The translations under genes and the position numbers were made by a program. Positions 1-64,000 of a DNA stretch of 64,000 nt are shown one piece after another. Positions within the stretch are counted from its first letter, which is position 1. Each line of letters starts with the position of its first letter. The notes below the pieces were generated by a model. It had not been told where the DNA came from, did not search any database, and worked only from the letters and a program-made list of their open reading frames with translations. The stretch covers positions 124,001 through 188,000 of the forward strand of contig WGNB01000001.1 of NCBI GenBank assembly GCA_016124795.1. The letters are read 5' to 3'. The DNA is from Rhodopseudomonas sp. Lineage in GTDB: Bacteria > Pseudomonadota > Alphaproteobacteria > Rhizobiales > Xanthobacteraceae.

Positions 1-2
1 GT

Positions 3-653
3 GTGACCTCGCCGGTAATCTCCGATTTTTTCGAGACGCTGCACCGCCGGCACGGCGTCGATATCAGGCTCAATGCGCGGTTGGCTGAGGTCGCCGGCGA
101 TGTCCGGGCCACCGGCGTTGTGCTGGCAAGCGGTGACGTGATTAACGCGGACGTCGTGCTGCTGGCGACCGGCGCGCATGCCAATGACGAGTTGGCGCGC
201 GAGGCCGGTCTCCCGTGCGACGACGGTATTGTGGTCGATGAATTGGCCCGTGCGTCGCTACCCGATATCTACGCTATTGGGGACTGCGCCCGCCTGCCGA
301 GCCGGCGTTATCGGCGGTCGCTGCGGCTTGAAAGCGTTCAGAACGCTATCGATCAGGCCAAGGCGGCCGCCGCGTCGATCCTTGGACAACCTGTCGCCTA
401 TGATCCCGTGCCGTGGTTCTGGTCCGATCAATACGACGTCAAACTCCAGATCGCCGGACTGAGTGATGGCCATGACGACAGCGCGATCGTTGGTGCTCCC
501 GCGAGCGGCCGGTTCTCGGTCGAGTATCGGCAGCAGGGTCGGTTGATCGCAGTCGATGCCGTTAACGAGGCACGCGCCCACATGATGGCGCGTCGCCGGA
601 TCGCGGAAGAAACGGCGACGGCCGACGCGGTCGCCTATGAAGGAGCAGCATAG
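3..653 (+). CDS. FAD-dependent ferredoxin reductase, C-terminal part (5' truncated)
   Basis: The frame runs in from the left window edge, so only the last ~216 residues are seen and the GTG at position 3 is not taken as the true start. The visible part has the second FAD-contacting motif of pyridine nucleotide-disulfide reductases (YAIGDCA, residues ~90-96) and then a reductase C-terminal domain containing VPWFWSDQYD, as in rhodocoxin/putidaredoxin reductases that pass electrons from NAD(P)H to a [2Fe-2S] ferredoxin. Its stop is 3 bases before the ABC ATPase start, so it belongs to the cyanate transport/cyanase operon. No ferredoxin or oxygenase lies beside it here; its partner may be upstream of the window. 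Confidence 0.85.
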   Translation: MTSPVISDFFETLHRRHGVDIRLNARLAEVAGDVRATGVVLASGDVINADVVLLATGAHANDELAREAGLPCDDGIVVDELARASLPDIYAIGDCARLPSRRYRRSLRLESVQNAIDQAKAAAASILGQPVAYDPVPWFWSDQYDVKLQIAGLSDGHDDSAIVGAPASGRFSVEYRQQGRLIAVDAVNEARAHMMARRRIAEETATADAVAYEGAA

Positions 654-656
654 ACG

Positions 657-1508
657 ATGCCAGCGACCCGTCCAAAAAAACGGCGGCCCGGCGCGCATAT
701 TGCGGTGGCCGGCGTCAATCATCATTACCGGCGGTCCGGCAGCGACGTGCTGTCCGACGTCAATTTCGAGGTGCAACCGTGCGAGGCCGTCGCCCTGGTC
801 GGCCGCTCCGGCTGCGGCAAGTCGACCTTGCTGCACATCATTTCCGGATTGACGCTGCCGAGCGCCGGCGAGGTCCGCATCGACGGCGCCCTGGTGACGG
901 GGCCTTCGCCGCAATGGATCGTGATGTTCCAGCAGCCGCATCTCTATCCGTGGATGACGGTCGAGCAGAATGTCGGTCTCGGACTGAAATTCGCCGGCCG
1001 GCCTCGCGCGGAAATATCCGAACGGGTGCGCGAGCTGTTGCATCTCGTCGAGCTCGACGGTTACAGCCGCCGCAACGTTCAGGAGCTGTCCGGCGGCCAG
1101 CAGCAGCGCATTGCCCTGGCCCGCTCGCTGGCGGTCTATCCGGAAGTGCTGCTGCTTGATGAGCCATTTTCGGCGCTGGATGGCGTGACCCGCCGCGCGT
1201 TGCAACGCGACGTGCGCCGCATCGCGGTCGACATGGGAATCACGCTGGTCATCGTCACCCACGACATCCCCGAAGCCGTCGCCATGGCCGATCGCGCGCT
1301 GATCATGACGTCCGATCCGGGCCGGATCGCCGACATCGTGCCGATCGAGGGCGATCGCACCGACCGCGAGAAGCGCGGCGCCTTTGCGCAGGCCTCGCAG
1401 AAAGCTCTGCAAACCGCCTTCGAGCGCGCCACCGGCCGGACCGCCGACGGTCCGCTCGCCCAGACTTCATCCGGAAACCTCAAAGTCATTGCCGCCGGAC
1501 ACCGCTGA
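657..1508 (+). CDS. ABC transporter ATPase of a cyanate/nitrate-type importer
   Basis: ATPase of a NitT/TauT (NrtD/CynD-like) importer, 283 aa. Walker A GRSGCGKST is at ~49-57, the Q-loop near 91, the LSGGQQQR signature at ~143-150, Walker B VLLLDE at ~163-168 and the H-loop His near 201. The ATG at 657 has AAGGAG upstream. It is followed by a binding protein, a permease and cyanase, so cyanate is the likely substrate. Nitrate, bicarbonate or a sulfonate would fit the ATPase alone. The gene order (ATPase before binding protein and permease) differs from the common binding protein-permease-ATPase order. Confidence 0.88.
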   Translation: MPATRPKKRRPGAHIAVAGVNHHYRRSGSDVLSDVNFEVQPCEAVALVGRSGCGKSTLLHIISGLTLPSAGEVRIDGALVTGPSPQWIVMFQQPHLYPWMTVEQNVGLGLKFAGRPRAEISERVRELLHLVELDGYSRRNVQELSGGQQQRIALARSLAVYPEVLLLDEPFSALDGVTRRALQRDVRRIAVDMGITLVIVTHDIPEAVAMADRALIMTSDPGRIADIVPIEGDRTDREKRGAFAQASQKALQTAFERATGRTADGPLAQTSSGNLKVIAAGHR

Positions 1509-1530
1509 CCGTCCATTCAAGGAGAAGAAG

Positions 1531-2775
1531 ATGTGTATCAACTGTGGAACTGATGTCGTACACGCCGAGGACGAGGGTTTCCGTCTTGCCGTCAACCGTC
1601 GGCAGACGCTCGACATGTTGGCGGCCGGCGGCCTGGCCGCGCTCGGTACGATGTTGGGCGGCTTCGGTCAGGCGGCGCATGCCGCCGACGACGACGTGGT
1701 TCGCATCGGTTATCTGCCGATCACCGACGCGACCGCGCTGCTGGTCGCGCATGGCATGGGCTATTTCAAGGACGAGGGGCTGGAAGCCGAGCGTCCGACG
1801 CTGATCCGTGGCTGGTCGCCTCTGGTCGAATCCTTTGCCGCCGGCAAGTTCAATCTGGTGCATCTGCTCAAGCCGATTCCGGTCTGGATGCGTTACAACA
1901 ACAATTTCCCGGTCAAGATCATGGCCTGGGCCCACACCAATGGTTCCGGCGTGGTGGTCGGCAAGGATACCAAGATCGAGTCCTTCAAGGACCTCGGCGG
2001 TAAACAGGTCGCCGTGCCGTTCTGGTATTCGATGCACAATATCGTGCTGCAATACGCCTTGCGGCAATCCGGCATCAAGCCGGTGATCAAGTCGCAGACC
2101 GAGCCGCTGGCTGCCGACGAATGCAATTTGCAGGTGATGGCGCCGCCGGACATGCCGGCGGCTTTGGCGGCCAAGAAGATTCACGGTTACATCGTGGCCG
2201 AACCGTTCAACGCGCTCGGCGAAACCAAGGCCGGCGGCCGGATGCTGCGCTTCACCGGCGACATCTGGAAGAACCATCCGTGCTGCGTGCTCTGCATGCA
2301 CGAGCAGGTGACGACAAAGAAGCCGGAATGGACGCAGAAGGTGATGAACGCGCTGGTGCGCGCCGAGATCTATGCGTCCGCCAACAAGAAGGAAGTCGCC
2401 AAGCTATTGTCGAAGGAGGGTGGCGGTTATCTGCCGCTGCCGGCGCCGATCATCGAGCGCGCCATGACCTTCTACGACAAGAAGTTCTATGGCGAGACCA
2501 AGGCCATCGAACATCCCGACTGGAAGGTCGATCGCATCGATTTCCTGCCCTGGCCTTATCCGTCGGCGACCAAGCTGATCGTCAAGGCGATGAATGACAC
2601 CGTGGTCAGCGGCGACGCGACGTTCCTGAAGAAGCTCGATCCGGACTTCGTCGCCAAGGATCTGGTCAATTACGACTTCGTGCGCAACGCGATGAACAAG
2701 TATCCGGCCTGGAAGAGCGACCCCAGCCTCAACCCGGCCGATCCCTTCACCCGTACGGAGGTATTGGCGCTGTGA
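1531..2775 (+). CDS. Periplasmic substrate-binding protein, CmpA/NrtA-like, probably cyanate
   Basis: Binding protein of 414 aa from the ATG at 1531, chosen because GGAGAAGAAG stands directly before it; a longer frame starting at 1384 would overlap the ATPase. The mature part begins DDDVVRIGYLPITDATALLVAHGMGYF, typical of the NrtA/CmpA/SsuA fold. The N-terminus is odd: MCINCG (a CxxC pair) followed by NRRQTL and a hydrophobic stretch ending AHA, a Tat-like twin-arginine signal with a long n-region. Substrate is inferred from cynS downstream. Its stop overlaps the permease start. Confidence 0.85.
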   Translation: MCINCGTDVVHAEDEGFRLAVNRRQTLDMLAAGGLAALGTMLGGFGQAAHAADDDVVRIGYLPITDATALLVAHGMGYFKDEGLEAERPTLIRGWSPLVESFAAGKFNLVHLLKPIPVWMRYNNNFPVKIMAWAHTNGSGVVVGKDTKIESFKDLGGKQVAVPFWYSMHNIVLQYALRQSGIKPVIKSQTEPLAADECNLQVMAPPDMPAALAAKKIHGYIVAEPFNALGETKAGGRMLRFTGDIWKNHPCCVLCMHEQVTTKKPEWTQKVMNALVRAEIYASANKKEVAKLLSKEGGGYLPLPAPIIERAMTFYDKKFYGETKAIEHPDWKVDRIDFLPWPYPSATKLIVKAMNDTVVSGDATFLKKLDPDFVAKDLVNYDFVRNAMNKYPAWKSDPSLNPADPFTRTEVLAL

Positions 2776-3623
2776 GTCTCGGTCTTGCCATCGATGATGC
2801 CCCGGCCGTAACGCCCGTCGAGGGCGCCGCGGCCGGGCGGCCGGCCGCGACGGGCCGGTCCTGGTTCCGCAGCACAGGCTATGTGCTGCTCGGCATCGGC
2901 ATTTTGCTGGCGCTATGGTGGGTTGGTGGCTGGGTCGTTGCCTCCAATCCGTCGACCGCGAACTTCGCCGACTTCGCGCCGGTGCCAACCTTCGAACGGC
3001 TATGGCGTATGGCGATCAGCGGCGAGGCGGTCAGGATGGCGTTGCCGAGTCTGGGGCGGATTGGCGGCGGTCTGGCCTGGGCGATCGCGCTGGGTGTGCC
3101 GTTCGGCATTCTGGTCGGTCGGTTCAAGGCCGTGCGCGAGGCGAGTTCGGTGCCGTTCCAGTTCCTGCGGATGATCTCGCCGCTGGCCTGGATGCCGATC
3201 GCGGTGATGGCCTTCGCCACCTGGAACGCGGCCATCGTGTTCCTGATCGGGGTCGCGGCGGTCTGGCCGGTTCTGTTTTCGACGGCGCACGGCTATCGCC
3301 GGATCGACCCGGCCTGGTTCAAGGTGGCGCGTAACCTTGGTGCGCGGCCCTGGCACATGCTGTTCACGATCGTGCTGCCGGCAATCGCGCAGGATTCGCT
3401 GGCTGGTATCCGTTTGGCCGTCGGCGTGGCCTGGATCGTGCTGGTACCGGCCGAGTTTCTCGGCGTCACCTCGGGTCTTGGCTACGCCATCAACGACGCT
3501 CGTGACACCCTTGAATATGACCGGCTGGCGGCGACCGTGGTCGTGATTGGCATGATCGGGTTTACGCTCGACTTCATGTGCGAATGGGCGGTCCGTCGGG
3601 TGAGTTGGGCCCGCGAGGAATGA
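2772..3623 (+). CDS. ABC transporter permease of the cyanate/nitrate-type importer
   Basis: Inner-membrane permease of 283 aa starting at a GTG that overlaps the TGA of the binding-protein gene, which implies translational coupling. After a ~35-residue cytoplasmic head, hydrophobic segments follow (for example YVLLGIGILLALWWVGGWVV). Near the C-terminus is the EAA-type coupling loop (ARNLGARPWHMLFTIVLPAI), which contacts the ATPase. It belongs to the BPD_transp_1 family. It completes the importer formed with the two preceding genes. Confidence 0.88.
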   Translation: MSLGLAIDDAPAVTPVEGAAAGRPAATGRSWFRSTGYVLLGIGILLALWWVGGWVVASNPSTANFADFAPVPTFERLWRMAISGEAVRMALPSLGRIGGGLAWAIALGVPFGILVGRFKAVREASSVPFQFLRMISPLAWMPIAVMAFATWNAAIVFLIGVAAVWPVLFSTAHGYRRIDPAWFKVARNLGARPWHMLFTIVLPAIAQDSLAGIRLAVGVAWIVLVPAEFLGVTSGLGYAINDARDTLEYDRLAATVVVIGMIGFTLDFMCEWAVRRVSWAREE

Positions 3624-3691
3624 TCACGACGCGTACCGCTTATTCATTCGCTACTTGCCCCTGAGATGTTTTATTAACCGAGGACAAAATC

Positions 3692-4180
3692 ATGAACCGT
3701 TCCGATCTCACCGAGAAGCTGCTCGACATCAAGCGCGAGAAGGGTTGGACCTGGAAATATATCTGCGAGACCATCGGCGGCATGTCGCCGATCCTGGTGA
3801 CCGGCGCCGTTCTCGGCCAGCACAAAATGACTAAGCCGATGGCGGCCAAAGCGGCGGAATTGTTCGGTCTGTCAAAGGCCGAACAGGCCATGCTCAACGA
3901 GGTGCCGATGCGCGGCACCATGGCTACCTTCCCGCCGACCGATCCGCTGATCTATCGCTTCTACGAACTGATCCTGGTCAACGGTCCGGCGCTCAAGGTG
4001 CTGATCGAGGAAGAGTTCGGCGACGGCATCATGTCGGCGATCGACTTCGACATGGACATTACGCGCAAGGCCGACCCGAAGGGCGACCGCGTCAGCCTCG
4101 GCATGAGCGGCAAGTTCCTGCCGTTCAAGTATTACGGCGCCAAAGGCAACGAACTGGCGCTCGGCCTGAAGGAAGACTGA
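3692..4180 (+). CDS. cynS: Cyanate hydratase (cyanase)
   Basis: Cyanase catalyses bicarbonate-dependent decomposition of cyanate to ammonia and CO2 through carbamate. The 162-aa protein has the N-terminal helical domain and the C-terminal catalytic domain. Arg89, Glu92 and Ser115 lie in YRFYE and GIMSAID, with the same 3- and 23-residue spacing as the E. coli catalytic trio Arg96/Glu99/Ser122. Start ATG at 3692 is preceded by GAGGAC. It lies 68 bases after the permease as the last gene of the operon, making this a cyanate uptake and detoxification (nitrogen-scavenging) unit. Confidence 0.97.
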   Translation: MNRSDLTEKLLDIKREKGWTWKYICETIGGMSPILVTGAVLGQHKMTKPMAAKAAELFGLSKAEQAMLNEVPMRGTMATFPPTDPLIYRFYELILVNGPALKVLIEEEFGDGIMSAIDFDMDITRKADPKGDRVSLGMSGKFLPFKYYGAKGNELALGLKED

Positions 4181-4235
4181 GGCCAAGAGTCAGAGCGATC
4201 TTGCCAGATCGATAGAGGCTTTAACGCCAGACCGA

Positions 4236-4258
4236 GGGGCCGCCGTCGCGGCGGCCCC
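4236..4258. terminator. GC-rich hairpin between convergent cynS and SQR genes
   Basis: Perfect 9-bp inverted repeat GGGGCCGCC/GGCGGCCCC with a 5-nt loop, between the stop codons of two convergent genes. There is no T-run, so it may act as a bidirectional but inefficient or factor-assisted terminator. Confidence 0.6.
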
Positions 4259-4308
4259 CGGAGTTGTTCGCGAACCCGGCGACTGGCCGGTGTTTGGCAA
4301 AGGCGCGT

Positions 4309-5589
4309 TTACGCCGCCGGATTTTTGATCTTGCCGATATCCAGGATCTTCATCACCAGCTTTTCGAAATAGTGCTCGGTGACGCCGGCGCGGACCTTGT
4401 GAAGGAAATATTTCTCGAAGGCGATCTTGGCGACATGCACCCAGCGTCCGCTTGACGCCCAGTTGACGTTGCGCGGCGGGTTTTGCGGCATGGCGACGAA
4501 GGCGACGCCACTGTCGCCGAAATCGGCGAGGCAGATCGCGTTCCATGTGCCCTCGGCGGTGGCTGGATTGCCGCGCAGCAAGGCACCGATGTTGAGTGCG
4601 GTCGCCGTCACCATCGATTCGATCATGAAGCCGGTCTTCGGCACGCCGACCGGGACCGGCGTCGGTTCCAGCGGCGCGATGGCGATACAGACGCCGACGC
4701 TGAACACATTCGGGTATTTCGGATTGCGCTGGTTCTTGTCGACGATGACGAAGCCGCGGGGGTTGGTCAGGCCGTCGAGCCCGCGCAACGCCGGAATGCC
4801 GCGGAAGGCCGGCAGCAGCATCGAGTAATTGAACGGCAGTTCATGATTCTTCTTCGGCTTGCCGTCGTCGTCGACTTCGGTGACGAAGGCCTTGCCCGCT
4901 TCCACCTTGTCCACCTTGGCGTTGGTGATCCACTTGATGTGGCGCTGGCGCATTTCGGACTCGAGCAAACCTTTGGTGTCTCCGATGCCGCCGACGCCGA
5001 GATGGCCGATATAGGGTTCGGCGGTCACGAAGGTCATCGGCACCTTGTCGCGGATCTTGCGCTTGCGCAGATCGGAATCCATGATCATCGCGAATTCGTA
5101 GGCCGGGCCGTAGCATGATGCGCCCTGCACGGCGCCGACCACGATCGGGCCGGGGTTTTTGCAGAATTCTTCCCAGCGGGTGCTGGCGGCGGTGGCGTGA
5201 TCGACGTCGCAGACCGAAGCCGTATTGTGCTCGGGGCCGAAGCCTTCGATTTCGTCGAAGGCGAGTTCCGGACCGGTGGCAATCACCAGATAATCGTAGG
5301 TGAGGGAGGTGCCGTCGCCGAGTTCGACCCGGTTTTCCTCGGGGTGGAGTTTGGTGGCGCCAGCGGCGCTGAATTCAATGCCGTGATTGGGCATCACCGT
5401 GTTGAGATCGACGGTGATATCGGCCTTGGACCGCCATTTGACGGCCACCCAGGGGTTGGACGGCGTGAACTGGAAAAACGGTTTGTTGGAAACCAGCGTG
5501 ACGCGGTCTTCCTTGCGGACGGCTTCCTTCAGCTCATAGGCGCACGACACCCCACCGATGCCGCCACCGAGCACGACGATATGTGCCAT
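4309..5589 (-). CDS. sqr: Sulfide:quinone oxidoreductase (SQR)
   Basis: FAD enzyme that oxidises sulfide and passes electrons to the quinone pool, peripheral at the inner membrane. The 426-aa protein starts with the Rossmann motif VVLGGGIGGVSCA. It has Cys127, Cys159 and Cys353, which match the position and spacing of the three redox cysteines of Acidithiobacillus SQR (128/160/356, from memory). A second FAD contact is VFSVGVC and an amphipathic C-terminal region follows. Start ATG at 5589 has AGGAGG upstream. It lies 129 bases after the DUF2892 gene, probably in one transcript controlled by the divergent ArsR regulator. Confidence 0.92.
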   Translation of the reverse strand: MAHIVVLGGGIGGVSCAYELKEAVRKEDRVTLVSNKPFFQFTPSNPWVAVKWRSKADITVDLNTVMPNHGIEFSAAGATKLHPEENRVELGDGTSLTYDYLVIATGPELAFDEIEGFGPEHNTASVCDVDHATAASTRWEEFCKNPGPIVVGAVQGASCYGPAYEFAMIMDSDLRKRKIRDKVPMTFVTAEPYIGHLGVGGIGDTKGLLESEMRQRHIKWITNAKVDKVEAGKAFVTEVDDDGKPKKNHELPFNYSMLLPAFRGIPALRGLDGLTNPRGFVIVDKNQRNPKYPNVFSVGVCIAIAPLEPTPVPVGVPKTGFMIESMVTATALNIGALLRGNPATAEGTWNAICLADFGDSGVAFVAMPQNPPRNVNWASSGRWVHVAKIAFEKYFLHKVRAGVTEHYFEKLVMKILDIGKIKNPAA

Positions 5590-5669
5590 GACTTCCTCCT
5601 GTTACGACAATACTTTTGGCCGCTTGTGGGCGGCGCTTGTTTATTTCAAAGCGCTGCTCTTTTGTTGCA

Positions 5670-5692
5670 GGCGAGCACTGCGGGCGCTCGCC
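5670..5692. other. Hairpin between the DUF2892 gene and SQR
   Basis: Seven-bp inverted repeat GGCGAGC/GCTCGCC with a 9-nt loop in the 129-base gap between the two minus-strand genes. It has no T-run and could be an attenuator or an mRNA-processing structure; function unproven. Confidence 0.35.
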
Positions 5693-5718
5693 GGCATTGA
5701 TCTTTCGCAATCGCCGCG

Positions 5719-5934
5719 TCAGCGCGGCGAGCAGCTGAATGCGGTCCCGGGCTTGAGCCCCAGCCGGTTGAAAATGATGGCGGCCGGGCAGAAGCCGGTG
5801 AAGGCCGATTGCAGCAGGTTGGCGCCGACAAAGGCGGTTAGCAGCAGCCAGTAGGGACTGAACAGCCAGTAAAGCGCGAGGCTGACGAGAATCATGGTGC
5901 CGGCAATGGCGAATACGGCGCGGTCGATATTCAT
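5719..5934 (-). CDS. Small DUF2892 (YgaP-like) membrane protein
   Basis: 71-aa protein with two hydrophobic segments (about residues 7-27 and 28-48) and the family-typical tail GFCPAAIIFNRLGLKPG. DUF2892 domains occur alone or fused to rhodanese (YgaP) and are common beside sulfide and persulfide genes. Start ATG at 5934 is supported by GGAGG 4-5 bases upstream. It is the first gene of the minus-strand operon with SQR. The Cys in GFCP is conserved in many members and might take part in sulfur handling, but no reaction is established. Confidence 0.85.
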   Translation of the reverse strand: MNIDRAVFAIAGTMILVSLALYWLFSPYWLLLTAFVGANLLQSAFTGFCPAAIIFNRLGLKPGTAFSCSPR

Positions 5935-6012
5935 GGCGGTCCTCCGGAGCGATTATCGGTCGTGATGGCCTGGCGGATGCGGCCTCTGGGCCGGCACGCC
6001 GCTGCCTTGCTG

Positions 6013-6046
6013 TTGACTATATATACGAAACTTCGTATATTCGCAA
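6013..6046. promoter_or_regulatory. Overlapping divergent promoters with ArsR-type operator
   Basis: A perfect dyad ATATACGAA-AC-TTCGTATAT occupies 6021-6040. On the plus strand TTGACT (6013-6018) and TATATT (6036-6041) are 17 bases apart. On the minus strand TTGCGA (6041-6046) and TATATA (6018-6023) are also 17 apart. One repressor dimer on the dyad would cover both core promoters, controlling the ArsR/RND operon rightward and DUF2892-SQR leftward. The rightward transcript would start at about 6048-6049, almost on the ATG of the regulator. Confidence 0.8.
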
Positions 6047-6048
6047 CT

Positions 6049-6426
6049 ATGAAAATACAGATCGAGGACATGCTGGCGGCGGCCGACGAGGCGAGCGATT
6101 TGCTCAAGGCGTTGTCGAACCGTCATCGCCTGATCATCATTTGCCAGTTGAGCGAGAAGGAACGCTCGGTGGGCGAGTTGGCGGCTTTGCTCGATATCCG
6201 CGATTCGACCGTCTCGCAGCATCTGGCCTTGCTGCGCAAGGACGGGCTGGTGACGGCGCGGCGTGACGGCCAGACAATCTGGTATTCGATCTGTAGCGGA
6301 CCGGCGCGCGAACTGGTCCGGACCCTGAACCGGGTCTATTGCTCGCCGGCTTCGGCAAAAACGGCCACGTCGGGTGGCAAGGCGCTTCGGCCCTCGCGTC
6401 GCCCGGCTATTGCGCCAAATCAATGA
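6049..6426 (+). CDS. ArsR-family persulfide-responsive repressor (SqrR/BigR type)
   Basis: Winged-helix repressor of 125 aa. The recognition-helix region is IRDSTVSQHLALLRKDGLV (~50-68). Cys32 and Cys98 are 66 residues apart, the same spacing as the redox pair of SqrR (41/107) and BigR (42/108), which form a tetrasulfide link on sensing persulfide and release DNA. A third Cys (82) is present. The ATG at 6049 is preferred over an upstream frame extension because the promoter -10 ends at 6041. It has no ribosome binding site and may be read from a leaderless mRNA. Confidence 0.88.
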   Translation: MKIQIEDMLAAADEASDLLKALSNRHRLIIICQLSEKERSVGELAALLDIRDSTVSQHLALLRKDGLVTARRDGQTIWYSICSGPARELVRTLNRVYCSPASAKTATSGGKALRPSRRPAIAPNQ

Positions 6427-6488
6427 CCTGAGCCGCGTCGTGCGGCCAGTTTAATCCGATCATTCACGTCGAGCGAGGACTGCCGCCG

Positions 6489-7475
6489 ATGCGTTCTGGT
6501 ATTTTCGTTTCCGCTCTTTTGATGTTACTGGCCCAGCGGGCGACGGCGCAGGAAACCTTCGTCGTCGCGCCCAGAATGATGGCTGACGAAAAGGCGGTGT
6601 TTGCCACCGTGGAGGCGACCAATATCGTGCCGGCGCGCGCGCGCATTGGCGGCACGGTGGCCGAGCTCAGCGTCAAGGATGGCGACGAGGTCAAGCAGGG
6701 CCAGGTGGTCGCGACCGTCGGCGACGACAAGCTGGCCTTGCAGATGAAATCGCTCGACGCCCAGATCGCCGGCCTCGAAGCGCAGGTCGCGCAGGCCGAC
6801 ACCGATCTCACGCGGGCCAAGGACCTGTTTTCGCGCGGCACCATTCCGAAAACCCGTCTCGACGAGGCGCAGACCTCGTTCAACGTTTCGTCGAATACGC
6901 TGAAGGCGCGCACCGCCGAGCGCTCGGTGATCCAGCAGCAGGTGACCGAGGGCAAGGTGCTGGCGCCGACCGCCGGCCGGGTGCTGACCGTTCCGGTGAC
7001 CGCCGGCACCGTCGTTCTGGCGGGCGAGGCGATGGCGACCATCGCCGAAAAGAATTTCGTCTTGCGGCTGCGTGTGCCGGAGCGGCACGCCGCCCATTTG
7101 AAGGCCGGCGACAGTATCCGGGTCGACGGCAATGAGCTGGGCGCCAACGGCGCCAAGTTCGGCACGATCAAGCTGGTCTATCCGCAGATCCAGGACGGCC
7201 GGGTGGTGGCCGACGCGACCGTTGCCGGCCTCGGCGATTATTTCGTCGGCGAACGCATCCGGGTCTGGGTCGCGGCCGGCGAGCGCGAGAGCGTCGTCAT
7301 CCCGGCTTCGTTTGTCACGACCCGGTTCGGCGTCGATTATGTCCGTCTGCGCAAGGACGGCGCGGTGTTCGACGTGCCGGTCCAGCGTGGCCGGGAGCAG
7401 CCGCGTCCCGATATGCCGGACGCACTTGAAATCCTGTCGGGACTGAAGGCCGGCGACGATCTGGTGAAGCCGTGA
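6489..7475 (+). CDS. RND efflux membrane-fusion protein (HlyD/AcrA family)
   Basis: Periplasmic adaptor of 328 aa with a signal peptide (about residues 1-20, ending ATAQ). It has a split lipoyl domain (IGGTVAELSVKDGDEVKQGQ and its second half near VLAPTAGRVLTVPV), a coiled-coil hairpin (~80-140) rich in Gln/Ala/Glu, and a beta-barrel domain. GAGGAC precedes the ATG. It lies 62 bases after the SqrR-like gene with no visible terminator, so it is probably cotranscribed. Its stop overlaps the pump gene. No outer-membrane channel gene is adjacent. Confidence 0.9.
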   Translation: MRSGIFVSALLMLLAQRATAQETFVVAPRMMADEKAVFATVEATNIVPARARIGGTVAELSVKDGDEVKQGQVVATVGDDKLALQMKSLDAQIAGLEAQVAQADTDLTRAKDLFSRGTIPKTRLDEAQTSFNVSSNTLKARTAERSVIQQQVTEGKVLAPTAGRVLTVPVTAGTVVLAGEAMATIAEKNFVLRLRVPERHAAHLKAGDSIRVDGNELGANGAKFGTIKLVYPQIQDGRVVADATVAGLGDYFVGERIRVWVAAGERESVVIPASFVTTRFGVDYVRLRKDGAVFDVPVQRGREQPRPDMPDALEILSGLKAGDDLVKP

Positions 7476-10400
7476 ATCTGGGAATTTCAGGACGCCTCAC
7501 GCAAGGCACGATTCGTTCGCCGCTGACGCCGCTGTTCCTGCTGGCCTCGCTCGCCGTCGGGCTGCTGGCATTGCTCACCATTCCGCGCGAGGAAGAGCCG
7601 CAAATCAGCGTGCCGATGGTCGATATCCGCATCAACGCGGATGGTCTGAGGGCGCCGGACGCGGTCGAGCTGGTCACCAAGCCGCTGGAAGCCATCGTCA
7701 AGGGCATCAACAGCGTCGAGCACGTTTATAGTCAGACCGCCGACGACCGCGTTCTGGTCACCGCCCGCTTCAAGGTTGGCACCAGCGCCGACGACGCGAT
7801 CCTGCGCGTGCATGAAAAGATCAAGGCCAATATCGACCGTCTGCCGGTCGGCATTCCGGAGCCGTTGATCGTCGGCCGCGGCGTCAACGATGTCGCCGCC
7901 GTCGTGTTGACGCTGTCGCCGAAGCCGGAAGCCGCCGCGCGCTGGACCGAGAAGGACCTCTATCAGGTCGGCCGCGAGCTGCAGTACGAACTGGTGAAGA
8001 CCGACGATGTCGGTCTCACTTACGTCGCGGGCGGCTATCCGCAGCAGATCCGGGTCGAGCCCGATCCGGAGAAGCTCGCCCTGTTCGGCGTGACGCTGCA
8101 ACAACTGGTCGGCAAGGTGAAGGAGGCCAACCGCTCCTTCCTGGCCGGTCAGGTGCGTGATAACGACACCGTGCGCGATGTCGTCGCCGGCCAGACGCTG
8201 ACCGGCATCCCGGATATCGGCCTGCTGCTGCTGACGACGCGCGACGGCCGTCCGGTCTATGTGCGCGACGTGGCGCGGGTCGTGATCGGGCCGAGCCCGC
8301 AGGAGCACCGGGTCTGGATGGAGATGCCCGACAAGGGCGCGGCGAACGGCGCGGTGAAAGCCGGGCCTTCGAATGCCGAAACATGGCATCGCGTGCCGGC
8401 CGTCAGCGTCGCTTTCGCCAAGCGCGCGGGGGCGAACGCGGTGGTGGTCGCCGAGGCCTTGCTGGCACGGCTTAAGACCGTCGAGGGCCGGCTGGTGCCG
8501 CCCGACGTCACCGTCACGGTGACCCGCGACTACGGCGAGACCGCCAACGACAAGGCCAACGAACTCCTGTTCCATCTCGGTCTGGCGACCGTGTCGATCG
8601 TCGTGCTGATTGCCTTCGCCATCGGCTGGCGCGAGGCATTGGTGACGGCGGTGGTCATTCCGACCACCATTCTCCTCACCATGTTCGCCGCCAACTTGAT
8701 GGGTTACACCATCAACCGGGTCAGCCTCTTCGCGCTGATCTTCTCCATCGGCATCCTGGTCGACGACGCCATCGTCGTCGTCGAGAACATTGCCCGGCAC
8801 TGGGCGATGAAAGATGGCCGTTCGCGGGTGCAGGCCGCCATCGAAGCGGTCGCCGAGGTCGGTAACCCGACCGTCGTTGCCACCTTGACGGTGGTGGCGG
8901 CGTTGCTGCCGATGCTGTTCGTCTCCGGCCTGATGGGCCCTTACATGGCGCCGATCCCGGCCAATGCCTCGGCGGCGATGCTGTTCTCGTTCTTCGTCGC
9001 CATGGTGATCGCACCCTGGCTGATGGTGAAGCTGCATCCGGAGGGCACGAAGTTTCACGAACATGAGGCCGCGCACGGCGACGACATGTTCGGCCGGCTC
9101 TACCGCCGCTTCGCCACGCCCATTCTGCGGACGCGCAAGCGGGCCTGGCAGTTCCTGATCGGCGTCGGCGTTGCCACGGTCGCGGTCTGTCTGCTGTTCT
9201 ACACCGAGAGCGTCACGGTCAAGCTGCTGCCGTTCGACAACAAGTCCGAGATGTCGGTGGTGGTCGATCTGCCGGAAGGCGCGACGCTGGAAGACACCGA
9301 GCGGACGCTGTTTGCCATCGCCGATGTCGCCCGTCAGGTGCCGGAGGTGCGCTCGATCGAGACTTATGCCGGCACCGCCGCGCCGTTCAATTTCAACGGC
9401 CTGGTCCGTCATTATTATATTCGTGAGGCGCCGGAACTCGGCGAATTGCATCTCAATCTGGCGGCCAAGGGCGACCGCAGCCGCACCAGTCATCAGATCG
9501 CGCTCGATCTGCGGGCGCGTCTGGCCAAGGTGAAGCTGCCGGCCGGCACGGTGTCCCGCGTCGTCGAGGTGCCGCCGGGACCGCCGGTGCTGGCGACGCT
9601 GCTGGCCGAGGTCTACGGCCCGGATTCCGCGACCCGCCGCGCCATTGCCCACGAACTCAAGACCATTTTCAAATCGGTGCCGTACATCGTCGACGTCGAC
9701 GATTCGATCGGCGAGCCGCGGCCGCGGCTGCATATCTCGATCGATCAGGACCGGCTCGAGTTCTTCGGCGTTCAGCAGCAGGATGTCTACGACACCATCA
9801 AGGCGTTGTTCGGCGGTTTGACCATCGGCTATTCCTATCGCGGCGAGGGCCGCAATCCGATCGAGATCGTGGTCGGGCTGCCCAAAAGCAACCTGTCCTG
9901 GAGCGCGTTGCTTGCTTCGACGCCGGTGCCGGCCAATACCGTGCCCGGCAACAAAGGCGTCGTCGAACTCGGGGACGTGGTGCGGGTGACCAAGGAAGTC
10001 GGCTCGCCGACCATCTTCCGCCGTGACGGCTATTTTACCGATATGGTGATGGCCGAAATGGCCGGCGCCTATGAAGCGCCGATCTACGGCATGCTCGATG
10101 TCGACAAGCTCGTCGCCGGCCACGATTGGGGCAAGCTCGGCAAGCCGACCGTATTGTTTCATGGTCAGCCGGTCAGCGAGGCCAAGCCCTCGATCCTGTG
10201 GGATGGCGAATGGGAGATCACTTACGTGACCTTCCGCGACATGGGCGCGGCCTTCATGGTCGCCATCGTCGGCATCTACATCCTGGTGGTCGCGCAGTTC
10301 GGCAGTTTCAAGTTGCCGCTGGTGATCCTGACGCCGATTCCGCTGACCTTGATCGGCATCGTGCTCGGGCACTGGCTATTCGGCGCGGCGTTCACCGCGA

Positions 10401-10717
10401 CGTCGATGATCGGCTTTATCGCGCTTGCCGGCATCATCGTGCGCAATTCCATTCTGCTCGTCGATTTCATCCGGCATGGCGCCGGGCGGGGGCACACCTT
10501 GCGCGATGTCCTGCTGGAGGCCGGCGCGGTTCGTTTCAAGCCGATCCTGCTGACGGCGCTTGCCGCCATGATCGGCGCGGCGACCATCCTGGTCGATCCG
10601 ATCTTCCAGGGGCTGGCGATTTCGTTGTTGTTCGGCCTGGCATCGTCGACCTTGCTGACGGTGCTGGTGATCCCGGCGATCTATGTGGTGCTGCGCGACG
10701 CCGACGCCGTGCGATGA
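7472..10717 (+). CDS. RND efflux pump inner-membrane transporter
   Basis: AcrB-superfamily proton-driven transporter, 1081 aa, starting with a GTG overlapping the TGA of the adaptor gene. A first TM segment near 20-40 is followed by a large periplasmic domain. The TM4 motif [13 protein letters not shown] contains the paired Asp of the proton relay. A second large periplasmic domain and a closing TM bundle (MIGFIALAGIIVRNSILLVDF) follow. The protein resembles the subgroup that lacks a closely linked TolC gene. Substrate unknown; its position behind a sulfide-sensing repressor suggests export of a compound linked to sulfide or thiol stress (inference). Confidence 0.92.
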   Translation: MNLGISGRLTQGTIRSPLTPLFLLASLAVGLLALLTIPREEEPQISVPMVDIRINADGLRAPDAVELVTKPLEAIVKGINSVEHVYSQTADDRVLVTARFKVGTSADDAILRVHEKIKANIDRLPVGIPEPLIVGRGVNDVAAVVLTLSPKPEAAARWTEKDLYQVGRELQYELVKTDDVGLTYVAGGYPQQIRVEPDPEKLALFGVTLQQLVGKVKEANRSFLAGQVRDNDTVRDVVAGQTLTGIPDIGLLLLTTRDGRPVYVRDVARVVIGPSPQEHRVWMEMPDKGAANGAVKAGPSNAETWHRVPAVSVAFAKRAGANAVVVAEALLARLKTVEGRLVPPDVTVTVTRDYGETANDKANELLFHLGLATVSIVVLIAFAIGWREALVTAVVIPTTILLTMFAANLMGYTINRVSLFALIFSIGILVDDAIVVVENIARHWAMKDGRSRVQAAIEAVAEVGNPTVVATLTVVAALLPMLFVSGLMGPYMAPIPANASAAMLFSFFVAMVIAPWLMVKLHPEGTKFHEHEAAHGDDMFGRLYRRFATPILRTRKRAWQFLIGVGVATVAVCLLFYTESVTVKLLPFDNKSEMSVVVDLPEGATLEDTERTLFAIADVARQVPEVRSIETYAGTAAPFNFNGLVRHYYIREAPELGELHLNLAAKGDRSRTSHQIALDLRARLAKVKLPAGTVSRVVEVPPGPPVLATLLAEVYGPDSATRRAIAHELKTIFKSVPYIVDVDDSIGEPRPRLHISIDQDRLEFFGVQQQDVYDTIKALFGGLTIGYSYRGEGRNPIEIVVGLPKSNLSWSALLASTPVPANTVPGNKGVVELGDVVRVTKEVGSPTIFRRDGYFTDMVMAEMAGAYEAPIYGMLDVDKLVAGHDWGKLGKPTVLFHGQPVSEAKPSILWDGEWEITYVTFRDMGAAFMVAIVGIYILVVAQFGSFKLPLVILTPIPLTLIGIVLGHWLFGAAFTATSMIGFIALAGIIVRNSILLVDFIRHGAGRGHTLRDVLLEAGAVRFKPILLTALAAMIGAATILVDPIFQGLAISLLFGLASSTLLTVLVIPAIYVVLRDADAVR

Positions 10718-10738
10718 CCGCGAGCGGGCGGGCCGCCG

Positions 10739-12364
10739 TTAAGCGCCGAGCGCGATCCGCGCGGTGTCGTCCGCCGCATCGGCGTGGTGGCTGGAATAGA
10801 TGACGATCCGGTCGGCCATCTGGCTGAGCAGGCGGGCAAGAATGCGTGACGCCTGCGCGCCGTCCAGATGTTCGGTTGGCTCGTCGAGCAGCAGCAGCGG
10901 CGCCGTGCTGAGCCATGCGCGGGCGAGATTGAGCCGCTGCGCTTCGCCGAGCGACAGCGTGTCCTGACTGATCCAGGCGTCAAGGCCGCCGGCCGTCGCA
11001 ATACGCTCCTGCATTTCGACGGCGGCGAGTGCGTCCCAACATTGCGCATCCGACGCTTCCGGCGCGAACAGGTTTTCGCGCACGGTATCGGACAGGATGG
11101 CCGCGTCGTGGAGACACAAATGGGATGCGGCGCGACGACACGGACCGAGCAGCACGACGCCGTTGCCGGTGTAGCGGCCGTGATGTTCGTCGACGATCCA
11201 GCCGGCGATTTGTTTCAACAGGGTCGTCTTGCCGGTGCCGCTGGCGCCGGTCAGCACGGTTGCCTTGCCGGCATGCAGGGCTAACGTGAGTGGTTCGCCG
11301 AGCTTGCGGCCGTCCGGAGACTGATGCGGCACCTGGGTCAGCATCAATGTTTGCAGGGCCAGCGGCGATCCGGTCGGTTCGGCATCGTGCGCTGGCGTCG
11401 CCGTCCAGGTGCTGAGCCCGTCGCGCGCGGCCTTTTCGCGGATATGGCCGACGACGATGCGTGACATGCCTTGCGCGGCCTCGGCCAAGGCAAGCCAGGC
11501 AAATGCCAGGAAGGCCGCGATCAGCAGGCCGGTGCCGCGTTCGCCGGTATGCCAGGCCGCCACAAGTACGCCGATTGCCGCGAGCGGTCCGGCAAGGCCG
11601 GCGAGCATATCCAGAACGGCAAAGGTCTTGCGCTGGGCCAGCCGTTCGCTTTCGGCGCGTTCGAATTGCACGAAGGCCGTGCCCAGGGCGGTCGACCAAT
11701 CGTCGCCGGCTTTCAGCGGTACGGCGGACGCGAGCGCTGCGCCGAGCAAACGGCCACCATTGCGTTGCGTCGAACGCGCCGTCGCGCCGCGCGCGGCAAG
11801 ATCTCGCATCGACAGCCGTAATGTCAGCAGCACCGCGCCGACGGCGACGACGATGGGCAGCAATGCCAGTGGCGTCAACCACGCGGTGACGACCGTCAAT
11901 ACGCCGGTGCCGGCGATCAGAACCAGCGCCGGAATGGCGACCCGCAACCGGGCATAATCGACGTCCTCGACGTCGTCGATATAGTCGGACAGCCGGTCCT
12001 GGTGGCCGAGTTGCCAGCCGGCGGCGCGAGTCGACGGCGCTTGCGCCATGGCCGCCAGCAGGGCGGCGCGACGTTTGACCTGATCGAGCAGGGCGGCGCG
12101 ATGGCCGACGACCCGTTCGCCGTATTTTCCCAGCGTCTTGGTCAGAGCGAACAGCCGGACGAAGGCGGCGGGCATGTGGAAGTTGAAGCTGAGCGCCGCC
12201 GGGCCAAGTCCGGCAAGCGCGACCGCACCGAGAAACCAGGCGGAGATGCCGGTGAGCAGAATGCCGGATGCCGCCGCCGCGACCGCGAGCAGGATGGCAA
12301 GCCGCCACGGCGCTCTGGCGCTTGTTGGCGCGTTTTCCGATTGAGCGTTGTTGGGCTGGGTCAT
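10739..12364 (-). CDS. cydC: Thiol reductant ABC exporter subunit CydC
   Basis: Half of the heterodimeric CydDC exporter of cysteine/glutathione, needed for assembly of cytochrome bd and periplasmic thiol homeostasis. The 541-aa protein has an N-terminal six-helix membrane domain and a C-terminal ATPase with Walker A GASGTGKTT, Walker B LLLLDEPTEHLD and the signature written LSLGEAQR instead of LSGGQ. That variant probably makes one composite site less canonical. Start ATG overlaps the cydD stop by 4 bases (ATGA). It converges with the RND pump gene, with only 21 bases between them. Confidence 0.93.
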   Translation of the reverse strand: MTQPNNAQSENAPTSARAPWRLAILLAVAAAASGILLTGISAWFLGAVALAGLGPAALSFNFHMPAAFVRLFALTKTLGKYGERVVGHRAALLDQVKRRAALLAAMAQAPSTRAAGWQLGHQDRLSDYIDDVEDVDYARLRVAIPALVLIAGTGVLTVVTAWLTPLALLPIVVAVGAVLLTLRLSMRDLAARGATARSTQRNGGRLLGAALASAVPLKAGDDWSTALGTAFVQFERAESERLAQRKTFAVLDMLAGLAGPLAAIGVLVAAWHTGERGTGLLIAAFLAFAWLALAEAAQGMSRIVVGHIREKAARDGLSTWTATPAHDAEPTGSPLALQTLMLTQVPHQSPDGRKLGEPLTLALHAGKATVLTGASGTGKTTLLKQIAGWIVDEHHGRYTGNGVVLLGPCRRAASHLCLHDAAILSDTVRENLFAPEASDAQCWDALAAVEMQERIATAGGLDAWISQDTLSLGEAQRLNLARAWLSTAPLLLLDEPTEHLDGAQASRILARLLSQMADRIVIYSSHHADAADDTARIALGA

Positions 12365-14046
12365 GCCGCCGCCCGATCCTGCGTCGCCAGCCGTAGGATG
12401 ACGTTTCGGTCGGCGGCTTTGATCAAGGCGTCGTCATGGGTCGCCACGATGACAAGGCGCTGCTTGGCGGCTTCTTCCAATGCGTCGCGGACAAGCCTTG
12501 CCGTGGCTGGATCGAGCTTGGCGGTCGGTTCGTCGGCGAGCACGACGCGATCCGACAACAGCATGCGCGCGATGCCGATCCGCATCCGCTGGCCGCCGGA
12601 CAGGTTGTCGCCGCCGTCGCTGATGCGGGCGGCCAGTCCGCCGGGCAACAGATTGTCGTTGAGCAGGCCGACCCGCTCGGCAACGGCGCAAATAGCGACC
12701 GGCGATGGGTTACCGAGGCGCCAGCCGATGGCATCCGCGAGGGTGCCGGCGGGGACGTAGATACCGGTCGATATCCAGTCGTAACCGGTTCTGACGATCG
12801 GATGACGTATTTGTGTCAGCGCCGGCAAGGTTGGCAGCGGCGCGTCGATACCGCCGAGGATACGGAGCATCGTCGATTTGCCGGCGCCGCTCGGACCCGA
12901 GATCGCGATCAAGCCGTTTCGCGGCAGGCTGGCCGGGTCGAAGTTATCAAGGCCGGCTGGCACGAAACGCGCCGGGCCGTTGGCCGTGTCGGCCGCGGCA
13001 AAGTACCAGTCGAGTTCCTTGGCCGCGGCCTCGCCCTCGGCCTTGAGGTGATATTGCTCGGCATAGCGGCGGAACGGTGTGAAGAAATCGGCGGCGATGA
13101 TCAGTATGAACAGGCTCTGCCACAACATCAGCCCGGTGAAGCCGGGGATGTGCACCAGGCCCAGGTGACCGAGCCCGAGGAATACCGCCAGCACCGCGAT
13201 CGAGAGCGCCGCGAAGAAGTCGATGATGCCGGCATTCAGGAACGCCGGCTTGAGCACGCCCATTGTGCTGTTGGCATAGTCGGCCATGCGGCGCTCGATC
13301 TTGTCATGTTCGTGCGTCAGCGCATGGTTGGCCAGAATGGTTGGCAGCGCCCGGATGCGGTCGGCAAATTGCGCCGCCAGTCGGCCGAAGGCGACTTCCT
13401 GAGCCCGCGCCCGGTCGCGCACGACGCTGCCGAGCAGGATGAAGAAACCGATCATGACCGGAATGGCGAGCAGCAGCGTAATCGCCGCTTGCCAGGAGAC
13501 CACGGCGATAGCGGCGGCGGCCGCGAGCGGGGCGAGCGCCAGCATGATTTGCGTTGCCGCATGGCTGATCGTCAAACCGGCGAGGGCTGGCGGGTGGCGT
13601 TGCAGTCCGGCGATCAACGCCCCGGCGGGCCGTGTCGCGAGCCGCGCGGCTGGCATCGCGGCCAGGCTGGTTTCGAGCCGTTGCCGCAATGCGCCGATCA
13701 GGGTGGCTTCGGCACGGGCCGTCTGAGTGTCGGCGTAATAGCCGGTACCTGACGAAAGTATCAGGCCGGCCAGTGCGCCGGCAAAGGCGGGCCATGAAAA
13801 GACGCCGCTTTCGATCATTTCACCGGCGAAGACCGCGAGTGCGGCGGCAAAACCAAGTCGGCACACCATTCGAAGGCTTTGCAAGAATAGCGTCATGCGC
13901 AAGGCTTGGGCGCCGAGTCGGCGGGCCAGCTTGTAGGCGGTGGTATGTGGAGATGGTGACGTCGGTTCAGCCTTCGCCGATTGCGCCGGCTCGATCAGCT
14001 GTCGCGGTGCGTCTCGGTCAGAGTTATCACCGGCTATCGTCTGCAT
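12361..14046 (-). CDS. cydD: Thiol reductant ABC exporter subunit CydD
   Basis: Partner of CydC, 561 aa from the ATG at 14046. A longer frame could start at a TTG at 14094, but that codon lies inside the FNR box, so the ATG is preferred. After a ~60-residue head there are membrane helices, then Walker A SGPSGAGKST, the canonical LSGGQRMRIGIAR signature and Walker B VVLADEPTAKLD. Gene order cydDC divergent from cydABX ties exporter and oxidase synthesis to the same regulatory region. Confidence 0.92.
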   Translation of the reverse strand: MQTIAGDNSDRDAPRQLIEPAQSAKAEPTSPSPHTTAYKLARRLGAQALRMTLFLQSLRMVCRLGFAAALAVFAGEMIESGVFSWPAFAGALAGLILSSGTGYYADTQTARAEATLIGALRQRLETSLAAMPAARLATRPAGALIAGLQRHPPALAGLTISHAATQIMLALAPLAAAAAIAVVSWQAAITLLLAIPVMIGFFILLGSVVRDRARAQEVAFGRLAAQFADRIRALPTILANHALTHEHDKIERRMADYANSTMGVLKPAFLNAGIIDFFAALSIAVLAVFLGLGHLGLVHIPGFTGLMLWQSLFILIIAADFFTPFRRYAEQYHLKAEGEAAAKELDWYFAAADTANGPARFVPAGLDNFDPASLPRNGLIAISGPSGAGKSTMLRILGGIDAPLPTLPALTQIRHPIVRTGYDWISTGIYVPAGTLADAIGWRLGNPSPVAICAVAERVGLLNDNLLPGGLAARISDGGDNLSGGQRMRIGIARMLLSDRVVLADEPTAKLDPATARLVRDALEEAAKQRLVIVATHDDALIKAADRNVILRLATQDRAAA

Positions 14047-14080
14047 CGAATATTCATGCCTGCCTAATGGTGGTAATCTT

Positions 14081-14094
14081 TTGATGCGGATCAA
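14081..14094. promoter_or_regulatory. Perfect FNR/FixK (Anr) box between cydDC and cydABX
   Basis: TTGATGCGGATCAA matches the FNR/FixK consensus TTGAT-N4-ATCAA at every defined base. Its centre is about 62 bases before cydA and 41 before the cydD ATG. It suggests oxygen-limited induction of cytochrome bd and its assembly exporter by an FNR/FixK-type regulator. I could not identify convincing -10 boxes, so which gene it activates is open. Confidence 0.85.
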
Positions 14095-14149
14095 TGATGG
14101 CGCAGTCCTCGAGGTTCAGACAAGCCGTTAAGACGAAAAGGAACATCCC

Positions 14150-15715
14150 ATGACCAATAGTTTGCTCGTGGAGCTTTCGCGGCTGCAATTCGCATTGACC
14201 GCGATGTACCACTTTTTGTTCGTGCCTTTGACGCTCGGCCTGTCGGTGCTCGTTGCCATGATGGAGACGGTCTACGTGATGACCGGGCGCACCATATGGC
14301 GCGACATGACGAAATTCTGGGGTCTGCTGTTCGGCATCAATTTCGCGCTCGGCGTCGCCACCGGCATCACCATGGAATTCGAATTCGGCATGAATTGGGC
14401 TTATTACTCCCATTATGTCGGCGATATTTTCGGCGCCCCACTGGCCATTGAAGGGCTGATGGCGTTCTTCCTCGAAGCGACCTTCATCGGCCTGTTTTTC
14501 TTCGGCTGGGACAAATTGTCATCCCGCGCTCATCTGGCCGTCACATGGCTGGTCGCGCTCGGCAGCAACCTGTCGGCTCTGTGGATCCTGATCGCCAATG
14601 GCTGGATGCAGAACCCGGTCGGCGCGGCGTTCAATCCCGACACCATGCGGATGGAAGTGACCGACTTCGTCGCGGTCCTGTTCAATCCGACGGCGCAGGC
14701 CAAGTTCGTGCATACGGTTTCCGCCGGTTACGTCTGCGGCGCCGCTTTCGTGCTCGGCGTCTCGGCCTTCTACATTCTGCGCGGCCGTCACATCCAAATG
14801 GCCAAGCGGTCGTTCGTGATCGCCGCGGCCTTCGGCGTGGCCGCCGCCTTGTCGGTCATCGTTCTCGGCGACGAGAGCGGTTACACCATCACCGATAACC
14901 AGAAGATGAAGCTGGCGGCGATGGAAGCGATGTGGCACACCGAGCCGGCGCCGGCAGGCTTTACCGCGATCGGCGTTCCCGACATGACGGCGCGCACCAC
15001 CCGCTTTGCCGTCAACATTCCGTGGGTGATGGGCCTGATCGGCACGCGCTCGATCGATCAGCAGATTCCCGGCATCTTCGAACTGGTCGATAGCGCCCAG
15101 CAGCGGATCAAGGACGGCCTGGTCGCTTACGACGCGCTGGAAAAGCTGAAGAAGAACCGCGCCGATACGGCAGCCCGCGCCACCTTCGAGAAGACACGTG
15201 GCAATCTGGGCTATGCGCTGCTGCTCAAGCGCTACATCGAGGACCCGCGGCAGGCGACCCCGGCGCAGATCCACGATGCCGCCTGGTCGACGGTGCCGAC
15301 CGTGCCTTACATCTTCTTCACCTTCCGCTTCATGGTGCTGTTCGGCTTTATTCTGCTCGGCATCTTCCTGGTGTCGCTGTGGCACACGATGCGCGAGGCC
15401 GAAGCGCCGCGCTGGCTGTTCCGGCTGGCCTTGTGGGCCTTGCCGTTGCCGTGGCTGGCCTCGGAGTTCGGCTGGTTCGTCGCGGAGTTCGGCCGTCAGC
15501 CCTGGATCATCGACGGCGTGCTGCCGACGTTCCTCGCGACCTCCGAACTCGGGGTCTACAACCTGGTACTGACGATCATCGGCTTCACCGCGGTCTATGG
15601 CGTGCTCGCCGTGATCGAAGTCAGCCTGATGCTCAAGGCGATCAAGAACGGACCTGAAGCGGCCAGCGGCGGCTTCGTGGCCGGTGGCGCCGGCGCGCTG
15701 GCGCCGGCCGAGTGA
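14150..15715 (+). CDS. cydA: Cytochrome bd ubiquinol oxidase subunit I
   Basis: Heme-bearing subunit of the bd-type quinol oxidase, which reduces O2 to water without pumping protons and has high O2 affinity. The 521-aa length and the N-terminus (LSRLQFALTAMYHFLFVPLT, His21) closely resemble E. coli CydA, including the long Q-loop form. The GRQPW motif is present near residue 450. AAGGAA precedes the ATG. It heads cydABX. bd oxidases tolerate sulfide, cyanide and NO better than heme-copper oxidases, which fits the neighbouring SQR and cyanase genes. Confidence 0.97.
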   Translation: MTNSLLVELSRLQFALTAMYHFLFVPLTLGLSVLVAMMETVYVMTGRTIWRDMTKFWGLLFGINFALGVATGITMEFEFGMNWAYYSHYVGDIFGAPLAIEGLMAFFLEATFIGLFFFGWDKLSSRAHLAVTWLVALGSNLSALWILIANGWMQNPVGAAFNPDTMRMEVTDFVAVLFNPTAQAKFVHTVSAGYVCGAAFVLGVSAFYILRGRHIQMAKRSFVIAAAFGVAAALSVIVLGDESGYTITDNQKMKLAAMEAMWHTEPAPAGFTAIGVPDMTARTTRFAVNIPWVMGLIGTRSIDQQIPGIFELVDSAQQRIKDGLVAYDALEKLKKNRADTAARATFEKTRGNLGYALLLKRYIEDPRQATPAQIHDAAWSTVPTVPYIFFTFRFMVLFGFILLGIFLVSLWHTMREAEAPRWLFRLALWALPLPWLASEFGWFVAEFGRQPWIIDGVLPTFLATSELGVYNLVLTIIGFTAVYGVLAVIEVSLMLKAIKNGPEAASGGFVAGGAGALAPAE

Positions 15716-15739
15716 TCGAACCGTCAAGGAAACACAGTC

Positions 15740-16894
15740 ATGATCGAAACGCTCTTTGACTACACCACGTTGCGCCTGATCTGGTGGGTGTTGCTCGGCG
15801 TGCTGCTGATCGGCTTCGCGGCCAGCGACGGCTTCGACCTCGGCGTCGGCGCGCTGCTGCCCTTCGTCGCCAGGACCGATATCGAGCGGCGCATCGCGAT
15901 CAATACGGTCGGCCCGGTCTGGGAAGGCAACCAGGTCTGGTTCATCCTCGGCGGCGGCGCGATCTTCGCCGCCTGGCCGGCGCTCTACGCGCTGAGCTTC
16001 TCCGGCTTCGATCTCGCCATGTTCCTGGTCCTGTTCGCCCTGATCCTGCGGCCGGTCGGTTTCAAGTATCGCTCCAAGCGCGAAAGCTTCGCCTGGCGGC
16101 GCAATTGGGACTGGGCGCTGTTCGTCGGCGGCGCGGTGCCGGCGCTGATCTTCGGTGTCGCGGTCGGCAATGCGTTGCAAGGCGTGCCGTTCCACTTCAC
16201 CGACGATCTGCGGCCGATCTACGAGGGTACGCTGTTCGGCCTGCTCAACCCGCTGGCGCTTTATTGCGGGCTGGTGTCGCTGGCGATGATCGTCACGCAC
16301 GGCGCGGCCTGGCTCGCCTTCAAGGCGGACGGCGCGGTCGCCGACCGTGCGGCCGGTTACGGCGCCACGACCGCGCTGATCACTGCCGTGCTGTTTGCCG
16401 GCGGCGGCGTGCTGGTCTGGCTCGGGCTGCTCGGCGGCTATCAAGTCACCAGCACGATCGCCTGGAGCGGTCCGTCCAATCCGCTCGGCAAGACGGTAGT
16501 CGCGAATTCGGCGGCATGGCTGGCGAACTTCCACGCCACACCCTGGCTCGCCATCGTGCCGGTCATCGGCATCGTCGCGCCGCTCGTGGCGATGCTGGGC
16601 TTCCGGACCCGCAAGGCCGGTCTGACCTTCCTCGCCTCGAAGCTCGGCATCGCCTGCATCATCGCCACCGTCGGCCTGTCGATGTTCCCGATCATCTTGC
16701 CGTCCTACACCCACCCCAACGACTCGCTGACCGTGTTCGACGCCTCGTCGAGCCAGGCGACCCTGCGCAATATGCTGATCGCGACGGTGATCTTCCTGCC
16801 GATCGTGCTCGCTTATACCGCCTGGGTCTACAAGGTGCTGTGGGGCAAGGTCGACGCCAAGGCCATCGAGGCCGGCGGTTCGTCGGTCTATTGA
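15740..16894 (+). CDS. cydB: Cytochrome bd ubiquinol oxidase subunit II
   Basis: Integral-membrane partner of CydA, 384 aa, usual length. The N-terminus contains the family motif LLIGFAASDGFDLGVGALLPF, and about eight or nine hydrophobic segments follow. It starts 24 bases after cydA with AAGGAAA upstream. The conserved Asp in DGFDLGVG lies at the proposed proton-channel region. Confidence 0.97.
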   Translation: MIETLFDYTTLRLIWWVLLGVLLIGFAASDGFDLGVGALLPFVARTDIERRIAINTVGPVWEGNQVWFILGGGAIFAAWPALYALSFSGFDLAMFLVLFALILRPVGFKYRSKRESFAWRRNWDWALFVGGAVPALIFGVAVGNALQGVPFHFTDDLRPIYEGTLFGLLNPLALYCGLVSLAMIVTHGAAWLAFKADGAVADRAAGYGATTALITAVLFAGGGVLVWLGLLGGYQVTSTIAWSGPSNPLGKTVVANSAAWLANFHATPWLAIVPVIGIVAPLVAMLGFRTRKAGLTFLASKLGIACIIATVGLSMFPIILPSYTHPNDSLTVFDASSSQATLRNMLIATVIFLPIVLAYTAWVYKVLWGKVDAKAIEAGGSSVY

Positions 16895-16916
16895 GCAACG
16901 GAATAGGAGCCAAGCG

Positions 16917-17045
16917 ATGTGGTACTTCTCCTGGATCCTCGGCCTCGGGCTTGCCGCGACCGTCGGTATTCTCAATGCGCTGTGGTACGAGCTGCGCTCG
17001 GTCCGCGAAAAGCCCGAAGCCGACGTGACGTTGCCGACGCCGTAG
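16917..17045 (+). CDS. cydX: Cytochrome bd small subunit CydX (42 aa)
   Basis: A 42-codon frame directly after cydB encodes MWYFSWILGLGLA followed by the rest of a single membrane helix, then NALWYELR and a charged tail, the hallmark of CydX/YbgT. CydX stabilises the CydAB heme site. ATAGGAGC stands before the ATG, 22 bases after the cydB stop. It is shorter than usual annotation length cut-offs. Confidence 0.95.
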   Translation: MWYFSWILGLGLAATVGILNALWYELRSVREKPEADVTLPTP

Positions 17046-17074
17046 ACCGGCGCTCGGGGCTACGACAAGACGCA

Positions 17075-17101
17075 CGGGCCGCTTGAAGCGTCGGCGGCCC
17101 G
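17075..17101. terminator. Hairpin after cydX
   Basis: Eight-bp inverted repeat CGGGCCGC/GCGGCCCG with an 11-nt loop, 29 bases after the cydX stop and before trxC. There is no T-run, so termination may be partial. Confidence 0.5.
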
Positions 17102-17152
17102 GCCTACATACTGCGCATAACAAGTGCGATGTATGCGGTGAGGTGATCTCCG

Positions 17153-17599
17153 ATGTCGGATCGTCTGGTGGTTTGTAATCATTGCGGCGGCGTCAATCGG
17201 TTGCCGCAAGCGCGTCCGGCGCTGGACGCCAAGTGCGGCAAATGCGGCGTTAAGGTTTTCAGCGGCCATCCCGAGGATGTCGGCGGCGCGATCTTCGACC
17301 GGCAGATCGCGCGCAGCTCGATCCCCGTCGTCGTCGATGTCTGGGCGCCGTGGTGCGGGCCATGCCGCGCGATGGCGCCGGCTTATGAGGCCGCGGCCCG
17401 CGAACTGGAGCCGGACGTCCGGCTGATCAAGCTCAATTCCGACGCCGAGCAGGCCGTGGCCGGCCGGTTGGGGATCAGCGGCATTCCCACAATGATCCTG
17501 TTCGCCGGCGGCCGCGAAGTGGCGCGGATGTCCGGCGCGATGCCGGCAGCCCAGATCGTCCAGTGGGTGCGCCAGCATTTGCCGCGCAACGCGGCCTAG
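17153..17599 (+). CDS. trxC: Thioredoxin 2 (zinc-binding thioredoxin)
   Basis: Cytoplasmic dithiol reductase of the TrxC type, 148 aa. Two CxxC pairs (Cys8/11 and Cys28/31) form the N-terminal zinc site. The catalytic WCGPC is at 67-71 in a thioredoxin fold, with the cis-Pro in GIPTM. GAGGTGAT precedes the ATG. It is about 107 bases after cydX, possibly with its own promoter. TrxC is often part of peroxide and disulfide stress responses, which fits the block before it. Confidence 0.95.
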   Translation: MSDRLVVCNHCGGVNRLPQARPALDAKCGKCGVKVFSGHPEDVGGAIFDRQIARSSIPVVVDVWAPWCGPCRAMAPAYEAAARELEPDVRLIKLNSDAEQAVAGRLGISGIPTMILFAGGREVARMSGAMPAAQIVQWVRQHLPRNAA

Positions 17600-17627
17600 G
17601 CCCGCCGGTCGGCCGATTCCATAGCCA

Positions 17628-17650
17628 GCCGGACCAGTCTTCGGTCCGGC
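17628..17650. terminator. Hairpin between convergent trxC and RND pump genes
   Basis: Eight-bp inverted repeat GCCGGACC/GGTCCGGC with a 7-nt loop, between the trxC stop and the stop of the minus-strand RND gene. It is placed to end transcription from both sides. Confidence 0.6.
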
Positions 17651-17689
17651 CGCGCCGCGGCGGCATCTGGCCGGTCTCGTTCGTGGACG

Positions 17690-20600
17690 CTACTTCTCGG
17701 TGTTGGGTTGGGCCGTGGCGGGCGCGGGTGCCGTGTCGTGGCCGCCTTTGAACAGACGCCGCACCGAAACGAACAGCAGCGGCACAAAGAAAATGCCGAG
17801 CACGGTGGCGGCGATCATGCCGCCCATAACGCCGATGCCGATCGAGTTTTGCGCGCCGGAGCCGGCGCCGCTGGCGATGGCCAATGGCGTCACACCGAGA
17901 ATGAAGGCGAATGACGTCATCAGAATCGGCCGCAAGCGCTGGCGGGCGGCTTCGAGCGTCGCCTCGACCAGCGGCCGGCCGGCCGCCTGCTGCGCGATCG
18001 CGAATTCGATGATCAGAATCGCGTTCTTGGCGGCAAGACCGATGGTCGTCAGCAGGCCGACCTTGAAGTAGACGTCGTTGGTCTGGCCGAACAGCACGGC
18101 GGCCAGCAGGGCGCCGAAAATGCCGATCGGCACCGCGAGCATGACCGCGAACGGGATCGACCAGCTTTCGTACAGCGCCGCAAGGCACAGGAAGATCACC
18201 AACGCCGAGATCGCGTAAAGGGCAGGAGCCTGATTGCCCGACAGCCGTTCCTGCGCCGACAGGCCGGTCCATTGATGGCCATAGCCGGACGGCAACTGCG
18301 ACACCAGATTGTCGATCTCGTCCATGGCGGCGCCGGAGCTGACGCCGCTGGCGGCTTCACCCTGAATTTCGACGGCGGCTGAACCGTTATAGCGTTCCAG
18401 CCGCGGCGATCCAAAGGTCCAGTGGCCGGACGCAAAGGCCGAGAACGGCACCATGGAGCCGGCCGAATTGCGAACGTACCAGCGGTCGAGATCGGCCGGC
18501 TGCATGCGGAAATCCTTGTCCGATTGCAGATAGACCTTCTTGACGCGGCCGCGGTCGATGAAGTCGTTGACGTAATCCGATCCCCAGGCGGTCGACAGTG
18601 TGGTGTTGATGTCGGACAGGCTCAGGCCCAGCGCGCTGGCCTTCTCCTGGTCGATCTCGATCTGATACTGCGGTTCGTCTTCCTGGCCGTTGGGGCGGGT
18701 ATTGGCGAGCAGCTTGCTTTGACCGGCCAGACCGAGCAGTCGGTTGCGGGTCTCGATCAGCTTGGCGTGACCGGCGCCATTGATGTCCTGAAGATAGAAA
18801 TCGAAGCCATTCGAATTGCCGAGGCCCTGAATCGCCGGCGGCGCCAAGGCGAAAACCCGCGCGTCGGTCAGTTTCCGGAACGCCATGGTGGCGCGCAGCG
18901 CGACCGCCTGCGCGGATAGGTGCGCCGATTTGCGCTGGTCGAAATCCTTCAGCCGGATGAAGGCGAGGCCGACATTCTGGCCTTGCCCGCCGAAGCCGAA
19001 ACCGGCGGCGGTGAAGACGCCTTCGACGGCGTCTTTCTCCTGCGTCTGATAATAGGCGCGGACCTGATCGAGAACCCGTAGCGTGCGGTCCTGGGTCGCG
19101 CCGACCGGCAACTGGACGCTGGTGATCAGGATGCCCTGGTCTTCCTGCGGCAGGAACGAACTGGGCAGCCGCACGAACAACAAGCCGACGACCGCGATGA
19201 TCGCGGCGAATACGGCCAGGAAACGTTTCGAGCGGTCGATGATTGAATGCGCACCGCTGCGATATGATTTGGTGCCGCGCTCGAAGGTCCGGTTGAACCA
19301 GCCAAACACGCCGGTCTGTGCACCGTGATCTTTGGGTGGGCGGAGAATCGTCGCGCACAGGGCCGGCGTCAGGATCAAGGCGACTGCGACCGACAGGATC
19401 ATTGCCGACACGATGGTAATCGAGAATTGCCGGTAGATGACGCCGACCGAACCGCCGAAGAAGGCCATCGGCACGAACACCGCCGACAATACGGTGGCGA
19501 TACCGACCAGCGCGCCGGTAATTTCGTCCATCGATTTGCGGGTGGCTTCCTTGGGCGAGAGACCTTCCTCTTGCATCACCCGCTCGACGTTTTCCACCAC
19601 CACGATGGCGTCGTCGACAAGCAAGCCGATCGCCAGCACCATGGCGAACATGGTCAGCGTGTTGATTGAATAGCCGAGGACCGAAAGCACGCCGAAGGTG
19701 CCGAGCAGAACGACCGGGACGGCCAGCGTCGGGATGAGCGTCGCCCGGAAGTTCTGCAGGAAGACGAACATCACGATGAAAACCAGAACAATCGCCTCGA
19801 ACAGGGTCTTGACGACTTCCTCGATCGACAGCCGCACGAAGGGCGTTGTGTCGTAAGGGTAAACGGCCACGACGCCTTGCGGGAATGTCGATGACAGGCG
19901 CTTGATCGTGGCCTGGACGGCTTCGGCGGTGTTGATGGCGTTGGCGCCGGTCGCCAGATTGATGGCGAGGCCCGCCGCCGGCATGCCGTTATAGGTCGAG
20001 CTGGTGGTGTAGCTTTCGGCACCGAGTTCGACGGTGGCGACATCGCTCAGACGAACCAGCGAACCGTCGGTCGCGCTTTTGAGAATGATGTTGCGGAACT
20101 GTTCGGGCGTTTGCAGGCGGCTTTGCGCGGTGACCGTCGCGTTAAGCTGTTGTCCCTTGCGGGCGGGCAGGCCGCCAAGCTGACCGGCTGACACCTGCGT
20201 GTTCTGCGCCGCGACGGCCGCCGAAATGTCGCTCGGCATCAGGGCGTATTTAGCGAGTTTGTCGGGATCCATCCAGATCCGCATGGCGTAATTGGAGCCA
20301 AACAACTGGGTATCGCCAACGCCGTCGACGCGCTTGAGCGTATCGTTGAGCGTGCTGCCGACATAGTCGCCAAGGTCGGTTGAATTGAGCCTGCCGTCGG
20401 TTGAAACGAAGCCGACGACCATGAGGAACCCGGTCGACGACTTGGTGACCGACAATCCGTTGTTTTGCACGATCTGCGGCAACAACGGCGTCACCAGTTG
20501 CAGCTTGTTCTGTACCTGAACCTGGGCGGTATCCGGATTGGCCGCGTTGGTGAAGGTCAGTGTAATCTGGGCCTGGCCGGTCGAGGTCGACGTCGAGGTC

Positions 20601-20833
20601 ATGTAATCGAGATTGTCGATCCCGGTCATGCCTTGTTCGATGATCTTGGTCACCGAGTTCTCGACGGTCGCCGCCGCGGCGCCGGGGTAGGTGGCGCTGA
20701 TGCGCACGGTGGTCGGTGCGATCTGCGGATATTGCGAGATCGCCAGCGTCCGTAACGCCAGCAGGCCGCCCAGCATGATGACGATAGCGATAACCCAGGC
20801 AAAGATCGGCCGGTCGATGAAAAAACGTGACAT
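17690..20833 (-). CDS. RND multidrug efflux transporter, HAE1 (AcrB) family
   Basis: Trimeric proton/drug antiporter, 1047 aa, the normal AcrB length. It begins [20 protein letters not shown] as in AcrB/MexB-type pumps. The TM4 motif [18 protein letters not shown] holds the paired proton-relay Asp residues. The C-terminal TM bundle contains [14 protein letters not shown]. The ATG is 3 bases after the stop of the adaptor gene. It is probably a broad-specificity pump for hydrophobic compounds; no outer-membrane factor is linked. This system is a different subfamily from the pump at 7.5 kb. Confidence 0.95.
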
Positions 20834-20836
20834 CGG

Positions 20837-22141
20837 CTAGTTCCCGGCCGTGGCGGACTTCGTCGTCTCGTCGGCGACCTGCGTGCCCTCGGTCGGCGGC
20901 AAAGCGGATTGCTTGCGGACGCGGACTTCGCCGGTATTCTCGTCGATGGTGGCCTCGACGGCGCTGACATCCTGGCCGGGCCGGACCAGCAGCGTGCCTT
21001 CGACGATGACGCGGTCGCCGGCGTGGATGCCGGAATTGACCAGCCAGTTGTTGCCGACATTGCGGCTGACCTGAAGCACGCGTTGTTCGACCTTGCCGTT
21101 CTGGTCGACGAACATCGCGGTGGCTTCGCCCTTGGTGTTGCGGGTGACCGCGCGCTGCGGCACCAGGTAGCTGTTCGGCGCGACGCCTTCTTCGACGACC
21201 GCGCGCACGTACATGCCGGGTAATAGCAGCCGGTCGGGATTGGCGAATTCCGCGCGCAGGCCGAAGGTGCCGGTGGTCTGGCTGACATTGGATTCGGCGA
21301 AAGCGAGTTTGCCGGTCAGGGGATAGGTCGTGCCGTTGTCGAGCTTGAGTTTCACGTTGACGTCGGGTCCGGTGAACTTGAGCCGGCCTTCCTTGATCGC
21401 CTGCTTCCAGTTGAGCAGGTCGGTGCTCGATGCGGTGACGTCGACGTTGATCGGATCGATGGTGCGGATCGTCGTCAGCGCCGTGTCCTGGTTGGCGGTA
21501 ACGAGCGCGCCTTGGGTCAATGCCGATTTGTCGATCCGGCCGCCGATCGGCGCCTTGATCGTCGTATAGGCGAGATTGATGCTGGCGGTTTCGACGCTGG
21601 CCTGCGCGGCGGCGACGTCGGCCTTGGCCTGCGCCAGCGCCGCGGTGGCGTCGTCGTAGTCCTGCTTGCTGACGGCGCTTTGTTTGACGAGGCCCTGATA
21701 GCGCTCGACCTTGGCTTCGGCGCTGGGGATCGCGGCCTGGGCCTTTTGCAGCGTGGCTTTGGCGCTGTCCAGGGCGGCCTGATAGCTCGCCGGGTCAATC
21801 TGATAAAGCGGATCGCCGGCTTTGACTTCGCCGCCCTCCTTGTAGAACCGCGCCTTGATGATGCCGTTGACCTGCGGGCGCACTTCGGCGGTCAGCGACG
21901 CCGTGGTACGGCCCGGCAGTTCGCCGGTGATCGCCACCGATTGCGGATGCAGGGTCACGACGCTGACTTGCGGCTTGGGAGCGCCGCCGCCGGCTTGCCC
22001 GGCCGACTTGTTCTGGCCGTCGCATCCGGCCAGCGCTAGCGCCAGCACAGGGACCAGAACCAATGCCTTGGCGGCGCGCCGGGCCCCGGAGGCCGTCGTC
22101 AGGACATCGCGTGGCGTCGAAGGGGACAAGGATAAGGACAA
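20837..22141 (-). CDS. RND adaptor lipoprotein (AcrA/MexA family)
   Basis: Membrane-fusion partner of the HAE1 pump. I place the start at a TTG at 22141 (434 aa): AGGAG lies 10 bases upstream, and the longer frame to 22192 would begin upstream of the promoter -10. From this start residue 40 is the lipobox Cys in LALAGC followed by Asp, the +2 residue that retains lipoproteins in the inner membrane. Lipoyl halves (PQVNGIIKARFYKEGGEVKAG), a coiled-coil (~125-190) and a beta-barrel domain follow. A downstream start near CTG codons cannot be excluded. Confidence 0.88.
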   Translation of the reverse strand: MSLSLSPSTPRDVLTTASGARRAAKALVLVPVLALALAGCDGQNKSAGQAGGGAPKPQVSVVTLHPQSVAITGELPGRTTASLTAEVRPQVNGIIKARFYKEGGEVKAGDPLYQIDPASYQAALDSAKATLQKAQAAIPSAEAKVERYQGLVKQSAVSKQDYDDATAALAQAKADVAAAQASVETASINLAYTTIKAPIGGRIDKSALTQGALVTANQDTALTTIRTIDPINVDVTASSTDLLNWKQAIKEGRLKFTGPDVNVKLKLDNGTTYPLTGKLAFAESNVSQTTGTFGLRAEFANPDRLLLPGMYVRAVVEEGVAPNSYLVPQRAVTRNTKGEATAMFVDQNGKVEQRVLQVSRNVGNNWLVNSGIHAGDRVIVEGTLLVRPGQDVSAVEATIDENTGEVRVRKQSALPPTEGTQVADETTKSATAGN

Positions 22142-22161
22142 GTTGAAGCCACTCCTATTTA

Positions 22162-22205
22162 CAGTACGGCTCAGTACGCATATTGGTGGCAATCTGCAAA
22201 GTCAA
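22162..22205 (-). promoter_or_regulatory. Promoter and probable TetR operator of the RND operon
   Basis: On the minus strand TTGACT (plus 22200-22205) and TATGCG (plus 22177-22182) are separated by exactly 17 bases. Immediately downstream lie two CAGTAC copies 10 bp apart (plus 22162-22167 and 22172-22177), which also form the dyad GTAC-N6-GTAC. This sits at the expected transcription start and is a likely site for the divergent TetR protein. Confidence 0.65.
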
Positions 22206-22260
22206 TGACAAGGCGTTTGGCTTGCGATCACAATTCGTCGAAGCGGATTTCGAAGACGGC

Positions 22261-22926
22261 ATGGCAAATAAGGCGCAAACACGGCACCCGTCCGAACCGG
22301 CGCGACGACCGCGCGGCCGGCCGAAAGTGATGTCCGACGAGGCTCAGCGCGCGCTGATCGTGAAGAATGCCACCAGTCTTCTGCTCGAGAACGGGTATGG
22401 TCGCACCACCACCGATGGTGTCGCGGCGCGTTGTCGGATCTCGAAGCAGACGTTGTACCGGCACTTTCCCGGCAAGCATGCCTTGATCGCGGCGATCGTG
22501 GATTCGCATCGGCAAAGTATGCTGGCTTTACCGGGCGATTACGACGGCTTGCCGCTCGACCGGGCGCTGGAGAGGATTTTCCGCACCGATATCGATCCGC
22601 AGGCCGACCGTGAGCGCGTGGCCTTGCTGACGCTGGTATTGCTGGAAGCGCAGCAGTATCCCGAGCTTGAGGATATTCTGCAGCGGCACGGCGGCGATCG
22701 GTCGCGCGCCGAATTAGCCAAGTGGCTTGGCGCGCAATGTCGGCGTGGTTCGATGAAGATCGAGGATATCGACGGTGCGGCGCAAATCCTGATGGATATG
22801 ATCTTCGGCGCCGTCGTCTTCAAACTCGGCCGTGGCGTTCAGTGGCCCGGTCGGAAAATGCGCAACGCGCACATCCGGCAATGCGTGGCGATATTCCTCG
22901 GCGGTGTCGTACCGCGGCGGCCGTGA
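22261..22926 (+). CDS. TetR-family repressor of the adjacent RND operon
   Basis: 221 aa from the ATG at 22261. An Arg/Pro-rich head (RRPRGRPK) precedes a TetR_N helix-turn-helix (TTDGVAARCRISKQTLYRHFPGKHALIAAIV, ~residues 47-77) and a C-terminal ligand domain of the AcrR C-terminal type. It diverges from acrAB-like genes, the usual arrangement for a local drug-responsive repressor. No strong ribosome site precedes the ATG, so an alternative start slightly upstream is possible. Confidence 0.85.
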   Translation: MANKAQTRHPSEPARRPRGRPKVMSDEAQRALIVKNATSLLLENGYGRTTTDGVAARCRISKQTLYRHFPGKHALIAAIVDSHRQSMLALPGDYDGLPLDRALERIFRTDIDPQADRERVALLTLVLLEAQQYPELEDILQRHGGDRSRAELAKWLGAQCRRGSMKIEDIDGAAQILMDMIFGAVVFKLGRGVQWPGRKMRNAHIRQCVAIFLGGVVPRRP

Positions 22927-22939
22927 ATGCGGTCTTCTT

Positions 22940-24577
22940 TTAGTGATCGAGGCCGGGCGCCTCGTAACCCGTGCGCTCGACATATTCGGTATAGCCGCCG
23001 CCATATTGGTTGATGCCCTCCGGCGTGACTTCCAGCACGCGATTGGATAGCGCGGCCAGAAAATGCCGGTCGTGCGACACGAACAGCATCGTACCTTCGT
23101 ATTGCGACAGGGCGTTGATCAGCATTTCCTTGGTCGCCATGTCGAGATGGTTGGTCGGTTCGTCGAGCACCAGAAAGTTCGGCGGATCGAACAGCATTTT
23201 CGCCATGACCAGCCGGGCCTTTTCGCCGCCCGACAGCACGCGGCATTTCTTTTCCACGTCGTCGCCGGAAAAGCCGAAGCAGCCCGCCAGCGCCCGCAAG
23301 GTGCCCTGGCCGGCCTGCGGGAACGAATATTCCAGGGATTCGAAGACGGTGTGCTCGCCGTCGAGCAGGTCCATGGCGTGCTGGGCGAAATAGCCCATTT
23401 TCACGCTGGCGCCCATCGACACGGTGCCGTTGTCCGGTTCGGTCGCGCCGGCCACCAGTTTCAGCAGCGTCGACTTGCCGGCGCCGTTGATGCCCATGAC
23501 GCACCAGCGCTCGCGGCGGCGGACCGAAAAGTCGAGGCCGTCGTAAATCCGGCGATTGCCGTAGCCTTTGTGGACGCTTTTCAGGCTGACGACGTCCTCG
23601 CCGGAGCGGGGCGCCGGCTGGAACTCGAAAGTCACGGTCTGACGGCGTTTCGGCGGCTCGACCCGTTCGATCTTGTCGAGTTTCTTGACCCGGCTCTGGA
23701 CCTGGGCGGCATGGGAGGCGCGGGCCTTGAACCGCTCGATGAACTTGATTTCCTTGGCCAGCATCGCCTGCTGCCGCTCGAACTGCGCTTGCTGCTGCTT
23801 CTCGTTCTGCGCCCGCTGCTGCTCGTAGAACTCATAGTCGCCGGAATATGTCGTCAGTGCGCCACCGTCGATCTCGACGATCTTGTTGACGATGCGGTTC
23901 ATGAACTCGCGATCGTGCGAGGTCATCAACAGCATGCCGTCATAGCCTTTGAGAAAGCCTTCGAGCCAGATCAGGCTTTCGAGATCGAGATGGTTGCTCG
24001 GTTCGTCGAGCAGCATGGCGTCGGGCCGCATCAGCAGAATGCGCGCGAGCGCCACCCGCATCTTCCAGCCGCCGGACAAGGCGCCGACGTCGCCGTCCAT
24101 CATCTCCTGGCTGAAGCTCAGCCCGGCGAGCACTTCGCGGGCTCGCCCCTCGAGTGCATAGCCGTCGAGTTCCTGAAAGCGATGCTGGACCTCGCCATAG
24201 CGCTCGATAATTTTTTCCATCTCGTCGGCGCGGGCAGGGTCGGCCAGATCGGGATCCGCCATCGCGGCTTCGAGTTCCTTCAACTCGGCGCCGACTTCGC
24301 TGACCGGTCCGACGCCGTCCATCACCTCGGCGACCGCGCTCCGGCCCGACATTTCGCCGACGTCCTGGCTGAAATAGCCAATGGTGACGCCGCGATCGAC
24401 CGCCACCTGGCCTTCGTCCGGCGCTTCCTGACCGGTAATCATCCGGAACAGCGTTGTCTTGCCGGAGCCGTTGGGGCCGACCAGGCCGACTTTTTCGCCC
24501 CGGTTCAGGGCTGCCGAAGCCTCGATGTAGAGGATCTGATGGCCGTTCTGCTTGCTGACGTTATCGAGGCGAATCAT
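22940..24577 (-). CDS. ABC-F family ATPase (ribosome-associated type)
   Basis: Soluble twin-ATPase protein, 545 aa from the ATG at 24577 (MIRLDNVSKQNG, the common ABC-F start); the frame extends 12 codons further without clear support. Domain 1 has GPNGSGKTT, LSGGWKMRVALAR and LLDEPSNHLD. Domain 2 has GINGAGKST, LSGGEKARLVMAK and LVLDEPTNHLD. Between them is a Gln/Lys/Arg-rich linker (~residues 235-300) that would reach the ribosomal E/P site. The closest known types are YbiT/Uup-like translation factors. No membrane domain is linked. It converges with the TetR gene, 13 bases apart. Confidence 0.9.
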   Translation of the reverse strand: MIRLDNVSKQNGHQILYIEASAALNRGEKVGLVGPNGSGKTTLFRMITGQEAPDEGQVAVDRGVTIGYFSQDVGEMSGRSAVAEVMDGVGPVSEVGAELKELEAAMADPDLADPARADEMEKIIERYGEVQHRFQELDGYALEGRAREVLAGLSFSQEMMDGDVGALSGGWKMRVALARILLMRPDAMLLDEPSNHLDLESLIWLEGFLKGYDGMLLMTSHDREFMNRIVNKIVEIDGGALTTYSGDYEFYEQQRAQNEKQQQAQFERQQAMLAKEIKFIERFKARASHAAQVQSRVKKLDKIERVEPPKRRQTVTFEFQPAPRSGEDVVSLKSVHKGYGNRRIYDGLDFSVRRRERWCVMGINGAGKSTLLKLVAGATEPDNGTVSMGASVKMGYFAQHAMDLLDGEHTVFESLEYSFPQAGQGTLRALAGCFGFSGDDVEKKCRVLSGGEKARLVMAKMLFDPPNFLVLDEPTNHLDMATKEMLINALSQYEGTMLFVSHDRHFLAALSNRVLEVTPEGINQYGGGYTEYVERTGYEAPGLDH

Positions 24578-24735
24578 GAATGTGCGGGTCCGGAACGAGG
24601 TAGCGGCTGCCATAGGACAGGTCGCGCGCCAGCGGAAGAGCGTTCTCGCACTTTGGCCCGGGTAAGCGTCGAAATGATGAATAGGGCGGCCGAGTCACGG
24701 TACTTTCGGACATCGAGGCCCGCCGCCAAGGCGGC

Positions 24736-25053
24736 CTAGCTCTCCGCCGAGACGTCGATCAGCAGCGCGTTCCCTTCGACCTTGGTCGGATAGGTCTCTA
24801 GCGGCTCGGTTGCCGGTTCGCTGCGCACTTCGCCAGTCGGCACATGAAACAGCGCCTGGTGGATCGGGCATTCGATGCAGTCGCCGTCGAGATAGCCGTC
24901 CGACAGCAGCGCGAAGGCGTGGGTACAGACATCGGAGGTGGCGTAGAAAGCGCCGTCGATCCGGTAAAGCGCGATCATCTTGTTGGCGGCCGAGACGGCC
25001 AGAACTTTTCCTTCCTCGACGTCATCCGTCTTCGCGACTTCAACCCACGCCAT
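24736..25053 (-). CDS. Rieske-type ferredoxin of the oxygenase system
   Basis: Small electron carrier, 105 aa, with the Rieske cluster ligands Cys-x-His (CTHAF) and Cys-x2-His (CPIHQALF), as in NdoA/NagAb ferredoxins. The start is one of two adjacent ATGs (25053 or 25056); AAGGA is better spaced to 25053. It is the last gene of the minus-strand set headed by the Rieske oxygenase alpha subunit and would deliver electrons to it. No ferredoxin reductase lies in this operon. Confidence 0.9.
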   Translation of the reverse strand: MAWVEVAKTDDVEEGKVLAVSAANKMIALYRIDGAFYATSDVCTHAFALLSDGYLDGDCIECPIHQALFHVPTGEVRSEPATEPLETYPTKVEGNALLIDVSAES

Positions 25054-25163
25054 CATTCGTCCTTCGTGTTTCCAGTTCGTCGCCAACTCCCGTCGGCGAC
25101 GGCGTTTAGCTTTTTCATTCCCGGCCCCGTTTTGTGAGCGGCGGCCGCAAGACGACCGTTCGG

Positions 25164-25529
25164 CTATTTCGGCTGCAAATATTCGAGCGGCGTGCTGGAA
25201 ACCACTTCGGCATAAATCGGTTGGAACGCCGCCGGTCCACCTTCGACCAGCAGTCCGAACTTCGGTCGCAGTTCGGCGACGATCTTGAGGATCTTTTTGT
25301 GCTCCTCGATGCTCTTCCATTCGCCGATCAGAAAGAACCGGTGCGGGTCGCTGGCATCGCGGCACAGCACGCCGTCGCGGACCTGAGCCGACGACTTGTG
25401 CATCGGGTTTTCGTCTGAATAGTCGAATTCCTCGAACTGCTTGATGAATTCGTCGCCCATGCCTTCCTTGACCCGGAAGTCGTAGATGTGGAGGACGTTG
25501 CCTTTATCGGCGAGCGCTACCATGGCCAT
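25164..25529 (-). CDS. Antibiotic biosynthesis monooxygenase (ABM)-domain protein
   Basis: 121-aa protein from the ATG at 25529 (AGGAA 7-8 bases upstream), with a dimeric alpha-beta-barrel fold suggested by NVLHIYDFRVKEGMGDEFIKQF and FFLIGEWKSIEEHKK. ABM-fold proteins include cofactor-free monooxygenases and accessory proteins of aromatic catabolism. The gene lies between the ABC permease and the ferredoxin of the oxygenase operon. Its own reaction is unknown; it may handle a reactive intermediate of the oxygenase product. Confidence 0.75.
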   Translation of the reverse strand: MAMVALADKGNVLHIYDFRVKEGMGDEFIKQFEEFDYSDENPMHKSSAQVRDGVLCRDASDPHRFFLIGEWKSIEEHKKILKIVAELRPKFGLLVEGGPAAFQPIYAEVVSSTPLEYLQPK

Positions 25530-25582
25530 GTCGTGTTCCTTTTTGTCGGTGACGAGTTGCTGAAAATGGGCGGTCTGGCCGT

Positions 25583-26419
25583 TTATGCCGCGTCGAAGAT
25601 TTTGGCGGTTGGGCTGACCGGTGCCAGCGGCGGTGCTGCCGTCGATTTCGGCGCGTGACCCCGCCGCGATTCGTGCCAGGGGATGAGAACGCCTTCGAGC
25701 CATTCCATCAGGTAAAAAAGCGCGGTGCCGATCAGCGCGAGCAGCAGGATCGCGGCAAAGACGCGGTCGGTTTGGAACGCGCCCTGGGCGCTCATGATGA
25801 CATATCCGAGGCCATTCTGCGCCGCGACAAACTCGCCGACAATCGCGCCGACCAGGGACAGCGACATCGCGACTTTCATGCCGGCTATGATGCTCGGCAA
25901 TGCGTTCGGCAGTCGCAGCTTGAACAACATCTTGAAGCGGGAACCGCGCATCGAACGGCCGAGGTCGATCATGTCGGGCGTCAGCGAGCGCAGGCCGAGA
26001 ACCGCGTCGATGACGATGGCGAAAATCGAAATCATCACGCCCATGGCGATCTTGGATGCGTTGCCGGTCCCGAGCCAGATGACGAAGAGTGGCGCGAGGG
26101 CGACTTTCGGCACGTTGTTAAGGGCAATCAGCACCGTATAGAGCGTCTTCTCGAGGAAGGTGGATGAAACGATCGCTACCGCCAGGCCGACGCCGAATAC
26201 AACCGACAGCACAAAAGCCATTACGGTGTTGGACAGGGTATGCATCGATTGAGCGAGGTAGAAGTCGGGATGACTGACGATCTCCTCGAAGACGACGTTG
26301 ACCCCGGGTACGAGAATTTCCGGCACCCGCAACAGGGACACCGCGCCTTGCCAGAGCGCCAGCAGTGCCGCGAGTGTCCAGAGTTCGGCCGGTACCCGCC
26401 ACTTTCGCGAGGCTCTCAT
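25583..26419 (-). CDS. ABC transporter permease (NitT/TauT type) of the oxygenase operon
   Basis: 278 aa starting at the ATG at 26419, 4 bases after the ATPase stop, with AAGGG upstream inside the ATPase gene. Six hydrophobic segments are visible, beginning ELWTLAALLALWQGAVSLL. The coupling-loop region is GSRFKMLFKLRLPNALPSI. It belongs to the BPD_transp_1 (SsuC/TauC) family. Together with the next two genes it would import the substrate of the Rieske oxygenase. Confidence 0.9.
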   Translation of the reverse strand: MRASRKWRVPAELWTLAALLALWQGAVSLLRVPEILVPGVNVVFEEIVSHPDFYLAQSMHTLSNTVMAFVLSVVFGVGLAVAIVSSTFLEKTLYTVLIALNNVPKVALAPLFVIWLGTGNASKIAMGVMISIFAIVIDAVLGLRSLTPDMIDLGRSMRGSRFKMLFKLRLPNALPSIIAGMKVAMSLSLVGAIVGEFVAAQNGLGYVIMSAQGAFQTDRVFAAILLLALIGTALFYLMEWLEGVLIPWHESRRGHAPKSTAAPPLAPVSPTAKIFDAA

Positions 26420-26423
26420 AGCA

Positions 26424-27242
26424 TCAGCCCTTGTGGTTCGCGTCGGTCTGCTCGAGCAAGCCCCGCAGGTGGCGGCTGTATCGGCCAAAAACCGCTTCCT
26501 CGCGAATATCGAGCGAGCGAGGCCGGGCAAAATCGATATCGAGAACTTCGACGATGCGGCCCGGCTTGTCGGAAACGACGACAACACGATCGGAGAGGAA
26601 CACGGCTTCGGAGATACTATGCGTGACGAACAAGGCCGTCTTGTTGGAATGCTGCCACAGGCTTTGCAGTTCGACGTTGAGTTCGTCGCGGGTCAGGGCA
26701 TCAAGCGCGCCGAATGGCTCATCCATCAAAAGGAGTTCCGGATCGTCAATCAGCGCCCGGCAGATCGCGGCGCGCTGTCGCATGCCGCCGGACAACTCCC
26801 AGGGTCGCTTATTCTCAAAGCCTTCCAGTCCGAACGTGGCCAGCAATTGCCGGGCCCGATCGCGGTAAGCCTTCGGCTTCTTGTTCTTGAAGTCGATCGG
26901 AAGAAGGACGTTGTCGATGATGGTCAGCCAGTTCAGTAGCACGTCACGCTGAAACACGAAGCCGAGGCCATCGAGGCCCCGACCGTGCAGATGAACGTGA
27001 CCCGTGGTGGCTTCCTCGAGCCCGGCGACAATCCGCAATAGCGTGGTCTTGCCGCATCCGCTGGGCCCGAGCAGGCTGATAAATTCTCCCTTCCGGATAT
27101 CGAGATTGACCGAGCCGAGAGCCGTGACCGCGCCATCCGAGGATTGATAGACCTTGCCGACGCCGTCAATTTCGATCGCGAGCGGGCGATCGTCACTGAG
27201 CGAAGGATTGTGGTCGACGTCGGATACTGCGGGCACGGCCAT
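26424..27242 (-). CDS. ABC transporter ATPase of the oxygenase operon
   Basis: 272 aa from the ATG at 27242 (MAVPAVSD). Walker A GPSGCGKTT, Q-loop in FQRDVLLNW, signature LSGGMRQRAAICRA, Walker B LLLMDEPFGALD and H-loop FVTHS are all present, matching SsuB/TauB. It starts 14 bases after the binding-protein stop, in the same operon. Confidence 0.92.
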   Translation of the reverse strand: MAVPAVSDVDHNPSLSDDRPLAIEIDGVGKVYQSSDGAVTALGSVNLDIRKGEFISLLGPSGCGKTTLLRIVAGLEEATTGHVHLHGRGLDGLGFVFQRDVLLNWLTIIDNVLLPIDFKNKKPKAYRDRARQLLATFGLEGFENKRPWELSGGMRQRAAICRALIDDPELLLMDEPFGALDALTRDELNVELQSLWQHSNKTALFVTHSISEAVFLSDRVVVVSDKPGRIVEVLDIDFARPRSLDIREEAVFGRYSRHLRGLLEQTDANHKG

Positions 27243-27256
27243 CTCGGGATCTGTCG

Positions 27257-28300
27257 TTATTTTCCGGCGACGATCGATTTGCCGTAGGCGGCGTCGATAT
27301 AGTCGTTGGTGAAATATTGCTCCGGCTTGGTGCCGGCGGCGATGACCTTGGCGGCTTCCATCACCTTGATCGCCTTCACCCATTCTTCCTTGCTTTGCAG
27401 GCCGGGGAAGGTGGTCTTGCCCTGGGTCCCGAAGTAGGACGCCTGGTTCAGGAACTCGGCTTTCAGGCGGGCCACGCTGGTCGAGGCATTCGGCCGTTGC
27501 TTCATGACGGCGGCAGCCGCTTCGTCGATATGGCCGTCGATGATGTAGGCCCACGCCGCCGACACGACACTGACGAAGCGCTTGATCGCGGGGCCTTTGG
27601 TCTTGAGCGACTCGGTATTGGCGATGATGCCGAAGGTCGGCAGGTTCATGCCGTAGTCGGCAAACAGCATCGATTTCGCCGGCCGCTTGTCCGTGACATG
27701 CGGCATGTCGGCGGGCACTGTGCCGACGAATCCGTCGGCGCCACCGGAAATGTAGGTCGAGATCTTGGCGGCAGCGGTCACGCCAACGAGGCTGAGGCTG
27801 CTCATCGGCACGCCGTTCTGGGCGAAGAACGGTTCAAGGAACGGCGATTCAAACGAGCCCGGCGTATAGACCAGTTTCTTGCCGGCAAAGTCCTTGACCG
27901 ATTTAACGTCGAGCTTGGCGTCGTAGATGATGCCGAGCGGGCTCTTCTGCATGTATTCGGCGACCGAAGTCACCGCCAGCCCTTTCGACGCGCCGACGGC
28001 CATCGACGACAGCGCGGCGTGACCGATATCGAACTTGCCATTGCCGACGAGTTGAACGGTGGTGATCGAACCATTGCCGTCCTCCATGGCGACGTCGAGG
28101 TTGGCGGCTTTGAACCAGCCTTTCTCCATCGCGAGATAAAGCGGCAGATGCATGACGTAAGGCGACCATTCGAGCCGCATGGTGAGCTTGTCGGCGGCAA
28201 CGGCGGGCGTTGCCGCGCCCAAAGCGGCGACGGCGAGCAACGACGCCAGTACCTGGCGTCGGTCGAACGAATAGTGTCGTTTCACGATACGTCGCAACAT
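27257..28300 (-). CDS. ABC transporter substrate-binding protein of the oxygenase operon
   Basis: 347 aa from the ATG at 28300; the frame is open much further upstream but that part overlaps the beta subunit in another phase. The N-terminus has a twin-arginine-like DRRQVLAS followed by a hydrophobic stretch ending AVA-AD, so Tat export is possible. The mature part (MRLEWSPYVMHLPLYLAMEKGWF) is the NMT1/SsuA fold. The ligand is unknown but probably the acid attacked by the linked oxygenase. Confidence 0.88.
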   Translation of the reverse strand: MLRRIVKRHYSFDRRQVLASLLAVAALGAATPAVAADKLTMRLEWSPYVMHLPLYLAMEKGWFKAANLDVAMEDGNGSITTVQLVGNGKFDIGHAALSSMAVGASKGLAVTSVAEYMQKSPLGIIYDAKLDVKSVKDFAGKKLVYTPGSFESPFLEPFFAQNGVPMSSLSLVGVTAAAKISTYISGGADGFVGTVPADMPHVTDKRPAKSMLFADYGMNLPTFGIIANTESLKTKGPAIKRFVSVVSAAWAYIIDGHIDEAAAAVMKQRPNASTSVARLKAEFLNQASYFGTQGKTTFPGLQSKEEWVKAIKVMEAAKVIAAGTKPEQYFTNDYIDAAYGKSIVAGK

Positions 28301-28383
28301 GAAGTCGTCTCCGGTTTTTAGTTTCGGTGAGATGGCGCGGCGGTTCAGACGCCGTCCGCGGCAGGCGTTTTGTCGGCGGCGTT

Positions 28384-28902
28384 TCAGGGCGGAAAGACGA
28401 TGCAGGTCGGGACCAGCACCGTGTCGTAGATGCAGTTGCGTTCCTTGAGCAGCAGCTTGTCGCCCTGCAAAAGAAATTTGTCGCGGTATTTGCCGCATTG
28501 AAGAAGGCGGGTCGGCTCGTCGATCAGCGTTTCGAGAATGATGTAGTTGGCCTGCGCGGTGACGATCTGGTCGTCGAAATCGGTGACCCGCACCTGGGCG
28601 ATGTGGTGCATGGTGTAGCGCGGCGCGAACATCTCGGTATTGGCGATGGCGTAGGCGCGGTCCTTGAGCATGCCCTTGCCTTCGCAGGACATCAGCGACA
28701 GCGGCAGGTTGGCGTCGGCGTTGTCGCGCGCGATCAGGCGATAGACGCCGTCGTCGGTGAAGAAGTCGGGCCAAGCTTCGATATCGCCACGGTCGAGCGT
28801 GTCGGCGTAGTCGCAGTTGAAGTCTTCGACCGCGAGGCGCAGGTCGCGCAACAGCGCGCGGTCGATCGGTTTGGCGGGGGGCGGCGCCGGCGCGTTCAGC
28901 AT
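28384..28902 (-). CDS. Aromatic ring-hydroxylating oxygenase beta subunit
   Basis: Structural small subunit (172 aa) of the alpha3beta3 Rieske oxygenase, cystatin/NTF2-like fold. The motifs DFNCDYADTLDRGDIEAWPDFFTDDGVYRL and RYTMHHIAQVRV are typical. The ATG at 28902 shares TGATG with the alpha-subunit stop; a GTG one codon earlier is possible. It lacks metal ligands as expected. Confidence 0.92.
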   Translation of the reverse strand: MLNAPAPPPAKPIDRALLRDLRLAVEDFNCDYADTLDRGDIEAWPDFFTDDGVYRLIARDNADANLPLSLMSCEGKGMLKDRAYAIANTEMFAPRYTMHHIAQVRVTDFDDQIVTAQANYIILETLIDEPTRLLQCGKYRDKFLLQGDKLLLKERNCIYDTVLVPTCIVFPP

Positions 28903-30173
28903 CACAGTCCCATTTCTTCGCGATAGTGGCGGTACATGCTACGGATGGCGCGATCGGTGATGACCACTTCGGGACCTTCGACGTCCTTGCCGAGCGGCGC
29001 GACGCCGTGACGCGGCACCGAATGCTGCATGCCGTCCTGCACGAACTTGATCGCTTCATTGTCGTCGATGCCGATGAAGCCGCCGGGACCGAAAATGTTG
29101 TTCTGGCGCAGTCGGTGCCGGTCCATGGCGTCGTCATCGTCGGCATAGCCGAAGGTGGTCCAGATCAGCATGAACTGGTTCGGACCCATTGGCACAATCT
29201 GACGGGCGCCGAGGATGTTGGTCTGGCGCAGCAGGATCAGGTTGGGCCAGATCGTTATGGCGTTGCTGGTCCAGGGCGAGTCCTTTTCGTGGATCAGTTC
29301 GATGACGCGCGGGTCGGCCAGTTGCATGGCGGCATGGAAAGAGCGGATTTCCTGCTTGCTGGTGTCGTTCTCCGGTCGCCCCTGCGGCCGCGCGTTGCAC
29401 AAGGTCGAGTGCCGGCCCTTGGCGTCGGTCATGATCATCGTCTTGTTGCCGGCGACGAATAGCCCGAAGGTCGTCAGATAAGTGTGCAGCAGCGTGGCGT
29501 GATAGGGGTCTTTCAGGTTTTCCTGATAGAGCTTCCAGTTGCCGGGCATGGTGTTGCGGTGGACGCCGAGCAGCTTGAGTGGACGACCGTCGAACACGGT
29601 ATCGAACTGGTCGAGCATGTCCGGCCCGAGGTAGTCCTCGAAGGATTCGATATCGTCGCGGAACGAGGCGAACACGACGCCGTGCCGGCAGGTGACGTTG
29701 AGGCTGCGCAGATTGTGCTCGTCGAGCTTGAAATCGGCGGGCATGCCGCCGACGCCCTTGACGCCGCGGCGAAACGGCACCGAGACCAGCGAGCCGGACA
29801 GGTCATAGGTCCATTGATGATAGGGACAGATGAATTGCTTGGTGCTGCCGCGATAGGTCTTGCAGAACTCGACGCCGCGATGGGCGCAGCGGTTCTCGAA
29901 AGCATGAACCGCGCCCTGTTCGTCGCGCGCCACGATGATCGGCGTCGCGCCGATATAGGAGCGGATATAGTCGCCCGGATTGGGTAACTCGACTTCGAGC
30001 GCGACGTAATTCCAGGTCTTGCCCTGAAAAATTCGGGCCTGTTCGAGGTCGTAGATGCGCTGATCGGTGTAGATCCAGTCCGGAATTTCGGACGGATCAT
30101 TAGGCCAATGCAGGTCGGACAGGTCCGGGCCTGCGTCGGCGCTCGGCGTGGGAAATCGGGCCGTGTTGGTCAT
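28902..30173 (-). CDS. Rieske non-heme iron oxygenase alpha subunit (salicylate 5-hydroxylase/anthranilate dioxygenase type)
   Basis: Catalytic subunit, 423 aa from the ATG at 30173 (AGGA 9 bases upstream). Rieske ligands are Cys96, His98, Cys116 and His119 (CAHRG, CPYHQW). The mononuclear iron site is in ENLKDPYHATLLH, with bridging Asp222 and ligands His225 and His230. The sequence resembles the NagG (salicylate 5-hydroxylase) and AndAc/AntA groups more than naphthalene or benzoate dioxygenases, by my recollection of those proteins. A salicylate-to-gentisate role would feed the gentisate dioxygenase at 49.2 kb, but substrate is inference. The operon order is alpha, beta, binding protein, ATPase, permease, ABM, ferredoxin. 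Confidence 0.9.
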   Translation of the reverse strand: MTNTARFPTPSADAGPDLSDLHWPNDPSEIPDWIYTDQRIYDLEQARIFQGKTWNYVALEVELPNPGDYIRSYIGATPIIVARDEQGAVHAFENRCAHRGVEFCKTYRGSTKQFICPYHQWTYDLSGSLVSVPFRRGVKGVGGMPADFKLDEHNLRSLNVTCRHGVVFASFRDDIESFEDYLGPDMLDQFDTVFDGRPLKLLGVHRNTMPGNWKLYQENLKDPYHATLLHTYLTTFGLFVAGNKTMIMTDAKGRHSTLCNARPQGRPENDTSKQEIRSFHAAMQLADPRVIELIHEKDSPWTSNAITIWPNLILLRQTNILGARQIVPMGPNQFMLIWTTFGYADDDDAMDRHRLRQNNIFGPGGFIGIDDNEAIKFVQDGMQHSVPRHGVAPLGKDVEGPEVVITDRAIRSMYRHYREEMGL

Positions 30174-30672
30174 CGGCGTCAATCCTGTTTGCCGTCGGTA
30201 GTGTCGCAGGCAGCGCCCCCGCGAGCAATCGGACAGCCTGAAGCAGCAATTTGTACCTTTTTTGGTATAGTGGATGCTTAAACTCTGTGCCAGCCTATAT
30301 AATTGGCATAATGTGAAACAACGTCCATAAAGCCGGCGGGTCATATGTTTTCGGGCCCACCGTTGATAAATCGCGACAAAGCGGACCAGGATGTCGGCTG
30401 CGACACGAAATCGGGGCAGAATGCGCGGCGAACTGTCGCAAAATCGGTACGCCGGGTCGCGCCATTTTCCCGCGAACGTGCAGGCGCTGCCTAGAAATTA
30501 ATCCCGGCGACGCCGCAGGCCAGCGTGGGGCCAGCGCAATTGTGCGTAGGACGGAGAGGTGGGGCCTTGGCCGCAAGGCATGGCCAAAGCGAACTGTGTC
30601 AATTTTGGGATTGATGTTTCTTTTTGGCGCGGCCGGGTCTAGGTTTATCCACCCGACCATGAGGACCGCACG
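30174..30672. other. 499-base intergenic region between divergent oxygenase operon and pyrC
   Basis: No convincing coding frame. It contains the TGTACC/GGTATA motif (30252-30269), an AT-rich stretch near 30295-30315 and presumably both divergent promoters. GAGGAC just before pyrC is its ribosome site. Nothing else is recognised. Confidence 0.6.
30252..30269. promoter_or_regulatory. Operator-like motif upstream of the oxygenase operon
   Basis: TGTACCTTTTTTGGTATA, a near-dyad TGTACC-N6-GGTATA 79-96 bases before the oxygenase alpha start. The same layout TGTw-CC-N8-TAyA recurs at 37607 and 46861, and more loosely at 41535, all in promoter regions of this catabolic block. Confidence 0.5.
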
Positions 30673-31722
30673 ATGCCCGATCGCATTACCATCACCAAGC
30701 CCGACGACTGGCATCTGCATGTCCGCGACAACGACATGATGCGCGCCGTCCTTGGCTATACGGCTGAGAAATTCGGCCGCGCCATCATGATGCCGAACCT
30801 TGTGCCGCCGGTCGCCACGACCGCCGATGCGGTGGCGTACCGGAAGCGGCTTCTGGCGGCGTTGCCGGCCGGCAATACGTTCGAACCCTTGATGACCTGT
30901 TATCTGACCGACGACACCGATCCCGACGATGTCGAACGCGGCTTCAGCGAAAAGGTCTTCACCGGCGTCAAGCTTTATCCGGCGAACGCCACGACCAACT
31001 CGGCGGCCGGCGTCACCGATTTCAAGAAGATCGTCCGCGTGCTCGAACGCATGCAGAAAATCGGCATTCCGCTGCTGATCCACGCCGAGAGCGTCGATCC
31101 GGCGGTCGACGTCTTCGATCGCGAGGCCGTTTTCATCGAGCGCACCTTCGAACCGTGGACCCGGCAATTTCCGGAGCTGCGTTTCATCCACGAGCATCTG
31201 TCGAGCAAGATCGGCTGCGATTTCGTGCGCTCGAAGACCGGCCAGGTCGGCGGTTCGATCACGCCGTATCATCTCGAACTCAACCGCACCGATTGGCTCG
31301 GTTGGGGCAACCGGCCTTATATGTATTGCATGCCGGTGATCAAGACCGAGCAGGACCGTCAGGCCTTGCGCAAGGCCGCGACCGGGGGCGAGAAGTGCTT
31401 CTTCCTCGGCACCGACTCGGCACCGCATTCCATTCACAAGAAGCTGGCCGTTGTCGGCGCCGCCGGTTTGTTCAATGCGCCGGTCGCGATCGAGACCTAT
31501 GCCAAGGTGTTCGACGAGGAAGGCGCGCTCGACAAGCTGGAAGCGTTCGCCTCGCTGAACGGGCCGGCGCATTATCGGCTGCCGCCGAACAAGGGCACGA
31601 TCACGCTGGAGCGGGTCTCATGGACCGCGCCCGAAGAGGTCAAGGTTCCGGGGCCGGAGGAGCGCGCGCTGGTCTATCGCGGCGGTGAGACCATCGAATG
31701 GAAGGTCACTCAGGTCTCGTAA
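30673..31722 (+). CDS. pyrC: Dihydroorotase, class II
   Basis: Zinc amidohydrolase that interconverts carbamoyl aspartate and dihydroorotate in pyrimidine synthesis. The 349-aa protein follows E. coli PyrC along its length. Metal ligands visible are His14 and His16 (HLHVRD), Lys100 (the carbamylated Lys in KLYPANATTNS), His137, His175 (HEHLSS) and Asp248 (GTDSAPH). GAGGAC precedes the ATG. It is a housekeeping gene inside a catabolic neighbourhood, followed at 21 bases by an amidase. Confidence 0.97.
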   Translation: MPDRITITKPDDWHLHVRDNDMMRAVLGYTAEKFGRAIMMPNLVPPVATTADAVAYRKRLLAALPAGNTFEPLMTCYLTDDTDPDDVERGFSEKVFTGVKLYPANATTNSAAGVTDFKKIVRVLERMQKIGIPLLIHAESVDPAVDVFDREAVFIERTFEPWTRQFPELRFIHEHLSSKIGCDFVRSKTGQVGGSITPYHLELNRTDWLGWGNRPYMYCMPVIKTEQDRQALRKAATGGEKCFFLGTDSAPHSIHKKLAVVGAAGLFNAPVAIETYAKVFDEEGALDKLEAFASLNGPAHYRLPPNKGTITLERVSWTAPEEVKVPGPEERALVYRGGETIEWKVTQVS

Positions 31723-31743
31723 CCGCAACGATACGGGCGCGCC

Positions 31744-33042
31744 ATGTCCTTGAATAAACTGTCCGCTGTCGAGATCGCGACCCAGGTCGCGGCCGGCACG
31801 ATCACCTGCGAACAGGTCGCGCGGGATTGTATCGCGCGGATGCAACAGCGCGAGCCTGTGCTGCGGGCCTGGTCCTATGTCGATCCGGATTTGATTCTGC
31901 GTCAGGCTAAAGCGCTCGACGCGCGGACCGTGCGGGGGCCGATGCATGGCGTGCCGGTCGGTGTGAAGGACATTATCGACACCGTCGACATGCCGACCGA
32001 AATGGGATCGCCGATTTATGCCGGCTACCGGCCGCAATCCGACGCCTCCTGCGTCGCGTTGTTGCGCGCGGCCGGCGCACTGATTTTCGGCAAGACCGTG
32101 ACGTGCGAATTCGCCGGCGCGACGCCGGGCATTACGACCAATCCGCACGATCCCGCGCGGACGCCGGGCGGTTCGTCGAGCGGGTCGGGCGCTGCCGTCG
32201 CTGATTTTATGGTGCCGCTGGCTTTCGGCACTCAGACCGGTGGTTCGGTGCAGCGACCGTCATCTTATTGCGGCATTGTCGGTTACAAGCCGAGTTACGG
32301 TCTGATCAATCCGCAGGGCGTGCGGCCGGCCGCCGAGTCGCTCGATACTGTTGGGCTGATGGCGCGCACCGTCGAAGACGTCGAATTGTCGGCGCGCGTA
32401 TTAACCGCTGGCGCGCCGGTGGCCTGGTTGCCGGGCGAGGCCCGTGTTCGGGTCGGTCTGTGCCGCACCTTCGCCTGGGACAAGGCCGAGGCGGCGACAC
32501 GCGATGCGATCGAGGACGCAGCGCGTCGGCTGTCGACAGCCGGCTTCGCAGTGAAAAACATTGAGTTGCCGGCGTCATGCAGCGATTTGCCGCTGACGCG
32601 TGAAACCATCAATGATTATGAGCGTGCCCGCGCCATGAGCTTCGAATGGCAGACGCATCGCGCGCAATTGAGTGAAGGCCTTGCCAGGACGATCGGCAAG
32701 GGGCTGACGATCCCACAGGCTCGCTATATCGATGCGCTCAACCTGGTCGAGCGCTGCCGTCGGGATGTCGCGCCTTTGTTCGAGCGCGTTGATGTGCTGT
32801 TGACGCCGACGGTGAACGGTGAGGCCCCGCTCGGGCTGTCGCATACCGGCGACCACGGCTTCCAAAGCATCTGGACCCAGTTGCGGCTGCCGGCCATCAC
32901 GTTGCCGACCCATGCCGGGCCGAACGGAATGCCGGTTGGCTTACAGCTTATCGGTCCGCTTTATGAGGATCGCGCGTTGTTGGCGGCGGCACAATTGATC
33001 TTTCGTGCGCTCGGTCGCGGACCGGTTATCCACGCCGCCTGA
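31744..33042 (+). CDS. Amidase-signature family amidohydrolase
   Basis: Hydrolase of carboxamides, 432 aa. The Ser-cisSer-Lys triad is visible as Lys75 (GVKDIID), Ser144 (PGGSSSGSG) and Ser168 (GTQTGGSVQRP), with the usual 24-residue gap between the two serines. It is not part of a gatCAB set. It starts 21 bases after pyrC and may share its transcript. It could release ammonia from an aromatic or aliphatic amide, or act on allophanate-like or carbamoyl compounds. The substrate cannot be read from sequence. Confidence 0.88.
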   Translation: MSLNKLSAVEIATQVAAGTITCEQVARDCIARMQQREPVLRAWSYVDPDLILRQAKALDARTVRGPMHGVPVGVKDIIDTVDMPTEMGSPIYAGYRPQSDASCVALLRAAGALIFGKTVTCEFAGATPGITTNPHDPARTPGGSSSGSGAAVADFMVPLAFGTQTGGSVQRPSSYCGIVGYKPSYGLINPQGVRPAAESLDTVGLMARTVEDVELSARVLTAGAPVAWLPGEARVRVGLCRTFAWDKAEAATRDAIEDAARRLSTAGFAVKNIELPASCSDLPLTRETINDYERARAMSFEWQTHRAQLSEGLARTIGKGLTIPQARYIDALNLVERCRRDVAPLFERVDVLLTPTVNGEAPLGLSHTGDHGFQSIWTQLRLPAITLPTHAGPNGMPVGLQLIGPLYEDRALLAAAQLIFRALGRGPVIHAA

Positions 33043-33068
33043 CGCCCCCCTGAACGGATCGCGGCGGA

Positions 33069-35399
33069 TTACGCGCCGGCTTGCTGCAGGCGCGCGGCAA
33101 GCTCCGTCGGGCGGATCGGGAACTGGTTGATCCGCACGCCGAATTCCGAGATCGCGTCTTCGATGGCCGAGGCGACCGCCGCCGGGATCGCGATGACGCC
33201 GGATTCGCCGACACCTTTGACGCCCAAAGGGTTCAGCGGCGTTGGCGATTCACGATGCCCGAGTTCGAAAGTCGGAATTTCGCTGGCGGTAACCAGCAGG
33301 TAGTCGGCGAATGTGGCGGTGAGCGGCTGTCCGTCTTCGCTGTATCCCATCCATTCGTAGAGTGCATTGCCGATACCGTGCGCGATGGCGCCGACGATCT
33401 GGCCTTCGACGATGCCGGGATGGATGATGGTCCCCGCATCATGAATGAAGACGACGCGCGTGACCTTGACCTGTCCGGTCACCGTATCGACCTCAACCTC
33501 GGCGACGGTCGATCCGTTGCCGTAGGTCATGGCGTCGATCACGACCGCTTCGGTTGCTTCGAGGCCGGGCGGCAAATTGCCGGGCAGGCGAAAGCCGGCG
33601 GCGCCAGCCATGGCTTCGGCGATCTTGCCGAGCGTCAGGGTCATGCCGGGCGCGCCTTTGACGACGACATGGTCACCTTCGATATCGAGATCGGCGGCGT
33701 CGGCTTCCATCAGGTGGCTGGCCGCTTCGAGAACTTTCTTGCGCACGGTCACAGCGGCGACGTGAGCCGAGGAGCCCGCCATCACGGTCTGCCGGCTGTT
33801 GAAGCCGCCGAAGCCGATCGCGACTTTGGCGGAATCGCCGGTGGTAACGACGATGCGCTCCATTGCGCCGCCGAGTTGTTCGGCGACCACCTGCGCCAGC
33901 ATGGTTTTGGTGCTCTGGCCCATCGCAGCCGCGCCGGTCGCAACCTGGATCATGCCGGAGGGCGTGACGCGGATTGTAACCTGCTCATAAGGCCCGCGGC
34001 CGGTCGCCTCGACGAAATTGGCGACACCCATGCCGATGAATTTGCCTTTGGCGCGCGCCGATTGCTGGCGCACGGCAAAATCGTTCCACCCGGCTTTGCT
34101 CAGCGCATCGGCCTGACAGGCTGGATAGTCGCCGGAGTCGAGTACGATCGGGATGCCGCCGCGCGTCACGAAGCCCTTGGTGTAAGGCATGGCGTCGGCC
34201 GGCACGAGATTGCGGCGGCGGATTTCACCACGGTCGATGTGGAGTTCGCGCGCGGCGAGATCGAGCAGTCGCTCCATCACGAAGACGCCTTGCGGCTGGC
34301 CGGCGCCGCGCACCGGCGTCACCGGTACCTTGTTGGTCAAGGCGACTTTCACGTCCATCCGGTAGGCTGGAATATCGTAGGCCAGCGACAGCGCCGCCAC
34401 CGCGCCCTGCGGTACGGTGAGGCCGCGCGCGGTATAGGCGCCGTGATCGTGAAGTAGCGTGCCACGCACGCCGAGTACCTTGCCGTCATGATCGAGCGCG
34501 ATTTCGGCGTCGCAATACTGGTCGCGCTCCTGCGTCGTGGCGATGAAGTGTTCGCGCCGGTCTTCGATCCATTTGACCGGTTTTCCGAGCACGATCGCCG
34601 CAATCGTGACGGCGGCCTCTTCGGGATAAAAGACCAGCTTGGGTCCGAAGCCGCCGCCGACATCGGGTGTGACCACGCGGATTGTCTCGGCCTCGCGGCC
34701 GAGTATTTGCGCGAGGAGCCGCGCGCCGACCAATGGCGTCTGCGTCGAACTCCATAGCGTCAGCCGATCATCGACCGGATCGAGTGTGGCGACGCAGCCG
34801 CGGTTTTCCATCGCGGCGGCGCAGCCGCGGTGCATCCAATAGGAGTCCTTGAAGACATGGGGCGCATTGGCGAAAGCGGCATCGACGTCGCCATAGGAAC
34901 TGGAAAAGGCCGCTATCAGATTGTCCGGACCGTCGCTGTGCGCCAGGGCCGCGCCTTCCGCCAGGGCGTGCCGGCAGTCGGCAATCGCCGGCAGGACGTC
35001 GAAGTCGATATTGACGAGGGTAACGGCATCTTCGGCGAGATAGGGATCGTCGGCGATCACCATCGCCAGCGCCTCGCCGACATGGACGGCTTCGTCACCG
35101 GCCAGAATGGGACGGTCGCGTTGTTGCTTATAGGTGCGATCGGGCAGGGCGACGACCAGCCGGTCGGTGAGCGCATGCTTGCGGATATCGTCGCGCGTCA
35201 AGACGGCGCGAACGCCGGGCATGGCGAGCGCGGCGCTGACGTCGATCGACAGAATGCTGGCGTGGGCGTGCGGGCTGCGGACGAAGGCGGCATGCAGCAT
35301 GCCGTCCATATGAATATCGGCAACGAACCGGCCTTGGCCGATCAGCAGATTGCGATCTTCCAGCCGTGGCGTGCTCTGGCCAAAGGTCTTTGTCGTCAC
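33069..35399 (-). CDS. Molybdenum hydroxylase large subunit (xanthine dehydrogenase family), without its own small subunits
   Basis: 776-aa molybdopterin-binding protein of the CoxL/XdhB type, starting at GTG 35399. The Moco-binding region begins GGGFGPKLVFYPEE. The active-site loop reads PVRGAGQP, so it is not the AYxCSFR loop of true CO dehydrogenase, and the catalytic Glu is Glu732 in KGVGESG. It lies last in a minus-strand set after a quinone oxidoreductase and an XRE regulator. No FAD or [2Fe-2S] subunit is adjacent on this strand; coxM- and coxS-like genes lie 2 kb away on the other strand. Probably hydroxylates an aromatic or N-heterocyclic substrate. Confidence 0.85.
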   Translation of the reverse strand: MTTKTFGQSTPRLEDRNLLIGQGRFVADIHMDGMLHAAFVRSPHAHASILSIDVSAALAMPGVRAVLTRDDIRKHALTDRLVVALPDRTYKQQRDRPILAGDEAVHVGEALAMVIADDPYLAEDAVTLVNIDFDVLPAIADCRHALAEGAALAHSDGPDNLIAAFSSSYGDVDAAFANAPHVFKDSYWMHRGCAAAMENRGCVATLDPVDDRLTLWSSTQTPLVGARLLAQILGREAETIRVVTPDVGGGFGPKLVFYPEEAAVTIAAIVLGKPVKWIEDRREHFIATTQERDQYCDAEIALDHDGKVLGVRGTLLHDHGAYTARGLTVPQGAVAALSLAYDIPAYRMDVKVALTNKVPVTPVRGAGQPQGVFVMERLLDLAARELHIDRGEIRRRNLVPADAMPYTKGFVTRGGIPIVLDSGDYPACQADALSKAGWNDFAVRQQSARAKGKFIGMGVANFVEATGRGPYEQVTIRVTPSGMIQVATGAAAMGQSTKTMLAQVVAEQLGGAMERIVVTTGDSAKVAIGFGGFNSRQTVMAGSSAHVAAVTVRKKVLEAASHLMEADAADLDIEGDHVVVKGAPGMTLTLGKIAEAMAGAAGFRLPGNLPPGLEATEAVVIDAMTYGNGSTVAEVEVDTVTGQVKVTRVVFIHDAGTIIHPGIVEGQIVGAIAHGIGNALYEWMGYSEDGQPLTATFADYLLVTASEIPTFELGHRESPTPLNPLGVKGVGESGVIAIPAAVASAIEDAISEFGVRINQFPIRPTELAARLQQAGA

Positions 35400-35430
35400 G
35401 CGCGCGGGTCCGAGGCCAGGGAAACAATCA

Positions 35431-36399
35431 TTACATCAGCGCATTTGGCGGTTTGCCGCGCGTCGTCCCCGGAGCGGGCGCCGGCTCGGCTTCATCGACA
35501 TCGTCCTGATCGATCGGGCGACCTTCGCCGGCCAGCAACCGGCGCACGCAATCGGCCGCTGCCTGGCCTTTCAGACTGCGGCCCCACATTTCCTTGATGG
35601 CGTTCTCATGGAAAGCCAGCGCATCCGGCGCCGAGGTGATCATCGCGACACCGACGCGCACGTTGGGTTCGCCTCCGAGCCGGAACGGACTCAAGACCAG
35701 AATGTTGCGATCCGGCTGACGGAAAATCTGGAAGCCGGTATGCGGCAGGGTGTCGGTGACAATGCCGATCTGGACGCCCATCGGCGGATCTTCGACCAGC
35801 GTCATGAAGTGCTCGATTTCGGCGCGCGCCAGCGCCTTGCGCTTGACCAGAAGATCTTGTGGCAGTCCGTCGCGCCCGATCAGGCCGTGATGGAGAAATC
35901 GTTCGATTTCCAGCGCCGACATCAGGTTGACGATGGTTGGCCGGCGGCGACGATAGATCTCCTTGCGTTCGCGCAGGATCGCCATGATCTTTGGAATGTC
36001 GCTCAGTGCTTTGGCGCGGTTGGCGACGTTCTTGGTGACGTTTTCGGTCAGCACTTCTTCCAGGGTCGTGTCGAAGTGATCGGATGCGAGCAGGAACGAG
36101 ATCGGCCCCGACAGCACCATGATGTGCTCGGAGGTTTCTTCGATCTGCCGCATGCGTTCGAAATAGGTCACCGCCGACGGGATATACTCAATGCCGACCC
36201 CGAGCAGCGAAGGGATCGAGACACCCAGCAGCTCGGCGAGCCGTTCCAGCGTTTCGATCTTGGCAAGCTCGCCCTTTTCGAAGCGGTACAGCGCGGTACG
36301 GGAAATGCCGAGTTGCTTGGCGATTTCGTCAGCGCTCAGGCCGGAGCCGAGGCGATAGGCTTTCAGGCGATTGCCGATTTCGTCGTAACGAAATGCCAT
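35431..36399 (-). CDS. XRE-family regulator with a large C-terminal sensory domain
   Basis: 322 aa from the ATG at 36399, which has GGAG 7 bases upstream (the frame extends two codons to a TTG). Residues ~6-65 form a Cro/CI helix-turn-helix (LSADEIAKQLGISRTALYRFEKGELAKIETLERL). The remaining ~230 residues match no domain I recognise; they contain FLHHGLIGRDGLPQDLLVKR and VQIGIVTDTLPHTGFQIF and could sense a metabolite. The gene sits between a quinone oxidoreductase and a molybdenum hydroxylase and is a candidate controller of the surrounding catabolic genes. Confidence 0.8.
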   Translation of the reverse strand: MAFRYDEIGNRLKAYRLGSGLSADEIAKQLGISRTALYRFEKGELAKIETLERLAELLGVSIPSLLGVGIEYIPSAVTYFERMRQIEETSEHIMVLSGPISFLLASDHFDTTLEEVLTENVTKNVANRAKALSDIPKIMAILRERKEIYRRRRPTIVNLMSALEIERFLHHGLIGRDGLPQDLLVKRKALARAEIEHFMTLVEDPPMGVQIGIVTDTLPHTGFQIFRQPDRNILVLSPFRLGGEPNVRVGVAMITSAPDALAFHENAIKEMWGRSLKGQAAADCVRRLLAGEGRPIDQDDVDEAEPAPAPGTTRGKPPNALM

Positions 36400-36423
36400 G
36401 GTCAAGCTCCGGGCTCGGTGTGC

Positions 36424-37416
36424 TCAGGATTTAGGGACAAGCACGATCCGGCCGCGGATACGTCGGTCCTCGATATCCTGTAGCGCTTTCGCGAAGTCTT
36501 CCAAAGGATAGACGAGAGTCGGGCTGGGCACGAGCTTGCCGGTCTCATACCAGTCAAAGATTTCATGCATGCATTCGGCCATCAGGTCCGGGGTGCGTTT
36601 GCGATAGTCGCTGATTTGCAGACCGCTGACCTCGATGTTCTTTAATAGGAGATAATTGGCCTTTATGGTCGGGATCCGCCCGGCGGCAAAGCCGATCACC
36701 ACCAGGCGGCCGCGCCAGGCCAGTGCCCGTAAAGCGGCGTCAAAAGGATCGCCGCCGACCGGATCGATGACCACGTCGACACCCTTGCCGTCGTTAAGCG
36801 CGTAGATTTGCTCGCGCAGGCTGTCACGCAGATTGTCACGGCCCAGATCGACGATTGTGTCGGCCCCGGCGTCGAGCGCCAACTGCGCCTTGTCGAGATT
36901 GGAGACGGCGGCGAACACTTTCGCGCCCATGGCCTTGGCCAGTTGCACGGCGGCGAGCCCGATGCCGCCGGTGCTGCCAAGCACCAGCACGGTCTCGCCC
37001 GCGCGCAGGCGCGCCCGTTCGCGCAGGGCAAACCATGAGGTGTCGTAAACCAGGGCCATGCCGGCGGCGTCGACGAAGCTCATCGCGGCGGGCAGTTTGA
37101 AGCATTGCGAGGCCGCGACCTTGACCTTCTCGGCGTAACCGCCCTGTTCGGCGAGCGTCAGGACGCGGTCGCCGACTTGAAGGCCGGTTACGTCCGGGCC
37201 GACAGCGCTGACGGTGCCCGCCGGCAATTTGCCCGGCGCGAAAGGCCGCTCCGGCAAAAACTGGTATTTACCGGTGACGACGAGGATGTCGACGAAATTG
37301 GCCGCAACCGCTTCGACCGTGACCACGACCTCGCCGGGGCCCGGCGTCGGGTCGGGCAGGTCCCCCATCTGGTGGCTGGCAATGGGCCCGAATTCCTTGA
37401 CGACCGCTGCGCGCAT
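36424..37416 (-). CDS. NADPH:quinone oxidoreductase-type medium-chain reductase
   Basis: 330-aa zinc-free MDR superfamily enzyme. The N-terminal GroES-like domain (MRAAVVKEFGPIASHQMGDLPDPTPGPGEVVV) is followed by a Rossmann domain with LVLGSTGGIGLAAVQLAKAMGA. AGGAG is 5 bases before the ATG. It could reduce a quinone or an enoyl/enone intermediate. It heads the minus-strand set MDR-XRE-molybdenum hydroxylase, divergent from coxMSL. Confidence 0.88.
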   Translation of the reverse strand: MRAAVVKEFGPIASHQMGDLPDPTPGPGEVVVTVEAVAANFVDILVVTGKYQFLPERPFAPGKLPAGTVSAVGPDVTGLQVGDRVLTLAEQGGYAEKVKVAASQCFKLPAAMSFVDAAGMALVYDTSWFALRERARLRAGETVLVLGSTGGIGLAAVQLAKAMGAKVFAAVSNLDKAQLALDAGADTIVDLGRDNLRDSLREQIYALNDGKGVDVVIDPVGGDPFDAALRALAWRGRLVVIGFAAGRIPTIKANYLLLKNIEVSGLQISDYRKRTPDLMAECMHEIFDWYETGKLVPSPTLVYPLEDFAKALQDIEDRRIRGRIVLVPKS

Positions 37417-37560
37417 TCCGGCTCCTGTTGTGACGATAATCGGTGCTGGAGCTTGCCCAGGACCGCTCGGCTACTATCCCGTTTTTAGAACACGAGCTTA
37501 GCCGGTGCAATACGATTGACCATCGGCCGGGCTGAATTGGCGCGATCTTGCCGTCGCAAA

Positions 37561-37624
37561 GGGTGTTTATGCGGTACAATTTTGCGTGCAAATTGCCTCA
37601 GCCGGCTGTACCATTTAGTTTACA
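37561..37624. promoter_or_regulatory. Operator-like motifs between the MDR/XRE operon and coxMSL
   Basis: TGTACCATTTAGTTTACA (37607-37624) fits TGTA-N10-TACA with the CC of the shared motif. A GGTACA half (37573-37578) faces it 34 bases away. The 283-base gap (37417-37699) also has AT-rich sequence around 37570-37625 and no coding frame; it must hold both divergent promoters. Confidence 0.5.
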
Positions 37625-37699
37625 ATGGTGCTGCGTCGTTAGCCCGAAGCGCTGTCGCGGGGCTTGGCGGCGGCGCTCCCGTGCTTGAATGTTGGTTTC

Positions 37700-38557
37700 A
37701 TGAAGCCCGCCCGATTTAGTTATCACCTGCCTGCCACGGTCGACGAAGCGGTCGCCTTGCTCGCGAAACTGGCGCCCGACGATGGCCGCATCATCGCTGG
37801 CGGCCAGAGTCTGGTGCCGACCATGGCGTTCCGGATGGCGCAGCCGCCGCATCTGATCGACATCAACGGTATCGCCGAGCTCAATCGTATCGACGTCGAG
37901 GGCGATATTGTCCGTATCGGCGCCGGCGTCCGTCATGCCGCGTTCGAGGCGGCTGGCGCCGTGCCGGGGGTGACCGGCGTCTGGCTCGGCCAGGTGGTCC
38001 GGCATATCGCGCATTACCCGATCCGCACGCGCGGGACCTTCTGCGGCAGCGTGGCTAATGCCGATCCGGCGTCGGAATGGTGCTGCGTGGTTGCCGCGCT
38101 CGACGGACGGGTGGTGGCCGAGAGCGCCAGCGGCACCCGGCGTATCGCGGCGGCCGATTATTTTGAAGGGGTCATGGCGACCAGCCGGCGTGACGATGAA
38201 TTGGTGACGGCGGTCGAACTGCCGCTGCTGCCGGACGGCACGCGCTGCGGCTTCGCCGAATTCAGCCGGCGGCCGGGCGATTTTGCCATCGCCATGGCGA
38301 TGACGGCTTACCGGCTGGTGGACGATCTTATTGTCGAAGCCCGGATCGCGATCGGTGGCGCGGAGCCGTTTCCGCGCCGGATCGCCGAAGCCGAAGCCGC
38401 GCTCAACGGACAGCCCCCGACGGCGGCGGTGTTTGCCGAGGTCGCGGCCATCGCCGCTGCCGCCGTCGATCCGATGGAAGACAGCAACAACACGGCCGAT
38501 TACCGACGCAGTCTGGTGCGTGCCATGACCTTGCGGGCGCTGGAGGCGGCGGCATGA
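37700..38557 (+). CDS. Molybdenum hydroxylase FAD-binding (medium) subunit, CoxM-like
   Basis: 285 aa from the ATG at 37700 (MKPARFSYHLPATVDEAV); an upstream in-frame ATG at 37664 is less likely. FAD-contacting motifs AGGQSLVP (~40s) and TRGTFCGSVANADPASE (~110-126) are present, then the CO dehydrogenase flavoprotein C-terminal domain. It starts coxM-S-L, whose stops and starts overlap (ATGA, GTGA), indicating one tightly coupled operon. Confidence 0.93.
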   Translation: MKPARFSYHLPATVDEAVALLAKLAPDDGRIIAGGQSLVPTMAFRMAQPPHLIDINGIAELNRIDVEGDIVRIGAGVRHAAFEAAGAVPGVTGVWLGQVVRHIAHYPIRTRGTFCGSVANADPASEWCCVVAALDGRVVAESASGTRRIAAADYFEGVMATSRRDDELVTAVELPLLPDGTRCGFAEFSRRPGDFAIAMAMTAYRLVDDLIVEARIAIGGAEPFPRRIAEAEAALNGQPPTAAVFAEVAAIAAAAVDPMEDSNNTADYRRSLVRAMTLRALEAAA

Positions 38558-39060
38558 GCGATATCAAAAGCATGGATGCGGCGGAGAAGGTGGAGATCGC
38601 GCTCGACATTAATGGCCGCGTCCATCGGGTTCGTGTCGAGCCGCGCAAGACGCTTGTCGATGTGATCCGCGACGATTGCGGGCAGACCGGCACCCATATC
38701 GGTTGCGAGCACGGCGTATGCGGCGCCTGCACCGTATTGCTCGATGGCGAGCCGGTGCGTTCCTGTTTGATGTTTGCTGTCCAGGTTCAGGGCCGCAAGA
38801 TCCGCACCGTTGAAGGGCTTCAGCGTGGCGATGACCTGCACCCGATGCAGCAGGCCTTCATGGACCATCACGCTTTGCAGTGTGGATTTTGCACGCCGGG
38901 CTTTCTGATGCTGGCGGTCGGCGTGTTGGAAAAACGGCCGGACATATCCGACGAGGAAATGCTCGAGGTGCTGTCGTCCAATCTGTGCCGTTGCACCGGC
39001 TATCAGAACATCATCAAGGCGGTGCGGGCAGCCGCCAATGCGATGAGGACGGCCGGGTGA
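38554..39060 (+). CDS. Molybdenum hydroxylase [2Fe-2S] (small) subunit, CoxS-like
   Basis: 168 aa. Plant-type cluster ligands are Cys51, Cys56, Cys59 and Cys71 (CEHGVCGACTVLLDG). The second, C-terminal cluster has Cys110, Cys113, Cys145 and Cys147 (CGFCTPG, LCRCTGY). It overlaps coxM by 4 bases. It transfers electrons from the Moco site to FAD. Confidence 0.96.
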   Translation: MSDIKSMDAAEKVEIALDINGRVHRVRVEPRKTLVDVIRDDCGQTGTHIGCEHGVCGACTVLLDGEPVRSCLMFAVQVQGRKIRTVEGLQRGDDLHPMQQAFMDHHALQCGFCTPGFLMLAVGVLEKRPDISDEEMLEVLSSNLCRCTGYQNIIKAVRAAANAMRTAG

Positions 39061-41381
39061 GCAAACCAGCAGAGCGCTGGATCGGCGCTTCGGTGCCGCG
39101 TCTTGAGGACCTGCCTCTGGTGACCGGCCGCGGACGCTTTGCCGGCGATGTCGATTTTCCGCATCAATTGCATATGCGAATTGTGCGGTCATCGCTCGCG
39201 CACGGCCGGCTGATTTCGGTCGATACGGCGGCGGCGCGGGCGATGGACGGTGTGGTGGCGGTCTGGACCGCTGCCGATATCGCCGATTTGCCGCCGATCG
39301 AGTTTCGCGAAGGACCGATTGAAAAGCTGGCGCCCTATCGGCAGCTTGTGCTTGCCGCCGAGCGGGTGCGCTATGTCGGCGATCCGGTCGCCGCGGTCTT
39401 TGCCGAAGACCCGTATATTGCCGAAGACGCGGCCGAATGCGTTGTCGTCGAAATCGAAGAACTGGAGCCGGTGCTTGATGCGGCGGCAACGCCTGTCGAA
39501 TATCGGCCCGGCCTCGACACCGAATCGACGATTTGCCGGCAAGGTTATGGCGATGTCGACGCCATATTCGCCGATGCCGCCACTGTCGTGGAAATCGATG
39601 TGTCGATCGGCCGTCATTCCGGCGTGCCGCTGGAAACACGCGGTGCGATTGGCCGTTATGATGCGGCCCGCGATGTGCTGGAATTGCATGGCGCCGCCAA
39701 GGTGCCGCACCGGAATCGCGAGTCGCTGGCGCGGATGTTGGGCCGGAGCACCGCCGGCGTTCATTTATATGAAGGCCACGTCGGCGGCGGCTTCGGCATT
39801 CGCGGCGAAATTTATCCGGAAGACGTTCTGGTGCTGGTGGCGGCGATGCGGCTCGGTCGGCCGGTCAAATGGCTGGAAGATCGTCGCGAGCATATGATCG
39901 CGGCCAATCAGTCGCGCCAGCAGCGGCATCGTATCCGCGCCGCCGTCGATGGCGAGGGCCGGGTGCTGGCGATCGACGACGACTTCTTCCACGATCAGGG
40001 TGCTTATCTGCGCACGCACGGTTCGCGCGTCGTCGACACGACATGCGGCATTCTGCCCGGGCCTTACCGTTTGCCGCATTACCGGGTGAACGGTCATGTC
40101 CGCATGACCAACAAGACGCCCTGCGCGACCTATCGATCGCCGGGGCGTTTTGAAAGCAATTTTGCCCGCGAACGGCTGATGGATGCGGTTGCCGAGCGGC
40201 TTGGTCTGTCGCGGGTCGAGGTACGTCGCCGCAATCTGATCGCGCCACGTGAAATGCCGTTTGAAAGACCGCTGGTCGCGCTCGGCGACGATGTTGTCTA
40301 CGATTCCGGCCGCTATGAAGCGCTGCTTGACAAGGCTCTGGCGCATATTGGCTGGGATGCTCTTGAGCGCGACGTCGTTTCGCGCCGCGCCGCCGGCGAA
40401 TATTTTGGCCTCGGGCTTGCGATCTACGTCGAGAAAAGCGGTCTGGGGCCGACCGACGGCGCGCGTGTCAATATCCACACCAGTGGTGAAATCGAGGTCA
40501 TTACCGGCGGCGCATCGGTCGGTCAGGGCTTTGAAACCGTCATCGCGCAGGTGTGCGCCGAGGTCTTGGGCAGCGATTATCGTCAGGTCCGCGTCATTCA
40601 TGGCCGTACCGATCGTATTGAATACGGCATCGGTGCACACGCCACCCGCGCCACGGTGATGACGGCGAATGCAGCAGCGGTTGCCGCGAACAAGGTTCGC
40701 GCCAAGGCACTCGATATGGCCGCGCAATTGCTGCAAGCCGATGCCGCCGATCTCGACATTGCTGACGGCCGGGTCGTGCGCAAAGGCGAAGGCGAGGGGG
40801 CGTCCATTGGGCTCGGCGAACTGGCGCATCACCTGCGGCCAACGTCGCCGACGCGTGGCGATCGCGACCCGGGGCTAACGGCGGAAGGCTGGTTCAACAC
40901 CAGCCATATGACTTATCCCTATGGCGTGCAGATTGCCGTTGCCGCGATTGACAAGGACACCGGCGCGGTGCGCATTGAAAAGCTGCTGATTGCCTACGAT
41001 ATCGGCCGGGCGATCAATCCGATGCTGGTCGAAGGCCAGTTGGTCGGCGGTTTCGCGCAGGGCCTTGGCGGCAGTCTGCTCGAGGAGTTTCGTTACGACG
41101 AGCGCGGTCAGCCGCTATCGGTGACCTTCGCCGACTATCTGTTGCCGACTGCCCATGACGTGCCGAACGTGGATGTAATGTTGACCGAGGATGCGCCGAG
41201 TGGCGTCAATCCACTTGGCATCAAGGGCGCGGGTGAGGGCGGCATTGCCGCGGCCGGCGCGGTGATTGCCTCGGCCATCGACGATGCCCTTGGTTCCGCC
41301 GGTACGATCACCCGGTTGCCGATCACGCCGCAATATCTCAAGGCGACGATCGACGCCGCGCGGGCCGCCGTTCGGGTCTAA
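39057..41381 (+). CDS. Molybdenum hydroxylase Moco-binding (large) subunit, CoxL-like form II
   Basis: 774 aa starting at a GTG overlapping the coxS stop; the open frame runs further upstream but inside coxS. The N-terminal domain (VPRLEDLPLVTGRGRFAGDVDFP) precedes the Moco domain (GGGFGIRGEIYPED). The active loop is ATYRSPGRFE rather than AYxCSFR, so it is not an aerobic CO dehydrogenase, and the catalytic Glu is Glu727 (KGAGEGG). It likely hydroxylates an aromatic, heterocyclic or aldehyde substrate using water oxygen. Confidence 0.92.
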   Translation: MSKPAERWIGASVPRLEDLPLVTGRGRFAGDVDFPHQLHMRIVRSSLAHGRLISVDTAAARAMDGVVAVWTAADIADLPPIEFREGPIEKLAPYRQLVLAAERVRYVGDPVAAVFAEDPYIAEDAAECVVVEIEELEPVLDAAATPVEYRPGLDTESTICRQGYGDVDAIFADAATVVEIDVSIGRHSGVPLETRGAIGRYDAARDVLELHGAAKVPHRNRESLARMLGRSTAGVHLYEGHVGGGFGIRGEIYPEDVLVLVAAMRLGRPVKWLEDRREHMIAANQSRQQRHRIRAAVDGEGRVLAIDDDFFHDQGAYLRTHGSRVVDTTCGILPGPYRLPHYRVNGHVRMTNKTPCATYRSPGRFESNFARERLMDAVAERLGLSRVEVRRRNLIAPREMPFERPLVALGDDVVYDSGRYEALLDKALAHIGWDALERDVVSRRAAGEYFGLGLAIYVEKSGLGPTDGARVNIHTSGEIEVITGGASVGQGFETVIAQVCAEVLGSDYRQVRVIHGRTDRIEYGIGAHATRATVMTANAAAVAANKVRAKALDMAAQLLQADAADLDIADGRVVRKGEGEGASIGLGELAHHLRPTSPTRGDRDPGLTAEGWFNTSHMTYPYGVQIAVAAIDKDTGAVRIEKLLIAYDIGRAINPMLVEGQLVGGFAQGLGGSLLEEFRYDERGQPLSVTFADYLLPTAHDVPNVDVMLTEDAPSGVNPLGIKGAGEGGIAAAGAVIASAIDDALGSAGTITRLPITPQYLKATIDAARAAVRV

Positions 41382-41699
41382 CCAGAGCCTCGGTCTTCGT
41401 CGCCGCTGGCGGCAGGGGGCTGTGTTGATGGCTCGCTGGTTCCAAAACATCCCGGTTAGAGGGTAGCGCGGCGGGGCCGCGCCTGCTTCGATTATGAGCA
41501 AGCCTGTTCATTGGGCGAAAATCGCCCGACCGACTGTCCCATTTTTTGAAATAGTCCTTGATTTGTTGCAAAACCCCTGTTGAACTTACCGGCACACAAG
41601 TTTCGTGGTGCACTTGTGCAAGTGGGGTTGTGAAAGTCTGGACTTTTACCACCGCGCGAAGCTGGAATGTTCACAACCACGGACCAGGGGGAGTTTCCA
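41382..41699. other. 318-base intergenic region before the TRAP importer
   Basis: No credible coding frame. It contains a loose copy of the shared motif (TGTCCCATTTTTTGAAAT, 41535-41552) and an inverted repeat CACAAGT-N10-ACTTGTG (41595-41618) about 82-105 bases before the binding-protein start. These are probably regulatory sites for TRAP transporter transcription. GGGGGAG precedes the ATG at 41700. Confidence 0.5.
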
Positions 41700-42683
41700 A
41701 TGCGCCGACTTATCGCAACGACAGCCGCCATTCTGCTGACCTCGTTCGGGGTCGCGCAAGCCAAGCCCTATAATCTCACCGTCTGTGGCGCGAGCCCGGG
41801 CGGCCTGTGGTCGCTGGTCGGCTCCGGCCTCGACGCGACGATGAAGGCGGCCTATCCCGGTTCGACCATTACCTATCAGACCTCGAGCGGCGGCCTTGCC
41901 AACGTGCTTCAGGTCAAGAGCGGCAAGTGCGAACTCGGCATTGCCAATGACGGCGATCTGATTTTCGCGGTTGGCGGCAAGCCGCCGTTCAAAAGCCCGG
42001 TGACGGGGCTGAAGGCCATTGCCGTGCTTTATGACTGGGCGCCGGTGATGTGGATCGCGCGCCGCGATTTCGTTGAAAAATACGACATTCACGATCTCGG
42101 CGACATCGCCAAGAAGAAGATTCCGGTGCGGCTCGCCTTTAACCGGCGCGGCCTGCTGACCTCGGCGATGACCGATGCGACTTTGAAGGCGCTCGGTATC
42201 ACCGCCAAGGATATCGAATCCTGGGGCGGCTCGATCCAGTATCAGGCGTCCAACGAGCAGGCGCAGTTGATGGAGAACGGCCGCATCGATCTCCTCGCCA
42301 ATACCTTGTTCGAAGGCCATCGTTCGATCGCGGAAATGGCGCAGGCCGTCAATCTCGCCATGGTCGACGTGCCGCAGCGCGCCATCGATCCGGTGGTCAA
42401 GGAATTCGGCCTCAAGCCCTGGACGATCAAGGCCGGCACCCATCCGTGGCAGAAGATCGATGCCCACACGGTGACGACGAGCATCATTCTCTTTGTCGAC
42501 GAGAAGACCGACGAACAGACCGCTTACGACATCACCAAGGCGATGATCCAGCATCCGGACAAGATGGCGGCGGTGTCGGCGGCGATGAAGCGCTTCCAGC
42601 CCAAGGTGATGATCGATCAGTCGGCCGCGCCTTTCGCCGCCGGTGCGATCAAGGCTTACAAAGAAGCCGGTTTGATGAAGTAG
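41700..42683 (+). CDS. TAXI-family TRAP transporter solute-binding protein
   Basis: Periplasmic receptor, 327 aa, with a signal peptide ending AQA-KP (~residue 21). The mature N-terminus KPYNLTVCGASPGGLWSLVGSGLDATMK matches the TAXI (TRAP-associated extracytoplasmic immunogenic) fold. GGGGGAG is 7 bases upstream of the ATG at 41700. It precedes the fused membrane subunit. TAXI ligands are often small carboxylates; an aromatic acid is plausible here. Confidence 0.88.
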   Translation: MRRLIATTAAILLTSFGVAQAKPYNLTVCGASPGGLWSLVGSGLDATMKAAYPGSTITYQTSSGGLANVLQVKSGKCELGIANDGDLIFAVGGKPPFKSPVTGLKAIAVLYDWAPVMWIARRDFVEKYDIHDLGDIAKKKIPVRLAFNRRGLLTSAMTDATLKALGITAKDIESWGGSIQYQASNEQAQLMENGRIDLLANTLFEGHRSIAEMAQAVNLAMVDVPQRAIDPVVKEFGLKPWTIKAGTHPWQKIDAHTVTTSIILFVDEKTDEQTAYDITKAMIQHPDKMAAVSAAMKRFQPKVMIDQSAAPFAAGAIKAYKEAGLMK

Positions 42684-42729
42684 TCGCAGGCGTTTCGTCC
42701 GTAATCGATCCCGTTCGAGGCAAAAATTC

Positions 42730-44637
42730 GTGGGTATTCTCGCTTCTCTAGTCTCGACGGGTGTCAGGCGCTATCCGCGTGGCCCGATCGGCCACGCGCT
42801 TAGCGCTTTCGCTTTTGTTATCGCCGTCTATACGATCTGGGCGGCGGCCTTTTCGACCTGGGATCTGGTTGCTCGCACCATCGTGTTTCTCTGCATGATG
42901 TTGGTGCTGGTTTTCCCGCTGGTCGGTTACAGCGAAAGGGCGCATCCGGATCGGCCGTCCATTCTCGACTGGATATTGTCGGCCTCGGCCTTCGCGTCGT
43001 TGCTGTTCTTTCTGCACGAAGTCGATGCGATCGCGGTCCGCATTTCCTTGTTCGACCCGCTGCCGCTCAGCTACTGGGTCTTCGGCACTTTGATTCTGTT
43101 GCTGTCGCTTGAAGCGGCACGCCGCACCGTCGGCATGGGGCTCACCGTGCTGGTGATCCTGCTGATGGTTTATAACCTGTTCGGCCATCTGCTGACCGGT
43201 CCGCTAAAGCACGGGCTGATCACGCCGGACCATATGCTCGATATCATGGTGTTCACCACCGATGGTCTGTTCGGGGTGCCGATCCAGGTGACGGCGAGCT
43301 ACGCCTTTTTGTTCGTGCTGTTTGGTGTTTTGCTGGAGCGTGCCGGAGGCGGCGATTTCTTTTTCGGTATTGCCGCGGTGATTTCCGGCCGCCGCGTCGG
43401 CGGCCCGGCGAAAGTCGCCGTGTTCTCGTCGGCTTTGTTCGGCATGTTGTCCGGCAGCCCGACGTCGGACGTGATGACGACCGGCTCGGTGACGATCCCG
43501 ATCATGAAGCGGCTCGGCTATCCGGCGGTGCTCGCTTCGGCCGTCGAGGTCGCGGCGTCGACCGGTGGCAGCATTCTGCCGCCGGTGATGGGCTCGGCCG
43601 TCTTCATCATGGTCGAGTTCACCGGCATCTCCTATGTCGCAATCGCGATCGCGAGCCTCATTCCGGCGCTGCTCTATTATCTCGGCGTCTATACCCAGGT
43701 TCACCTGCGCTCGCGCAAGCTCGGCCTGCAACGGCTGCCGGAAGACCAGATCCCAAAACTGTCGACGACGATGAAATCGGGCGGCGCTTTCATTGTGCCA
43801 TTGGTGACCTTGGTGACCGCGCTGGCGGTGGGCTATACGCCGACGATGGTCGCGCTGTTCGGCGCGGTGTCAGTGGTGGTCGTCTGGGTGCTGCGTTGGC
43901 GCACCTTCTCGCCGCTCAAGCTCTATAACGCGATCGCGCAGACCACCTTCAACATGGTCGCGGTGACCGGCGCCTGCGCCGCCGCCGGCATGGTGATCGG
44001 CGGCATTACCATGACCGGTCTGGCCGGCAAGGTATCGGAGCTGTTGGTGCTGGCCGGCGGCTCGAGCCTTGCCATTACGCTGATCATCGCGGCGGCGCTC
44101 ACGCTGTTCCTCGGCATGGGCATGCCGACGCCGGCTGCCTACGCGCTGGCCGCTGCGTTGCTCGCGCCGACTTTGATCAAGGTGTTCGGCCTGCCGCCGC
44201 TGCAATCGCATCTGTTTCTGTTGTATTTCGCGGTTCTGTCGGCGATGACGCCACCGGTGGCGGTCGCAGCTTATGCGGCGGCGGCCATCGCGCATGACAA
44301 CCCGATGAAGATCGCGATTGCCGCGTGCCGTTTTGCGATGGCCGCGTTCGTCCTGCCGTTCGCCTTCATCTACGATCCGGCCATTCTGCTCAAGGGCAGC
44401 GTTCTCGATATCGTGACGTCGGCGATCACGGTGGCGCTCGCGGTGGTGTTGCTGTCGGTGGCGGCAGAAGGCTACTTCCGGTCGGCGATGCCGTGGTGGA
44501 GCCGTCTGATCTGCGTCGCGGCGGCGTTCTGCTATCTCATCCCGACGCCGGCCAGCCTGATTTACGGCTCTGTTGTCACCGCGATTGCGCTTTTGCCGCT
44601 CAAGCCGTGGCGAAGTGCGGCGACGCCGGCCGTTTAG
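42730..44637 (+). CDS. TRAP transporter fused 4TM/12TM permease
   Basis: 635-aa fused DctQM-type protein. An N-terminal small-subunit-like region (~residues 20-115) precedes the DctM-like domain with multiple helices and motifs such as FGMLSGSPTSDVMTTGSVTIP and FLGMGMPTPAAYALAAAL. Fused permeases are usual for TAXI systems. It starts at GTG 42730, 46 bases after the receptor. It is a secondary, ion-driven importer. Confidence 0.92.
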   Translation: MGILASLVSTGVRRYPRGPIGHALSAFAFVIAVYTIWAAAFSTWDLVARTIVFLCMMLVLVFPLVGYSERAHPDRPSILDWILSASAFASLLFFLHEVDAIAVRISLFDPLPLSYWVFGTLILLLSLEAARRTVGMGLTVLVILLMVYNLFGHLLTGPLKHGLITPDHMLDIMVFTTDGLFGVPIQVTASYAFLFVLFGVLLERAGGGDFFFGIAAVISGRRVGGPAKVAVFSSALFGMLSGSPTSDVMTTGSVTIPIMKRLGYPAVLASAVEVAASTGGSILPPVMGSAVFIMVEFTGISYVAIAIASLIPALLYYLGVYTQVHLRSRKLGLQRLPEDQIPKLSTTMKSGGAFIVPLVTLVTALAVGYTPTMVALFGAVSVVVVWVLRWRTFSPLKLYNAIAQTTFNMVAVTGACAAAGMVIGGITMTGLAGKVSELLVLAGGSSLAITLIIAAALTLFLGMGMPTPAAYALAAALLAPTLIKVFGLPPLQSHLFLLYFAVLSAMTPPVAVAAYAAAAIAHDNPMKIAIAACRFAMAAFVLPFAFIYDPAILLKGSVLDIVTSAITVALAVVLLSVAAEGYFRSAMPWWSRLICVAAAFCYLIPTPASLIYGSVVTAIALLPLKPWRSAATPAV

Positions 44638-44661
44638 TCGGGGCTTTCGAAAAGCTTTCCG

Positions 44662-45087
44662 TCAGAGAGTGCTGTAGGTGCCGCGGCCGATGGCGATCTG
44701 CCGGCCTTGGTCGTCGGTGATATCAATATCGACGCGCGCCACCGAGCGGCCGGCCTTGATCAGCGTCGCGGTCGCGGTGAGGTCCGAGCCTGCCGCCGGA
44801 CGCAGGTAATCGATCCGCAAGTCGATGGTCGGCGCGGTCCGGCCGATCTTGACCGCGACTGCGGCATGGCCGGCCAGATCGATCAGGCTGGCGATGACAC
44901 CGCCATGATAGGCCTTGTCGTCGGGTGAGCGTCGCAAGGCGTCGTCATAGGCAAGTCCGATCACCACGACGCCTTTGCCGGGATCGGCCTCCAGCGCTCG
45001 CGGCCGCAGCACCTGATGGAATGGCGGCCACGCCATTTCATGGCGCAGGCGGTCCAGAGCGGCGGCGCGCGCGTCCGCGTCGTCCAT
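44662..45087 (-). CDS. PaaI-type hotdog acyl-CoA thioesterase
   Basis: 141 aa from the ATG at 45087, which shares TGATG with the ligase stop. The hotdog motif is AYHGGVIASLIDLAGHAAVAV and the second half is IDLRIDYLRPA. PaaI-like enzymes release CoA from aryl-CoA dead-end products. Pairing with the overlapping CoA ligase suggests proof-reading or CoA recovery in the same pathway. Confidence 0.88.
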   Translation of the reverse strand: MDDADARAAALDRLRHEMAWPPFHQVLRPRALEADPGKGVVVIGLAYDDALRRSPDDKAYHGGVIASLIDLAGHAAVAVKIGRTAPTIDLRIDYLRPAAGSDLTATATLIKAGRSVARVDIDITDDQGRQIAIGRGTYSTL

Positions 45088-46754
45088 CAGGGCTTGGCCT
45101 GCCATCGGATCGGCGTCGGCGTGACGCTGCCTTCGGCGATCCAGTCGGTGACGTCGCGCTTGCGGACTTTGCCGCTGGCGGTGAGCGGAATCTCGGGCAG
45201 TTCGAGGAAGTATTCCGGCATGTCGTATTTCGACAGGCCGATTTCATTCAGATGGCCGAGGATGTCGTTCGGGCTGACCTGCATGCCCGGCCGGAACACC
45301 ACCGCCAGGCAGACTTTCTCGCCGAGCCGCTGATCGGCGACAGGGACTGCGGCGGCGCGCTGAATGGCGCTGTGCGACGAGGCGAGCGCCTCGATCTTGG
45401 CCGGGAAGATGTTGTGGCCGCCGCGAATGATGACGTCCTTCTTGCGGCCGGTGATGCGCAGATAGCCTTGTTCGTCGACCCAGCCGAGATCGCCGGTCAT
45501 GAACCAGCCGTCGCGATTGAACGAGGCCTCGGTCGCGGCCTGATCGCCGAAATAGCCGAGCATCAGACTGGCGCCGCGGCCGCCGATTTGGCCGACTTCG
45601 CCGGCGGGCAACGGCCGGTTCTGGTCCTCGCGGTCGAAGATCCTGATCTCATAGCCCGGGCAGGAGCGGCCGCTGCTCTCGACGATCAGCCTGACATCGT
45701 CGTCGGGCAGGGTGTACTGGTGCGAACAGGTCTCGGTCATGCCGTAACCGCTTTGCGGCACGATGCCGTGTTTCAGGAGATCGGCGACGACCTCGCGTGG
45801 CGCCGAAGCGCCGGAAATTCTGAACCCCTTAAGTCGGCCTATACCCGACAGCTTGCGCGCTTTGACTTCGGTGAGGAGGTCGATGGCATGGGTCGGCACG
45901 CCGATCAGGAAGGTCGTGCCGGTTTCGATCAGGCGATCGACCAGGCTGCGGCCGCGCGGCAGATCGTGGACCACCAGTTCGCCGCCGACCAGCAACGCCA
46001 TGATCATCGCGCCGAAGCCGAGGTTATGGCTCAGCGGGCTCAGCGTATAGATCACCGCGTCGTTGCCGATGTTCCAGTCGGCGGTCAAGGCGCGTGCGTT
46101 GGCCAGCAGCGTGTTGTCGCTGTGCATGACGCCTTTGGGCAGGCCGGTCGTGCCCGACGTGAAGGCGAGGTACAGCACCCGATCGGGATTTTGCGCGGCC
46201 GGCGGCTGCGCGGCAATGTCGTCGGCATGCTTTGGCGCGACGATCGGCGCGCTGTTCTTGCCGTCGACGATTTTTTCCAGACGATAAGTTTGTCGCAGAC
46301 TGTCGAGCGGCGCAGCCAGCGTAAACAGGTCGTGCTTGTCGGCGTCGGCGCCATAACCGGCTTCGGCGATAAGCGCAGAGGCGCCCATTCGCTTAAGCAG
46401 ATCGACGATGTCGCCGACGGTGTGGTCGCGGTGCAGCGACGGGCAACAGACATAGCCATTGCGCGAACAGGCGACCAAAGCGACGACGGTGTCGATCCGG
46501 CTCGGCAGCCAGACGGCGACCCTTTGTCCGGCGCTGAGGCCGCGTTCGGCCAGATCGGTGGCCAGGGAGTCGGCGGCCACGAGCAATTGCCGATAAGTCA
46601 GCGTCGCATGGCTGCTACGGACGGCGATTTTATCGGGGGTTCGTTCGGCGTGGGTCCGGACCAGCGCGTAGACGGTCTGGTCGCGCCAAAATCCGCTTCC
46701 ATAGTGTTCTTTGGAACCCTCAGCGCTAAACAGCGTCAGTAGCGTGTTGGACAT
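45087..46754 (-). CDS. Acyl/aryl-CoA synthetase (AMP-binding family)
   Basis: 555 aa from the ATG at 46754 (MSNTLLTLFS); 12 upstream codons are open but unsupported. The P-loop-like A3 motif is FTSGTTGLPKGVMHS, A5 is SGYGMTETC, A7 is GWFMTGDLGW and the catalytic Lys is in PLTASGKVRKRD. The class resembles cyclohexanecarboxylate/benzoate-type CoA ligases, though substrate is not readable. Translationally coupled to the thioesterase; divergent from the aldolase gene. Confidence 0.9.
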   Translation of the reverse strand: MSNTLLTLFSAEGSKEHYGSGFWRDQTVYALVRTHAERTPDKIAVRSSHATLTYRQLLVAADSLATDLAERGLSAGQRVAVWLPSRIDTVVALVACSRNGYVCCPSLHRDHTVGDIVDLLKRMGASALIAEAGYGADADKHDLFTLAAPLDSLRQTYRLEKIVDGKNSAPIVAPKHADDIAAQPPAAQNPDRVLYLAFTSGTTGLPKGVMHSDNTLLANARALTADWNIGNDAVIYTLSPLSHNLGFGAMIMALLVGGELVVHDLPRGRSLVDRLIETGTTFLIGVPTHAIDLLTEVKARKLSGIGRLKGFRISGASAPREVVADLLKHGIVPQSGYGMTETCSHQYTLPDDDVRLIVESSGRSCPGYEIRIFDREDQNRPLPAGEVGQIGGRGASLMLGYFGDQAATEASFNRDGWFMTGDLGWVDEQGYLRITGRKKDVIIRGGHNIFPAKIEALASSHSAIQRAAAVPVADQRLGEKVCLAVVFRPGMQVSPNDILGHLNEIGLSKYDMPEYFLELPEIPLTASGKVRKRDVTDWIAEGSVTPTPIRWQAKP

Positions 46755-46860
46755 TGACGATACAACCTGACGGCGCGAGGCCACCTTCAATTGAAATCAC
46801 GGCCCGGCTGGGGCTTTTGAGCGCGATAAGTGAGCCTGTGGGACCGGCTCCGGGGAAAAC

Positions 46861-46878
46861 TGTTCCTTTTTTTATACA
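46861..46878. promoter_or_regulatory. Operator-like motif between CoA ligase and aldolase genes
   Basis: TGTTCCTTTTTTTATACA, again TGTw-CC-N8-TAyA, in the 186-base divergent gap (46755-46940). It is followed by an AT-rich run (46882-46894) that could contain the -10 of the rightward promoter. Confidence 0.5.
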
Positions 46879-46940
46879 TGTCCATATTATATTACAACGC
46901 AATTCGCCGCCATCCACCTCTGCGCCCGAAGGATAGCTTT

Positions 46941-47636
46941 ATGGACACACCGAAACGGTCGTTGGTTACCGCCAATCGCGTGCTCGCCCGTGAAGGCGTT
47001 CTCGACGCCTTCGGTCATGTCAGCTTGCGGGACCCCGCCGATGCCGGCCGTTTTTTCCTGTCCCGCTCGCTGGCGCCGGAACTGGTCGACGAGGTCGATA
47101 TCCTGGATTTCGATCTGACATCGCAGCCGGTCACGCCAACCGAGCAGGCGCTTTATTCCGAGCGTGTCATCCATGGCGCGATCTACCGGGCGCGGCCGGA
47201 CGTGATGGCGATCTGTCATCATCATGCTCCGCCGTTGCTGCCGTTTTGTCTTGCCGATCTCAAACTGCAGGTGGTGACCCAGCTTGGCGCCACCATCGGC
47301 AAGCAGGTGCCGATTTGGGACCAACGCGACGAATTCGGCGCCACCAATCATCTGGTGGTCCGAGAGGATGAGGCGGCGTCGCTGGCGCGTTGTCTGGGAT
47401 CGCATTCGATCGTGCTGATGAAGCGCCACGGCGCGACCGTGGTCGGGTCGAGCATCGAGGAATTGGCATTCCGGTCGATTTACAGCTGCCGCGATGCCGA
47501 GCTGCAGTTGCGCGCCATGACCTACGGCCCGATCGATGCCTTTAGCGACGCCGAGATCGATCTCGCGGCGCGATATCCCGCGGCGACGCTGGCGCGTGCC
47601 TGGCACTATTGGCGGACCCGCGCCGCGACGGTCTGA
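46941..47636 (+). CDS. Class II aldolase/adducin-domain protein
   Basis: 231 aa from the ATG at 46941 with AAGGATAG upstream. The zinc site is suggested by the His cluster ICHHHAPPLLPF and by KRHGATVVG. The family includes fuculose-1-phosphate aldolase and decarboxylases or aldolases of hydroxy-aromatic pathways. It diverges from the CoA ligase; reaction unassigned. It might cleave an aldol intermediate or decarboxylate a hydroxy acid. Confidence 0.85.
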   Translation: MDTPKRSLVTANRVLAREGVLDAFGHVSLRDPADAGRFFLSRSLAPELVDEVDILDFDLTSQPVTPTEQALYSERVIHGAIYRARPDVMAICHHHAPPLLPFCLADLKLQVVTQLGATIGKQVPIWDQRDEFGATNHLVVREDEAASLARCLGSHSIVLMKRHGATVVGSSIEELAFRSIYSCRDAELQLRAMTYGPIDAFSDAEIDLAARYPAATLARAWHYWRTRAATV

Positions 47637-47812
47637 ACCGGCCCAGCCGGCCGCGCTTTATCGACGCTTTGGCGCGTTAAGTCCCTAAGCCGGATAACGA
47701 ATCCGTAGCACCGGGCGGCCGGAACCGCTGGCCCCAATCTTCAAGTCATCGGCCGGCGGGCCTGTGCCACTGCCGATGCGGCATTGGCCGCAGGAGCAAC
47801 CTCGTTTCAGGT

Positions 47813-47851
47813 TGATTGACAGCATACTGTCAGACAGTATACGGTCAATCA
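47813..47851. promoter_or_regulatory. Promoter of the 3-hydroxybenzoate genes with nested dyad operator
   Basis: Inner dyad ATACTGTC-A-GACAGTAT (47824-47840) is flanked by a second perfect pair TGATTGAC (47813-47820) and GTCAATCA (47844-47851). Plus-strand TTGACA (47816-47821) and TATACG (47838-47843) are 16 bases apart, so the inner dyad fills the promoter spacer. This is a clear repressor site, probably for the MarR protein encoded three genes downstream. The 277-base gap 47637-47913 holds nothing else recognisable. Confidence 0.8.
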
Positions 47852-47913
47852 GGGTAGGCACTCAAAGCCACCATTTCCGCCATAGCCATGGCGGCCAAAA
47901 CGGGGAGGACACT

Positions 47914-49122
47914 ATGCCGATGACAAAGTCATCCGCCATCGTCGCCGGCGGCGGAATCGGTGGGCTCGCCACCGCACTGGGTCTTGCGAACAAAGGGTGC
48001 CGGGTCACGGTGCTCGAACAGGCCGACCGCTTCGGCGAGATCGGCGCCGGAATCCAGATTGGGCCGAATGCCTTTCATGCGATGGACTACCTCGGCATCG
48101 GCGACGCCGGTCGCGCCAAGGCGGTCTATATCGATGCCCTGATCATGATGGACGGAATGAGCGGCGAGCAGATTTTCCGCGGCCCGCTCGACGAACCTTT
48201 CCGTCGGGAATTCGGCAATCCCTATGCCGTCATTCATCGCGCCGACCTGCACGGCGTTTTCCTTGACGCCTGCCGCGCTCACCCCGCGATAACGCTGGTC
48301 AACAAGGAGCGCGTCGTTGGCTTCGAGAACACCGCGTCGGGCGCCAAGGTGCGAACCGCCGCCGGCAATACATACGAGGCCGATGCCGTGATCGGCGCGG
48401 ATGGCGTGCGCTCGATGGTGCGTGAGCAAATCACCGGCGGCGATCCGATCCGCTATTCCGGGCACGTCGCTTATCGCGCGGTGCTCCAGCTCGATCAGAT
48501 GCCGGAAGACCTGCGCTGGAACGCGGCGACGTTGTGGGCCGGCCCGAAGTGCCACATGGTGCATTATCCCTTGCAGGGCTGGCGCACCTTCAATCTGGTG
48601 GCGACCTTCGTGACCGACGACAAGAACGTCGGCAGCAATGAGCCCGGCACCCGCGAAGAAGTGCTCGGCCGCTTTGGCAATATCGTGCCGAAGGCCCGCA
48701 AGCTGCTCGAGGTGCCGACCGAATGGCGCCGCTGGGTGCTGGCCGACCGCGATCCGATTCCCAATTGGGTCGATGGCCGGGTGGCTCTGCTCGGCGATGC
48801 CGCACATCCGACCTATCAATATTTCGCGCAGGGCGCCTGCATGGCGATGGAAGACGCCGTTTGCCTAGCCGACAAGTTCGAGCGTTTCGGCGGCGATTTC
48901 GGCCCGGCCTTCCAGGCTTATCAGCAGGAGCGCATTCCGCGCGCCTATCGCGTGGTCTACGGCTCGCGCGAACTGGGCCGCATCTATCACGCCGATGGCG
49001 TCGAGCGGCTGGTGCGCAACGCCTGGCTCAAGTCGAAGACGCCGGAAGAGTTTTACGCCGGCGTGCGCTGGCTCTATGGCGGCAACGGTCTGGTCGGCGC
49101 CGGTCAGAAGGCTGCGGCCTGA
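47914..49122 (+). CDS. 3-Hydroxybenzoate 6-hydroxylase
   Basis: NADH- and FAD-dependent group A monooxygenase that converts 3-hydroxybenzoate to gentisate. It is 402 aa from the ATG at 47914 (GGGGAGG upstream). GxGxxG is at 12-17 (AGGGIGGLAT), the DG motif IGADGVRS at ~160-167 and the GD motif LLGDAAHP at ~292-299. His214, Tyr218 and Gln302 sit where the Rhodococcus 3HB6H structure, as I recall it, has active-site His213, Tyr217 and Gln301. The gentisate dioxygenase gene follows, strongly supporting the assignment. Salicylate 1-hydroxylase is the main alternative. Confidence 0.85.
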   Translation: MPMTKSSAIVAGGGIGGLATALGLANKGCRVTVLEQADRFGEIGAGIQIGPNAFHAMDYLGIGDAGRAKAVYIDALIMMDGMSGEQIFRGPLDEPFRREFGNPYAVIHRADLHGVFLDACRAHPAITLVNKERVVGFENTASGAKVRTAAGNTYEADAVIGADGVRSMVREQITGGDPIRYSGHVAYRAVLQLDQMPEDLRWNAATLWAGPKCHMVHYPLQGWRTFNLVATFVTDDKNVGSNEPGTREEVLGRFGNIVPKARKLLEVPTEWRRWVLADRDPIPNWVDGRVALLGDAAHPTYQYFAQGACMAMEDAVCLADKFERFGGDFGPAFQAYQQERIPRAYRVVYGSRELGRIYHADGVERLVRNAWLKSKTPEEFYAGVRWLYGGNGLVGAGQKAAA

Positions 49123-49170
49123 TTCAATTCGGACGATGCGCGTGAACCAATGGCGATGGAGGGAAGGCCT

Positions 49171-50214
49171 ATGAGCAGTCTTGGAACCTTGAGCGAATTG
49201 CCGCGTCAATATCTCGACAATCTCACCGGCGGCAATCTGGTGCCGCTGTGGCCGAGCTTGCGCAAAGCGTTGCCGCACGGTGCGCCGTTGCGCCGAACCC
49301 AGCCGGTGCTGTGGCGCTATGCCGATATTCGTCCGCTGTTGTTGCAGGCGGGCGAACTGACGCCGATCGAAAAGGCCGAGCGTCGCGTGCTCGTGCTCGC
49401 CAATCCGGGGCTGGGTCTCGACAACATGCAGGCGACGCCATCGATCTATATCGGCATGCAGTTGATCCTGCCGCGCGAGACCGCGCCCAATCACCGCCAT
49501 AGTCCGAGTGCCGTGCGTTTCGTGGTCGAGGGGCAGGGCGGTTTCACCATCGTCGACGGCGAGAAGTTGCCGATGCAGCGCGGCGACCTGATCCTGACGC
49601 CGGCCTTGCTCTGGCATGAGCATTGCCATGAAGGCGACGGACCGGTGATCTGGCTCGATGCTCTCGACCTGCCGACTGTGTTCGCGCAGGAAGCTTCTTA
49701 CGCGCTCGAAGGCGAGCCGCAGCACGTGCGCAATCAGCCCGACAATTCGCAGACGCTGTACCGGCGCGCTGGTCTGGTGCCGTATCGTTCGCTCGGTGGG
49801 CCGCGTTCCCAGTATCCCTTGCTGCGTTATCCGTGGCAGGAAGTGCGCGAAGCGCTGATGACGCTGGCGCCGGTCACCGAAGCGGGCGAAATTGTGCAAC
49901 TGGCCTATGTTAATCCGGAAACCGGTCTGGAATGTCTGCCGGTGCTCGGCTTCTCCGCGATCATGCTGCGGCCGGGTGAAACCGCTTTGCCGCCGCGCCG
50001 TTCGGCGTCGGCCGTGCTGCATGTCGTCGAAGGCGAGGTCGAAGCCGAAGTCGACGGCGTGCCGCTGGTCGCGGGAGAAAACGACACCATGGCGGTGCCG
50101 ACTCACGCGCATCTGAAAATCGCCAACCGTTCGTCCCGCGCGCCGGCTTTCCTGTTCCAGGTCGACGACGCGCCGATGCAGCGCAAGCTCGGCTTCTACG
50201 AAACCTTCAACTGA
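49171..50214 (+). CDS. Gentisate 1,2-dioxygenase
   Basis: Bicupin Fe(II) enzyme that opens gentisate to maleylpyruvate, 347 aa from the ATG at 49171 with GGAGGGAAGG upstream. Iron ligands are His108 and His110 ([15 protein letters not shown]) and probably His149, 39 residues later as in the E. coli enzyme (104/106/145). The typical DALDLP and second cupin [15 protein letters not shown] are present. It is in an operon with the hydroxylase. Maleylpyruvate isomerase/hydrolase genes are not in the window. Confidence 0.95.
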
Positions 50215-50351
50215 AGGTCCGCCAACCGGCTGTTGTCCGGCGGGGTCGAAGCAGGCTTGCTTTGGCGCCGCCGGTCGCCGGCTTTGCCGCTTTAGGCGAG
50301 TCTGCTACCGGTAAGAGGTCCCGGTCACCTGCCGCTGAGGTATACGCACCG

Positions 50352-50813
50352 ATGATCCTGCGCGAATTGCACGCCATGCCGGGCCATCTGATCCGGCGCG
50401 CCCAACAGATCGCGGTGTCGATCTTCATGGAAGAGTGCGGCGAGCTCGATCTGACGCCAGTCCAATACGCCGCGCTAATCGCGATCGGCGAAAACGAGGG
50501 CATCGACGCCACGCGGCTGTCGGCCTTGATCGCCTTCGACCGTTCGACCCTGGGCAGCGTGTTGGAGCGGCTGGAGACGCGCGCTCTGATATCCCGGTAT
50601 TTCATGCCCGACGACAAGCGCATCAAGCGCCTGAAATTGACGGACAGCGGCCAGAACCTGGTGGCGCGCGCCGGAACAGCGGTGCGGCGCGCGCAGGAGC
50701 GAATGTTGACGCATCTGCCGGCGAAGGATCGCGAGCGCTTCATGGAACTGTTGGAACAGTTCGTTGAACTGAACAACGACGTGTCGCGGGTTCCGCAACG
50801 GGCCGCCAGTTAG
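50352..50813 (+). CDS. MarR-family regulator, probably of the gentisate genes
   Basis: 153 aa from the ATG at 50352. The winged helix contains IDATRLSALIAFDRSTLGSVLERLETRALI and the wing PDDKRIKRLKLTD. MarR proteins of aromatic pathways commonly respond to the ring substrate or its CoA ester. The nested dyad at 47813-47851 in the promoter of this gene set is its likely operator, giving autoregulation if the three genes are one transcript (the 137-base gap before it has no strong terminator). Confidence 0.87.
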   Translation: MILRELHAMPGHLIRRAQQIAVSIFMEECGELDLTPVQYAALIAIGENEGIDATRLSALIAFDRSTLGSVLERLETRALISRYFMPDDKRIKRLKLTDSGQNLVARAGTAVRRAQERMLTHLPAKDRERFMELLEQFVELNNDVSRVPQRAAS

Positions 50814-50832
50814 CCCGCCGCCCGCGCCGTAT

Positions 50833-51573
50833 TCAGCGCCGCCAGGGCAGCAGCGCTTTTTCCAGTTGATCGACCAGATAGGCGCTGAGGAAACCCAGCA
50901 GCGCGATCTCGAACAGGCCGACATACATCGTGTCGACCCAGAACACGGTCCATGACCACCAGATGCGATAGCCCAGACCTTCGTTGGCGCCGACGAACTC
51001 AGCCGACACCAGCAGGAGCAGGGCGACGCCGGTCGCCAGACGGATGCCGGTGAAAATGCCGGGCAGGGCGCCGGGCAGCGCTACGGTCATATAAATCTGC
51101 CAGCGCGAAGCGTGCAGGCTGCGCGGCACATCGAAGAAGATCGGGCGGATGCTGAGCACACCGGCCGAGGTGTTGATCACCATGATGAAGAATACACCGA
51201 TGGCGACGGTAACGTATTTCGACATTTCGCCGAGGCCGAAGATCAACAGCAGCAACGGCAGGATGGCGATTTTCGGCAGCGGATACAGTCCGGCGATCAG
51301 TGGCTGGGTGAAGTCCCGCACCGGCTTGAACAGGCCCATCGCCAGTCCGAGCATGATGCCGGGAACGCCGCCCATCACCATGCCGATGCCGGCGCGTTGC
51401 AGACTTAAAGCGAGGTCGCGCCAGAATTCCTGGGTCTGAACCAGAACGCCAAGCCGGATGAAGATCGTTGACGGCGCCGGGAAGAAGCGCACCTCGATCC
51501 AGCCGAGACGGGCGCAGATTTCCCAAAGGACGAGCAGCAACAGCGGCGATACGACGGATTTGAAACGGCTCAT
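50833..51573 (-). CDS. ABC transporter permease (NitT/TauT type)
   Basis: 246 aa with six hydrophobic segments and the coupling region HASRWQIYMTVALPGALPGI. It is the last gene of a minus-strand binding protein-ATPase-permease set next to the gentisate genes. It converges with the MarR gene, 19 bases apart. Confidence 0.9.
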   Translation of the reverse strand: MSRFKSVVSPLLLLVLWEICARLGWIEVRFFPAPSTIFIRLGVLVQTQEFWRDLALSLQRAGIGMVMGGVPGIMLGLAMGLFKPVRDFTQPLIAGLYPLPKIAILPLLLLIFGLGEMSKYVTVAIGVFFIMVINTSAGVLSIRPIFFDVPRSLHASRWQIYMTVALPGALPGIFTGIRLATGVALLLLVSAEFVGANEGLGYRIWWSWTVFWVDTMYVGLFEIALLGFLSAYLVDQLEKALLPWRR

Positions 51574-51591
51574 GGCGAGGCCTTGAAATCG

Positions 51592-52395
51592 TTAAGCCGC
51601 AGACGCGGCGTTGCGGGCCCGCGCCGCGAGCACTTCGTCGCGCAACAGGTTCCAGATCTGGCCGTAGAGGTGGCCGAATTCGGACGTGGCCTTGATCTCG
51701 GACAACTGGCGTGGCCGCTTGAACGGAATCGGGATGTCGGCCTTGATGCGGCCCGGCGCCGAGGTCATCACCACGACGCGGTCGCCGAGCAGGATGGCCT
51801 CGTCGATGCTATGGGTAATGAACACGACCGCGCTGCGGCTTTCTTCCCACAGCTTTTCAAGTTCCTGCTGCAACAGCATCTTGTTCTGTTCGTCGAGCGC
51901 GGCGAAAGGCTCGTCCATCAGCAGGACTTCCGGCTGCGGCACGAAGGCGCGCGCGATCGAAAGGCGCTGCTTCATGCCGCCGGACAATTGATGCGGAAAC
52001 ATCCGGCGGTAGGGTGTCAGGCCGGTCTGTTCGAGGAAGTAATCGACGCGCTGCGGGCTGGTCTTGCGGTCGTAACGGCCGGTGATCTTGAGCGCATAGG
52101 CAGCATTGGCCTCGACGCTCAGCCACGGAAAAACCGATTCTTCCTGAAACACCATCGCCGACAGCATCCGTTTGGGGTCGGTCTGCCGGATCGCGAGGGT
52201 GCCGCTCGACGGCTTGTCGAGGTTGGCCAGCATGCGCAGCAGGCTCGATTTGCCGCAGCCACTGGGGCCGACGAGGCAAACAAATTCCTGCTCCGCCACC
52301 GTCAGGTTGATGTCGCGCAGCGCGACCAGTTCGCCGTGGTCGACGCGAAACACCCGGCCAATGTCGCGCAGCGCGATTTTCGGTTCGTCCGTCAC
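51592..52395 (-). CDS. ABC transporter ATPase (NitT/TauT type)
   Basis: 267 aa from GTG 52395. Walker A GPSGCGKSS, Q-loop FQEESVFPW, signature LSGGMKQRLSIARA, Walker B VLLMDEPFAALD and H-loop FITHS are present. It lies 14 bases after the binding-protein stop and 18 before the permease. Confidence 0.92.
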   Translation of the reverse strand: MTDEPKIALRDIGRVFRVDHGELVALRDINLTVAEQEFVCLVGPSGCGKSSLLRMLANLDKPSSGTLAIRQTDPKRMLSAMVFQEESVFPWLSVEANAAYALKITGRYDRKTSPQRVDYFLEQTGLTPYRRMFPHQLSGGMKQRLSIARAFVPQPEVLLMDEPFAALDEQNKMLLQQELEKLWEESRSAVVFITHSIDEAILLGDRVVVMTSAPGRIKADIPIPFKRPRQLSEIKATSEFGHLYGQIWNLLRDEVLAARARNAASAA

Positions 52396-52409
52396 AGGCT
52401 GATTGTCCG

Positions 52410-53417
52410 TTATTTGGCCGCGTCGGCGGCGATCGATGTATCGATGAAGGCGTCGAGCTTGGGCGCGTTGCGCACCAGCCCGCGCTTCACATACCAGTCG
52501 AGTTGTTCGTGCAGGTTGGCGGTGTTGACCGAAACGTCGGGGCGCGACATCGGCCAGCCCATGTGCTCGTAGAGGCTGGGGTCCTGTAGCGGCAGATGCT
52601 TCTGGAAGATCTGGGCGACGTCCTTGGCCTTGGCCGGGTCCTTCAACGCCTCGTGCATGTAGGTCACGGCCTTGCGATAGGCGCGCAGGAACTTGACGCC
52701 GGTCGCGCGGTCCGGACCGGCCAGCCGTTCGCCGAACATCAGCACCGCGACTTCAAGGTCCGGCATGGTGACCGAGTCATAGACCAGCACATGACCGGTC
52801 TTCTTCTGCGTGGTGAGCGACATGAACGGTTCGACGCTGCTGGCCGCGTCGATCGAGCCGCCGGCCAGCGCCGCCGCCATGTCCGGATAGGACATGTTGA
52901 CGAAGCGCACGTCGCTTTCCTTGAGCCCGGCCTTTTCCAGGGTATGGGCGGCCGCGTAATGGGTGTACTGGCCGGTGGCGGTGATCGCGACGGTCAGGCC
53001 CTTGAGATCGGCCGGCGTTTTCACCCGGCCGCTGTCGAACAGTTCCTTGCGTACAAGGATGCCATGCGAGTGGCTGTTCGGCAGCAGCGAGAAATAGTCG
53101 GCGACGATCTTGGTTTTGATGCCGCTGGCCATGGTGTTGTAGAGCGCCGCGCCCGCCGCGGTCGCGGCGACGTCGATCTGGCCGCGTGACAGGGACGGCA
53201 CCAGCTCGCTGCCGGACCGGAAGAAGATGATCTCGACCGGCACGCCCTCCGCGTCGAAATACTTCTTATCGACGCCGACGAATAACGGGCTCGCAATTCG
53301 GAGGATGCCGACTTTGAGAGGCGCCGGGGTTTGGGCGCTGGCCGGGGTCATGCTCGGCGCGGCGATGCTCAGGATCGTCGCGGCGACGGCCAGACTTCCA
53401 CGAAACAAATTCAACAT
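52410..53417 (-). CDS. ABC transporter substrate-binding protein (NMT1/SsuA-like)
   Basis: 335 aa with a signal peptide ending ASAQ (~residue 29). AAGGAGG is ideally placed before the ATG at 53417. The mature fold begins LKVGILRIASPLFVGVDKKYFDAEGVPVEI. It heads the importer operon and diverges from a GntR regulator. An aromatic acid or its degradation product is a plausible ligand; not provable here. Confidence 0.9.
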   Translation of the reverse strand: MLNLFRGSLAVAATILSIAAPSMTPASAQTPAPLKVGILRIASPLFVGVDKKYFDAEGVPVEIIFFRSGSELVPSLSRGQIDVAATAAGAALYNTMASGIKTKIVADYFSLLPNSHSHGILVRKELFDSGRVKTPADLKGLTVAITATGQYTHYAAAHTLEKAGLKESDVRFVNMSYPDMAAALAGGSIDAASSVEPFMSLTTQKKTGHVLVYDSVTMPDLEVAVLMFGERLAGPDRATGVKFLRAYRKAVTYMHEALKDPAKAKDVAQIFQKHLPLQDPSLYEHMGWPMSRPDVSVNTANLHEQLDWYVKRGLVRNAPKLDAFIDTSIAADAAK

Positions 53418-53517
53418 GCGTCCTCCTTGGTTTCCGTATCGCGCATCTTTGCGGCAGTTCAGGATCGCGCCCGATGATCTGCCGCGCGTGCGGTTTTCCG
53501 TCTGCGGAAGAACCTAT

Positions 53518-53557
53518 GGAAATTTTCCGCCGCCGCCAACTAAAATATCGATATTTT
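53518..53557. promoter_or_regulatory. Palindromes in the divergent ABC importer/GntR promoter region
   Basis: A perfect 16-bp palindrome AAAATATCGATATTTT (53542-53557) and an 11-bp dyad GGAAATTTTCC (53518-53528) lie in the 252-base gap between the importer and gntR. This is the most AT-rich spot of the area and probably contains the GntR operator and promoter elements. Confidence 0.6.
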
Positions 53558-53669
53558 TGATTTTTCTCAATATAACGATGCGTCGACACAACTTACACTT
53601 CACGCAATGCGTCAGATCGCCGCGAAAGCAGTGGTTCATTGACGTTTTGCCGGAGGCCGCCGGTCCACG

Positions 53670-54416
53670 ATGATCAAAGAATCCACCCTTCGCGCCGGCG
53701 ACGAACCGGCCAGCAAGACCCGCATCCACGCGGTCTATCTGCAACTGCGGCGCGATATCCTGCACGGCAAGTTGTTGCCGGGTGCGCGGTTGCCGGTCGA
53801 ACACCTGCGCGCGGAATACGGCGTCAGCGCTGGCACGGTGCGCGAGGCGTTGTCGCTATTGGTCGCCGATGCCCTGGTGACGCCGGAAGGCCAGCGTGGC
53901 TTCTGGGTGGCGCAGGCGTCGGAGGATGACCTCATCGACGTCACCAATACCCGCATGCAGCTCGAAAGCGCGGGCTTGCGTCAGGCGATTGAAAGGGGCG
54001 ACGACGCCTGGGAAGCCGGCATCGTCGCCGCCTTCCACCGTCTCAGCCTGGTTGAAGACAAGACCGGCCGGCCGCTCGAAGGGCGGCTCGACGAATGGGA
54101 GTTGCGCAATCAGGATTTCCATGACGCGCTGATCGCGGCCTGTCCGTCACGCTGGACCAAGCGTTTCCGCAGCATTCTGTATCACCAGCACGAACGCTAT
54201 CGTCGCATCAGCCTGTCGCAGGGCGCCGGCGACCGTAACGTCCATGCCGAGCACGAAGCCATCATGGCGGCCACGCTCAAACGCGATGCCGATCTGGCCT
54301 GCCGGCTCATCGAGCAACATATCGCCGCCACGCGCGATCTCGTCTTTCGCGTCGGCGTGAATGGGTCCGCGGACCTTGCCGCGCCAAGCGCGGGCGCGCC
54401 CGCCAAATCGTCCTAA
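53670..54416 (+). CDS. GntR-family regulator with FCD domain
   Basis: 248 aa. The N-terminal winged helix is LRRDILHGKLLPGARLPVEHLRAEYGVSAGTVREALSLL (~residues 28-66), followed by an alpha-helical FCD ligand domain that includes QDFHDALIAAC and HAEHEAIMAA, with metal-binding His candidates. It is 38 bases before the aldehyde dehydrogenase, so probably cotranscribed. It may respond to a dicarboxylate or aromatic intermediate. Confidence 0.9.
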   Translation: MIKESTLRAGDEPASKTRIHAVYLQLRRDILHGKLLPGARLPVEHLRAEYGVSAGTVREALSLLVADALVTPEGQRGFWVAQASEDDLIDVTNTRMQLESAGLRQAIERGDDAWEAGIVAAFHRLSLVEDKTGRPLEGRLDEWELRNQDFHDALIAACPSRWTKRFRSILYHQHERYRRISLSQGAGDRNVHAEHEAIMAATLKRDADLACRLIEQHIAATRDLVFRVGVNGSADLAAPSAGAPAKSS

Positions 54417-54454
54417 CCGTCAACGAAAAGCTATCCAGAGAGAGGAACAATCCG

Positions 54455-55957
54455 ATGACCAGCGCCGCTTTAGCTGCTCCGACCGTCCACACCGGCAAGA
54501 CCGCCGAAGTCGCCCATTTCATCGATGGCCGCGCCGTTTCGTCGGCCAAGCCGTCATTCGAAAATCGCAATCCGGCGACCGGCGAGGTCGTCAGTTTGGT
54601 GCACGAGGCCGACGCGGCTTTGGTCGACGATGCGGTGCAGGCGGCCCGCCGCGCTCTGAAAGGTCCTTGGGGCAAGATGAGCGATCAGGAACGCTCGGCG
54701 ATTTTGCGCAAGGTGGCCGACGGCATCACGCGCCGCTTCGATGAATTCGTGCGAGCCGAAGTGCTCGATACCGGCAAGCCGGTCAGCCTGGCCTCGCATC
54801 TCGACATTCCGCGCGGCGCCGCGAACTTCAATGTCTTTGCCGATCAGATCCTGACGGCCTCGACCGAGACGTTTCGCATGGCCACGCCGGATGGCGCCGG
54901 TGCGCTCAATTATGCGATCCGCGTGCCGCGCGGTGTGATCGCGGTGGTGTGCCCGTGGAATCTGCCGCTGTTGCTGATGACCTGGAAGGTCGCACCGGCG
55001 CTGGCCTGCGGCAACACGGTCGTCGTCAAGCCGTCGGAGGAAACCCCGACCACGGCGGCCTTGCTCGGTCAGATCATGAACGAAGCCGGCATTCCGCCCG
55101 GCGTCTATAATGTCGTGCAGGGTCTCGGGCCGAACAGCACCGGCGAATTCCTCACTCGCCATCCCGAGGTCGACGGCATCACCTTCACCGGCGAGACGCG
55201 GACCGGCGAGGCGATCATGGCGGCGGCGTCCAAGGGCGTGCGGCCGGTGTCGCTCGAACTGGGCGGCAAGAACGCGGCGATGGTGTTTGCCGATTGCGAT
55301 CTCGACAAGGCGATCGAAGGCACGATGCGATCGGTGTTCGCCAATTGCGGGCAGGTCTGTCTCGGCACCGAGCGGGTCTACGTCGAACGGCCGATCTTCG
55401 ATTCTTTCGTCGAGCGGCTGAAGTCGGCCGCTCAGGGCCTGAAGATGGGCGATCCCTTCGACAAGACCACCAATCTCGGTCCGCTGATCAGCGCCGAGCA
55501 TCGCAACAAGGTGATGTCCTATTACGAACGCGCCAAGGCGGAAGGCGCGCGGATCGTGCTTGGCGGCGGCATCCCGAAGCTCGCCGCGCCGCAGAGCGGC
55601 GGCTATTTCATCGAGCCGACGATCTGGACCGGACTGCCGGAGACTTCAACGGTGGTGCGCGAGGAAATTTTTGGACCCTGCTGCCACATCACGCCGTTCG
55701 ACAGCGAGGATGAAGTCGCCGACCGGGTGAACGACAGCCCTTATGGCCTGGCGACGGCGATCTGGACCAACAACCTGACCCGGGCGCACCGGCTGTCGGC
55801 ACGGATCGATGTCGGCATCGTCTGGGTCAATTCCTGGTTCCTGCGCGACCTGCGCACGCCTTTCGGCGGCTCCAAGCAATCGGGCGTCGGCCGGGAAGGC
55901 GGCGTTCACTCGATGGAGTTCTACACCGAGCTGCGCAACGTCTGCGTCAAGCTTTGA
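54455..55957 (+). CDS. 2-Hydroxymuconic semialdehyde dehydrogenase-like aldehyde dehydrogenase
   Basis: NAD-dependent aldehyde dehydrogenase of 500 aa. Catalytic Cys302 is in NCGQVCLGTERVYVERP, general base Glu268 in LELGGKN and Asn169 in CPWNLPL. The stretches FTGETRTGEAIM and QVCLGTERVYVERPIFDSFV resemble DmpC/XylG of meta-cleavage pathways, as I recall them. AGAGAGAGGAAC precedes the ATG. No extradiol dioxygenase or hydrolase of a meta pathway is near, so it may serve another semialdehyde. Confidence 0.85.
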   Translation: MTSAALAAPTVHTGKTAEVAHFIDGRAVSSAKPSFENRNPATGEVVSLVHEADAALVDDAVQAARRALKGPWGKMSDQERSAILRKVADGITRRFDEFVRAEVLDTGKPVSLASHLDIPRGAANFNVFADQILTASTETFRMATPDGAGALNYAIRVPRGVIAVVCPWNLPLLLMTWKVAPALACGNTVVVKPSEETPTTAALLGQIMNEAGIPPGVYNVVQGLGPNSTGEFLTRHPEVDGITFTGETRTGEAIMAAASKGVRPVSLELGGKNAAMVFADCDLDKAIEGTMRSVFANCGQVCLGTERVYVERPIFDSFVERLKSAAQGLKMGDPFDKTTNLGPLISAEHRNKVMSYYERAKAEGARIVLGGGIPKLAAPQSGGYFIEPTIWTGLPETSTVVREEIFGPCCHITPFDSEDEVADRVNDSPYGLATAIWTNNLTRAHRLSARIDVGIVWVNSWFLRDLRTPFGGSKQSGVGREGGVHSMEFYTELRNVCVKL

Positions 55958-56080
55958 GCCTAATGCGGAACGATGGGGTGTCGGCCTAGCCGACGCCTCA
56001 TCGGAACGATCTCTTCAGATCGCAGGGAGGGTCGGCGCTTGCGACAGGACGTGGCGGGCGGCAAGACGCCCGACGCGTCG

Positions 56081-56106
56081 CGTTACGTTACGTTACGTAA
56101 CGTTAC
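56081..56106. repeat. CGTTA tandem repeat with a 14-bp palindrome at a gene end
   Basis: Short tandem run of CGTTA units (cgttacgttacgttacgtaa, continuing cgttac) forming the perfect palindrome ACGTTACGTAACGT. It overlaps the stop codon of the minus-strand hydrolase gene and lies between convergent genes. It may be a protein-binding site or a slippage-prone microsatellite. Confidence 0.6.
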
Positions 56107-56720
56107 TTGGCGTTGGACGCCGAGGATTGGTGCGACGGCATGGGGCGCTGTGCCGGCGCGGGCCGCGGCGCGCGGCTGATCCTCTGAATTTCCGCGATGA
56201 CCGTGGCGTGCAGCCGTTCGATCTTCTCGACGTTGAAATGATTGATCCCGTCATGGCCGATCAGGTTGACGTTCTTGATCGTCCCGCGAAAGCCGGGGCC
56301 CTTCGTGATATTGTGTTCGCCGAAATTGAAATTGAGGATATGGGCGACGTTGGTCGGGGCGACTCGCCCATCGTCCGGCCCGAAAGTCACCAGCAGCGCG
56401 ACTTTCGCACCCTTCGTCTTCAGCAGTTCGGCCATCGAGACCGCGGCGTCGGCGCCAAGCGAATGGCCGATGATAATGATCGCGCCCTTGTCGGCCTTTT
56501 GAGCCTTGGCGGCTTTATCCGCAAGCTCTTCATATTCAATGTGATTATGGACTTCCGGCCGGTAGCCGCGCTTGGCCAGTTCATCGGACAGGGTGTCGAG
56601 CCCGGTCGAGAAGACGTTGGCAAGCCCCTTCAGGAGATAGATGTGGGTTGCGGCCTGAGCATTCTGCGAGAAAATCGTCAGCGCGGCGAGAGCGGTAGCG
56701 AACAAAAGGCCAAAACGCAC
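56103..56720 (-). CDS. Exported alpha/beta-hydrolase-like protein of unknown function
   Basis: 205 aa from a GTG at 56720, chosen because GGAG lies 7 bases upstream and it puts the signal sequence (LLFATALAALTIFSQNAQA) at the N-terminus. The nucleophile-elbow motif is GHSLGAD after IIIIG; a possible catalytic His is in NHFNVEK. It resembles small thioesterase/lipase-like domains, but no family is recognised. The C-terminus is Pro/Ser-rich. It is an isolated gene, convergent with the aldehyde dehydrogenase. Confidence 0.65.
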   Translation of the reverse strand: MRFGLLFATALAALTIFSQNAQAATHIYLLKGLANVFSTGLDTLSDELAKRGYRPEVHNHIEYEELADKAAKAQKADKGAIIIIGHSLGADAAVSMAELLKTKGAKVALLVTFGPDDGRVAPTNVAHILNFNFGEHNITKGPGFRGTIKNVNLIGHDGINHFNVEKIERLHATVIAEIQRISRAPRPAPAQRPMPSHQSSASNAK

Positions 56721-56755
56721 AATACGGCTCCATATCCCGAGGTGGCACACGAATA

Positions 56756-56768
56756 GTGGACAGTCCAC
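56756..56768. promoter_or_regulatory. 13-bp palindrome upstream of the hydrolase-like gene
   Basis: GTGGAC-A-GTCCAC lies 36-48 bases before the GTG start at 56720, within the 222-base gap 56721-56942 between divergent genes. Its position fits an operator or promoter spacer; the gap contains no gene that I can support. Confidence 0.45.
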
Positions 56769-56942
56769 GGATAGTCAATTTTACCGCTAGTCGATTCACG
56801 TTGATAAGGCTTTGTAAGTCCCATATGTCCCGGTGGCTTAGGCCCCGGGGTTAAAGGGAGCGGTTGCCGATCGGATTCTGTGGCCGGTTTGCCCCCACGA
56901 CACGCGCCGATTTTGTTTTCCGCCGCACGACGAGCCAATACC

Positions 56943-57527
56943 ATGACGCTTTTGATCGCCAAATTGATGTGGGGCCTGGGCTGCGTTGCCTATTTCTGCA
57001 TCAGGTACCCGCACCAGCGCCGGGCCCGCAAAACCGCGGTCGCGCAACGCCGCGTGACCGGGCTGGAAAGGGCGCTGATGGCGATTTCCTATAGCGGCCT
57101 TGGCGTGGTGCCGCTGATTTATGTGGTCACGGATCAGCCCGCATTCGCGACTTATCCGTTCTCGCCGGTGCTGGCCTGGCTCGGAACGCTGGTTTTGATC
57201 GCGGCGATGGTTCTACTGTACCGGACACATCGCGATCTGGGCCGGCTTTGGTCGATCTCGCTCGAAATTCGCGACCGGCATCAATTGGTTACGCACGGGA
57301 TCTACGAAAAGCTGCGGCATCCGATGTATTCGTCATTCTGGCTTTGGGCGATTTCGCAGGCTTTGCTGCTGCCGAATTGGATCGCCGGCTGTGCCGGTCT
57401 TGTCGGGTTCGGCATTCTGTACTTCGCTCGCGTCGGCCACGAGGAGCGGATGATGCTGGAGACTTTCGGCAGCGATTATCGTGCCTATATGGCCCGGACC
57501 CACCGGTTGATCCCGGGGATTTACTGA
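56943..57527 (+). CDS. Isoprenylcysteine carboxyl methyltransferase (ICMT)-family membrane protein
   Basis: 194 aa from the ATG at 56943. About five hydrophobic segments (near 4-20, 50-65, 75-95 and two around 135-165). The SAM-binding C-terminal signature is visible: LVTHGIYEKLRHPMYSSFW and GHEERMMLETFGSDYRAYMARTHRLIPG. Bacterial members methylate lipids or small molecules such as isoprenoid or phospholipid head groups; most are uncharacterised. It precedes the ligase/carrier/acyltransferase genes by 211 bases on the same strand and may or may not belong to them. Confidence 0.8.
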   Translation: MTLLIAKLMWGLGCVAYFCIRYPHQRRARKTAVAQRRVTGLERALMAISYSGLGVVPLIYVVTDQPAFATYPFSPVLAWLGTLVLIAAMVLLYRTHRDLGRLWSISLEIRDRHQLVTHGIYEKLRHPMYSSFWLWAISQALLLPNWIAGCAGLVGFGILYFARVGHEERMMLETFGSDYRAYMARTHRLIPGIY

Positions 57528-57619
57528 GACCGTCACGGCAGCACGGCGACCCGTGTCGTGTGGCGGTCCCGATATTGCAGGGCGACGTTATTGCCGGTTT
57601 TGGCGGTCGGTGCCGTCGA

Positions 57620-57636
57620 AGCGGTTTGACACCGCT
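57620..57636. other. Small hairpin before the ligase gene
   Basis: AGCGGT-TTGAC-ACCGCT, a 6-bp stem with a 5-nt loop in the 211-base gap 57528-57738, followed by a G-rich stretch. It may be a weak terminator of the methyltransferase transcript or a leader structure of the ligase gene. Confidence 0.35.
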
Positions 57637-57738
57637 CCGGGGCGGGGCCCAGGGTAGTGGGGGTTGTCGGGGGCGGGCGATTGGGCGTCGGTCGGCCGGT
57701 TTCATTTGAGCGTTGTCGAGAGCGGTCGAGAGACCCGT

Positions 57739-59358
57739 ATGGATATTGTTCTTCTTCAGACCGGGGCCCTGCCCACAGTTGACGGCGGTTTTTCCGATGG
57801 CGCCGCTGCGACCGACGATGCGGGCCCAATCCTTGGGCCGACATCGTTCTCGAACCTTGCCGCGGCGTTTGCCGCTGTCGCCATGCGCCGCGCCGGGCAC
57901 TCGGCGCTGGTTACTAAAGACGCCACGATTTCGTATGGGTTGCTGCTGCAGGCCGCGAACCGCGTGTGCCGGTACCTGATCGACCGTCCGGGCTATCGGC
58001 CGGGCGCTCTGGTGACGCTGCAATTGTCGAATTCTCTGGAATATCTGGCGGCGTTTTATGGCACGCTGTTGGCCGATTGCGTTGTTGTGCCGTTGCCGGT
58101 GACGCTGGAAGCCTCGCGCCGGCTGGCGATCTATCAACAGTGCCGGCCGGATGTCTTGATCAGCCGGCCGTCCGATTTCGATCCGACCGGGTATGATGGC
58201 GAGCCGGCTTCCGTGAGCCTGTTCGGCGGTGAGGCAGCCGATGCATCGATGCCGCACCCGCGTCGTGCCGCCGGCGATCTCGCGATGCTGCTTTACACCT
58301 CCGGTTCAACCGGCGCGCCGAAAGGCGTCATGCTGAGCCATCGCAACCTGCTCGCCAATGCCGGTTCGATCCTGCAAGTGTTGCCGGTTAATTCCGACGA
58401 TCGGACGCTGGTTGTGCTGCCGTTCTGCCATGCGCTGGGTAATTCCATTCTTCAAACCCATATCCTGTCGGGTGCGACGCTTCTGGTGAAAGGCGCGCTG
58501 ACTTTCCCGTCCTCGATTGTCGAGGCCTTGCGGGAGCTGCGCGCGACAAGCTTTTCAGCCGTGCCGGAAGTCTACGGGATGCTGTTGAAATATGGTCGGC
58601 TTGGTGAGAGTTCCCTGCCGGCGCTTCGCTACATGGCGGTCGCGGGCGGCGCGCTGCGGCCGGATCTGGCGGCCGACGTTGCCAGGCGGATCGCGCCGGC
58701 ATCGTTCTATGTCATGTATGGACAATCCGAGGCGACGTCGCGGCTGGCGATCCTTGCTCCGGACGACCTCGGCCGGCGCAGCGGCTCGATCGGGAAGGCC
58801 ATTCCCGGCGTCGAACTTTGCATCATGGATGACGATAACCGCGAATTGCCGGTCGGCGCCGTCGGCATGTTGTGCGCGCGGGGCGATAACGTCATGGCCG
58901 GCTATTGGGACGATCCGGCTGCCACCGCCGATGTCCTCGACGCCGATGGCTGGCTGCGAACCGGCGACCTCGCCCGACGGGACGCGGACGGCTATTTCTA
59001 TATTCAGGGGCGCGCCAACCTGCTGATCAAAGTGCAAGGTCAGCGGATGCATCCGGCGGAAATCGAAAGCGTGGTCGAGGCCGGCTTTCCACACGTCCGG
59101 GCGGTCGCTGTTCCGGTGTCCCGGAACGACGAAGTCCGGTTTATGCTTTTCCTCGCCAGCCAGGATAACAGCCCGGTCGACGTGCCGGCGATCCGCGCGG
59201 CTTGCCAAAAGGAGCTTCCTTCCTTTAAGCAACCTGTGAATTTTGAAGTTCTGGACCGCCTGCCTTTGACGCCTTCCTATAAGGTCGACCGCGCGGCGCT
59301 GGGCCGGCTTGCGGGGCCGAAGCCGGATGCCACAGCGACCTTGAGACCAACCGGCTGA
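57739..59358 (+). CDS. Adenylate-forming acyl/aryl ligase of the carrier-protein cassette
   Basis: 539 aa from the ATG at 57739 (MDIVLLQTG); the frame is open another 25 codons upstream. Motif A3 is LLYTSGSTGAPKGVMLSHRNL, A5 MYGQSEATSR, A7 GWLRTGD, A8 YFYIQGRANLLIKVQGQRMHPAEIE and A10 TPSYKVDR with the catalytic Lys. It is a fatty/aryl-acyl-AMP ligase or CoA ligase. Because a free-standing carrier protein follows, it probably loads an acyl or aryl group on that carrier rather than on CoA. 191 bases separate it from the carrier gene, with no gene in between. Confidence 0.88.
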   Translation: MDIVLLQTGALPTVDGGFSDGAAATDDAGPILGPTSFSNLAAAFAAVAMRRAGHSALVTKDATISYGLLLQAANRVCRYLIDRPGYRPGALVTLQLSNSLEYLAAFYGTLLADCVVVPLPVTLEASRRLAIYQQCRPDVLISRPSDFDPTGYDGEPASVSLFGGEAADASMPHPRRAAGDLAMLLYTSGSTGAPKGVMLSHRNLLANAGSILQVLPVNSDDRTLVVLPFCHALGNSILQTHILSGATLLVKGALTFPSSIVEALRELRATSFSAVPEVYGMLLKYGRLGESSLPALRYMAVAGGALRPDLAADVARRIAPASFYVMYGQSEATSRLAILAPDDLGRRSGSIGKAIPGVELCIMDDDNRELPVGAVGMLCARGDNVMAGYWDDPAATADVLDADGWLRTGDLARRDADGYFYIQGRANLLIKVQGQRMHPAEIESVVEAGFPHVRAVAVPVSRNDEVRFMLFLASQDNSPVDVPAIRAACQKELPSFKQPVNFEVLDRLPLTPSYKVDRAALGRLAGPKPDATATLRPTG

Positions 59359-59549
59359 CACCGCCGTCCGACCCATGAGCCGAAATGCCACCACATGATT
59401 TTTCGGATGCTTTTGACGGGCTGGCCGTGACTTGTGCCACGATGAGCGCCGATGAATGAACATGCTATCGATGACGTTCTGAATTCGAAACTTCTCCGCC
59501 GACGTGGCGATATTGCAGCCCAGTCCTTAGTCCAGGTGATGTAGCGTTG

Positions 59550-59822
59550 ATGATGTTCGATCGAGAAAAGGCATTAGACGAATTGCTGCGGTTCGTTCGT
59601 GCGCACGATTTGTCGCGCGCCAACGTTACGGCGCAAACGGACCTCATCGAGAGCGGTCTTATGGACTCCCTGTTGCTGGTTGACCTGATCGTGCATCTCG
59701 AAGAGGTCTACGGCGTCCGCTTCGAGAGCGAGCACATCGATCCGACCAACTTCAACAATATTGCGGCTATCGTCGATCTGGTCGCGCAGCGGATGGCGGC
59801 GGCCGAGCCGCGGCTGGGTTGA
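59550..59822 (+). CDS. Acyl carrier protein-like (DltC/ACP family)
   Basis: 90 aa starting at one of two adjacent ATGs (59550 or 59553), with AGGTGAT upstream. The phosphopantetheine site is Ser40 in ESGLMDSLLLVDLIVHLEE (DSL motif). The C-terminal helix region ESEHIDPTNFNNIAAIVDLV resembles D-alanyl and other stand-alone carrier proteins more than fatty-acid-synthesis AcpP. It lies 191 bases after the ligase and 46 before the acyltransferase-like gene. Confidence 0.88.
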   Translation: MMFDREKALDELLRFVRAHDLSRANVTAQTDLIESGLMDSLLLVDLIVHLEEVYGVRFESEHIDPTNFNNIAAIVDLVAQRMAAAEPRLG

Positions 59823-59868
59823 TCATGCGCGACCGGGCGCCGAGCGTGCAGAAGACAGGCAGCCCGTC

Positions 59869-60741
59869 ATGAAGTGGCCGTTGCGTAGCCGCGCCGTCCC
59901 GAACGCGGACATTCCGCTTTATAACCGCTTCTATCTCCACGCATCGCGGGCAAGCCATGCCGATGCAACGATCGTCTGGGGCACCGAGATCGACGCCGAT
60001 GCCTTGCAGGCGTTTCTGCGTGAACGGAACCGGCAAAGCCGGGTCGTCATTACGCCGGCGCATGCCTTGATCCGCGCGACGGCGCTGGCCCTCGTGCAAT
60101 TCCCGGCGCTGAACGTGCGCGTGGTCGGCCGAAAGATCTATCCGTTCCGCGACGTCAGCGTGCGGATCGCGTTTTTTCATCGCCGCAACAAGGAAATCGA
60201 TTTGTTGCTGGTGCAGAATGCGGATCAGAAGAACCTGCAACAGATCGCTCAGAATGTCTGGGATCGGCTGCTTCAGGCGGCGCGCGGCGAGGGCGGTCGC
60301 GACCGCGACCTGGCGCGGCTGCGCCGGCTTCCCGGTTTCTGGTTCCGCCAGTTGATGCGGTTCCATGGCTTTCTGGATCGTCATTTTCGGCTGCCGATCT
60401 TAAGTCGGCTGGATGCGACGCGTGCCGGCGGCGCTTTGGTCAACGATCTGTCGTTTCCCGGCGCGCCGCCGATGCGCAGTTACAAGGCGTCGCGGTTTCC
60501 CGATGAAAGCGACACCTTCAACCTGACCTTGGGGCCGGTCGAGCAGAAAGTCGTGGCCAAGGGGGATGGCTTTGCCTCGGTCGGCATCATGCCGTTGTTT
60601 GTGCGCGCCGATCATCGCCTGATCGATGCCTATCAGGTTGGCCGATTGCTCGATCTGGTGCGTGATTTGCTGAACCATCCCGAGCGTCTTGAAGAGTCGC
60701 TTGCGAATGTGGCGACGCCGGGTCAGGCAAAGCCCGACTGA
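59869..60741 (+). CDS. 2-Oxoacid dehydrogenase E2-type acyltransferase domain, without lipoyl domain
   Basis: 290 aa from the ATG at 59869. The protein is only the CAT-like catalytic domain of E2 acyltransferases. The active motif HRxxD is ADHRLIDAYQVGRLL (His249, Asp253) and the sequence VAKGDGFASVGIMPLFVRADHRL is typical of the trimer active-site strand. There is no lipoyl or E1/E3-binding domain, and the usual Gly after the Asp is replaced by Ala. With a ligase and carrier upstream it may transfer the carrier-bound acyl group to an acceptor, in the way CAT-fold enzymes use a thioester donor. Product unknown. Confidence 0.8.
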   Translation: MKWPLRSRAVPNADIPLYNRFYLHASRASHADATIVWGTEIDADALQAFLRERNRQSRVVITPAHALIRATALALVQFPALNVRVVGRKIYPFRDVSVRIAFFHRRNKEIDLLLVQNADQKNLQQIAQNVWDRLLQAARGEGGRDRDLARLRRLPGFWFRQLMRFHGFLDRHFRLPILSRLDATRAGGALVNDLSFPGAPPMRSYKASRFPDESDTFNLTLGPVEQKVVAKGDGFASVGIMPLFVRADHRLIDAYQVGRLLDLVRDLLNHPERLEESLANVATPGQAKPD

Positions 60742-61125
60742 TCTCTCAGGAATTTTGTAATTTGCGTGTTGGCATGCCGCCGCTGTGACAGGGTCGGCAG
60801 GTCTATTCAGTGCTGTGTCAGCGCTGCCCCTTCATGGCCGGTCTTTCGCCCGGTGAAATCGATGAGAGCGAGCTCCTGTGGCGTCGGCCGGTCGATAGAC
60901 ATCCCGGTCGCTGCATCCGTGGCCGCATAAGAATGCGGGAGGGCGACGCATGCGTGGCCAGATTTGGCTTTCACATCGGCAGGGGATCGGTTTGAATGCG
61001 GCCCAACGGATCGCGGTTCTGGCGGAGCCCTGCGCGATGTCGTCATGTCGGTGGGCCAAAGGTCCGTCCGATCGCGAGACCAAAGACAAAAATATCCGCG
61101 GTGGAAACGAACGAGGAGGAACGAA
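60742..61125. other. 384-base intergenic region
   Basis: Between the acyltransferase-like gene and the next binding protein. Short frames on both strands have no recognisable product, and I see no strong hairpin or dyad. GAGGAGGAACG at the right end is the ribosome site for the binding protein. Confidence 0.5.
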
Positions 61126-62097
61126 ATGAAGTCCATGCAAAAACTGGCGGCCGCGCTCGCCCTGGCGGCGCCGCTTGCGCTTGGCGCGGGTCAGGCCTCG
61201 GCCGAGGACCATCTCAAGATCGTCATCGGTCAGATCAATAACTGGGAAAATCAGGCGCCGACCTTGGGGCAGGATGCAGGCATCTTCAAGAAGCATAACC
61301 TGGTGATCGACGCGACCGGAACGCGCGGCGCCGGCGAAACCATTCAGGCCGTGATTTCGGGTTCGGCCGATCTCGGCGCCGGTGTCGGTCTGGCTGGCGC
61401 GATGCGCGCTTATTCGAAAGGCGCGCCGTTGCGGGTGCTGTTGCCGGCCTTCACCGGGACGGGTGACCTGTTCTGGTATGTCAAGGCTGACTCGCCGCTC
61501 AAGAGCCTGAAGGACGCGACCGCCAAGAACACGATCGCCTATTCGACCAACGGTTCGAGCTCCAACAACATCGTTATCGCCTTCGGGCAGGAACTCGGCT
61601 CCAAGGCAACGCCGACTGCGACCGGCAGCCCGGCGACGACCCTGACCGCCGTGATGTCGGGGCAGATCGACATCGGCTGGGCGGCGCCGCCGTTCGGCCT
61701 GCAAGAGGAAAAGGACGGCAAGATCCGCATCATCGCGCGCGGCAGTGAAGTGCCGTCGCTGCGCGGGCAGACCGTGCGCACCATCATCGTCAATGCCGAT
61801 GCGCTGAAGACCAAGCACGACGCGATCATGCGGTTCGTTGACGCCTACCGTGAGGCGGTCGATTGGATGTATGCCGATCCGAAGGCGGTCGAGATGTACG
61901 CCAAGAAGATCAAGCGCCCGGCCGAGCTGATCAAGGCGTCGATCGCGAAATTCCATCCCAAGGAAGCGCTGCAGACTGACCATATGGCCGAACTCGATGC
62001 GGCCAATAAGGATGCGGTCAAGCTCAAGTTTTTGGAGAAGCCGTTGACCAAGGAACAGCTTGCCGACTTCATCGTGATCCCGCCGCGTAAGAAATAG
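61126..62097 (+). CDS. ABC-type substrate-binding protein (NMT1/TauA-like), no linked permease in window
   Basis: 323 aa from the ATG at 61126 (GAGGAGGAACGAA upstream), with a signal peptide cleaved near ASA-ED (~residue 26). The mature start is HLKIVIGQINNWENQAPTLGQDAGIFKKHNLVIDATG and the NMT1/SsuA fold continues. No ATPase or permease gene follows; a terminator does. It may serve permeases elsewhere, perhaps beyond the right edge. The next gene is a ThDP enzyme. Confidence 0.88.
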   Translation: MKSMQKLAAALALAAPLALGAGQASAEDHLKIVIGQINNWENQAPTLGQDAGIFKKHNLVIDATGTRGAGETIQAVISGSADLGAGVGLAGAMRAYSKGAPLRVLLPAFTGTGDLFWYVKADSPLKSLKDATAKNTIAYSTNGSSSNNIVIAFGQELGSKATPTATGSPATTLTAVMSGQIDIGWAAPPFGLQEEKDGKIRIIARGSEVPSLRGQTVRTIIVNADALKTKHDAIMRFVDAYREAVDWMYADPKAVEMYAKKIKRPAELIKASIAKFHPKEALQTDHMAELDAANKDAVKLKFLEKPLTKEQLADFIVIPPRKK

Positions 62098-62123
62098 CCG
62101 CGACGGCGCAATCAGACAGGAAG

Positions 62124-62152
62124 CGGGCCGCTGGCGTAACGGCGGCCCGTTT
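62124..62152 (+). terminator. Rho-independent terminator after the binding-protein gene
   Basis: Eight-bp stem CGGGCCGC/GCGGCCCG with a 10-nt loop followed by TTTCATT, 27 bases after the stop codon. The stem sequence is identical to the hairpin after cydX (17075-17101). Confidence 0.7.
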
Positions 62153-62326
62153 CATTAACGGCGGTTCGACAGGCTTGCGGGCGAGGGCTGCTTGGCGCCG
62201 CCTGCGCTTGCCGTGGAAGGCATAGCAGTGGCGATATCGAACTGTTATCGCCGCCGATTATATGCAACAAGAATGGCTGAATAGTCACGACGCGCGGGGG
62301 CTAATCCGCGCCATATGCAGGGAGAA

Positions 62327-64000
62327 ATGTCAGGCCGGAGCGGCCCCGGTGGGGCGAGCGTGACGGCTGGCCGCAATAGAATGCCGCAATCCACTCAAGG
62401 CACAACGCCGGTTTCGGCGCATGACGAAATCGCCGCCCTCGATCGTCCGGTTTCCGCCGGCGTCAACGCCGCCAGCTTCGGCAGCGACGTGATTGCCGAG
62501 GCGTTGCAGGCGCTCGACATCCCCTATGTCGCGCTCAATCCGGGGGCCAGTTATCGCGGGCTGCACGACAGCATCGTCAACTATCTCGGCAATAAAGAGC
62601 CGCAGATGCTGTTGTGCCTGCATGAGGAAGCCGCGGTCGCCATCGCGCATGGTTATGCGAAGGTGACCGGCAAGGCGATGGCCGCCGCCGTACATTCCAA
62701 TGTCGGTCTGATGCACGCCACCATGGCGATCTTCAATGCCTGGTGCGACCGCATGCCGATGGTCATTCTCGGCGCGACCGGTCCGAACGATGCCGCCAAG
62801 CGGCGGCCCTGGATCGAATGGATCCACACCGCGCGCGATCAGGGCGCGCTGGTGCGCGGCTATACCAAATGGGACGACCAGCCGGGCTCGCCGGTGGCCG
62901 CGCGCGAAAGCGTGTTGCGCGCCGCCTGGATCGCCAATACCGCGCCGCGCGGGCCGACTTACGTCAACCTTGACGTCGAGATTCAGGAGCAGAAGCTGGT
63001 TGAGCAGGCGCCGGCGATTGATGCCCGGCGCTATATGCCGCCGGTGACGAGTGCCGCCGACCCGGCGGCGATCAAAGCCGCCGCCGATCTGCTGCGTGCC
63101 GCCCAAAGCCCGGTGATCCTCGCCGGACGCGGTTCGCGCGATCTCGACGCCTGGAATGCCCGGATTGCGCTGGCCGAACGGCTGGGCGCGCGCGTCGTCT
63201 CCGATCTGAAGATCGCCGCGTCATTCCCGACCGACCATCCGCTGCACGCCGGCAGTCCCGGCGGAACGACGCTCGATCCGCAGGCGGCCGACGCGATCCG
63301 CAACGCCGACGTCATCCTCAGCCTCGATTACCTCGACGTCGCCGGCACCTTCAAGACTTGCGGTGGCAACATCGCCGGTAAGGTGATTCAGGTCTCGACC
63401 GATCATCGCCTGCACAACGGCTGGAGCATGGATTATCAGGGCCTGCCGCCGGTCGACGTCTTTATCGACTGCGAGCCCGAACAGGCCGTGCCGGCCTTGC
63501 TGACGGCGGTCGGGTCTGGCGCGCCGCGTCCCGTTCCCACGGTGAAGCGGGAGTTTCCGCCACTGTCCGGCGACAAGCTCACCGTCGATCATATGGCCGA
63601 TGCGCTGCGCCGCGCGGTTGGCGACCGGACCGTGTCGCTGACTCACGTATCGCTATCCTGGAACGGCGCGAGCTGGCCGTTCCGACATCCGCTCGATTAT
63701 CTCGGCTCCGATGGCGGCGGCGGCGTCGGTGGCGGACCGGGCATTTCAGTCGGCGCCGCTCTGGCGCTGAAGGGCACCGGGCGGATGGCAATCGCGGTTT
63801 GCGGCGATGGCGACTTCCTGATGGGCGTGACCGCGTTGTGGACCGCGGCGCATTACCACATTCCGCTGTTGATCGTGGTCGCCAATAACCGCTCGTTCTT
63901 CAACGACGAACTGCATCAGGAGCGGGTGGCGCGGATGCGCAACCGCCCGATCGAAAACCGCTGGATCGGCCAGCGGATCTCCGAACCCGATATCGATCTC
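62327..64000 (+). CDS. ThDP-dependent enzyme (acetolactate synthase/benzoylformate decarboxylase superfamily), 3' truncated
   Basis: 558 codons are visible before the window ends. The ATG at 62327 follows AGGGAGAA; an internal ATG at 62381 is in frame. The N-terminal PYR domain has the activating Glu100 in CLHEEAAVAIAHGYAKVTGKA. The C-terminal PP domain has the ThDP/Mg motif GDGD at 493-496 followed by VVANN at ~517-521. The central domain (SPVILAGRGSRD) is TPP_enzyme_M type. Candidate reactions are decarboxylation or carboligation of a 2-oxo acid such as phenylpyruvate, benzoylformate or oxalyl/sulfopyruvate-type substrates. The 229-base gap before it holds only the terminator. Confidence 0.87.
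   Translation, partial: MSGRSGPGGASVTAGRNRMPQSTQGTTPVSAHDEIAALDRPVSAGVNAASFGSDVIAEALQALDIPYVALNPGASYRGLHDSIVNYLGNKEPQMLLCLHEEAAVAIAHGYAKVTGKAMAAAVHSNVGLMHATMAIFNAWCDRMPMVILGATGPNDAAKRRPWIEWIHTARDQGALVRGYTKWDDQPGSPVAARESVLRAAWIANTAPRGPTYVNLDVEIQEQKLVEQAPAIDARRYMPPVTSAADPAAIKAAADLLRAAQSPVILAGRGSRDLDAWNARIALAERLGARVVSDLKIAASFPTDHPLHAGSPGGTTLDPQAADAIRNADVILSLDYLDVAGTFKTCGGNIAGKVIQVSTDHRLHNGWSMDYQGLPPVDVFIDCEPEQAVPALLTAVGSGAPRPVPTVKREFPPLSGDKLTVDHMADALRRAVGDRTVSLTHVSLSWNGASWPFRHPLDYLGSDGGGGVGGGPGISVGAALALKGTGRMAIAVCGDGDFLMGVTALWTAAHYHIPLLIVVANNRSFFNDELHQERVARMRNRPIENRWIGQRISEPDIDL

What the first reader, a model, noticed from the sequence alone, without database searches (positions are those of the whole stretch)
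57739..60741. Ligase / free carrier protein / lipoyl-less E2 acyltransferase cassette
Seen: an adenylate-forming ligase with all core motifs, a 90-aa carrier with a DSL phosphopantetheine site, and a 290-aa stand-alone E2 catalytic domain with HRxxD but no lipoyl domain, in order on one strand. Known: CAT-fold enzymes use CoA or lipoyl thioesters; carrier proteins loaded by AMP ligases feed synthases or acyltransferases. Inference: the ligase loads an acyl, aryl or amino acid group on the carrier and the E2-like protein transfers it from the pantetheine thioester to an unknown acceptor. This would be an E2 domain repurposed to accept an ACP donor; I know of no characterised pathway with this triad.
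Basis: partly seen in the sequence, partly recalled or inferred. Interest (0 to 1): 0.85.

Follow-up and report, generated by a model that had tools for sequence, protein, structure and literature searches.

The report
Conserved ligase–carrier–E2-like acyltransferase cassette
This bacterium carries a small, conserved but uncharacterised set of enzyme genes in which a relative of a central-metabolism enzyme core seems to have become a stand-alone acyl-transferring enzyme that works with its own activating enzyme and carrier protein.

Summary
In detail: an acyl/aryl-type AMP ligase (57739-59358), a discrete carrier protein (59550-59822) and a lipoyl-less E2-type catalytic domain (59869-60741) lie in order on one strand. 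The trio is not chance: I found the E2-like protein in 10 genomes of two genera of one family, and all 10 carry ligase, carrier and E2-like in the same order. The real unit is larger: an ICMT-type membrane methyltransferase is adjacent in 10 of 10 and an α/β-hydrolase-like gene in 9 of 10. The E2-like protein forms its own clade; the genome has three ordinary E2s besides. His and Asp of DHRxxD are invariant, but Asn stands where E2s have the active-site Ser/Thr. Best reading: the ligase loads a non-amino acid on the carrier and the E2-like enzyme transfers it to an acceptor that the methyltransferase also modifies. Transfer from the carrier is inferred, not shown. A lipoyl-less E2 beside a discrete carrier is not unprecedented: tetronate clusters (AbmA4/Agg4) have one, acting as acetyltransferase. 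So: new variant of a known kind, with substrate, acceptor and product unknown. The AlphaFold job failed, so no structural support is claimed.

The parts
56103..56768 (-). alpha/beta-hydrolase-like protein with an N-terminal signal-like segment (221 aa; signal judged by reading)
   Evidence: ORF; weak Pfam Thioesterase and Lipase_3 matches below cut-off; relative beside the cassette in 9 of 10 loci, cut by a contig end in L036 and L155
56943..57527 (+). ICMT/PEMT-type membrane methyltransferase (194 aa from ATG 56943)
   Evidence: PF04140 E 9.9e-14, PF04191 E 1.8e-9; RHPMY and EE invariant in 7 of 7 aligned; adjacent in 10 of 10 loci
57739..59358 (+). class I adenylate-forming ligase (539 aa); A10 Lys codon 59281-59283
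   Evidence: PF00501 E 7.7e-73; TSGS(T/M)G, PFCH, YGQSEA, TGD, GRANLL and A10 Lys in 10 of 10
59550..59822 (+). discrete acyl carrier protein (90 aa)
   Evidence: PF00550 E 9.3e-7; DSL motif in 10 of 10
59667..59669 (+). Ser40 of the carrier, phosphopantetheine attachment site (DSL)
   Evidence: sequence; invariant in 10 of 10
59869..60741 (+). stand-alone lipoyl-less E2-type acyltransferase (290 aa)
   Evidence: PF00198 E 7.8e-14; profile-profile match to lipoyl E2 cores, probability 97.7, E 1.5e-12; own clade, support 100/100
60442..60444 (+). Asn192 of VNDLS, aligned with the active-site Ser/Thr of E2 cores
   Evidence: hhalign; VNDLS invariant in 10 of 10; the MAFFT alignment sets it one column off
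60613..60627 (+). His249 to Asp253 of DHRLIDA, the E2 catalytic motif
   Evidence: His and Asp invariant in 10 of 10

Best explanation
A conserved five-gene acyl-modification cassette. The AMP ligase activates a carboxylic acid (fatty or aryl, not an alpha-amino acid) and loads it on the pantetheine arm of the dedicated carrier. The E2-like enzyme, an E2-type catalytic core without lipoyl arm and partner subunits, transfers the acyl group from the carrier to an alcohol, amine or thiol acceptor with its HisxxxAsp motif. The ICMT-type membrane methyltransferase methylates the same lipophilic product or precursor, and the hydrolase, probably exported, trims or turns over the product. Shown: gene order, conservation, motif integrity, distinctness from the sampled lipoyl E2s. 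Inferred: that the five proteins share one pathway, the direction of acyl transfer, and the lipophilic nature of the product.
For: Ligase-carrier-E2 in the same order and strand in 10 of 10 loci; methyltransferase adjacent in 10 of 10 although it lies upstream on the same strand in one genus and downstream on the opposite strand in the other; hydrolase in 9 of 10. Flanking genes differ between the window, L033/L036 (alike), L122, L155 and L156-L159. ACP DSL, ligase motifs with A10 Lys, and E2 RADHRLxDA in 10 of 10. E2-like clade 100/100 on a branch of 2.3, no lipoyl domain by Pfam in the window protein and two orthologues. Own genome has three further PF00198 proteins in open frames of 442-454 aa; a lipoyl motif was read in the two whose sequence I fetched (L110, L114). 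Ligase-carrier pairs serving other enzymes occur in relatives (L117 and L118, L099).
Against: No biochemical or structural proof of carrier-E2 contact; the AlphaFold job gave mean pLDDT 33.5 and says nothing. The active-site Ser/Thr of E2s is replaced by Asn, which could alter or weaken acyl transfer. The methyltransferase subfamily mostly occurs without an E2-like neighbour: it is in 26 of 249 order genomes, and only 2 of these (own genome and G539) show cassette or E2-like genes in the fetched flanks of about 1.5 kb; G839 and G902 hold both kinds of gene but not side by side. So it is not dedicated to this chemistry. The known relative with a carrier neighbour, AbmA4, adds an acetyl group to a tetronate rather than clearly taking its donor from the carrier.
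Confidence: 0.5

Rival explanations
1. The carrier holds the acceptor or a building block, not the donor: the ligase loads an acid that becomes part of the product, and the E2-like enzyme acetylates (or acylates) that product from acetyl-CoA or another CoA ester, as the tetronate enzymes AbmA4/Agg4 acetylate theirs (CoA as their donor is recalled).
For: AbmA4 (280 aa, E2-type, beside a discrete ACP and an alpha/beta hydrolase): the abmA4 mutant accumulates a compound with the mass of the hydroxy-tetronate, the abmA5 mutant one with the mass of the acetyl-tetronate (PMC5819245 section 14; table passage). A similar layout, ACP - E2-like - FrsA-like hydrolase, is in Streptomyces L119. The window cassette also has an alpha/beta-hydrolase-like gene.
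Against: The window protein is not close to the Streptomyces protein (profile probability 11.6 against 97.7 for lipoyl E2s; a single sequence was the template, so this is weak); its hydrolase does not match FrsA; no glyceryl-ACP synthase, ketosynthase or PKS was seen on reading the flanks.
Confidence: 0.25
2. The ligase-carrier pair belongs to a polysaccharide or exosortase-A-like type (TIGR03098 kin) and the cassette decorates a surface polymer.
For: Second-best NCBIfam match of the ligase is TIGR03098 (263 bits); the only plasmid relative at 1e-60, on Paludibaculum pPfer1, is an ACP-ligase pair in an exopolysaccharide/exosortase-type cluster; in the same genus G016 and G025 have ACP, ligase and PLP decarboxylase in a row, the G016 ligase scoring 583 bits to TIGR03098. 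About 7 kb from the cassette in L122 stands a protein that reads like a glycan-cluster ATP-grasp (by reading only).
Against: 263 bits is far below the 592-bit cut-off; on reading the gene lists no PLP decarboxylase, exosortase or glycosyltransferase cluster stood beside the 10 cassettes (no family search was made on most flanking genes).
Confidence: 0.15
3. The E2-like protein is a spare or trans-acting E2 core of a 2-oxoacid dehydrogenase complex, receiving lipoyl domains from elsewhere.
For: Best sequence and profile matches are lipoyl E2 cores, and in the unrooted tree it joins them rather than the other stand-alone proteins (split 96/90).
Against: No E1 or E3 genes seen in the flanks of the 10 loci; three other E2s elsewhere in the genome; Asn for Ser/Thr; ligase and carrier are always the neighbours.
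Confidence: 0.03
4. The neighbours are unrelated genes travelling together, or a decaying remnant in the window.
For: Patchy distribution: 3 of 43 and 7 of 29 genomes in two genera. In the window a 191-base gap separates ligase and carrier, whereas they overlap in L033.
Against: Same order in 10 of 10 loci, low pN against pS, no stop in the window genes.
Confidence: 0.04

Closest known systems
Tetronate-pathway E2-type acetyltransferases (AbmA4, Agg4, QmnD3)
   Same: Stand-alone, about 280 aa, E2-type core, encoded beside a discrete ACP and an alpha/beta hydrolase (AbmA4 in PMC5819245; similar layout in L119)
   Different: There the carrier is loaded with a glyceryl group by a glyceryl-ACP synthase and the enzyme acetylates a hydroxymethyl tetronate; here an AMP ligase stands beside the carrier, a methyltransferase is adjacent, and the protein lies apart from the one candidate relative tested (L119)
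Lipoyl E2 subunits of 2-oxoacid dehydrogenase complexes
   Same: Catalytic core, DHRxxD motif, full-length profile match
   Different: No lipoyl or subunit-binding domain, no E1/E3 neighbours seen, an insert of about 35-40 residues before the VNDLS strand, Asn for Ser/Thr, separate clade
Rhizobial stand-alone 'E2 subunit' family of about 250-266 aa (E2b here)
   Same: Stand-alone, lipoyl-less, a similar but shorter insert, next to the same kind of ICMT gene in 6 of 15 E2b loci inspected (L067, L068, L081-L083, L098)
   Different: No ligase or carrier beside it in L067 and L068 or on the annotated plasmid stretches, keeps the Ser, separate clade (100/99), followed by an SDR in the Rhizobiaceae loci
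Exosortase-A-associated ligase/ACP/decarboxylase cluster (TIGR03098, TIGR03099)
   Same: AMP ligase plus discrete ACP
   Different: Ligase far below the family cut-off; decarboxylase and exosortase not seen; E2-like and ICMT present
D-alanylation system DltA/DltC
   Same: AMP ligase next to a small discrete carrier
   Different: Carrier scores 25.7 bits against a 68-bit DltC cut-off, no DltB/DltD seen, ligase lacks the amino-acid Asp

Membership tests
2-oxoacid dehydrogenase complex E2 | PF00198 catalytic core with DHRxxD | tested here: met
2-oxoacid dehydrogenase complex E2 | lipoyl domain and peripheral-subunit-binding domain | tested here: not met
   neither matched in the window protein or in two orthologues, P0004 and P0014
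2-oxoacid dehydrogenase complex E2 | active-site Ser/Thr | tested here: not met
   Asn in VNDLS in 10 of 10; placement by profile alignment
2-oxoacid dehydrogenase complex E2 | E1/E3 genes alongside | tested here: not met
   none on reading the gene lists of the window end and nine relatives; L155 was read over 8 kb only
Tetronate E2-type acetyltransferase (AbmA4/Agg4) | stand-alone E2 core beside a discrete ACP and alpha/beta hydrolase | tested here: met
   window layout; the hydrolase matches Pfam models only below cut-off
Tetronate E2-type acetyltransferase (AbmA4/Agg4) | glyceryl-ACP synthase and ketoacyl-ACP synthase partners, PKS nearby | tested here: not met
   not seen on reading the flanks
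Tetronate E2-type acetyltransferase (AbmA4/Agg4) | sequence membership | tested here: inconclusive
   one candidate member only (L119, not proven tetronate); probability 11.6, E 0.0026
TIGR03098 exosortase-A ligase | score above 592.35 bits | tested here: not met
   263.2 bits
DltC carrier | score above curated cut-off | tested here: not met
   25.7 against 68 bits
Class I adenylate-forming enzymes | PF00501 with core motifs and A10 Lys | tested here: met
Carrier-dependent CAT-fold acyltransferase (PapA5-like in mode of action) | acyl donor is a carrier-bound thioester | not testable with these tools
   needs an in vitro assay

The most novel reading that the evidence does not exclude
The first E2-type acyltransferase that takes its acyl group from a phosphopantetheine carrier loaded by an AMP ligase, with Asn in place of the E2 active-site Ser/Thr, working with an ICMT-type membrane methyltransferase and an exported hydrolase to build an unknown methylated lipid or aryl ester in one family of bacteria (one member record is named Hyphomicrobiales).
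Probability: 0.4. Interest if true: 0.7.

Novelty: new variant of a known kind. Interest (0 to 1): 0.52.

Why it matters
E2 cores are among the best-studied acyltransferases and are known mainly with lipoyl donors. A conserved cassette that couples such a core to an ATP-loaded carrier would show how a central-metabolism catalyst is recruited for specialised chemistry, and it gives a compact five-gene set whose product can be sought by expression in a laboratory host. The wider family of stand-alone E2 cores in Rhizobiales, found here in part next to the same kind of methyltransferase, suggests a larger unexplored class of acyltransferases now annotated as dehydrogenase subunits.

Tried and rejected
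Rejected: dehydrogenase-complex membership (three other E2s in the genome, no lipoyl arm, no E1/E3 neighbours seen). Rejected: the methyltransferase as an exclusive partner of E2-like genes; of 26 order genomes with it only 2 had E2-like or cassette genes within the fetched flanks, and in the methyltransferase tree the 9 partner rows are not a clean clade (two other rows join them by a long branch; one origin in 50% of bootstrap trees). Checked and ordinary: five short-frame PF00198-like places from the class search (L093-L097): four are cut or short E2s, three of them beside lpdA- and lipA-type genes and one (L095) near an E1-type gene (names by reading), the fifth gave no E2 match, and none has ligase, carrier or methyltransferase of this cassette. 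Led nowhere: AlphaFold with a two-row alignment (mean pLDDT 33.5), so no fold search was run; plasmid tblastn with the window protein at 1e-5 (no match) and with P0014 at E 10 (115 records, best around 1e-3, the 40 listed places partial and where named mostly ordinary E2s); paper searches with no paper, and 109, 128, 129 whose listings (seen only as listings) showed nothing on this cassette; searches were seen as listings and are not used; PMC6100094 was seen as two passages. The one genome-contig scan found only the locus of G024. The OlsH/OlsI paper (PMC12493201, passages) was looked at because the carrier weakly matches model NF052616; its pathway uses a GH3-like enzyme.

Limits: in the class and phylum searches at most 5 or 6 candidate places per genome were scored and in the family search up to 16, so misses are possible. 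Rows dropped: of 13 places meant to give lipoyl E2s, 10 were used (L107 and L108 gave a wrong frame, L113 none); L061 gave no methyltransferase row. Of 12 order genomes with E2b, 10 were fetched with wide flanks. The lipoyl E2s sampled are of few types, so an origin of the E2-like clade from another E2 type is not excluded. ACP divergence values that involve L122 are void because that stretch is partly masked. Branches of the E2-like clades are long and their joins unsure.
Full report
What is there. No protein reaches the cut-off of an NCBIfam model shown: ligase 263 bits to TIGR03098 against 592 (best 25 of 107 families shown); carrier 25.7 bits to DltC against 68; E2-like 34 bits to a pyruvate dehydrogenase E2 model against 445.

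Conservation. The E2-like protein was found in 3 of 43 genomes of the window's genus, in a second genus of the same family through a family sample (2 of 149 genomes, own included), and then in 7 of 29 genomes of that second genus. In a class sample of 385 and a phylum sample of 398 genomes only the window itself scored as an orthologue; the other listed matches reach at most 34 bits and fall mostly in frames of about 390 aa or more, as expected of ordinary E2s (at most 5 or 6 candidates per genome were scored). Five of the short-frame places were checked: four are E2s cut by contig ends or short frames beside lpdA, lipA or E1-type genes (names by reading), one gave no match, and none has the cassette. 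No plasmid record matched at 1e-5. One relative is a Hyphomicrobiales MAG record. I inspected all 10 loci: ligase, carrier and E2-like are in that order on one strand in 10 of 10; the ICMT-type methyltransferase is adjacent in 10 of 10, upstream on the same strand in the first genus and downstream on the opposite strand in the second; the hydrolase-like gene is beside it in 9 of 10, cut by a contig end in L036 and L155 and not found in L122 (window; others). The surroundings differ: aromatic catabolism and an SsuA-like substrate-binding protein in the window, Gfo/Idh oxidoreductase (Pfam), cation efflux and glnE-like genes (by reading) in L033 and L036, iron-uptake-type genes in L122 (by reading), others in L155-L160. 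So the five genes form a small unit that keeps together through rearrangement.

Integrity. Among the 10 sets, the carrier DSL serine, the ligase motifs TSGS(T/M)G, PFCH, YGQSEA, TGD, GRANLL and the A10 lysine, and the E2 stretch RADHRLxDA are conserved. In four sequences the E2 gene shows pN 0.18-0.25 against pS 0.54-0.82. In the alignment of the ligase to the first LgrA adenylation domain the FDGS aspartate, which by recalled knowledge binds the amino group of amino acid substrates, has no counterpart; the ligase has PFCHALG there. I therefore expect a fatty or aryl acid.

The E2-like protein. Its profile (four sequences) matches lipoyl E2 cores over the full length (hhalign probability 97.7, E 1.5e-12), the rhizobial stand-alone family less well (80.9, E 1.2e-5) and the single Streptomyces protein weakly (11.6, E 0.0026). 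In a tree with 10 lipoyl E2s, 15 rhizobial stand-alone E2-like proteins (E2b) and one Streptomyces protein the 10 orthologues form one clade (100/100) on a branch of 2.3 changes per site; the lipoyl E2s lie on one side of a branch (93/89, not starred), and the split that sets E2b plus Streptomyces against lipoyl E2s plus our clade has 96/90. The tree is unrooted and branches are long, so the origin of the clade is open. It has an insert of about 35-40 residues before the strand that carries the active-site Ser/Thr in E2s; a shorter similar insert is in E2b and in the Streptomyces protein and absent from the lipoyl E2s (alignment). In that strand the profile alignment puts Asn on the Ser/Thr (VNDLS, invariant in 10 of 10); that this Ser/Thr helps catalysis in E2s is recalled. 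The genome also encodes three other PF00198 proteins in open frames of 442-454 aa on other contigs; a lipoyl motif was read in the two that I fetched. The AlphaFold job with two sequences failed (mean pLDDT 33.5).

Relatives of the parts. In two genomes of the genus (L067, L068), on three Sinorhizobium, Ensifer and Rhizobium replicons looked at (L081-L083) and in G539 (L098), an ICMT gene of the same kind stands next to a stand-alone E2b gene, with no ligase or carrier of this cassette seen beside it. Of 15 E2b loci inspected, 6 have the methyltransferase and 9 do not. E2b occurs in 12 of 249 order genomes and on 30 plasmid records covered to at least 80%. Conversely, 26 of 249 order genomes hold the methyltransferase subfamily, but only the window and G539 show cassette or E2-like genes within the fetched flanks; in several others a hydrolase of the RGLANVFS type and a protein of about 400 aa stand beside it (by reading; Pfam of two of these proteins gave only sub-cut-off hydrolase matches in one and none in the other). 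In the methyltransferase tree the partners of both E2 kinds group together, but two other rows fall among them and one origin is seen in only 50% of bootstrap trees. The methyltransferase and hydrolase thus look like a broader module with which the ligase-carrier-E2 trio is combined here.

Mechanism. Most likely the ligase adenylates a carboxylic acid and loads it on the carrier; the E2-like protein transfers it to an acceptor; the methyltransferase, of a family that by recalled knowledge methylates lipophilic substrates at membranes (ICMT; SrsB and BpsB with alkylresorcinols and alkylpyrones), acts on the same product; the hydrolase trims or degrades it. Gene grouping and motif integrity are shown; the chemistry is inferred. 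The main rival is that the carrier holds a building block or acceptor and the E2-like enzyme adds acetyl or acyl from CoA, by analogy with tetronate formation. There, the abmA4 mutant accumulates a compound with the mass of the hydroxy-tetronate and the abmA5 mutant one with the mass of the acetyl-tetronate (PMC5819245; passages, section 14). A Streptomyces plasmid locus found here has a similar layout: PKS, ACP of 75 aa, E2-like of 276 aa and FrsA-like hydrolase; I take it as tetronate-like but did not prove it.

What is known. Ligase-carrier pairs of an exosortase-A-like type occur in the same genus (G016 and G025; in G016 the ligase scores 583 bits to TIGR03098 and the decarboxylase 436 bits to TIGR03099, both under their cut-offs of 592 and 478) and in a Paludibaculum exopolysaccharide-type cluster, but the window ligase is not a member by score. 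I found no description of this cassette in paper searches of an open-access library; subscription papers are mostly not held there. Verdict: a real, conserved, uncharacterised cassette; a new variant of the known kind 'stand-alone E2-type acyltransferase with a discrete carrier'.

Noticed in passing
L081:6403-8667, L082:6403-8658, L083:6397-8661: Sinorhizobium/Ensifer/Rhizobium gene group: ICMT-type methyltransferase, stand-alone E2-like protein (annotated '2-oxo acid dehydrogenase subunit E2' or hypothetical) and SDR, downstream of an L,D-transpeptidase; uncharacterised as far as I saw.
   Followed up: partly
L081:6403-6990: In S. meliloti Ak57 pSymB the methyltransferase matches in two pieces and is not in the listed gene table; it may be broken there while the relatives in L082 and L083 are intact.
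   Followed up: no
L119:3177-9787: Streptomyces sp. NBC_01435 plasmid, unannotated: PKS, ACP, stand-alone E2-like, FrsA-like hydrolase; resembles a tetronate-type set.
   Followed up: partly
L117:6520-10476, L118:6673-10629: Same-genus genomes G016 and G025 carry a GNAT-like protein (by reading), ACP, ligase and PLP decarboxylase in a row (TIGR03098/TIGR03099-like by score in G016), with no exosortase seen in the fetched stretch.
   Followed up: partly
L125, L126, L130-L135, L138: A protein of about 400 aa of no clear Pfam family (in L126 and L135, the two tested) sits next to the ICMT-type methyltransferase in these nine loci.
   Followed up: partly
window 47764-50214 and 54455-55957: Aromatic catabolism genes: 3-hydroxybenzoate 6-monooxygenase model (564.7 bits, above cut-off), gentisate dioxygenase-like (below cut-off) and 2-hydroxymuconic semialdehyde dehydrogenase (851 bits, above cut-off).
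   Followed up: partly
window 59359-59549: 191-base gap between ligase and carrier in the window, whereas the two genes overlap by a few bases in L033; cause unknown.
   Followed up: no
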